From a virus: 21,286 bases of DNA. The notes under the pieces were generated by a model, which was not told where the DNA came from, did not search any database, and was given only the letters and a program-made list of their open reading frames with translations. The stretch's first letter is position 1. Each line of letters begins with the position of its first letter. A program made the position numbers and the translations under genes. Shown in pieces: positions 1 through 21,286 of this stretch. The stretch lies in IMG/VR virus record IMGVR_UViG_3300042691_022215, positions 1 through 21,286 of that record, one strand, 5' to 3'.

Positions 1-404
1 ATACCAATCTTCTACAGCTTGAGTTGAGTCTAGATTCTGGTTTCGCCCGAATCGGCACGTATGTTGGCGGCACTGAGGGCGGCACGTTTGCTGAGGCTTT
101 GCCCATCTTCTCGGTCAATAACATGTCTTTGGGTGTTAATCGCCGCAAGACCCGTGAGAACGTGGCTTATGCGAATCAAAACATCCTCACTGCGGGCGGA
201 ACTCACACAGGCGGCACTGAGCTTGATGTTTTGCGTGCCAAAGTAGCTGGCGTAACTATCCAAGCTGCGTCTGTTAATGCGGCGTCCGGCGAAAGAGGGA
301 TTGCCCCAAACACATACTATTTTAGAATCAGCACAGTTTCCGGCACTGATCCTATTGCCGGAGTATTCCGAGCAAGATGGGAAGAGCGCCCAGATAGCCT
401 ATAA
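1..404 (+). CDS. 3' end of an unidentified virion-region protein (partial)
   Basis: The frame is open from base 3 to the TAA at 402-404 and runs off the left edge, so the true start lies outside the window; the TTG at 24 is only an internal codon. The visible 133 residues are rich in Gly, Thr and Val (GTYVGGTEGGTF, AGGTHTGGTE) and end in an RARWEERP-like tail, the look of a beta-rich structural or decoration protein. It sits directly upstream of the gp10-like gene, where P22 carries coat and gp4, but it does not resemble P22 gp4. I do not recognise the family. A virion role is inferred from position only. Confidence 0.65.
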   Translation, partial: TNLLQLELSLDSGFARIGTYVGGTEGGTFAEALPIFSVNNMSLGVNRRKTRENVAYANQNILTAGGTHTGGTELDVLRAKVAGVTIQAASVNAASGERGIAPNTYYFRISTVSGTDPIAGVFRARWEERPDSL

Positions 405-413
405 GGATCAATC

Positions 414-554
414 ATGCCGCTCAAAAAAGGATATTCCTCCAAAACTGTGTCTGAGAACATCCGAAAGGAAATCAAAAGCGGCAAGCCTCAGAAACAAGCT
501 GTAGCCATTGCGCTTTCTGTTGCTAAAGATGCGAAGAAAAAGGCGAAGAAGTGA
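414..554 (+). CDS. small basic phage protein, 46 aa (DUF6496-like)
   Basis: ATG at 414 with a GGATCA Shine-Dalgarno-like stretch just upstream; the TGA at 552-554 overlaps the GTG start of the next gene (GTGA). The protein is very Lys-rich, starts [20 protein letters not shown] and contains [13 protein letters not shown], a sequence pattern I know from many short phage proteins of unknown function placed among virion genes; I believe this is the DUF6496-type family but cannot check. The Lys-rich C-terminus (AKKKAKK) would suit nucleic-acid contact. Function unknown. Confidence 0.8.
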
Positions 555-1957
555 AAATCCCCATTGTCTCCGGCATCTATACCGATCCTGACGCCACGTT
601 TAGGACAAGCTACCCTATCAATCTGATCCCCGTTCCAAAACAAACCGGAATCAATGAAGGCTATCTTGCTCCTAGCCGTGGCATTGACCTTTTCGGCACT
701 GGTCCGGGGACTGATCGGGGTGGGATTGTTTGGAATGGCACGCACTATCGGGTGATGGGCACGAAACTTGTGTCTGTGTCTGATAGTGGCTCCATTACCG
801 CGCTTGGTGATGTTGGCTCTGGCGGTCAAGTAACGCTTGATTACTCATTCGACCGTCTTGCTGTTTCTTCTGGTGGGCGTTTGTACTACTGGAATGGCAC
901 ACTAACCCAGGTTACTGATCCTGATCTAGGTAACGTGCTGGATCACTGCTGGATTGATGGCTATTTCATCACGACCGATGGTGAATTCCTCGTTCAAACC
1001 GAGCTAAACGACCCGGCACAAGTGGACCCGCTCAAATACGGCTCTTCTGAATCAGACCCAGACCCGGTTAAGGGCATCATTCGGCTGAATAACGAGCTTG
1101 TCGCGGTCAATCGGCACACCGTCGAGACATTCTCCAATGTCGGCGGCACTGGTTTTGCTTTCGCCCGCATCGATGGTGCTGTTGTTCAAAAGGGCGCAGT
1201 TGGAACCTATGCATTCTGCGAATTCATGGACTCCATTGCACTGGTAGGCGGCGGCAGGAATGAAGCTATCGGAGTCTGGATGGCCGCAACTGGCGGCGCT
1301 CAGAAACTATCTACCGCTGAGATTGACACGATTCTTGCAGAGTTCACTGAGGCTGAATTATCCGAAATTATCTTGGAAAAGGTAATCGACCGGAATCATG
1401 CATTTCTGTACCTCCATCTGCCCGACCGTACTTTAGTATTCGATGGAAATGCGTCCAGGGAGCTTCAAACCCCCTGCTGGCATATCCTGACATCTAGCCT
1501 TGATGGGTATTCCACCTATCGGGCTAGGAACCATGTCTATGTTGGTGATAAGTGGATTGCTGGCGACCCGACAAGCTCTAATCTCGGTAAGTTGACGCTT
1601 GCTCATTCCAAGCAATACGGGCAGGACGTTTACCACGAGTTCGGATGTCCGGTTCTCTATGCCGAGGGTAACGACGCGATCATTCACGAGCTAGAGCTAG
1701 CCTGTTTGCCGGGAAGAACTACTCTTAGCGCCAATCCGTCTATCTGGGCTCGATGGAGCGAGGATGGAGAAACGTGGAGCCAATACCGCATCATCCAAGG
1801 CGGCAAGCAAGGACAACGTGATAAGCGCATTGCATGGCGAAAGCTGGGCAAGGTTCGCGCCTATCGTTATCACCAGTTCCGGTGGCAGTCTGATGCTCAC
1901 ATGAGCGTTACTAGACTTGAGGCCGCGCTAGAGCTGCTAAACACGAGGCCGCAATGA
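551..1957 (+). CDS. 10: P22 gp10-like packaged DNA stabilisation (tail hub) protein
   Basis: 468 aa, close to the 472 aa of P22 gp10. In P22 this protein forms the hexameric hub under the portal that closes the capsid after packaging and holds the needle and tailspikes. The sequence shows the family pattern: an N-terminal PINLIPVPK segment, GYL.PSRGI, a series of beta-propeller-like strands ([22 protein letters not shown]), the VQKGAVGTY motif near residue 215 that matches VQKGIAGTY of gp10, and a C-terminal [13 protein letters not shown] that matches the KRVLWKRVGRIR of gp10. The start is GTG at 551, overlapping the previous stop; no ATG in frame fits better. It is followed by a gene with ATGA overlap. 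Confidence in the family is high from both similarity and gene order. Confidence 0.92.
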
Positions 1958-2292
1958 CAATCCTAACAAACAAGCCTCTAGACCGAGAACGCCTAACCAA
2001 GATTGCGGGCGGCGATTTCAAATCGCTCAAGTATCTGGAGGACTTGTTTAGAGATGCCCAAGCCCTTCTAGACGGCATCCAGCAAGCCCAAGCAACGGCA
2101 GATTCCGCACAGGCCGATGCGCTGCAAGCTATTCAGGATGCTGTTCAATCACACTCCCAGGCGCTAATGGCTAAATCCCTAGCCATTCAAGCACTGGAAG
2201 AGGCAAACATGCAGCAATCAGCCCTTATCTATCGGCTGTGGTCTAGAATCAACGTCCTAGAGGCCCGTATTAACTCGCTTGAGGTTTCGTAA
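1954..2292 (+). CDS. coiled-coil protein at the tail-needle position
   Basis: 112 aa, ATG at 1954 overlapping the gp10 stop (ATGA). From about residue 30 to the end the protein is almost entirely helical, Ala/Gln-rich with heptad spacing of hydrophobic residues (QALLDGIQQAQATADS, AIQALEEANMQQSALIYRL, INVLEARINSLEV), typical of a trimeric coiled coil. In P22 the next gene after gp10 is gp26, the trimeric coiled-coil needle of 233 aa; this protein has half that length and no recognisable knob domain. I infer a needle or needle-shaft role from position and helix pattern; direct similarity to gp26 is not evident. Confidence 0.7.
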   Translation: MTILTNKPLDRERLTKIAGGDFKSLKYLEDLFRDAQALLDGIQQAQATADSAQADALQAIQDAVQSHSQALMAKSLAIQALEEANMQQSALIYRLWSRINVLEARINSLEVS

Positions 2293-2633
2293 TGCCAGCC
2301 ACTCCTAAAGTATTGATTCCGATGCAGGATATTCCTGCCGTATCGGCTAATGCCTATGTCTCTCCCTCTACCGGCAAAGGCACGTGGGTTGACCAATTCG
2401 ATGTGACTAATTACTCGGCTGGCGCGATTACGGTTGATGTGTGGCTGATTCCAGCCGGTGGCTCCGAAGCGAACTCTAATCAACGAGTTAGGTTGAAATC
2501 CGTTGCGAAGGATGCAACCGCAGACTTGACCGAGGTTGTCGGTTCGTTCCTGAACCCTGGCGACACGATCAAATGGAAGGCAAGCGCTGCAACTTCGATC
2601 AATGGCGGCGCGTCCGGTCGGGAAATTACGTGA
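2292..2633 (+). CDS. small beta-rich putative virion protein
   Basis: 113 aa. The ATG shares its first A with the preceding TAA (TAATG), and a GAGG sits about ten bases upstream. The sequence alternates short hydrophobic strands and Gly/Ser/Asn turns (VDQFDVTNYSAGAITVDVWL, LIPAGGSEANSNQRV, FLNPGDTIKWKASA), a pattern fitting an immunoglobulin-like or jelly-roll sandwich. PGDTIKW-type motifs occur in several small phage surface proteins. It lies between the coiled-coil gene and the gp14-like gene, so a head, needle-tip or tail-accessory role is likely. The exact function is unknown. Confidence 0.7.
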   Translation: MPATPKVLIPMQDIPAVSANAYVSPSTGKGTWVDQFDVTNYSAGAITVDVWLIPAGGSEANSNQRVRLKSVAKDATADLTEVVGSFLNPGDTIKWKASAATSINGGASGREIT

Positions 2634-3079
2634 TCGAATTTGAGCCGATCAATCACGACGATGAGCGGCTTTCCCACCTCTTTCAAGACCCATACATCAG
2701 GCGCGTAGGCTATGACGACCGACCGGCTCAGGCGATTGACCATCCTGCCGTTCATTACTTTGCTGTGCTGGTTGATGGTCGATTTGTCGGCGCTTACGCT
2801 CTTATCGAATCAGGATTTCACGACTGGGATGTGCATTCGTATCTAACGAAAGAATGCATGCCGATTAGCCGAGTTATTGGCAGAGACTTCATCCGATACG
2901 CTTTTGATTGCCTCCCTATCGCAAGGCTCACTGCTTTAATTTTGGGCAATCTGCAATCAGCAGTAAACTATTGCCTGAAAGTAGGGTTTTCCTACGAGGG
3001 TTTTAAGCGTGATGCGCTGATGAAGGATGGAAGGCTAATCGGCTTGCATATTCTCGGGATCACAAGGAAAGAATCATGA
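2630..3079 (+). CDS. 14: gp14-like protein, GNAT/DUF2824 type
   Basis: 149 aa if started at GTG 2630, which overlaps the previous stop (GTGA); an in-frame ATG at 2573 would put 60 bases inside the preceding gene and is less likely. The fold follows the GNAT acetyltransferase plan: an early helix, the strands YFAVLVDGRFVGAYAL, ESGFHDWDVHSYL, then LTALILGNLQSAVNYCLKVGFSYEGF, which is the acetyl-CoA-fold ending (N..A...C.K.GF..EG). P22 gp14, required for virion assembly, belongs to a DUF2824 family that sits at this same place between gp26 and gp7. I therefore assign it as the gp14 equivalent by position and fold pattern; whether it binds acetyl-CoA is open, since no clear R/QxxGxG/A loop is visible. 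Confidence 0.75.
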   Translation: MIEFEPINHDDERLSHLFQDPYIRRVGYDDRPAQAIDHPAVHYFAVLVDGRFVGAYALIESGFHDWDVHSYLTKECMPISRVIGRDFIRYAFDCLPIARLTALILGNLQSAVNYCLKVGFSYEGFKRDALMKDGRLIGLHILGITRKES

Positions 3080-3687
3080 GCTTTGTCGGGAACGTACTCG
3101 GGTCTCTTACCGGGGCAAATAAGCAGGCAAAAGCAGCACAGCAGGCGGCCCAGACGCAAGCCGAGAGTGCTCAGGCTGGCATTGCCGAGCAGCGGCGACA
3201 GTTTGACGAAATCGTCAAGCTAATGGCTCCATTCGTCAGTGGTGGTGCTCAAGCATTTGAGGCTCAGAAGAATCTGGCTGGCCTTGGTGGTGCCGGTTCT
3301 CAGCAAGCGGCTATTGATGCAATTCAAGGCTCTCCGATGTTCACCAGCCTTGCAGGACAGGGCCAGAATGCGATTCTTCAGAATGCATCGGCTACTGGTG
3401 GTCTGCGTGGTGGGAATGTGCAGAACTCCCTCGCCGGGTTCAATACAAACCTTCTCAATAGCCTGATTCAACAGCAGTTCTCCAATCTTGGCGGGTTGTC
3501 TAGCATGGGTCAAGCATCTGCGGCTGGTCAGGCTTCTGCCGGTCAAGCAACTGGCGGCAACATCGCCAATCTGCTTCAACAGCAAGGCGCTGCCTTGGCT
3601 GGCGGTCAAGTTGCTGCCGGGTCTGCCGGTCGCAATGCTTTCGGTGATATTCTCAAGCTTGGCGGTGTTATTGGAGGGTTCTTCTAA
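3076..3687 (+). CDS. 7: gp7-like DNA ejection (injection) protein
   Basis: 203 aa, ATG at 3076 overlapping the previous stop, with AAGGAAAG as ribosome binding site. The sequence is rich in Ala, Gln and Gly: an Ala/Gln helical N-terminus (KAAQQAAQTQAESAQAG), the APF segment near residue 52, ILQNASATGGLRGGNVQNSL, then SNLGGLSSMGQASAAGQASAG and a Gly-rich hydrophobic end. This matches P22 gp7 in composition, size (229 aa in P22) and in the ATGGL/GQA pattern. Such proteins are carried in the particle and released into the periplasm with gp16 and gp20 to let DNA cross the envelope. P22 gp7 loses an N-terminal leader in assembly; no clear equivalent leader is seen here. Confidence 0.85.
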   Translation: MSFVGNVLGSLTGANKQAKAAQQAAQTQAESAQAGIAEQRRQFDEIVKLMAPFVSGGAQAFEAQKNLAGLGGAGSQQAAIDAIQGSPMFTSLAGQGQNAILQNASATGGLRGGNVQNSLAGFNTNLLNSLIQQQFSNLGGLSSMGQASAAGQASAGQATGGNIANLLQQQGAALAGGQVAAGSAGRNAFGDILKLGGVIGGFF

Positions 3688-5099
3688 TGGCAATCGGTCC
3701 TATCCAATATCTGCCGCAAACTGATCCTTTTGCGGGCGTGGCCGAGTCTTTTCAATTCGGACAGCAAATCCGCCAGATGCGTGATGCTCGCGCCGCTCAG
3801 GAGCAAGCAAAAGCACTTGAAGAGCAGTACCGCACTGACGTTTCTAACGTTCTTCAAAACCCTAGCGCCCGTGGTTTCTCTGAGCTGATTGCGAAGTACC
3901 CAAAGAGCCGGGAGGCATTCGAGGCATCGTGGAAAGGCATTAGCGAAGAACAGCGACAAGGCGAGCTGCGAGACACTGGCGAGATTATTGCAAGCCTGAC
4001 GACTGGCAACCCTGATGCAGCCATCGGCAAGATTCAATCGCGGATTGAGCTGATGGACAAACAAGGCGCAGATTCTTCCCAGCTGAAAGTGATGCTGGAT
4101 CAGATCAAGACTGATCCTAAAAGCGCCCGTTCTTACCTGATGTTCACTGCCGCTCATTTGCCGGGTGGCGACAAGCTGCTAGAGAACATCGGCAAGATTG
4201 AAGAGCAGCAACGCAAGACTGGAGCAGCACCGGCAGAACTGGCCAAAACGATTGCAGAGGCCAGAAAGACGGCGGCTGAAGCATCCAAGGCCGAGACTGG
4301 CGCCAAGTATGAAGAGCGCGTAATCCAATCGCAATTGGAAGAGCGCGGATGGAATGTCAAGAACCTGCGATCCCAGATCAGCGACCGTGCGGAGGCGCGA
4401 AAGCTTGACCGGGAGCGGCTTAATCTTGAGGCCACAAAATTCCTGGCCGAGACAGAAGCCAAAGCCGCTGACATTGGAGAAGCAGGCAAGAAGCTAGTCA
4501 ATGAGGCCGCAATTGCCGGGTCTACTGCGAAGCTTGGCGAAGAGCGCGCAAAAGATTTGGCTGATCGAATCACCCAGATTGGCGGTTCGTGGGGCGCTGC
4601 TGGTAGTTTTGCAGAATGGCTAAAGCGGTCTACCGGCACAGAAGGCGCTGTTAGTGAGTTGCGCCGGGAATACACTCGCCTTCGCAACACGACGATTAAG
4701 CAGTATCTCCCTCCTGGCCCTGCGACTGACAAGGATATTGCATTGGTTCAGCAGGGATTGCCAGAGTCCACATCCAATCCTGAGGTCATCAAGTCTTTCC
4801 TGACCGGCGTTGCCAAGACATACGCAGCAGAGTCTGCTATTGAACGCGCTAAGGCTGATTTTGTGGCAAATAATCGTGGCACGCTTGGGCGGGCTAAAAC
4901 CACATTCACGGCCAATGGCGTAACCGTCAAGCCCGGCGATGACTTTGCGGACGTTGCCAAGCGTGCGGCAGAAGTCGCCATTCGTGACTATGCGCCACCC
5001 AAGGAACGATTGAGCGTGGTTGACCAGATTCCTCGTGGTGCAGGTGGTCCTGGCAGTCCTGCGCAGGTTGTCGTTGACTTCAACTCATTGAAGAACTGA
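3687..5099 (+). CDS. 20: gp20-like DNA ejection protein
   Basis: 470 aa, against 471 aa for P22 gp20. The ATG shares an A with the previous TAA (TAATG) and a GGAGGG lies eight bases upstream. The N-terminus has FAGVAESFQFGQQIRQMRDARAAQEQ, a start typical of this group, followed by long charged, Ala/Glu/Lys-rich helices from about residue 170 to 300 that look like coiled coil. The C-terminal third (residues about 310-470) is more globular. It lies second in the gp7-gp20-gp16 order found in P22, where the three proteins are ejected ahead of the genome. The assignment rests on order, length and composition. Confidence 0.82.
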   Translation: MAIGPIQYLPQTDPFAGVAESFQFGQQIRQMRDARAAQEQAKALEEQYRTDVSNVLQNPSARGFSELIAKYPKSREAFEASWKGISEEQRQGELRDTGEIIASLTTGNPDAAIGKIQSRIELMDKQGADSSQLKVMLDQIKTDPKSARSYLMFTAAHLPGGDKLLENIGKIEEQQRKTGAAPAELAKTIAEARKTAAEASKAETGAKYEERVIQSQLEERGWNVKNLRSQISDRAEARKLDRERLNLEATKFLAETEAKAADIGEAGKKLVNEAAIAGSTAKLGEERAKDLADRITQIGGSWGAAGSFAEWLKRSTGTEGAVSELRREYTRLRNTTIKQYLPPGPATDKDIALVQQGLPESTSNPEVIKSFLTGVAKTYAAESAIERAKADFVANNRGTLGRAKTTFTANGVTVKPGDDFADVAKRAAEVAIRDYAPPKERLSVVDQIPRGAGGPGSPAQVVVDFNSLKN

Positions 5100-5100
5100 T

Positions 5101-7017
5101 ATGGACGTTCAACTGCCAAACGGAATCATTCTCCGAAACGTCCCGGAGAATGCCACAAAGTCTGAAATCATCTCCAAACTCAAAGCCAATGGCTACGAGG
5201 TTCCTGCCGATTGGCTTCCTGCAAAGGAAGAGTCTAGGAGCATCGGACAGCAAGTTGTCGGCGCTGGTGAGGCTGCATTGACTGCTGCCACGGGGGCAAC
5301 TGGTGGCACTGTCGGGGCTATTGGCGGTGCGCTGAAGGGCTTGGCCGAACAAATCCTATCCGGAAACTTCGGTACGCCTCAAGCTGCCAATCTGGTAGAG
5401 AAAGCATCGCAAGAAGGCGCACAGGCTCTGACGTATCAGCCGCGAACTCAAGCAGGTCAAGAGATTGTTCAAGACGTTCTTGCGCCCGTAGGGCAGGCTC
5501 TGGCGCCTTTGGCTGGTCTTGCGCCTCAAATGGCTGGCATTGCACGGGCTAGCGAAGTGCTCAAGCCTAGTGCTGGTGCTGCTGGTCAGATTGCGTCTGC
5601 CGGTGCGAAGCGTGGCGTATCTGCTGCCGCATCAGCCACCACAAACGCATATAAATCGGCCGGCGACAAAATCTCGTCAGCCTTCGGCATTGATTCCGCG
5701 CCAAAAGGCAAGGCATCTGGCGGCTCTGTTGGCGCTGCTGGTGCGGAAATGGCAACTCAGATTGATGAGACGGCAAAAAGCCTTCCCGTCCCCCTGAACT
5801 TGACCGAGGGCATGGTTACTCGCAACCCCGATCAGTTGCGATTTGAGCGGCAACAGATGGGGCGCCCTATTGGTGAACCTCTGCGCGAAGCCGTGTCCGG
5901 ATTGAATCGCGGTCTTGCTCAGAACCTTGAGGCCATGATTGATAGAACTGGTGCGGCGGCTCCTAGCTTTTTGGAGACTGGCCGCGCTGTAAATGCCCCG
6001 CTTGTCAAGGCAGTTGCCCAATCCAAGGCGAAATACCGCTCGCTATACAACCAAGCCGACGAAGCCGGGCAGTTGTCTGATCCAGTCGATTTCGCGCCTG
6101 TTGTTCAGTATCTCAATGAGAACCGTGGCGGCAGAAGCTCTGCGCCTATCATGAATGTGCTGGCCGACCAGCTAAAGGTTAGAGAGGTCGGAGGCGGATC
6201 AATTACCGATGGCACTCTTTATGCTGGTCCGATGAATCTCAAGCAAGCGGAAGCGCTGCGCAAGGATATCAATCGATTCGTCAAGGACGTTGATCCTAAC
6301 GATGTTCGCGTGGCCTCGGACCTGCGCTCGCTCATTGACAAGCAAACGGAAGGGCTTGGCGGCGACTTGTACAAGGAAGCTCGCAAGGCTAGGCAGCGTC
6401 ATGCACAACTGTTTGACAACAATGCAGTTGTCCGTGATTTGCTTGCCACACGAAAAGGTACGGCAGATCGAAAGGTAGCATTTGAAGACGTATTCAATCG
6501 AACCATTCTCAATGGCTCGCGTGAAGACTTGAGCATGCTACGCCGCACTTTGCAGATTGCTGGCGGTGAAGAAGGAGCGCAAGCGTGGCGAGAGCTTCAA
6601 GGCGCAACGCTGCGAAAAATCCTTGATGACGCGACTGGTGGCGTTACTACAGACCAGAATCGGGTCGCTGTTTTCTCCGCCCCAAAGCTGAACAATGCAA
6701 TCCGTCAACTCGACGCGGATAGCAAGCTAGATTTTGTTCTCGGCAAAAAGGGCGCACAGACTCTGCGAGATTTGAACGAGGTTGCAAAAGCCATCGAAAC
6801 GCTGCCGCCTGGAACCGTTAGTTCTAGTGGCTCTGCTGAAGCATTCATCGCTGCAATTGCCGAGGCTGGAGTTACCGGATCGCTTACTGGCATTCCAGTG
6901 CCAGTCGCAAGCGTTCTTCGCGTAGGTGTTCAGCATGTGAAAGACCAGAAAGTAAAAGCCCGCATCCAACAGGCTTTGCGGCAAAATGAGCGCCAACCGC
7001 AACAGGTGAATCAATGA
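5101..7017 (+). CDS. 16: gp16-like DNA ejection protein
   Basis: 638 aa (P22 gp16 has 609). ATG at 5101, one base after the previous TGA. The first 45 residues (MDVQLPNGIILRNVPENATK to about GYEVP) form a compact domain often seen at the start of phage ejection proteins. It is followed by a long Ala/Gly-rich stretch with membrane-like segments (EAALTAATGATGGTVGAIGG, near residues 58-80, and APVGQALAPLAGLAPQMAG, 128-150), then charged helices. P22 gp16 is the ejection protein that can disturb membranes and help DNA enter; the hydrophobic glycine-rich stretches fit this. It closes the ejection trio and its TGA overlaps the tailspike start. Confidence 0.82.
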   Translation: MDVQLPNGIILRNVPENATKSEIISKLKANGYEVPADWLPAKEESRSIGQQVVGAGEAALTAATGATGGTVGAIGGALKGLAEQILSGNFGTPQAANLVEKASQEGAQALTYQPRTQAGQEIVQDVLAPVGQALAPLAGLAPQMAGIARASEVLKPSAGAAGQIASAGAKRGVSAAASATTNAYKSAGDKISSAFGIDSAPKGKASGGSVGAAGAEMATQIDETAKSLPVPLNLTEGMVTRNPDQLRFERQQMGRPIGEPLREAVSGLNRGLAQNLEAMIDRTGAAAPSFLETGRAVNAPLVKAVAQSKAKYRSLYNQADEAGQLSDPVDFAPVVQYLNENRGGRSSAPIMNVLADQLKVREVGGGSITDGTLYAGPMNLKQAEALRKDINRFVKDVDPNDVRVASDLRSLIDKQTEGLGGDLYKEARKARQRHAQLFDNNAVVRDLLATRKGTADRKVAFEDVFNRTILNGSREDLSMLRRTLQIAGGEEGAQAWRELQGATLRKILDDATGGVTTDQNRVAVFSAPKLNNAIRQLDADSKLDFVLGKKGAQTLRDLNEVAKAIETLPPGTVSSSGSAEAFIAAIAEAGVTGSLTGIPVPVASVLRVGVQHVKDQKVKARIQQALRQNERQPQQVNQ

Positions 7018-9254
7018 AGCAAGTAATCAATCCTATCCAGTTTTTTGCAGACTCGCGCGGGTTGCCGCTTGATGCTGGATATGTGTATATCGGACAGCCG
7101 AACCTAAATCCAATTACAAATCCAATCACTGTATATTTTGATGCGGCCCTGACAATTCCCGCCGCGCAGCCGCTTCGCACCCTTGCTGGTCGTATTGTCC
7201 GCAATGGTGCCCCGTCTATTCTTTATACAAGCCTTGAATCTTATTCAATGGTAGTAAAGGACAAAAACGGGGTAACGCTCATCAATATTCCAGATGCGTC
7301 TGGAGATTCTAATCTCGCCACATTGCTTGCGCAGAATACTGGTGCAGGTCTTATTGGTCACGGCTTTACAGTTAACTACGCTTTGGGAACTGTTGGGCGT
7401 GCGATCAATGATCTGTGCTTTCAGGTGCATGACACTGGCACCGCTGCCGGTAATTGCGCAGCGATCAATGCAGCAATCGCGTTCGTAAGCGCTGGCACTA
7501 ATATTTATTTGCCAGATGCAATGGATTTGGATAGCACGGTGACAATTAATGTCAACAAGGCTATTACCATCAGAGGCAACCCCAACAAGAAACTTCGTTT
7601 TACAAGCACTGTTGGCTCTGGAGTTTTGCCGATCAATATTACAGCTTCTGGGGCTGTAATTGAGGATTGCTGGTTTAGCGGTGAATTGATTGTTAATACA
7701 AACAATCCACTTGATACGGTCTATTACATTAGATCAGATGTATCTGGAGCCACTATTAGGAATAACAGATTTACAGACTTCCCTGTTTATCGAGTTCCTG
7801 CCGTCAGCCTAAAAGAAGACACTTCTCTAAACACAAATGATTGGTTTGTGTTTGAGGGAAACTATTGCCGCAATACTGGCGGCGGCGTGCTTACTGTCAC
7901 CAGTAATAGCCGCATCGTCAATAATTCTTTTTTTGAATCCACTGATACGGCCATTGCTATCAATGGCATGGGCGCACGCCACACGACCGGCGCCGTGATC
8001 GTCGGCAATGTCATCGTGACAAATGCCAAGGTGGGGCCTTACCTGATCGCTATTGAGGGGTCGGCAGATCAAACCATTACCGGCAACTATGTTCATAGCG
8101 CCTATGGACAGGCTCTGTCTGCGATTGACGTTGACCCAGGTACGCAAACCGCCGAGAAGCTTGGCGTTATTAGCGGCAATGTTTTCCGTTGTGAGACTAC
8201 GGCAGACACTGATCCGCGCACTTTGGTTCAGATTGGCGCCTTCTACTACGATGGCTCAATCACTGGCAATGCATTCCGAGGAGCGCCTGGAGTCGGGACA
8301 AATGCTTCCCAACTGCTTGTTTCGCTTGGCAATCACCTGGTGTCAGGAAACGATTTTGATACGGGCCATACGCCTACCGCAAACGCTTATGCGGTGATTG
8401 ACTATCAACCCGCGTCCGTTGCTGGAATGCTTAACGTTCGCGGGAATACCATCACAACCACGCGAGCAGCCCGCGCAATTGGGTCAACATTTACCGGCAA
8501 TTTTTCCAGTGGCTCAAACCTATTTTTCAGCGATAACGCGCTGATTAATGGGGGGGCTTTCTGCTCAATCATGGTTGATGCACCGGCCAACGGCGCAGCA
8601 GTGGACCCAAATCTAGCTGAGTGCTTCGGGAATACGGTTATTGGAACTGCAATCCCAACCATGATTAATGGTTTGGTGTTTAATTCCCAATTGCAGCACT
8701 ATGGCCGAGATAGTGTTATGTTTTCTGGCGTTGGGTCTGCTGGTCGAACGGTTCGCTCCCCCGCTTCATTTACCGGCATCAATTACTACTCCGACAGTAT
8801 TACCGCCGCAGGTACTGGCTGGCGGCATCTTTCTTGCACATCCAGCACGGGCGGGACTGAAAACCTTGCGATTCTGGGTAATGGCAACGTGCAAAACGCC
8901 AACAACAGCTACGGCGCTTTGTCTGATATTAAGCTCAAGCAAGACATTGTTGATGCAGGTTCACAGTGGGGCGATATTAAAGCATTGCGCCTTCGCAAAT
9001 ATCGATTCAAAAACAACCCAACAGGCCCGCTACAAATTGGCCTGATTGCTCAAGAGGCAGAAATCACAAGCCCCGGTTTGATTGATGAAACGCCTGATTC
9101 TGTCGTCTCTAATGGTGAAGTTACGCAGACCGGCGAGACAACCAAAACCATTAAATACAGTGTGCTTTACATGAAAGCGGTCGGCGCACTGCAAGAAGCC
9201 ATGCAGCGAATTGAATCGCTTGAGGCAAAGATTGACGCACTAACAAAGAACTGA
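7014..9254 (+). CDS. tailspike: P22-type head-binding domain, beta-helix, S74 chaperone
   Basis: 746 aa. Residues 1-105 match the P22 tailspike head-binding domain in plan (NPIQFFADSRGLPLDAGYVYIGQ, a QPL-AGRIV-NG core, then LESYSMVVKDKNG). Residues about 165-530 are a ladder of parallel beta-helix rungs (IRNNRF, IVNNSF, IVGNVI, ITGNYV, ISGNVF, ITGNAF, VSGNDF, VRGNTI). Residues 637-746 are a peptidase S74 intramolecular chaperone: SDIKLK gives the Ser637/Lys642 pair with the five-residue spacing of the catalytic dyad, and cleavage is expected just before Ser637. The released domain ends in a coiled coil (ALQEAMQRIESLEAKIDAL). The spike binds and probably degrades a host surface polysaccharide; the substrate is not readable. 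It overlaps the gp16 stop and the endolysin start. Confidence 0.9.
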   Translation: MKQVINPIQFFADSRGLPLDAGYVYIGQPNLNPITNPITVYFDAALTIPAAQPLRTLAGRIVRNGAPSILYTSLESYSMVVKDKNGVTLINIPDASGDSNLATLLAQNTGAGLIGHGFTVNYALGTVGRAINDLCFQVHDTGTAAGNCAAINAAIAFVSAGTNIYLPDAMDLDSTVTINVNKAITIRGNPNKKLRFTSTVGSGVLPINITASGAVIEDCWFSGELIVNTNNPLDTVYYIRSDVSGATIRNNRFTDFPVYRVPAVSLKEDTSLNTNDWFVFEGNYCRNTGGGVLTVTSNSRIVNNSFFESTDTAIAINGMGARHTTGAVIVGNVIVTNAKVGPYLIAIEGSADQTITGNYVHSAYGQALSAIDVDPGTQTAEKLGVISGNVFRCETTADTDPRTLVQIGAFYYDGSITGNAFRGAPGVGTNASQLLVSLGNHLVSGNDFDTGHTPTANAYAVIDYQPASVAGMLNVRGNTITTTRAARAIGSTFTGNFSSGSNLFFSDNALINGGAFCSIMVDAPANGAAVDPNLAECFGNTVIGTAIPTMINGLVFNSQLQHYGRDSVMFSGVGSAGRTVRSPASFTGINYYSDSITAAGTGWRHLSCTSSTGGTENLAILGNGNVQNANNSYGALSDIKLKQDIVDAGSQWGDIKALRLRKYRFKNNPTGPLQIGLIAQEAEITSPGLIDETPDSVVSNGEVTQTGETTKTIKYSVLYMKAVGALQEAMQRIESLEAKIDALTKN

Positions 9255-9649
9255 TGTTCAAACTCTCACAACGCTCCGAAGATCGCCTAACCGGCGTCCA
9301 CCCAGATCTAGTTCGGGTTGTTCGCCGCGCTCTTGAGTTGAGCGAAGTTGATTTCAGCGTGATAGAAGGCGTTAGAAGCGTCGAGACCCAGCGCAAGTAC
9401 GTTGCCTCGGGCGCGTCTAAAACGATGAACTCTCGGCACATTACAGGCCATGCTGTAGACCTGTACCCCGTTGGCAAACCTACGCCATGGGAGTTGTGCC
9501 CGAAGATTGCAGATGCGATGTTTAAGGCATCCCGCGAACTCAAGATTCCCATTCGCTGGGGAGGCGACTGGAATCAGAACGGCTCAAGCGCTGATGAGCG
9601 GTTCTACGATGGCCCCCATTTTGAGCTACTTCGATCCCGCTACCCGTGA
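9254..9649 (+). CDS. endolysin, M15 L-alanyl-D-glutamate peptidase type
   Basis: 131 aa, close to the 137 aa of T5 endolysin. It carries the VanY/M15C zinc-peptidase signature: SRHITGHAVDL gives zinc ligands His62 and Asp69 (spacing of seven, as His66/Asp73 in T5), and DGPHFEL gives catalytic Asp119 and zinc ligand His122. GVRSVETQ near residue 39 is the usual EG.R....Q element. Such enzymes cut the L-Ala-D-Glu bond of peptidoglycan. There is no signal peptide, so export needs the holin encoded next. The ATG overlaps the tailspike stop (TGATG). Confidence 0.93.
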   Translation: MFKLSQRSEDRLTGVHPDLVRVVRRALELSEVDFSVIEGVRSVETQRKYVASGASKTMNSRHITGHAVDLYPVGKPTPWELCPKIADAMFKASRELKIPIRWGGDWNQNGSSADERFYDGPHFELLRSRYP

Positions 9650-9658
9650 GGTGACATC

Positions 9659-10156
9659 ATGAGCTGGCTACAACAGATCGCCCCAACAATTGCAACAGCC
9701 CTAGGAGGGCCTTTGGCTGGCCTAGCAGTGTCTGCCGTGTCTAAAGCTATTGGCGTCCCTGAAGACGAAGCAAAAGCCATGCTTGAGACTGGAAAGATGA
9801 CCTCAGAGCAGATTGCTCAAATCAAGCTAGCCGAGCTTGAGCTAAAGAAGCAGGAGCAGTCTTTAGGCTTGGATTTTGAACGCCTATCTGTTGATGATAG
9901 AAAGTCTGCTAGAGAAATGCAGGCCGCCACTCAATCAGTTTGGCCCGGTGTGCTCTCTGCCATAACGACCGCCTCAGTGATTGGTGTAATAGGGGCGCGC
10001 ATGAGCGGTTACGCGCTACCTGATGATTCTACGACTGTGCAGCTTATCGGCAGTCTCACGACAGGGTGGGGCATGTGCCTTGCTTACTGGTTTGGCACCA
10101 CTCGCGGAAGCCAAAGTAAGAACGAACTATTGTTCAAGTCAATGCCGAAAGATTAA
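9659..10156 (+). CDS. holin, 3TM family (GTA_holin_3TM type)
   Basis: 165 aa, ATG at 9659 with GAGGTGA upstream. The N-terminus is hydrophobic and Ala/Gly-rich (IAPTIATALGGPLAGLAVSAVSKAIG), followed by a charged helical middle (LAELELKKQEQSLGLDFERLSVDDRKSAREMQ) and two membrane segments near residues 94-112 (WPGVLSAITTASVIGVIGA) and 126-146 (VQLIGSLTTGWGMCLAYWFG), ending in GTTRGS and Lys-rich residues. This order, with the DDRKSAREMQ motif before the membrane pair, is the pattern of the three-TM holins of gene transfer agents and many phages. It forms the membrane lesion that frees the endolysin. It is the last gene of the late operon; the next features lie on the other strand. Confidence 0.87.
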   Translation: MSWLQQIAPTIATALGGPLAGLAVSAVSKAIGVPEDEAKAMLETGKMTSEQIAQIKLAELELKKQEQSLGLDFERLSVDDRKSAREMQAATQSVWPGVLSAITTASVIGVIGARMSGYALPDDSTTVQLIGSLTTGWGMCLAYWFGTTRGSQSKNELLFKSMPKD

Positions 10157-10160
10157 CTAA

Positions 10161-10236
10161 TGGCCCGTCCTGAGCGATTCGAACGCCCGACATGCGAGGT
10201 AGAAGCTCGCTGCTCTATCCACTGAGCTAAAGACGG
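10161..10236 (-). tRNA. tRNA-Arg (UCU anticodon)
   Basis: Reading the minus strand, a full cloverleaf of 76 nt forms: acceptor CCGTCTT/AGGACGG (one G-U pair), D arm GCTC-AGTGGATA-GAGC, anticodon arm GCGAG-CTTCTAC-CTCGC with anticodon TCT, a 5-nt variable loop, T arm GGGCG-TTCGAAT-CGCTC (one G-U pair), discriminator G and an encoded CCA. A20 in the D loop is the known arginine identity base. It would read AGA and AGG, which the late genes use. It lies four bases past the holin stop, on the opposite strand, at the end of the leftward region. A chromosomal tRNA used as an attachment site is an alternative, but phage genes flank it on both sides and no integrase is seen. Confidence 0.93.
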
Positions 10237-10395
10237 TAGGCTTAGAGCTGGTGGCCGGTGCTGTAGTTTCCGGCATGCAAGACCCGAGCGCTTCCTTACT
10301 CTTGCGCACTGGTTTCGTCCCGCGCACCAATAGGCGTGCGGCAAAGCTGCTCGTATCGCGCATCAGCCTGCGCATTCACCAGCTCTAAACCTACG

Positions 10396-10415
10396 AAAAG
10401 CCGGTCTTTCCCGGC
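10396..10415 (-). terminator. possible intrinsic terminator of the leftward transcript
   Basis: On the minus strand GCCGG-GAAAGA-CCGGC is followed by TTTTCG. The stem has only five G-C pairs and the U tract is short, so efficiency is doubtful. It lies about 340 bases after the last leftward gene and upstream of the tRNA-Arg. Confidence 0.35.
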
Positions 10416-10584
10416 TGTCATCTCGGTTTTCTGCCCGGGTAGCCACCAAACCCTAGTCTGGACTTTGCTACGAGAACCCGTCGGGGTGTTGAGGGCTGGG
10501 ATACGGCACCCTTGCATTGCCCTGGCGAGTCAGCCAACCAGCTAAATACTCTACACAGTTCAGGCGGCCAAGACCTGAAACCCT

Positions 10585-10678
10585 CATATCAGCAGGCAGG
10601 ACTCGAAACCTGCTATGACAACCTCACCGGACTGGCTACCGGCTTTTGGGCGTGTCCTTCCACGCTGCTGCTGATATG
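10585..10678 (-). ncRNA. cloverleaf-like four-way junction, possible decayed tRNA
   Basis: On the minus strand an exact 11-bp pair (CATATCAGCAG with CTGCTGATATG) closes a 94-base element. Inside, in order, are a two-base linker, GCGTG-GAAGGA-CACGC (D-arm place), GCCGG-TAGCCAGT-CCGGT (anticodon-arm place), a 12-base variable stretch, and GCAGG-TTTCGAGT-CCTGC (T-arm place) directly abutting the acceptor strand, as in a tRNA. The T loop carries TTCGAGT plus one extra T. The eight-base loops, long acceptor and poor D loop mean it is not a normal tRNA; a decayed tRNA or a tRNA-like RNA fits best. Confidence 0.4.
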
Positions 10679-10754
10679 AAGGTGCTAGCTACCGCAAGAC
10701 CGGCTAGCGCGGCCTTTGTTGCCAATGCGGCTTTGGTGGATGTGTTTAGTTTAC

Positions 10755-10922
10755 TTAATCTGCGCTGCTTGTCAAGTCGGTGGCAAGAATTTTTGCCTCC
10801 AGCAATTCACAAATGTCTGCACACTCTTCAAGCAAGTAGTCTGGGAGCGTTTCCTTGCACACCATGACCGTTTCCATTGCAGACAACAGGCGCAAGATGC
10901 GGAGCATGTCTTTCTTGTCCAT
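10755..10922 (-). CDS. small acidic helical protein, 55 aa
   Basis: ATG at 10922-10920 shares its A with the TAA stop of the upstream gene (TAATG), and GGAGATAAGTA upstream provides a good ribosome binding site, so it should be translated by coupling. The sequence MDKKDMLRILRLLSAMETVM to LATDLTSSAD reads as two or three helices with a Leu-rich core (DYLLEECADICELLEAKIL) and four cysteines. No family is recognised. As the third gene of the leftward operon it may take part in early control or host takeover, which is only a guess. Confidence 0.7.
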   Translation of the reverse strand: MDKKDMLRILRLLSAMETVMVCKETLPDYLLEECADICELLEAKILATDLTSSAD

Positions 10923-11239
10923 TACTTATCTCCTAGACATCGGATGGCGGCGGCAATGTATTCGCCGCACTTGTGCCCAGCTGTTGAGCTAATTTTTTGC
11001 CAATGCTCTGCCTCTTGCGCGCACTTTTCCAGCACTTCTTTTACTGCCGAATCAATGCTGTTTTGATGGTCGATCATTGCCCGCACGAACTCAAGCAGAA
11101 AAGCGTTGAACGGCTCTTTGTCAGAACTGGGCACAAGCCAAGATGCTCCGTTTTCGGCCTTAACTCGCGCTCCGATTCCGTCGATTAGCTCAAGCCTGTA
11201 GCCCGCTATCTCGGCATATTTGTATTCTTGAGTGCTCAT
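10922..11239 (-). CDS. hypothetical protein, 105 aa, leftward operon
   Basis: ATG at 11239 with TAGGAGAGAC just upstream, a strong site. The N-terminal half looks like a small beta domain (YAEIAGYRLELIDGIGARVKAENGASWLVP) and the C-terminal half is helical (AMIDHQNSIDSAVKEVLEKCAQEAEHWQKI). I do not recognise it. The start region resembles that of the 18271 gene on the other strand: GATTGAT, a spacer, AGGAGAGA and ATGAGCACTCAA are shared. The stop overlaps the next start. Confidence 0.75.
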   Translation of the reverse strand: MSTQEYKYAEIAGYRLELIDGIGARVKAENGASWLVPSSDKEPFNAFLLEFVRAMIDHQNSIDSAVKEVLEKCAQEAEHWQKISSTAGHKCGEYIAAAIRCLGDK

Positions 11240-11280
11240 GTCTCTCCTAACTGTTTAATCAATCGGACGATGTGCGCCGG

Positions 11281-11589
11281 TTATTTGAGGGCCAGGTCCC
11301 CGCGAACACGCGCCGCGAAATCTGCGGCAGTGAGTGAGCCGTCAATTTCCCATGCGGATTCGCATATCCTCGCGCACCGCTCGCGCTCTGCGGCCACCAT
11401 TGCTTGAGCCAGCGCCAGCGTCACTAAAGGTTCAGCCACTGCCCCAAATCGCCGGGCGCGTGCGGTTGCTTTGCTTGTGCACACTTCACCGTCACGAAGA
11501 CCGCCGCGAAGAATCCAAGCATCCGGCCTAACAGTTCGCTCAACTTGACCCGCCATGGCCTGGTTGTTGGTGTCTTGTGTCGTGTTCAT
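11281..11589 (-). CDS. hypothetical protein, 102 aa, first gene of leftward operon
   Basis: ATG at 11589 preceded by AAAGGACACG. The sequence holds ALAQAMVAAERERCARICES, a helical motif met in many small accessory proteins of betaproteobacterial phages, often followed by a short C-terminal alpha/beta tail as here (SLTAADFAARVRGDLALK). The N-terminus (MNTTQDTNNQAMAGQVERTV) looks disordered. Function is unknown. It is the first gene behind the leftward promoter at 11650-11677, a place taken by early regulators such as N in lambda, but the protein is not Arg-rich enough to call it an antiterminator. Confidence 0.72.
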   Translation of the reverse strand: MNTTQDTNNQAMAGQVERTVRPDAWILRGGLRDGEVCTSKATARARRFGAVAEPLVTLALAQAMVAAERERCARICESAWEIDGSLTAADFAARVRGDLALK

Positions 11590-11649
11590 CGTGTCCTTTC
11601 TGTCCGCGCGTGGCGGTCAAGTTAGCTGGCCGTTAGAACCAATGCCACA

Positions 11650-11677
11650 ACTTTAGCACCCTTAAGCCACAAGTCAA
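11650..11677 (-). promoter_or_regulatory. leftward early promoter (PL-like)
   Basis: On the minus strand TTGACT (-35, 11677-11672), a 16-base spacer and TAAAGT (-10, 11655-11650), with TGC just before the -10 (extended -10). Transcription should start near 11643, giving a leader of about 54 bases before the 11589 ATG. One of three CTTAAGC sites lies inside the spacer, so the promoter is probably repressed by the protein that binds those sites. Confidence 0.65.
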
Positions 11678-11713
11678 GCGCAATCTTAAGCGCATTGAAC
11701 TACTGTCTTAAGC
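11661..11713. promoter_or_regulatory. three operator-like CTTAAGC sites
   Basis: CTTAAGC occurs at 11661-11667, 11685-11691 and 11707-11713, spaced 24 and 22 bp, all in the same direction. The left site is inside the leftward promoter spacer, the right site inside the rightward promoter spacer, and the central one between both and flanked by an imperfect palindrome (TCAA-GCGC...GCGC-ATTGA). Three evenly spaced sites between divergent promoters is the plan of lambdoid operators. The likely binder is the Cro-like protein encoded at 11730. Confidence 0.65.
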
Positions 11714-11723
11714 ATGCTACAGT
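11695..11723 (+). promoter_or_regulatory. rightward promoter of the Cro-like gene (leaderless)
   Basis: TTGAAC (-35, 11695-11700), a 17-base spacer and TACAGT (-10, 11718-11723), with TGC before the -10. Standard spacing puts transcription start at 11730, the A of the Cro-like ATG, and no Shine-Dalgarno sequence is seen, so the mRNA should be leaderless. Confidence 0.65.
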
Positions 11724-11729
11724 CTGCAC

Positions 11730-11942
11730 ATGAAAAAATCCGAAGCAATCGCACTCTTTAGCAACCAGGCAGGGCTAGCTCGCGCCTGTGAAATCACTGA
11801 CGCAGCAGTCTCCATGTGGCCCGAGGACTTGACCAAAGAGATGCGCGACCGCGTGCAAGCTGCACTGTACCGCCGCGAACGAAGCGAGGTGCAAGACCTG
11901 CCGCGTAAGAAGAAGAGCAAGCGTGACGAAGCGAACGACTAG
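11730..11942 (+). CDS. cro: Cro-like/YdaS-type transcriptional regulator
   Basis: 70 aa. The helix-turn-helix is clear: AIALFSNQAGLARACEIT followed by DAAVSMWPEDL, the usual Cro/YdaS pattern (Q..LA....I....VS.W), with Ala-Gly at the turn and a recognition helix ending in SMW. The C-terminus is very basic (RKKKSKRDE), unusual but fitting DNA contact. It is transcribed away from the three-gene leftward operon across three operator-like sites, and is followed by a boxA-like sequence and an intrinsic terminator, exactly the place of cro in lambdoid phages. It probably represses both promoters. It could also act as the only repressor, as no CI gene is seen in the window. Confidence 0.8.
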   Translation: MKKSEAIALFSNQAGLARACEITDAAVSMWPEDLTKEMRDRVQAALYRRERSEVQDLPRKKKSKRDEAND

Positions 11943-11963
11943 GGTTTGTCTCTATGTCCTGAT

Positions 11964-11989
11964 CGCTCTTGGTTCACTATATTTGTGCC
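11964..11989 (+). promoter_or_regulatory. possible nut-like site (boxA plus hairpin)
   Basis: CGCTCTT at 11964-11970 equals the first seven bases of lambda boxA. It is followed at once by a weak hairpin (GG/CC and CAC/GTG with a two-base bulge, 11971-11989) and then by the terminator at 11998. The order cro, boxA, hairpin, terminator is that of lambda nutR/tR1. The same heptamer also occurs by chance elsewhere in the window, and no N-like protein is recognised. Confidence 0.35.
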
Positions 11990-11997
11990 TTGAGTTT

Positions 11998-12020
11998 CCG
12001 CCGTCTATACCGGCGGTTTT
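11998..12020 (+). terminator. intrinsic terminator after the Cro-like gene
   Basis: CCGCCG-TCTATAC-CGGCGG makes a perfect six-bp G/C stem with a seven-base loop, followed directly by TTTT. It lies 55 bases after the cro stop and 30 bases before the next start, so it should end most cro transcripts unless antitermination occurs, like tR1 of lambda. Confidence 0.8.
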
Positions 12021-12050
12021 GATTGGGTGGTTATTGTCACTGGGGGATTG

Positions 12051-12704
12051 ATGGAAAAACGCAAAACAAGAGCGCCGCATGGTTTTGCCGGTTATGCAAA
12101 CGTTATTCGGTTTCTGTTTGATGAGCCAAAAACCTGCACGCAGATTGCCGAGCATTTCGGTATTACTAAAGCAAGTGCTCAAGCCATGATGCGCCAGTGT
12201 GTCACTGCAAAGATTGTTCACGTTGCAGACTGGCACAAGAATCCTGGCGAGCGTGGTTTGTGGGTTGCCATGTACAAATATGGCGAAGGACAAGAGGCAG
12301 CTTATCCAGGCAAGAAGCGCCCGGTTAAGCATGAGCGGAAGAATAATATCCGCCCTAACCTTTTGGCCGTGCGTCATATATTGACGGCTCTAGAGCATCC
12401 AATCTCAATGAAAGGTTTGATTGAGATTACTGGGTGTGGTTATGGAGCTATTCACGGGATGGTTACTCAACTGCGCAAGCGTGGCATTTGCCGGATTGCT
12501 GAGTATGTTCCTCGCCTCGGGCATGCTGGTTGCCCCGAACGATTGTTCGTTCTCGGTCGTGGCCCTGATGCAAAGAAGCCTCCACGCATGTGCGAGAAGG
12601 ACCGTGCGAAACGTCGCTACTGGGCCAAGAAAGCCCGCATGGAACAGCAAGCCATGATTATGGCAACTGCTGGCAATGATTCGATTTGGAGTAATGCAGC
12701 ATGA
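12051..12704 (+). CDS. double winged-helix DNA-binding protein
   Basis: 217 aa from ATG 12051, chosen because GGGGGA precedes it; an upstream GTG at 12027 lacks a site. Two similar helix-turn-helix segments are visible: residues 27-55 (KTCTQIAEHFGITKASAQAM followed by a wing and GLWVAMYKY) and 117-150 (PISMKGLIEITGCGYGAIHG, then a wing ending GICRIAEY and ERLFVLG). The end is highly basic (RAKRRYWAKKARMEQQ). A repeated winged-helix layout suits a transcription factor or a replication-associated DNA binder. It is the first gene beyond the terminator, where lambda has cII. It could be the factor acting on the repeated AGGGTNNNNCCCT modules downstream, but this is speculation. Confidence 0.75.
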   Translation: MEKRKTRAPHGFAGYANVIRFLFDEPKTCTQIAEHFGITKASAQAMMRQCVTAKIVHVADWHKNPGERGLWVAMYKYGEGQEAAYPGKKRPVKHERKNNIRPNLLAVRHILTALEHPISMKGLIEITGCGYGAIHGMVTQLRKRGICRIAEYVPRLGHAGCPERLFVLGRGPDAKKPPRMCEKDRAKRRYWAKKARMEQQAMIMATAGNDSIWSNAA

Positions 12705-13003
12705 AAATTGACGCACCAGACCTGTCAGTAATTGACGAAGCAATTGATCGCATCGCTTCTGGAAAAAATACTTATTCTTGCCTTGCCCTTGAATCGGCAG
12801 CAATGGCACGAAAGACAGGTTATGCCGATGCAAAGAAATACATACGGCAATATTGCATGGTAATTTGCGGCGTAGACAATAGTCATGAACCATATTGGTG
12901 GGATATGGCAAGTTCACGTGAAGAGTTAAAAAAAGCACGAATCCAAGCTTTGCTCAAATTCCGACAAGCGTGCATAGACGCAGCAAAGAAAGAATCAGCA
13001 TGA
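12701..13003 (+). CDS. hypothetical protein, 100 aa
   Basis: ATG 12701 overlaps the previous stop (ATGA); GGAG lies ten bases upstream. The protein is mostly helical (DLSVIDEAIDRIASGKNTYS, SREELKKARIQALLKFRQAC) with a central segment YIRQYCMVICGVDNSHEPYWW. Similar short proteins with a conserved CLAL...A....Y......F layout occur in early regions of phages, but I cannot name a family. It is cotranslated with its neighbours in the replication module. Confidence 0.7.
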   Translation: MKIDAPDLSVIDEAIDRIASGKNTYSCLALESAAMARKTGYADAKKYIRQYCMVICGVDNSHEPYWWDMASSREELKKARIQALLKFRQACIDAAKKESA

Positions 13004-13179
13004 GCCAGTCAGCATTTACCTGCGTTCATCCCATGGTAGCCCGCAATCCCGTGGCCCGTGCTATCGAGCGAGCAAACATGCGTAAATGGCTCACAAGCAT
13101 TCAGGCCGAGATGTACCTGTGCAAGACGGCGAAGACGCTGCTAGCCTCATCCAAGCCGCCTGCGAGACCATTGCCGTAG
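13000..13179 (+). CDS. N-terminal part of a frameshifted early gene
   Basis: ATG 13000 overlaps the preceding stop (ATGA), the start used throughout this operon. The first 42 residues (MSQSAFTCVHPMVARNPVAR to AEMYLCK) resemble the N-terminus of small early phage proteins whose next residues are DGED. Here the frame instead continues TAKTLLASSKPP and stops at 13179, while DGEDAASLIQAAC appears in the -1 frame, starting at 13125. The last 17 residues are therefore probably out of frame. Joining both frames at 13125 gives a single protein of 139 aa. A one-base loss or sequencing error is more likely than programmed frameshifting, as no slippery heptamer is seen. Confidence 0.6.
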   Translation: MSQSAFTCVHPMVARNPVARAIERANMRKWLTSIQAEMYLCKTAKTLLASSKPPARPLP

Positions 13180-13418
13180 CATCCAAGACCCTCGAAGGCT
13201 GGGCAGACGATGGCGGTCTAGGCGATGTTTTCATCGATGCCATCAGCAAACTAGACGACATGGCCCGAGCTGGGCTTGTGTGGCACAAAGAGCGCACTGA
13301 GCTAGTGGCCGATGCTACAGACTATGCATGTCAGGTCTTGTGCGGGATGACTGCTCAGGACAAACAGAAGGCTTGGGCCTGGGCTCAGGCAGTACAAAAG
13401 CAGGCTGAAGTCTGTTAA
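13086..13418 (+). CDS. C-terminal part of the same frameshifted early gene
   Basis: The open frame starts at ATG 13086, but no ribosome binding site precedes it and the first 14 residues (MAHKHSGRDVPVQ) are encoded inside the upstream frame. The meaningful part starts with DGEDAASLIQAACETIAVAS at 13125, a helical protein with GWADDGGLGDVFIDAISKLDDMARAG and a Trp/Ala-rich end. It fits as the continuation of the gene starting at 13000. If translated alone it would be a 110-aa protein. Function unknown; small helical proteins of this sort are common in early operons of Pseudomonas and Burkholderia phages. Confidence 0.6.
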   Translation: MAHKHSGRDVPVQDGEDAASLIQAACETIAVASKTLEGWADDGGLGDVFIDAISKLDDMARAGLVWHKERTELVADATDYACQVLCGMTAQDKQKAWAWAQAVQKQAEVC

Positions 13419-13600
13419 AATCACACCTGCAATCGCAATGATTGCAACCGAGCTAGCTGTGAATCTTGGCCGACAAGCAGCTAGTACATCGTCACAGGCT
13501 TTCTGTTCACTGGCGAGGGGGTTGTGAGAAATCACACCCGCTGAACCTGTGGGCGGGGGCCCAAGAGCCCCCTCACCAGTGGGCAGGAAGGTTGTTTCCT
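13419..13600 (+). promoter_or_regulatory. structured intergenic region, possible RNA element
   Basis: These 182 bases hold several stems: TGCAATC/GATTGCA (13428-13446), CTAGCTG/CAGCTAG (13453-13459 with 13478-13484), the competing CTGTGA/TCACAG (13457-13462 with 13492-13497), and a three-way junction closed by a 14-bp stem with one mismatch (13508-13521 with 13568-13581) enclosing TGTGA-GAAA-TCACA with a GNRA-type loop (13523-13536) and CCCGC/GCGGG (13537-13541 with 13553-13557). AAATCACACC is repeated at 13418 and 13529. It precedes the HNH gene. A cis-acting RNA, a small RNA or an intron-like remnant are all possible. Confidence 0.5.
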
Positions 13601-13951
13601 ATGGCAATTTCAGCCGCAAAACGCGCTCGCGTTTATGCAAGGGATCGTTTCATTTGCCAATATTGTGGGAATTGCCCAGATTTGTCTGAGCTGACAATAG
13701 ACCACGTTATCTCAAAGATAAGCGGCGGTCGCAATGGCGATGACAACCTAAAAACATGTTGCAGGACATGCAACATAACAAAAGGAAAGCGGCCAATTGA
13801 ATGGCTGCGAAAGCACTTTTCCATTGCATCAAGCAAATATGCAGGGCTAATGAGCGTGCAGCAGTGGGATGCTCTAGTTAATGCTGGCGCTGAATTTGGC
13901 GAAATCCATCGCTATGTCTTTTGGTTTGAGCGCATGGAGGCTGGCAAATGA
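13601..13951 (+). CDS. HNH endonuclease
   Basis: 116 aa from ATG 13601, with AGGAAGG ten bases upstream. The frame is open back to 13466, but that extra stretch overlaps the structured region and has no HNH-like sequence. The core is typical: ARDRFICQYCG (zinc Cys19, Cys22), LTIDHVISKISGG (Asp34-His35, metal and catalytic), DDNLKTCCRTCNITKG (Asn49, Cys54, Cys57), with the second His of HNH replaced as is common in this subgroup. Such enzymes nick or cut DNA with a divalent metal. In phages they serve as homing, packaging or recombination nucleases. Lying next to a structured stretch and at a split gene, a homing role is possible; the next gene overlaps its stop. Confidence 0.88.
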   Translation: MAISAAKRARVYARDRFICQYCGNCPDLSELTIDHVISKISGGRNGDDNLKTCCRTCNITKGKRPIEWLRKHFSIASSKYAGLMSVQQWDALVNAGAEFGEIHRYVFWFERMEAGK

Positions 13952-14649
13952 TCCACTCGTTTGACGTTGATATCGCCACTGAACACGGCGTCGAGTGCGC
14001 CATCATGCTGGCGAACATTGAGTTCTGGGTAGCCAAGAACAAGGCTAACCGCAAGCACTTCCACAAGGGACGGTACTGGACCTACAACAGCATCAAGGCA
14101 TGGGCAGAGCTGTTTCCGTACTGGAGTTCTGACAAGGTGCGAAGGGTTCTAGAAAGGCTAGAAGAGCGCGGTCTTGTCGTCTCCGACAACTTCAATTCTT
14201 CTGGCTATGACCGCACAAAGTGGTACACGTTGTCTTGTGATTCTTGCCAAATCGATTTGGCAAATTTGCCAAATGGAAGTGGCGAATCTGCCAAATCACT
14301 AATAAGAACAGATAGTAAACCAGATACAAAAAGCGCAACCAAAGACCGAGCCACCTCCGGTGACTCTGAGCAGTACGAAGAGAGCTTTCTAGAGTTCTGG
14401 AAAAACTGGCCTACTAACAAGCGCAAAGGCTCTAAGCCTCAATGTGGAGCGTTCTGGAAGAGGAAGAAGCTACATCTCAAGACAAAACAAATTCTTGAGC
14501 ATGTGAACCTGATGAAGAATAGCCACGACTGGACGAAGGACAACGGACAGTACATGCCAGCACCACTAACCTACCTTCACCAGATGCGCTGGGAAGGTGC
14601 CGAACCTACTCAAGACCAAAAAGAGAACAAGTGGGCTGGTGCGATATGA
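13948..14649 (+). CDS. replication initiator, lambda O-like layout
   Basis: 233 aa; ATG overlaps the HNH stop (ATGA). Residues 1-95 form a winged helix (WTYNSIKAWAELFPYWSSDK, VRRVLERLEERGLVVSDNF), the DNA-binding domain. Residues 96-138 are a polar linker whose DNA carries the iteron array. Residues 145-222 match the C-terminal domain of many phage initiators (FLEFWKNWPTNKRKGSKPQC, FWKRKKL, then MPAPLTYLHQMRWEG), the region that recruits the helicase or its loader. Order and layout equal lambda O: a DNA-binding head, an origin inside the gene, a protein-contact tail. A DnaB-like helicase gene follows two genes downstream. The assignment as initiator is strong; the exact family name is less sure. 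Confidence 0.83.
   Translation: MIHSFDVDIATEHGVECAIMLANIEFWVAKNKANRKHFHKGRYWTYNSIKAWAELFPYWSSDKVRRVLERLEERGLVVSDNFNSSGYDRTKWYTLSCDSCQIDLANLPNGSGESAKSLIRTDSKPDTKSATKDRATSGDSEQYEESFLEFWKNWPTNKRKGSKPQCGAFWKRKKLHLKTKQILEHVNLMKNSHDWTKDNGQYMPAPLTYLHQMRWEGAEPTQDQKENKWAGAI
14244..14335 (+). other. ori: replication origin: iterons and A+T-rich stretch inside the initiator gene
   Basis: TTGCCAAAT stands at 14244-14252 and 14266-14274, CTGCCAAAT at 14288-14296, an exact 22-bp period, with an inverted copy ATTTGGCAA at 14255-14263. Directly after the last repeat lies an A-rich stretch (14297-14335) that could open as the unwinding element. Position inside the initiator gene, at the linker between its two domains, is that of lambda ori in gene O. 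Confidence 0.72.
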
Positions 14650-14975
14650 ACGGACTGGACTGGCTCAAGAAGGTGCGTAAGAAACGGCTAAAACCGCCCT
14701 ACGTTTCGATTTCAGACCGACACTATGACGAGACCTTCACCCCGGAATATTTAGAGCCTACAAACGGCGATTGTCCGAGCACTGGGGATTGGCGGATCTT
14801 CTACGGACTGTTCGTGGTAGTTGACTCTCAAGACCCTGCATTTGTAGAGAAGTGGGCAAGAGCAGTCTTGAAGGCTAAAGCCGACACAGTGCTAGGGATG
14901 GTCTGGAAGATCGACAAGCACGGCGACATTCACGCAAAACACACAACCTACAGACTCTACGGAATAGACCAATGA
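14646..14975 (+). CDS. hypothetical protein, 109 aa, between initiator and helicase
   Basis: ATG 14646 overlaps the initiator stop (ATGA); an ATG at 14631 in the same frame is less likely. The protein begins basic (LDWLKKVRKKRLKPPYVSI), then holds a compact alpha/beta segment (GDWRIFYGLFVVVDSQDPAF, VEKWARAVLKAKADTVLGMV) and ends in HAKHTTYRLYGIDQ. I do not recognise a family. Its place between initiator and helicase, where lambda encodes the loader P, makes a helicase-loading or accessory replication role possible, but the sequence has no P-loop or known loader motif. Confidence 0.72.
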   Translation: MNGLDWLKKVRKKRLKPPYVSISDRHYDETFTPEYLEPTNGDCPSTGDWRIFYGLFVVVDSQDPAFVEKWARAVLKAKADTVLGMVWKIDKHGDIHAKHTTYRLYGIDQ

Positions 14976-15931
14976 ACCTTATTCCTGACACGATCAATTG
15001 GGCGGACTACGAGAAGGAAACCGAAGAGGCTGCAAAGATCAGACCGGCCTCGGATTTCCTGGATGTGATGATTGCCCAGGTAGGAGAACCGGAGGAATCA
15101 GAGCCTAAGTGCTATCTGCCTTGGGACAAGACTCATGAATACTTTGCTTTCCGTCAGGGCGAAGTGACGCTATGGGCTGGCGTGAACGGACACGGCAAAT
15201 CGCTAGTGACCGGCATGGCTTCTGTCTCTATGATTGTTCAAAACGAGAAAGTCTGTATTGCCTCGTTTGAAATGAAGCCGCGCAAGACCCTGCGACGGAT
15301 GGCTACTCAATTCATGGGCCAGTCAACCACGCCCCACCATCCAGACGAAATCCCGCTTGTCCGGGAGGTTCTAGACCAGTTCCGGGGGCTCTGCACTGAT
15401 CGGCTGTGGGTCTATGACCAGCAAGGCACAGTGACTCCTGAGCGAGTGATAGCAGTTACACGCTACTGCTTCAAAGAGCTAGGCATCAAGCACATGTTCA
15501 TCGACTCGCTTATGAAGTGTGTCAAGGGGGAGGACGACTACAACGGCCAGAAAGCTCTGCTGGATGAGCTGTGTGCATTGGCACGGGATCACTCGGCACA
15601 CATTCACCTTGTTCACCATCTGCGCAAGAGTGGCAAGGAAACCGACCAGCCGGACAAGAACGATGTGAAAGGTTCCGGTTCGATCACCGACCAAGTGGAC
15701 AACCTTCTATTGGTTTGGCGCAACAAGCAGAAGGAAATGGACTACGGAACCGGCAAGCAGGTAGATCCTCTAGACCCTGATGTGATCCTGTTCTGCCGCA
15801 AACAACGGAACGGAACCGGATGGGAGGGCGCAATCAAGCTCTACTTCAACTCTCGGTCAATGCAGTACACGGCGAACCCTGGCTACAACATCGATCTTTT
15901 TTCGTGGCCTCACAGAGAGACACAAGGGTAA
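14972..15931 (+). CDS. DnaB-type replicative helicase, RecA-like domain
   Basis: 319 aa; ATG overlaps the previous stop. The RecA-like core is complete: Walker A GVNGHGKS (residues 70-77), the SFEM motif with catalytic Glu100 (SLEM in DnaB), Walker B HMFIDSL (Asp178), LVHHLRK (213-219), the GSGSITDQVDNLLLVWR segment (234-250) and CRKQRNGTGWEG (275-286) with the arginine-finger-like RN. It lacks the usual DnaB N-terminal domain and any primase or Toprim domain, so it resembles the C-terminal helicase half of DnaB or T7 gp4. It should unwind DNA 5'-3' as a hexamer ahead of the fork. The stop TAA lies inside the palindrome of the next regulatory module. Confidence 0.9.
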   Translation: MNLIPDTINWADYEKETEEAAKIRPASDFLDVMIAQVGEPEESEPKCYLPWDKTHEYFAFRQGEVTLWAGVNGHGKSLVTGMASVSMIVQNEKVCIASFEMKPRKTLRRMATQFMGQSTTPHHPDEIPLVREVLDQFRGLCTDRLWVYDQQGTVTPERVIAVTRYCFKELGIKHMFIDSLMKCVKGEDDYNGQKALLDELCALARDHSAHIHLVHHLRKSGKETDQPDKNDVKGSGSITDQVDNLLLVWRNKQKEMDYGTGKQVDPLDPDVILFCRKQRNGTGWEGAIKLYFNSRSMQYTANPGYNIDLFSWPHRETQG

Positions 15932-15990
15932 ACCCTAACGCCACCAAAGACTAAGCAAGCTAAACTTTACAGACCACAACAAGGAGAGAT
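15925..15990 (+). promoter_or_regulatory. regulatory module A (palindrome, -10, strong RBS)
   Basis: AGGGTAAACCCT at 15925-15936 includes the helicase stop codon. GCTAAACT (-10 TAAACT, 15961-15966) and CAACAAGGAGAGAT lead to the ATG at 15991. The palindrome begins exactly 66 bp before the ATG, as in modules B and C. No -35 hexamer is present at the right spacing; the palindrome centre falls about 42 bp before the expected start of transcription, the place of a class II activator site. Confidence 0.6.
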
Positions 15991-18201
15991 ATGGACTATC
16001 AATCATTTGTCCAAGCCAAGCGCCGCCGCGAGATTCCTACGGGCCACAATCCTGGCGAGCTTAACGAAAACCTGTTCGACTTTCAGCATGCGATTGTTAG
16101 CTGGGCCGTCCGTCGCGGGCGTGCTGCGATCTTTGCTGATACCGGACTCGGCAAGACCTTGATGCAGCTTTCCTGGGCTGATGAGGTTCACTCTCACACT
16201 GGCGGCAAGGTTCTTGTTCTTGCTCCGCTGGCCGTGAGTGAACAAACCATCGAACAGGGATTGACATTTGGCATTGAAGTGAAGCGAGTCCCGCAAGGGT
16301 GCGACATTCCTGGCCCTGGCGTCTGGATCACGAACTATGAGCGGATGGACTCGATCAATTTCGATGACCTGACCGGCCTTGTGCTGGATGAGTCCTCAAT
16401 CCTCAAGGCTCATGACGGAAAGACACGACAGGCCATCATTGACGCCGCTCAGTCGATCCCGTATCGCCTTAGCTGCACAGCCACTCCTAGCCCTAACGAT
16501 TTCGACGAGCTTGGGAATCAATGCGAATTCTTGGGCGTGATGACCCGCACGGAAATGCTTGCCACGTATTTCGTGAACGACACGGGAGACACGGGAACAT
16601 GGATTCTCAAGGGTTGGGGAAAGTCTCGATTCTGGGAATGGATGGGTTCTTGGGCTGTTGTCGTCCGCAATCCGTCTGATATTGGATTTGATGGCTCACG
16701 CTATGAGCTGCCGGGATTGGAGTATGTCGAGCACGTAATCGAAACAGACGCAACGCCTGATGGCGAGTTGTTCGCCCGTCCTGCTCAATCTTTGGCTGAA
16801 CGACGCAAGGCACAGCGCGACAGCTTGGAAGCCCGATGCAAGGCACTTGCCGAGCTGGTGAACTCTCAACCCGATGAACCGTGGCTGATTTGGTGCCATC
16901 TGAATGATGAAGCCGATTTGCTGCAATCGCTGATTCCCGGATCAGTGAACGTGCAAGGATCTGATGCGCCGGAAACCAAGGCAAAGAATCTGCTCGGTTT
17001 CGCTCATGGCGATGTGCGAGTCTTGATTAGCAAGCCAAAGATCGCCGGGTATGGAATGAATTGGCAACACTGCGCCCGCATGGCTTTTGTTGGCCTAGAT
17101 GACTCATTTGAGAAGTTCTATCAAGCTGTCCGCCGTTGCTTCAGATTCGGCCAGAAGCGCAAGGTGATCGTGCATCTGTTCACTGCCGAGAATGAAGGCC
17201 AGATTCTGCGCAACCTCAAGCGCAAGGAAGAACAACATCACGAAATGAGCGCCAACATGGTTGGCCACATGAAAGACATTATGAACAACGAATTGAAAGG
17301 GGTTGAGAACGTGGTAGACGAATACAAAGAGGATGTTTACAAGGGTGACGGTTTTACGGTCTATCTGGGTGACTGTGTAAAACATGCATCCAAGTTCGAG
17401 GCAGACAGCATTGATTACTCGATCTTCTCGCCGCCGTTTGCTGATCTGTTTGTGTACTCCAATTCAGACCATGACATGGGTAACTGCCGCGACGATGCCG
17501 AGTTCGCTGCACAGTTCCGATTCTTGGTGAAGGAGCTGTATCGAGTCCTCAAGCCTGGGCGCAATGTCTCTTTCCATTGCATGAACCTGCCAACAACCAA
17601 GATGCGCCAAGGTTTCATTGGGATTCGTGACTTCCGAGGCGACCTGATCCGCACGTTCCAAGACGAGGGATTTATCTATCACTCCGAAGTGTGCATCTGG
17701 AAAGACCCAGTTGTTGCAATGCAGCGAACAAAAGCACTCGGACTTCTGCACAAGACTATCCGCGAGAATTCCACGATGACCCGCATGGGCCTGCCTGACT
17801 ATGTGGTGACGATGCGCAAGCCGGGAGACTGCGAAGAGCGTGTAACTCACGACGGGATCAACGATCTGCCGGTAGACCTGTGGCAGAAATACGCAAGTCC
17901 GGTCTGGTTTGACATTGACCAGGGTCGCACACTGAACAAGATGCCAGCCCGCGATGAGAACGACCAAAAGCACATGTGCCCGCTTCAGCTTGATGTGATC
18001 GAGCGATGCATTCACTTGTGGACGAACAAGGGGGATCTGGTGTTTAGTCCGTTTACCGGGATCGGATCGGAGGGCTATACGTCTGTTCGCATGGGCCGTC
18101 GATTCGTCGGGACTGAACTCAAGCCCCAATACTGGGAGCTTGCTTGCCAGAACATCGAGGATGCATCCAAGGAACAACAGGGCTTGTTTGCTGGTCTGTG
18201 A
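15991..18201 (+). CDS. fused SNF2-type helicase and DNA methyltransferase
   Basis: 736 aa, AAGGAGAG upstream. Residues 1-440 form an SF2/SNF2-like ATPase: Walker A ADTGLGKT (49-56), VLDESS in place of DEAH (131-136), TATPSPND (163-170), and motif VI QAVRRCFRFGQ (378-388) with arginine finger. Residues 445-736 form a DNA methyltransferase in beta-class order: catalytic SPPF (480-483) comes before the AdoMet-binding FSPFTGIGSEG (685-695). SPP is more usual in N4-cytosine enzymes than DPP, though adenine cannot be excluded; the first Asp of DPFxGxG is Ser here. It may coat phage DNA with methyl groups against restriction, using the motor to move along DNA. No nuclease domain is seen, so it is not a restriction enzyme. 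Confidence 0.88.
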   Translation: MDYQSFVQAKRRREIPTGHNPGELNENLFDFQHAIVSWAVRRGRAAIFADTGLGKTLMQLSWADEVHSHTGGKVLVLAPLAVSEQTIEQGLTFGIEVKRVPQGCDIPGPGVWITNYERMDSINFDDLTGLVLDESSILKAHDGKTRQAIIDAAQSIPYRLSCTATPSPNDFDELGNQCEFLGVMTRTEMLATYFVNDTGDTGTWILKGWGKSRFWEWMGSWAVVVRNPSDIGFDGSRYELPGLEYVEHVIETDATPDGELFARPAQSLAERRKAQRDSLEARCKALAELVNSQPDEPWLIWCHLNDEADLLQSLIPGSVNVQGSDAPETKAKNLLGFAHGDVRVLISKPKIAGYGMNWQHCARMAFVGLDDSFEKFYQAVRRCFRFGQKRKVIVHLFTAENEGQILRNLKRKEEQHHEMSANMVGHMKDIMNNELKGVENVVDEYKEDVYKGDGFTVYLGDCVKHASKFEADSIDYSIFSPPFADLFVYSNSDHDMGNCRDDAEFAAQFRFLVKELYRVLKPGRNVSFHCMNLPTTKMRQGFIGIRDFRGDLIRTFQDEGFIYHSEVCIWKDPVVAMQRTKALGLLHKTIRENSTMTRMGLPDYVVTMRKPGDCEERVTHDGINDLPVDLWQKYASPVWFDIDQGRTLNKMPARDENDQKHMCPLQLDVIERCIHLWTNKGDLVFSPFTGIGSEGYTSVRMGRRFVGTELKPQYWELACQNIEDASKEQQGLFAGL

Positions 18202-18204
18202 TCT

Positions 18205-18270
18205 AGGGTAAACCCCGATACAAAAGCCGCACCAAGACGGCTAGGATTGATCCATCAACAAGGAGAGAGT
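18205..18270 (+). promoter_or_regulatory. regulatory module B
   Basis: AGGGTAAACCCC at 18205-18216, GCTAGGAT (-10 TAGGAT, 18242-18247), GATTGAT and CAACAAGGAGAGAGT before the ATG at 18271. The palindrome starts 66 bp before the ATG. The palindrome lies four bases after the methyltransferase stop, so this opens a new unit of small genes. Confidence 0.6.
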
Positions 18271-18501
18271 ATGAGCACTCAACACAAAGCGCTGGAGCTG
18301 GCCGAGGAGATCGACAGCAAGGAATGGTTTTCGTGCGCCGAAGCGGCAGACACGATCCGCGCCCAGCACACACTGATTGTGCAGATGCGCGAGGCGCTTG
18401 GTAAATGCCGGTTCGACTCTCTGAACATGAGCGTCAAGCATTGGAATGAAGTTTGTGCTGCCGCAATCGTCGCAGACAAGTACCTGGGAGAGAAGGGATG
18501 A
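18271..18501 (+). CDS. hypothetical accessory protein, 76 aa
   Basis: ATG 18271 follows AAGGAGAGAGT; an ATG at 18247 in frame would lie inside the regulatory module and is rejected. The protein starts MSTQHKALELAEEIDSKEWF, then AAAD.IR.Q...I..MREAL, and ends CAAAIVADKYLGEKG, a helical pattern common in small accessory proteins of betaproteobacterial phages. Function unknown. Its first 36 bases are repeated, with three differences, at the start of the next gene. Confidence 0.75.
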   Translation: MSTQHKALELAEEIDSKEWFSCAEAADTIRAQHTLIVQMREALGKCRFDSLNMSVKHWNEVCAAAIVADKYLGEKG

Positions 18502-18533
18502 GCACTCAACACAAGGCGCCGGAGCTGGCTGAG
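18271..18533 (+). repeat. duplicated gene-start segment (two 36-bp copies)
   Basis: Bases 18271-18306 and 18498-18533 are the same apart from three changes, and encode MSTQHKALELAE and MSTQHKAPELAE. The copies begin at the start codons of neighbouring genes, as if the start of one gene had been joined to another body. Confidence 0.8.
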
Positions 18534-18854
18534 CGCGGTAAAGATCGAGGTACTGGCAGGAAAACCATGCAACTTGGGCAAAAGGTCTGCGCGAATGCCC
18601 ATCTCGTGCGCAAGACCATCATCAATCCGGGTCATGGTTGGGGCTTCGCCGGGAAGGAGTGGCAGCGATCGGTCTACCCGGCGCCCAGAGTAGGCATCCT
18701 CGTTGGCCTGCGCACGGTAACAAACGGCCTCCGCGTCAACCTCGGCGAAGATGGTATCGCCTACAAGGCGACGTCTCACCAGCGCGTCGCCGTCGTGGCG
18801 TTCGACCTGCGGCAGGCGCCCAAGCTGGTCCAGTTCGGCGACCTGACTTTCTAA
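18498..18854 (+). CDS. hypothetical accessory protein with borrowed N-terminus
   Basis: 118 aa from ATG 18498, overlapping the previous stop (ATGA). The first 12 residues copy those of the preceding gene, then comes a short Gly/Arg/Lys link and a compact beta-rich body from about residue 24 (MQLGQKVCANAHLVRKTIIN, VGILVGLRTVTNGLRVNLGE, VAVVAFDLRQAPKLVQF). The in-frame ATG at 18568, with AGGA seven bases upstream, would start just at this body (95 aa) and may be the original start. The body has an SH3-like barrel look. I do not recognise a family. Confidence 0.68.
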   Translation: MSTQHKAPELAERGKDRGTGRKTMQLGQKVCANAHLVRKTIINPGHGWGFAGKEWQRSVYPAPRVGILVGLRTVTNGLRVNLGEDGIAYKATSHQRVAVVAFDLRQAPKLVQFGDLTF

Positions 18855-18870
18855 TTTCCTGGAACTGCAC

Positions 18871-19638
18871 ATGACCACTCAAGACAAGCTGGCGCAGGCG
18901 CTGCGCGACATGGTCGAGGCGTCACAAGGCAAGTTTGGCGACTTGGTTTTTATGGCCAAGGCGTCCCAAGATGCCGCTGAAGCCCTCGCCGAGCACGAAG
19001 CCCAGGTGCAGGCGGCGCCGGAAAACCATTTTGCTGGAGTTAGCAATATGGTCCCGGATGGCTATCGGCTGGTGCCCGTGGACCCGACTGATGCAATGCG
19101 CATCGCTGGTGGGATTGCGCTTGAGTCGTCGCCAGCTCATGACGTGATCGGGCCGCTTGTTGATGCATGGGCCGCCATGCTCGCCGCAGCACCACAGCCC
19201 GAGGCTGCACAAGACGACTGGCGCACCCCGACGACGCTCTTGCAGCGCATGTCGGACGCGGTGGCCCTGCTGTGCGGCGGCAAGCGCCCGAGCAACGCCA
19301 TGGTGCAGGGCTGGCTCGACAACACGAGCGAGGAGCTGCAGAACTTCGCAGCATCCCACGGCCCGGCCTGGGCGCAGGGCATTGGACTGCTCGACGCGGC
19401 GCGGGTGATGGCAGATCAGCCAGTCGAAGGGGTTGATCACGAAATGGCACCACAGCCCGAGGCGGTGCAGCAGGTAGGGCGGCATATCGACAAACAGGCG
19501 GAGTTTGAGGCGTGGCTTGAGAACTACCCGATCCAGATCATCGAAGATGACTATGAACTGTGCTTCGATGCTTTTATGGCGGGTTTGGCCGCCCAGCAGG
19601 CCGAGCGCGCCAACGGCATCGGAAAGGATAAGTCATGA
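18871..19638 (+). CDS. modular accessory protein, 255 aa (Ead/Ea22-like style)
   Basis: ATG 18871 with GGAA upstream. The sequence is a string of modules seen in many phage accessory proteins: a helical start (KLAQALRDMVEASQ, EALAEHEAQVQAAP), VPDGYRLVPVDPTDAMRIAG to WAAMLAAAPQPEA, a central helical stretch (TLLQRMSDAVALLCGGKRPS), a second APQPEA, and FEAWLENYP...CFDAFMAGLAAQQAE, close to the W....F.AG..A..A motif common in such proteins. A 17-base exact repeat (19189-19205 and 19447-19463) underlies the two APQPEA copies. GC-rich third positions set it apart from genes upstream. Function is unknown; recombination between modules is likely. Confidence 0.78.
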   Translation: MTTQDKLAQALRDMVEASQGKFGDLVFMAKASQDAAEALAEHEAQVQAAPENHFAGVSNMVPDGYRLVPVDPTDAMRIAGGIALESSPAHDVIGPLVDAWAAMLAAAPQPEAAQDDWRTPTTLLQRMSDAVALLCGGKRPSNAMVQGWLDNTSEELQNFAASHGPAWAQGIGLLDAARVMADQPVEGVDHEMAPQPEAVQQVGRHIDKQAEFEAWLENYPIQIIEDDYELCFDAFMAGLAAQQAERANGIGKDKS

Positions 19639-19946
19639 TGTGCATACCACGCATGTGGATCGTTGACACTGGAGATAAGCGGTGCGGTCCTGTTGTTGTT
19701 TTTTACTGTCAATCAGAGGCATCCAAGCTGGCAGAAGAGACGGGTGGAAAAGTTCTTGAGCTTGTCCCCAAGCAGGCCGAGCGCGAGCCGCTGACGGATG
19801 AGCAGATCGACGCCATTGCGAACAGCATCCTCACTGCTGACCCTGTGCAATGGTGGCGGCGGATCGCCCGTGGTGTCCAGGAAGCCCTGGCTGAGAAGTG
19901 GGGCGTGAAGCTACAAGCCCACGGCATCGGGAAGGATCAATCATGA
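19615..19946 (+). repeat. repeated gene-end/RBS segment (two 24-bp copies)
   Basis: Bases 19615-19638 and 19923-19946 differ at three positions. Each encodes GIGKD-x-S at the end of a gene, contains the AAGGAT ribosome binding site for the next gene, and ends in the ATGA stop/start overlap. It acts as an exchangeable junction between accessory genes. Confidence 0.75.
19635..19946 (+). CDS. hypothetical accessory protein, 103 aa
   Basis: ATG 19635 overlaps the previous stop; ATG 19638 is a possible alternative. The N-terminal half is a small alpha/beta unit (WIVDTGDKRCGPVVVFYCQS, GGKVLELVP) and the C-terminal half carries EPLTDEQIDAIANSI...W.RRIARGVQEA.AEKWGV, a motif widespread in phage accessory proteins of Gram-negative hosts, known from sequence only. 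The end GIGKDQS repeats that of the preceding protein. Confidence 0.75.
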   Translation: MMCIPRMWIVDTGDKRCGPVVVFYCQSEASKLAEETGGKVLELVPKQAEREPLTDEQIDAIANSILTADPVQWWRRIARGVQEALAEKWGVKLQAHGIGKDQS

Positions 19947-20191
19947 GCCACAACGACATGGACGATATGGCCCAATTTGCAACGGAAAACGCAACCATGC
20001 TCAAAACATACGACCGACCACGCACTGCCCCACAGGGCCGAGAAGAGCAGGGATGGGTCGCCCCTGCTGAAGCATGCACCGAGTTCTTGGAAGACCAAAC
20101 AGACAGCGCAGACGGTGAAGTTTTCCCCTATCTCGCGTTGATGTTGGGCGTTTTTATCGCGCTAGCTGGCTTTGCTTTCAAGATGTTCTAG
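19943..20191 (+). CDS. small tail-anchored membrane protein, 82 aa
   Basis: ATG 19943 overlaps the previous stop (ATGA), with AAGGAT seven bases upstream; an upstream in-frame start at 19898 lies inside the preceding gene. Residues 1-60 are polar and acidic (MSHNDMDDMAQFATENATML), and the end is a single membrane segment (PYLALMLGVFIALAGFAFKM, about 62-81). This looks like an inner-membrane protein with its N-terminal part in the cytoplasm. No family is recognised; superinfection exclusion or host-envelope effects are possible but not shown. Its TAG stop lies inside the palindrome of module C. Confidence 0.7.
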   Translation: MSHNDMDDMAQFATENATMLKTYDRPRTAPQGREEQGWVAPAEACTEFLEDQTDSADGEVFPYLALMLGVFIALAGFAFKMF

Positions 20192-20255
20192 GGTTTTCCC
20201 TAGTGCAATGAGGCTTAAGCTAGGCTAAGATTGATGCACTCAACAAGGAGAGAGC
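20190..20255 (+). promoter_or_regulatory. regulatory module C
   Basis: AGGGTTTTCCCT at 20190-20201, extended to a perfect CTAGGG-TTTT-CCCTAG, then GCTAAGAT (-10 TAAGAT, 20226-20231), GATTGAT and CAACAAGGAGAGAGC before ATG 20256. The palindrome again starts 66 bp before the ATG, although its four-base centre differs from modules A and B. Confidence 0.6.
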
Positions 20256-20369
20256 ATGTTCCGCTTCATCACTCAAACGCCGCTCGGCATTCTGCTGTTT
20301 GTCCTGGCAATGTTTCTGCTCGGTGCAGCAATTGACAAGGGTATTGAATATCTGATGGTGTCGCAATGA
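20256..20369 (+). CDS. single-span membrane miniprotein, 37 aa
   Basis: ATG 20256 with AAGGAGAGAGC upstream; the TGA overlaps the next ATG (ATGA). The protein is short: a positive start (MFRFITQT), one membrane segment (PLGILLFVLAMFLLGAAI, about 9-26) and a short tail (DKGIEYLMVSQ). It is too short for usual gene calls but has the best ribosome binding site of the area and a dedicated promoter module. Function unknown. Confidence 0.7.
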   Translation: MFRFITQTPLGILLFVLAMFLLGAAIDKGIEYLMVSQ

Positions 20370-20560
20370 AACTCCGCGAAGCACTGATCCAACAGGCGCC
20401 AAGCCTTGCATTGCAGCGTGCTGCGTCAGATGAGATTGCGCGAATGGATGCACTACTAGATGCGTGCCGGTCGGCCCTCATGTATTGCGACAGGGACTGC
20501 GATTACGAATTGATTGATCGGATTGATGCAATTGCAAACAACCACATGGAGAGCAAGTAA
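20366..20560 (+). CDS. hypothetical helical protein, 64 aa
   Basis: ATG 20366 overlaps the previous stop. All-helical: MKLREALIQQAPSLALQRAA, DEIARMDALLDACRSALM, then a Cys/Asp-rich turn (YCDRDCDYELIDRIDAI). The TAA shares its last base with the next ATG (TAATG). No family recognised; this layout (REALIQQAPSLALQRAA, ARLDA) is common in small phage proteins. Confidence 0.72.
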   Translation: MKLREALIQQAPSLALQRAASDEIARMDALLDACRSALMYCDRDCDYELIDRIDAIANNHMESK

Positions 20561-20889
20561 TGAGCAAGCACACACCGGGGCCGTGGCGTTGGGGCGAGTT
20601 CAGCGACAGGCGTTTCTACGTGTCGCAGGAGGATGGTGCGCCATACACGCCGCACTACTCAGACGTCGCAACCCTGATTGCCGAGACGGTCAGCGATGAG
20701 CGCCGGTCTATCCAGCGAGCAAACGCCCGCCTGATCGCCGCCGCTCCATGCCTGCTGGAGGCGTTGAAAGACGTTCTGGCCCGCATCCAGAACAGTGGAG
20801 AGTGGTGGATGGATGAGCCAACCCGAGGCGGATTTGATGTAGAAAAGATTTGCGCAGCCATCGCCAAAGCAACAGGAGAGAACCAATGA
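20560..20889 (+). CDS. GPW/ARLIAAAP-family phage protein, 109 aa
   Basis: ATG 20560. The start MSKHTPGPWRWGEFSD and the segment SIQRANARLIAAAPCLLEAL are the hallmark of a very widespread family of small phage proteins of unknown function. Between them is a short beta region (RRFYVSQEDGAPY, ATLIAETV), and the end is helical (VEKICAAIAKATGENQ). It is part of the overlapping accessory chain. The family is recognised by these motifs only; no biochemical role is known to me. Confidence 0.85.
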   Translation: MSKHTPGPWRWGEFSDRRFYVSQEDGAPYTPHYSDVATLIAETVSDERRSIQRANARLIAAAPCLLEALKDVLARIQNSGEWWMDEPTRGGFDVEKICAAIAKATGENQ

Positions 20890-21029
20890 GCAAGCCCACC
20901 AAGCGCCAGCAAGCCCAAAAGCTCATGGAGCTTGTCTCCTACCGCGAGCGGCTGCGCGAAACGCTGAACGACCAGCGCCGACATTTGGCAGCGGTTGACC
21001 GTGAAATCCGCCGACTGGTGACAAAGTGA
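20886..21029 (+). CDS. basic helical miniprotein, 47 aa
   Basis: ATG 20886 overlaps the previous stop (ATGA); GGAGAG precedes it. The protein is Arg/Gln-rich and likely one long helix or helical hairpin (KRQQAQKLMELVSYRERLRE, LAAVDREIRRLVTK), a possible coiled coil or nucleic-acid binder. TGA overlaps the next GTG (GTGA). Function unknown. Confidence 0.68.
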   Translation: MSKPTKRQQAQKLMELVSYRERLRETLNDQRRHLAAVDREIRRLVTK

Positions 21030-21256
21030 AAGCTACTAAACGAGCAAAAAGAATTGCAAAGCGTCTTGAAGAACTTAATTGGACTGTTTTTTCTGGAGAG
21101 CGCACCTGCAAATCATGCGGTCGTCACGAATACAGCTCGGGCGCCGTGTTCTGTTCAATGTGCGCGGCCGCTCTACCAGATAAACTAGATAGCAGCCAAA
21201 AAATTTTGGCAGAACTTGAAGACGCAATCTCCTACGCATTGGGAGAACAAAAGTGA
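21026..21256 (+). CDS. small zinc-ribbon protein, 76 aa
   Basis: GTG 21026 overlaps the previous stop (GTGA). Residues 1-17 are basic (KATKRAKRIAKRLEEL). Four cysteines (Cys28, Cys31, Cys43, Cys46) form C-x2-C-x11-C-x2-C, a zinc ribbon (TCKSCG, FCSMCA), followed by a helix. Such short ribbons bind nucleic acid or proteins. The TGA again overlaps a GTG. No named family. Confidence 0.72.
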   Translation: MKATKRAKRIAKRLEELNWTVFSGERTCKSCGRHEYSSGAVFCSMCAAALPDKLDSSQKILAELEDAISYALGEQK

Positions 21257-21286
21257 AGTCTCTGCTATTCCGAATCCGTCATCTGC
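21253..21286 (+). CDS. start of a further gene (partial)
   Basis: GTG 21253 overlaps the stop of the zinc-ribbon gene (GTGA), the same coupling used by the preceding pair, with GGGAG seven to eleven bases upstream. Only 11 codons (MKSLLFRIRHL) are in the window. Confidence 0.45.
   Translation, partial: MKSLLFRIRHL

Follow-up and report, generated by a model that had tools for sequence, protein, structure and literature searches.

To our knowledge, hardly any structured RNAs that regulate phage replication operons in cis have been described. Lambdoid phages carry regulatory RNAs at comparable positions (OOP, C4, and P4 CI), and the C4 antisense RNA is a structured phage RNA located 5′ of a translationally coupled operon. 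In T-even phages, the account in PMC2988022 describes homing endonuclease genes whose ribosome-binding sites (RBS) are sequestered by RNA structure, with I-TevI, I-TevII, I-TevIII, segB, and mobE as the relevant hairpins. The putRNA of phage HK022 is a further cis-acting structured RNA of early phage transcripts, about 70 nt long and made of two stem-loops with no pseudoknot mentioned, which suppresses termination via RNA polymerase (PMC9378689).

Here we analyze a leader in IMG/VR virus record IMGVR_UViG_3300042691_022215 (positions 1–21,286); the window is this whole stretch of 21,286 nt. Its structural genes are P22-like, among them a stabilisation-protein gene at 551 whose relatives carry that annotation; the phage is a P22-like podovirus. 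The genes considered below are:

11730 (position): Cro-like regulator gene
13601–13951, + strand: HNH endonuclease gene, 116 aa (Pfam HNH_5, 3e-11; PHROG 2118, 2.7e-21)
13948–14649, + strand: replication initiation protein gene (PHROG 11233, 4.9e-37), with its own Shine-Dalgarno sequence (SD) GGAGG
Downstream in the window, after the HNH and initiator genes: DnaB-like helicase gene and helicase-methylase fusion gene

The HNH ORF is free-standing and has no other domain. Its stop overlaps the initiator start (13948) as ATGA, an arrangement also seen in the contig L211, Piluca, Vibrio phages, and BcepMigl. We lean, by a modest degree, toward reading 13419–13600 as a structured, cis-acting 5′ leader that keeps the HNH–initiator operon translationally off and is probably a divergent relative of the RNA family described below.

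Like C4 (RF01695), this region is a structured RNA before a translationally coupled operon, but it gives no C4 match at E ≤ 10, and nothing near the HNH SD forms a target pair comparable to the C4 a/b sites. With the T4-type hairpins (PMC2988022) it shares a very stable 5′ structure that hides an endonuclease SD in a polycistronic transcript; it differs in its three-way junction, its likely pseudoknots, the initiator gene downstream, and the unrelated phage, and a sigma-70-like internal promoter was not seen. The likeness to putRNA extends to being a cis-acting structured RNA in early phage transcripts (PMC9378689).

A long closing stem buries the HNH Shine-Dalgarno sequence

The region 13419–13602 folds at –87.2 kcal/mol (z –6.2), and 13492–13596 folds at –63.2 kcal/mol (z = –6.65), better than all dinucleotide shuffles. 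The 91 nt of 13500–13590 form the strongest fold for GC content in the window, ranking 1 of 6056 segments on both strands. The elements are:

13453–13484, + strand: P1 hairpin CTAGCTG/CAGCTAG, 7 bp, with an 18-nt loop containing TCTTGGCC; in the MFE structure, topology like P1 of the family (alignments A5/A6)
13464–13471, + strand: candidate pseudoknot 1 (PK1) 5′ strand TCTTGGCC, in the P1 loop; 6 bp (TCTTGG/CCAAGA) and, beyond a 1-nt bulge, 2 bp more
13493–13498, + strand: candidate pseudoknot 2 (PK2) 5′ strand CACAGG, immediately next to the closing stem; 6 Watson-Crick pairs with 13546–13551
13499–13523, + strand: closing stem 5′ arm; 24 pairs, one mismatch, with 13566–13590
13524–13535, + strand: extra junction hairpin GTGA-GAAA-TCAC; the family’s second junction hairpin is on the other side
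13537–13557, + strand: hairpin A, CCCGC/GCGGG, loop TGAACCTGTGG, from folding
13546–13551, + strand: candidate PK2 3′ strand CCTGTG, within the loop of hairpin A
13558–13566, + strand: candidate PK1 3′ strand GGCCCAAGA, immediately 3′ of hairpin A, complementary to 13464–13471
13566–13590, + strand: closing stem 3′ arm, including most of the SD; from folding and flank shuffles
13585–13591, + strand: SD AGGAAGG of the HNH gene; 6 of 7 bases paired in the closing stem

Base 13566 belongs both to PK1 and to the innermost closing-stem pair.

The first-pass annotation had described a 14-bp stem with one mismatch (13508–13521 with 13568–13581) enclosing TGTGA-GAAA-TCACA and CCCGC/GCGGG hairpins in a three-way junction. 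That stem is present, and the junction, both its hairpins, and the upstream P1 hairpin occur in both the MFE and the centroid structure; the extent of the stem had been underestimated, as it continues to 24 pairs over 25 positions with a single mismatch. The nine further contiguous outward pairs (13499–13507/13582–13590) run through the SD, and an outward extension as long arose in 99 of 200,000 flank shuffles (~5 in 10,000). Inverted repeats of at least 14 nt with at most one mismatch and a spacer below 80 number two in the window and none in five Markov-simulated windows. The + strand folds at –63.2 vs. –49.3 for the – strand, and several U-G pairs of the long stem on the + strand would be A-C mismatches on the other, a pattern that fits an RNA better than a DNA palindrome.

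At each of three transcript lengths, the probability that the SD bases 13585–13590 are unpaired is below 0.01. Opening the HNH RBS costs 20.4 kcal/mol, against a background of 10.3 ± 3.3 at random positions; this is the highest cost among the 20 gene starts listed (others ≤14.0) and lies in the top 0.25% of 400 random positions. Such burial is not common to the HNH relatives tested, which rules it out as a general trait of the HNH family.

In the mechanism that we propose, the P1 hairpin, hairpin A, and the 24-pair closing stem would form in the nascent + strand transcript, and two loop–strand pseudoknots would tie them together. The foot of the closing stem would pair with the HNH SD and keep HNH translation low until the stem is opened. 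Candidate openers are a protein of the phage or its host, a small ligand, and cutting of the long stem by RNase III. Because the two genes overlap at ATGA, a block of HNH initiation should lower initiator translation as well, probably, despite the initiator’s own GGAGG. By analogy with the T-even endonuclease genes, translational repression by SD masking would be the simplest mechanism.

A different switch had been suggested earlier, in which CTAGCTG/CAGCTAG and CTGTGA/TCACAG exclude each other. Both pairings exist on paper, but neither frees the SD and the first is part of the leader MFE structure, and this switch is unsupported. Two candidate loop–strand pseudoknots, based on complementarities missed at that stage (CACAGG 13493–13498 with CCTGTG 13546–13551, and TCTTGGCC with GGCCCAAGA), are better supported. 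Several other candidates were discarded. An anti-sequestor, AACAGAAGGCTTGGGCC at 13363–13379 (the end of the upstream ORF) against 13495–13507 plus 13558–13565, is not significant when every position is considered, being equaled by 5.8% of segments, and its pairing is not present in the folding ensemble. The repeat of AAATCACACC at 13418 and 13529 is real, as annotated, but without significance (its number of matches is reached in 30 of 100 shuffles), and as an iteron it is at chance level; TGTGA-N4-TCACA as a CRP-like site is likewise at chance level.

Searches for relatives of the element

An Rfam search of the window element, at the gathering threshold and at E ≤ 10, returned nothing credible, only chance miRNA and snoRNA look-alikes, the miRNA ones being long stems. 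This agrees with its original description as a structured, probably regulatory leader RNA without a known class. No conserved protein frame, the finding that had been held to count against such an RNA, runs through 13466–13600: the frame matched no PHROG family, and HNH relatives begin at the position equivalent to ATG 13601.

Searches of phages, plasmids, E. coli, and viral contigs yielded no DNA homologue of the element, and hence none with a broken stem, and the HNH protein, the upstream ORF, and the MarR-like protein as baits recovered no relatives in viral contigs. A covariance model (CM) built from the window alone, R1, finds only itself; a 13-bit match in the locus L258 lies antisense within a terminase-like gene and is attributed to chance. 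With homologues lacking there both for the element and for the HNH gene together with its leader, the leaders of other HNH–initiator operons were compared instead.

A double-pseudoknot leader family precedes phage replication genes

Leaders of Burkholderia phages (alignment A3) contain a conserved structured RNA, with compensatory changes at 6 pairs among 4 sequences. The CM built from these four leaders, R2, gives hits at E about 1e-15 to leaders of unrelated phage contigs from metagenomes, the model E-values being rough and many of the relatives being metagenomic contigs without hosts. The matches lie just 5′ of replication initiator genes or of small genes preceding them (L029, L025, and L047) and, in L084, 5′ of a helicase-methylase gene. 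The improved model R3 adds many further members, and Rfam 15 gives nothing for family members. The alignment A6 holds all 25 matches, from 24 phage loci, including:

L246, 1697–1835; L284, 1597–1734; L285, 1515–1654; L286, 1499–1636
L029, 2426–2563; L025, 2376–2511; L044, 2581–2716; L084, 5877–6008
L124, 5872–6008; L126, 3649–3783; L160, 1474–1611 and 3810–3941
L287 (phage JC1), 1410–1501: a divergent form, additional to the 25 matches

The architecture runs from a P1 hairpin (loop CUUGGNNG) through a 4-nt strand, a closing stem of ~18 pairs, and hairpin A to a CNNCCAA strand; hairpin B and the 3′ arm come next, and a U-tract ends the element. In PK1 the P1 loop pairs with the strand immediately 3′ of hairpin A, with coordinated changes among members (UUGGCGG/CCGCCAA, UUGGCAG/CUGCCAA, UUGGAGG/CCUCCAA, UUGGUCG/CGACCAA, and UUGACGG/CCGUCAA). 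In PK2 it is the strand adjoining the closing stem that pairs with the loop of hairpin A (GAGU/ACUC, AGGC/GCCU, GGGU/ACCC, CGGU/ACCG, and CAGU/ACUG). The closing stem with its U-tract looks like a transcription terminator.

Across the 25 rows of A6, 95.8% of cells are paired, and 34 of 45 pairs show compensatory changes; many members are mutually related, so these counts should not be taken as independent events. The covariation score reaches 0.555, compared with at most 0.108 in slid controls, which retain the relatedness. Both pseudoknots were first recognized in 8 rows; over the 25 rows, 17 of them added, they are upheld at 99.4% and 93.3%. Since the pseudoknot pairs are absent from the models, in which their columns are treated as unpaired, they are not a product of fitting. 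This covariation-supported, double-pseudoknot, three-way-junction leader family is new relative to Rfam 15 and is a finding in its own right. The occurrence of such an RNA in Burkholderia phages and metagenomic contigs, before initiator and helicase-methylase genes, makes pre-replication sensing by phages testable.

In Lessievirus phages the slot between a small HTH-type gene and the initiator (L246 2061–2504, compared with L284, L285, L286, and L287) varies in content. It holds an HNH gene in BcepMigl, nothing in BcepIL02 and DC1 (the small gene is followed by the initiator), and, in CSP3 and JC1, another ORF of 128 aa with a helicase(-like) annotation. The leader was found in all five phages, in a diverged form in JC1. 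Because it is present where the HNH gene is missing, the leader is more aptly attributed to the replication operon than to the HNH gene. From these gene orders HNH looks optional at the replication-operon site, and the presence/absence pattern is suggestive of the downstream HNH protein being a putative homing endonuclease.

The window element compared with the family

The window shares several features with the family. Its replication operon (HNH and initiator, PHROG 11233) sits 3′ of the leader, as replication genes do in family members, and its closing stem of 24 pairs exceeds the 16 or more expected of the family. The P1 loop contains CUUGGCC, carrying the family’s UUGG core in the UUGG/CCAA PK1, and its strand can pair just 3′ of hairpin A; as a complementarity, this has a chance of about 1% alone. 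The 6-bp CACAGG/CCTGTG pairing with the hairpin A loop corresponds to PK2, also as a complementarity, with a chance of 1–3% alone. Both arose jointly in 0.02–0.06% of trials, computed after the fact, in which the unpaired segments were shuffled or swapped for random window segments.

A topology descriptor, tuned to the family and written after the window was seen, recovers 22 of 23 members tested and fires on the + strand of the window at 13499–13590 only. In 1200 simulated windows it gave one hit with a closing stem of at least 16 pairs and none reaching the window’s values; at the same stem length in 2.2 Mb of loci, it found the members, JC1, and the loci L096 and L121 (both on the – strand).

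The window element differs from the family in lacking a U-tract, in its longer P1 loop and PK1 bulge, and in carrying the second junction hairpin on the 5′ rather than the 3′ side. R2 gave nothing at E ≤ 10 on the whole window (unfiltered local scores reached 2.8 bits), and R3 gave no match. After the closing stem GTTGTTTCCTATG follows instead of a U-tract, and a terminator scan finds nothing there. With no CM score, no U-tract, and the hairpin on the other side, the element is not filed as a family member. Divergence of this kind does happen: JC1, of the same genus and locus as members, keeps the topology with a changed PK1 (GCCAAACCG/CGGTTTGGC) and hairpin B lost.

Judged from these sequence features, the window element is a probable divergent relative of the family that would mask an SD and act on translation. 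If so, the same core would have been rewired from termination to translation control. Whether the window element, the 25 matches, and JC1 make up one family gating phage replication operons through interchangeable outputs, termination in most and SD masking here, as in riboswitches, is in our judgment evenly balanced; in such a family the pseudoknotted core would be the sensor of a common signal, either a phage protein or a metabolite.

A hairpin before the start codon was seen in addition. In the window, AGGAA/TTCCT (13585–13600) can pair in a form that excludes the closing stem, and many family leaders can form a similar pre-start hairpin, joining the closing-stem end or U-tract with the SD region (e.g., GGGCTTTTTTTATTGGAAAAAGC). 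Such a hairpin might represent the other state of a switch.

Alternative explanations

The main rival supposes a stand-alone hairpin without kinship to the double-pseudoknot family, which masks the SD and so delays translation of a free-standing, homing-type HNH gene, as for T4 I-TevI, segB, and Aeh1 mobE, with the loop complementarities due to chance. RBS sequestration is described for T-even homing endonuclease genes (PMC2988022), and the extreme SD burial in the window, the optional HNH gene of Lessievirus (in BcepMigl, not in BcepIL02 or DC1), and the lack of a window–family link in the CMs all fit. However, two candidate pseudoknots lie at the family’s exact places, at a joint chance of 2–6 in 10,000 and with the UUGG core in PK1. 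In addition, the T4 RBS is freed by a late promoter 3′ of the 5′ arm, and a scan of the window element for sigma-70-like promoters found none. We regard the stand-alone hairpin as rather unlikely, though it is a serious contender.

A small RNA or antisense regulator transcribed from either strand (C4, OOP, or CI-like), instead of a cis leader, would fit the comparable positions of the lambdoid regulatory RNAs; the – strand also folds well and has a weak terminator-like hairpin at 13447–13427. Promoter-like (sigma-70-like) sites are absent from 13419–13600 on both strands, however, the G-U pairs favor the + strand, C4 is not matched, and the + strand fold runs contiguously into the HNH SD, which makes this reading improbable. 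Very improbable is a DNA-level element, be it an origin, a cruciform, or the binding target of a replication protein or repressor acting as a dimer: the region adjoins the initiator gene and contains palindromes and the repeat AAATCACACCYGC, but the repeat is at chance level and the + strand U-G pairs of the long stem fit RNA. The HNH neighbor and a structured RNA 5′ of its gene had also suggested an intron remnant, to which a group II origin or an HNH-carrying mobile RNA (HEARO/omega-RNA) may be added. This has become scarcely credible, given no Rfam match to group I or II introns or HEARO, a free-standing HNH protein of just 116 aa, and a Lessievirus leader that persists without HNH.

Other structures

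On the – strand of the window, at 10575–10690, a cloverleaf-like fold (z –4.8) is closed by an inverted repeat of 16 bp (10580/10668); the fold includes a T-arm-like GCAGG-TTTCGAGT-CCTGC and lies ~350 nt from tRNA-Arg(tct) at 10161–10236. ARAGORN gives just a poor, different tRNA there at relaxed settings, and there is no Rfam match. In the contigs L211 and L213, the HNH–initiator leader (~2500–2640) contains C4-like complementarities, GGAGT/ACTCC and CCTTGTTC/GAACAAGG, and a short uORF that overlaps the HNH start has its SD overlapped by GAACAAGG. The HNH gene and its leader are common to both contigs, and the sequence farther upstream differs.

Follow-up and report, generated by a model that had tools for sequence, protein, structure and literature searches.

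A probable phage replication origin embedded in its own initiator gene, with an 11-bp dyad ladder and a conserved 12-bp element

Introduction

To our knowledge, the origins of most phages are unmapped. The segment 14244-14333 studied here lies inside the gene for a phage replication initiator and combines a repeat array with an A-rich stretch. Is it the origin at which that initiator acts, a regulatory site, or a by-product of the protein that it encodes? The DNA analysed, called the window, comprises an entire IMG/VR virus record (21,286 bp), which is classed without completeness and is probably a fragment. We find that the segment is very probably a phage replication origin embedded in its own initiator gene, with binding, melting and loading inferred.

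Results

The initiator and its gene neighbourhood

The initiator matches PHROG 11233 over residues 3-117 and PHROG 270 over residues 22-224, which are phage replication initiation profiles (Table 1). No Pfam model was found for the family, whose members are mostly annotated as "hypothetical" or as plain "replication protein". The Pfam DnaT DNA-binding domain (PF17948) is matched by 5 of 40 relatives (best E 2.5e-4) and not by the window protein, and the PadR score of the N-terminal domain is weak (E 0.064) and misses the Pfam cutoff. Searches of PDB sequences returned nothing beyond one chance match. In the fold comparison of the N-terminal domain, the plasmid initiator domains 4pql, 4pt7, 5kbj and 4pta rank on top (Z 9.3-10.6 over 87-92 residues); the next row has a Z of 8.8, and the Foldseek E is only 0.09.

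In the predicted model, residues 1-96 are ordered, residues from about 101 to 140 are of low confidence (block pLDDT <=55) and helix is predicted again from 139. In the protein, the array and A-rich stretch correspond to residues 99-130, within this low-confidence linker. The claim of the initial annotation that the repeats coincide with the linker of the initiator is thus borne out.

The replicative helicase gene is located 0.3 kb downstream. Between the initiator and helicase genes lies a small gene (14646-14975) with overlapping start and stop codons (ATGA), for which no match was found in Pfam or PHROG. An HNH endonuclease gene (13610-13951) overlaps the start of the initiator gene, and this order of HNH and initiator genes is common to the window and phage BcepMigl. 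A single 736-aa gene (15991-18201) joins SNF2/DEAD-type helicase domains to an N6/N4 DNA methylase.

Table 1. Features of the initiator gene, the embedded segment and the helicase gene (positions in the window)
Feature	Position	Strand	Basis and remarks
Initiator gene	13948..14649	+	233 aa; PHROG 11233 E 5e-37, 270 E 5e-23, 6493 E 4e-19, 678 "replication initiation O-like" E 4e-11
Winged-helix DNA-binding domain, residues 1-96	13948..14235	+	predicted model, block pLDDT 82-98; nearest fold 4pql_B, Z 10.6, rmsd 3.0, 92 residues
Recognition helix, residues 61-73	14128..14166	+	predicted model and co-variation in relatives
D62 and R65 codons	14131-14133, 14140-14142	+	helix positions co-varying with the iteron word in relatives
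Half-site 1, TTGCCAAATCG, leading half iteron	14244..14254	+	sequence
Iteron 1, ATTTGGCAAAT (-) and TTGCCAAATGG (+)	14255..14276	+	sequence; dyad centre 14264.5
Iteron 2, degenerate AAGTGGCGAAT (-) and CTGCCAAATCA (+)	14277..14298	+	sequence; dyad centre 14286.5
Least stable 40-step stretch, putative DNA-unwinding element	14293..14333	.	nothing more unstable among 40-step regions of 21,286 bp
12-bp repeat 1, CAGATAGTAAAC	14309..14320	+	sequence match
12-bp repeat 2, CAGATACAAAAA	14321..14332	+	sequence match
Helical C-terminal region, residues 139-233	14362..14649	+	predicted model
DnaB/primase-helicase-type replicative helicase	14972..15931	+	319 aa; Pfam DnaB_C E 1e-13; PHROG 5482 E 2e-69, 239 E 3e-58

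The iteron array and the adjoining A+T-rich stretch

The array (14244-14298) consists of five blocks of 11 bp each, in the order TTGCCAAATCG / ATTTGGCAAAT / TTGCCAAATGG / AAGTGGCGAAT / CTGCCAAATCA and the orientation + - + - +, with dyad centres at 14253.5, 14264.5, 14275.5 and 14286.5. The initial annotation had placed TTGCCAAAT at 14244 and 14266, CTGCCAAAT at 14288 and an inverted copy at 14255, and these positions hold. It noticed four of the five blocks, missing the degenerate inverted copy AAGTGGCGAAT at 14277. Its exact two-turn period of 22 bp is real as a spacing and is refined here to five alternating 11-bp half-sites, 22 bp being two steps.

The 9-mer by itself is weak, with 14 one-mismatch matches in the window where 8.3 are expected. 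The clustering of the repeats is not chance: the repeat statistic is 6 for the array and at most 4 in 300 synonymous-codon shuffles, and the alternating-11 score is 49 (window, L081) and at most 40 in 500 codon-order shuffles. Positions 14255-14274 read as a perfect palindrome of 20 bp that has no second copy in the window, even with 3 mismatches allowed, and none of 100 dinucleotide shuffles yields a match. The exact 20-mer occurs in only three stretches of IMG/VR, two of them near-identical (L094 and L095), each in the linker of a homologous initiator of 40-51% identity. As 22 is not a multiple of 3, the array is not a protein repeat; that reading was rejected on the period together with the codon fixation and the frame shift of locus L070 described below.

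The A-rich stretch reported behind the repeats is real as well, the 40 nearest-neighbour steps from 14293 being the least stable in the record; when the span is widened to 60 or 100 steps, 4 or 2 other regions, respectively, are less stable. The least stable 40 bp directly follow the array and contain two 12-bp repeats (CAGATANNAAAN). Matches to CAGATANNAAA in the window are found only at 14309 and 14321, and none on the minus strand. The element is atypical in the window: the CCTATACC lead is missing, and 22.5 bp separate the first CAGATA from the last dyad centre, 6 bp more than the 16.5 bp in the consensus of the relatives.

Conservation of the array in relatives

Relatives were collected by a protein search without any DNA criterion, which gave 80 viral and 11 genome loci. 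Together with the window's copy and the three loci that carry the 20-mer, the set comprises 95 genes, which fall into 53 clusters, and into 50 when the window and the three motif-found loci are left out. A second scan of relatives, which used an alignment, yielded almost no contigs beyond those already in the set. Codons 85-190 were tested for the array against 500 codon-order shuffles. The initial annotation would have been refuted by relatives that have the same initiator without spaced repeats in the linker; an alternating 11-bp array is found at p<=0.05 in 47 of the 50 protein-found clusters, and at p<=0.01 in 44. The other three (L057, L087 and L090) have no significant array in codons 85-190. 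An earlier test, which counted repeated 9-mers de novo, gave a value above its 40 shuffles for only 14 of the 53 clusters (window included); it ignores the 11-bp phase and was superseded by the phased test.

In the groups of L087 and L090 (Megasphaera, Pectinatus, Propionispira, Megamonas) the initiators are longer, and their linker contains a long peptide that is repeated (DQSIGTKCPHE...). With no 11-bp array in codons 85-190, they perhaps carry another iteron type.

Forty-six relatives, the clusters that can be anchored at PIP codons, were pooled. Over the 66 bp before the 12-bp element, their identity is 0.659 at lag 22 and 0.632 at lag 44, compared with 0.453 (z 23) and 0.437 (z 22) in synonymous shuffles. 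The five best dyad centres, at -53.5, -42.5, -31.5, -20.5 and -9.5 from the element, form an exact 11-bp ladder. The 73 distinct arrays, which come from 107 anchored genes, protein-found and motif-found together, carry the words ATTTGCCC (as in L006), ATTTGGCA, ATTCAGCC, ATTGGTCA, ATTGGCGA, ATTTCGGA and others. Judged from these comparisons of sequence, the geometry and the distance to the 12-bp element are kept across relatives and the repeat word is not.

A 12-bp element fixed at the DNA level

The array of the 46 anchored genes is followed by CCTATACCAGATANTAAACCAGATANTAAA or a near form of it; the element is also written CCTATACCAGATANTAAA. This conserved element went unnoticed in the initial annotation and is new here. 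Its codons are fixed at synonymous sites: the Ile codon is ATA in 46/46 (background 0.32), the second Pro codon CCA in 46/46 (0.43), the Asp codon GAT in 88/88 (0.64) and the Lys codon AAA in 73/75 (0.58). A preference for A+T alone does not explain this, because ATT and CCT are avoided too: p is 3e-18 for 46/46 ATA where ATA or ATT would serve, and 2e-10 for 46/46 CCA where CCA or CCT would serve. The fixation holds in GC-rich genomes too. The A+T fraction of the relatives is 0.77, 0.83 and 0.72 over +10 to +39.

The pattern [CG]C[AT]ATAC[AC]A occurs within codons 86-200 in 48 of 50 clusters, with just two occurrences elsewhere in those genes; L087 and L090 have CCAATACCAGAG, but outside this range. 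Where CAGAT copies follow one another, 34 of the 44 spacings measure 12 bp. In L070, whose protein is 44% identical to that of L024 over 222 residues, the 12-mer CCTATACCAGAT stands in a different reading frame (HLYQIA). Out-of-frame CAGAT copies are not enriched (3 seen, 2.6 expected) and were dropped as evidence.

Two 25-base DNA patterns run over IMG/VR gave 61 and 9 stretches, and every one (61/61 and 9/9) falls at the linker position of an open reading frame and is read there in the PIPD frame. This was judged from the printed residues, with no profile run on all; for one (L101) the contig ends 8 codons upstream, and the DNA-binding domain is not visible. A third pattern matched 7 stretches and brought in no new contig. 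The matches to the element in L159, L164 and L165 were judged to be chance or unrelated.

Sixteen named phage and plasmid records were inspected besides lambda, Ld25A not being counted. The element is clear in elemoF, Vibrio 1.091.O and 1.213.O, BcepMigl (66% GC), Barc2635, phiLdb and H6/1 (as CCTATACCTGTTAGT). Variants occur in Staphylococcus warneri phage G30_01, plasmid pBVIE05 and Bacteroides phage C3_41T2LP, and Vibrio phage VH-8 and Psychrobacter phage D'Alembert have CCTATACAAGATAGTAAAAC without such an array. Among the named records, the element is absent from Geobacillus NIIg9.7, a Helicobacter prophage and Vibrio 1.112.O; lambda has no such element either. The codon-order test is weak on single named records, since the known iterons of lambda score p 0.15, and single-record p-values are not taken as absence of repeats in general. 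Short-query BLAST with the element returned 57 phage records, with Flavobacterium elemo phages and five Vibrio phages among them; many of the matches, at E 1-9, are chance ones (tail sheath, portal). In plasmids it returned 6 records, none on an annotated replication gene. The gene at 901-1749 of Bacteroides phage C3_41T2LP (L280) is annotated as "preneck appendage protein", yet it is a relative of the window initiator with CAGATA repeats in the linker.

Co-variation of the recognition helix with the iteron word

For 54 confident arrays, the similarity of iteron words was compared with identity at each column of the DNA-binding domain, after overall domain identity had been removed. The top four of 96 columns are 61, 64, 62 and 48, and columns 61, 64 and 62 fall in the model helix 61-73 (column n is window residue n+1 there). 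For 33 sequences below 60% identity, the correlation at column 61 (r 0.38) is reached by none of 1000 permutations, that at column 64 by 6 and that at column 48 by 9. From column 61, the base at half-site position 6 is predicted correctly in 40 of 49 cases using only relatives below 60% identity, compared with 27 by majority vote, 26 of 49 by the nearest three relatives and 25 of 43 by the next best column. At positions 5 and 7 the results are 34 of 43 (control 33) and 37 of 49 (control 32), gains so small that only the link of column 61 to position 6 is firm.

The window, which is outside the co-variation set, fits, with D62 (column 61) and G at position 6, and R65 (column 64) and G at position 5. 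Within the set, D at column 61 goes with G at 6 in 5/5 and R at column 64 with G at 5 in 23/23. By eye, L251 (D, GGGG) and L248, L249, L250 and L254-L256 (K, GCCC) fit as well; L252 is a contig already used, L253 (S) gives no clear reading and BcepMigl (R) departs from the usual A. The mutual-information ranking contained undefined values and was not used, only its count tables and the 33-sequence re-test. With the qualification that no tree entered the analysis, one recognition-helix position (D62 in the window) appears to track one iteron base.

Downstream genes, GC skew and limits of the group

Twenty downstream genes, chosen from 40 listed in relatives, were typed. Seven are DnaB-like, 1 is a primase-helicase, 1 is a PHROG 5482 helicase as in the window and 2 are lambda-P-like loaders; the remainder are 1 methyltransferase, 1 anti-restriction protein and 7 without any match. 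Annotated DnaC-like genes follow the initiator in BcepMigl and phiLdb, and a primase/helicase gene follows it in elemoF. The element thus occurs beside different helicase systems.

Cumulative GC skew in Barc2635 has its minimum at 23,033, 0.05 kb after the initiator gene (22,031-22,981), and all 67 genes of this phage are on one strand. The minimum in H6/1 is 1.7 kb from the initiator gene, but beside a gene-strand switch. Skew is uninformative in Vibrio phage 1.213.O, and no switch can be read in the 21-kb fragment that is the window.

Vibrio phage 1.213.O (L286) carries a gene of the window's initiator family at 8053-8799, among structural genes and far from a helicase. A second initiator-like gene (36298-37002) adjoins a DnaB-type helicase and has its own linker dyad repeats, of the GTGACANNTTGTCA type. 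Possibly, there are two origins in this one phage.

A scan of 199 genomes of the Psychrobacter vallis (L082) family found 8 with a match at E<=1e-8, and in one of these, the L082 genome, array and element are both present. In 8 other, distant homologous loci (7 genomes) the element is in none, and arrays are weak or absent (p 0.01-0.05 in three). On this comparative evidence, the type belongs to a clade and not to all such initiators.

Discussion

The computations reveal the anatomy of the segment, constraint at the DNA level, a conserved geometry, co-variation of helix and iteron, the lowest duplex stability of the record, and helicase or loader genes as neighbours in many relatives. The absence of binding, unwinding or replication data counts against reading it as an origin. 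So do the atypical element of the window, the three clusters without a significant array, the lack of such an array in VH-8 and D'Alembert, the distant loci without the element, the gene arrangement of phage 1.213.O and the typed downstream genes that are neither helicases nor loaders. The same dyad-symmetric half-sites and winged-helix protein would also suit a repressor, as would the weak PadR score, and no replication start has been mapped; the segment might then be an operator, where the initiator or another regulator binds the repeats and controls transcription of the replication genes while replication starts elsewhere. Its site, however, is 300 bp inside the gene and not at a promoter, the 12-bp element follows the array in relatives as the least stable DNA does in the window, a helicase or loader gene is often next, and the skew minimum of Barc2635 is at the initiator gene. 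We regard an operator as improbable. Still less credible, to the point of being nearly ruled out, is selection on the protein linker (the PIPDxKPDxK motif) with the DNA repeats as a by-product. The element does keep to one reading frame in nearly all clusters, and out-of-frame CAGAT is no commoner than expected, but the fixed synonymous sites, the other frame of CCTATACCAGAT in L070 and a 22-bp period that runs out of frame all contradict it.

It is also conceivable, if unlikely, that the segment is an origin of secondary or lysogenic use and that the main lytic start is elsewhere, given that the rest of the genome beyond this 21-kb fragment is unseen and that phage 1.213.O has two initiator-like genes. 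Against this, the 20-bp palindrome has no second copy in the window and the helicase gene is close by. A more serious possibility, to which we give a minority share of belief, leaves the array as the binding part of the origin and makes the 12-bp element a site for a host factor, such as a primase start, rather than an unwinding element read by the initiator. The proposed host primase site is the CTG of TATCTG on the lower strand, which we take to be a primase start trinucleotide. The element's company of DnaB helicases, primase-helicases and lambda-P-like or DnaC-like loaders would agree with this, as it makes the phage helicase an unlikely reader of the element. Opposed to it are the element's place in the least stable DNA of the window, its fixed distance from the array and the range of hosts (Burkholderia, Vibrio, Flavobacterium, Bacteroides, Lactobacillus), whose primases, we infer, need not share a start site.

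The reading that we prefer, and regard as very probable, is that of an origin embedded in the initiator gene. Its 11-bp half-sites of alternating orientation would be bound by the winged-helix domain, probably in the form of dimers that share one face of the helix, and the GG of ATTTGGCA would be read by residues D62 and R65 in the recognition helix. Once assembled, the array may strain the adjoining A+T-rich stretch until it opens. Opening and loading would take place at the 12-bp repeats, which the initiator or the helicase complex most likely keeps single-stranded, and the helicase encoded at 14972-15931 would be loaded there. Binding, bending, opening at the 12-mers, helicase loading, initiation and the role of the 12-mers are all inferred.

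As a wider proposal, which we hold tentatively and at slightly less than even chances, a single origin type is common to phages of Proteobacteria, Bacteroidetes and Firmicutes. Its dyads would stand on a strict 11-bp ladder, with a word that drifts along with one or two recognition-helix residues, and a constant distance would separate this ladder from a 12-bp opening sequence, CCAGATANTAAA, which hardly varies and is recognised single-stranded whichever helicase is loaded. If this is true, sequence alone could tell the origin type of a phage and its iteron word. For an initiator family without a Pfam model, origins would become predictable from the conserved opening element together with the protein-DNA co-variation, and origins of the window's type offer a direct test of how phage initiators open DNA. 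The literature searched, which did not cover most subscription papers, contained no description of a drifting word combined with a fixed ladder and a fixed opening element; TATACCAGATA and three related strings were in no paper there, and ACCAGATA was only in unrelated ones.

How does the segment compare with known origins? The initial annotation called it lambda-like, which stands for the layout and not for the family. The accessible portion of one source describes lambda ori as lying in the middle of gene O, with imperfect inverted-repeat iterons of about 19 bp and an adjoining AT-rich region needed for unwinding (PMC7466680). Likewise, the iterons of the window are tandem and dyad-symmetric, lie inside the initiator gene in the linker, and adjoin an A+T-rich region on their C-terminal side. 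Unlike lambda, whose iterons start 20, 24 and 23 bp apart by annotation, the window keeps its dyads on a strict 11-bp ladder, and lambda O has no CAGATA. As to family, Phage_rep_O (PF04492) matches neither the window protein (E<=1) nor any of 40 aligned relatives (E<=0.01), whereas lambda O itself, as a control, scores 123 bits; a profile comparison of lambda O with the initiator gave no alignment (hhalign probability 0.1). No structure of lambda O on its iterons has been solved, according to the part of a second source that was available (PMC10797057).

The same part of that source describes oriC 13-mers, DnaA-trios, RK2 13-mers and the V. cholerae ori2 repeats as short repeats in A+T-rich DNA beside the double-strand sites of the initiator (PMC10797057). 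Unlike these unwinding-element repeats, those of the window type are spaced at 12 bp, follow one consensus across phages of several phyla and lie within coding sequence. The RepA_N initiators of pSK41 and pTZ2162 and the RepA of PLE satellites have a winged-helix N-terminal domain of what may be the same fold class, given the weak Foldseek E. In pSK41, as far as the partly available source goes, the Rep boxes are inside the rep gene and the linker is dispensable as protein; the portions of the RepA_N sources at hand make no mention of a 12-bp element. The window differs from RepA_N systems in its phage setting with a helicase of its own and in having no Pfam match to RepA_N (PF06970), either in the window protein (E<=1) or in 40 aligned proteins (E<=0.01). 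By analogy, then, the segment is inferred to work like lambda ori and the in-gene origins of RepA_N plasmids, while by Pfam its initiator is a member of neither family.
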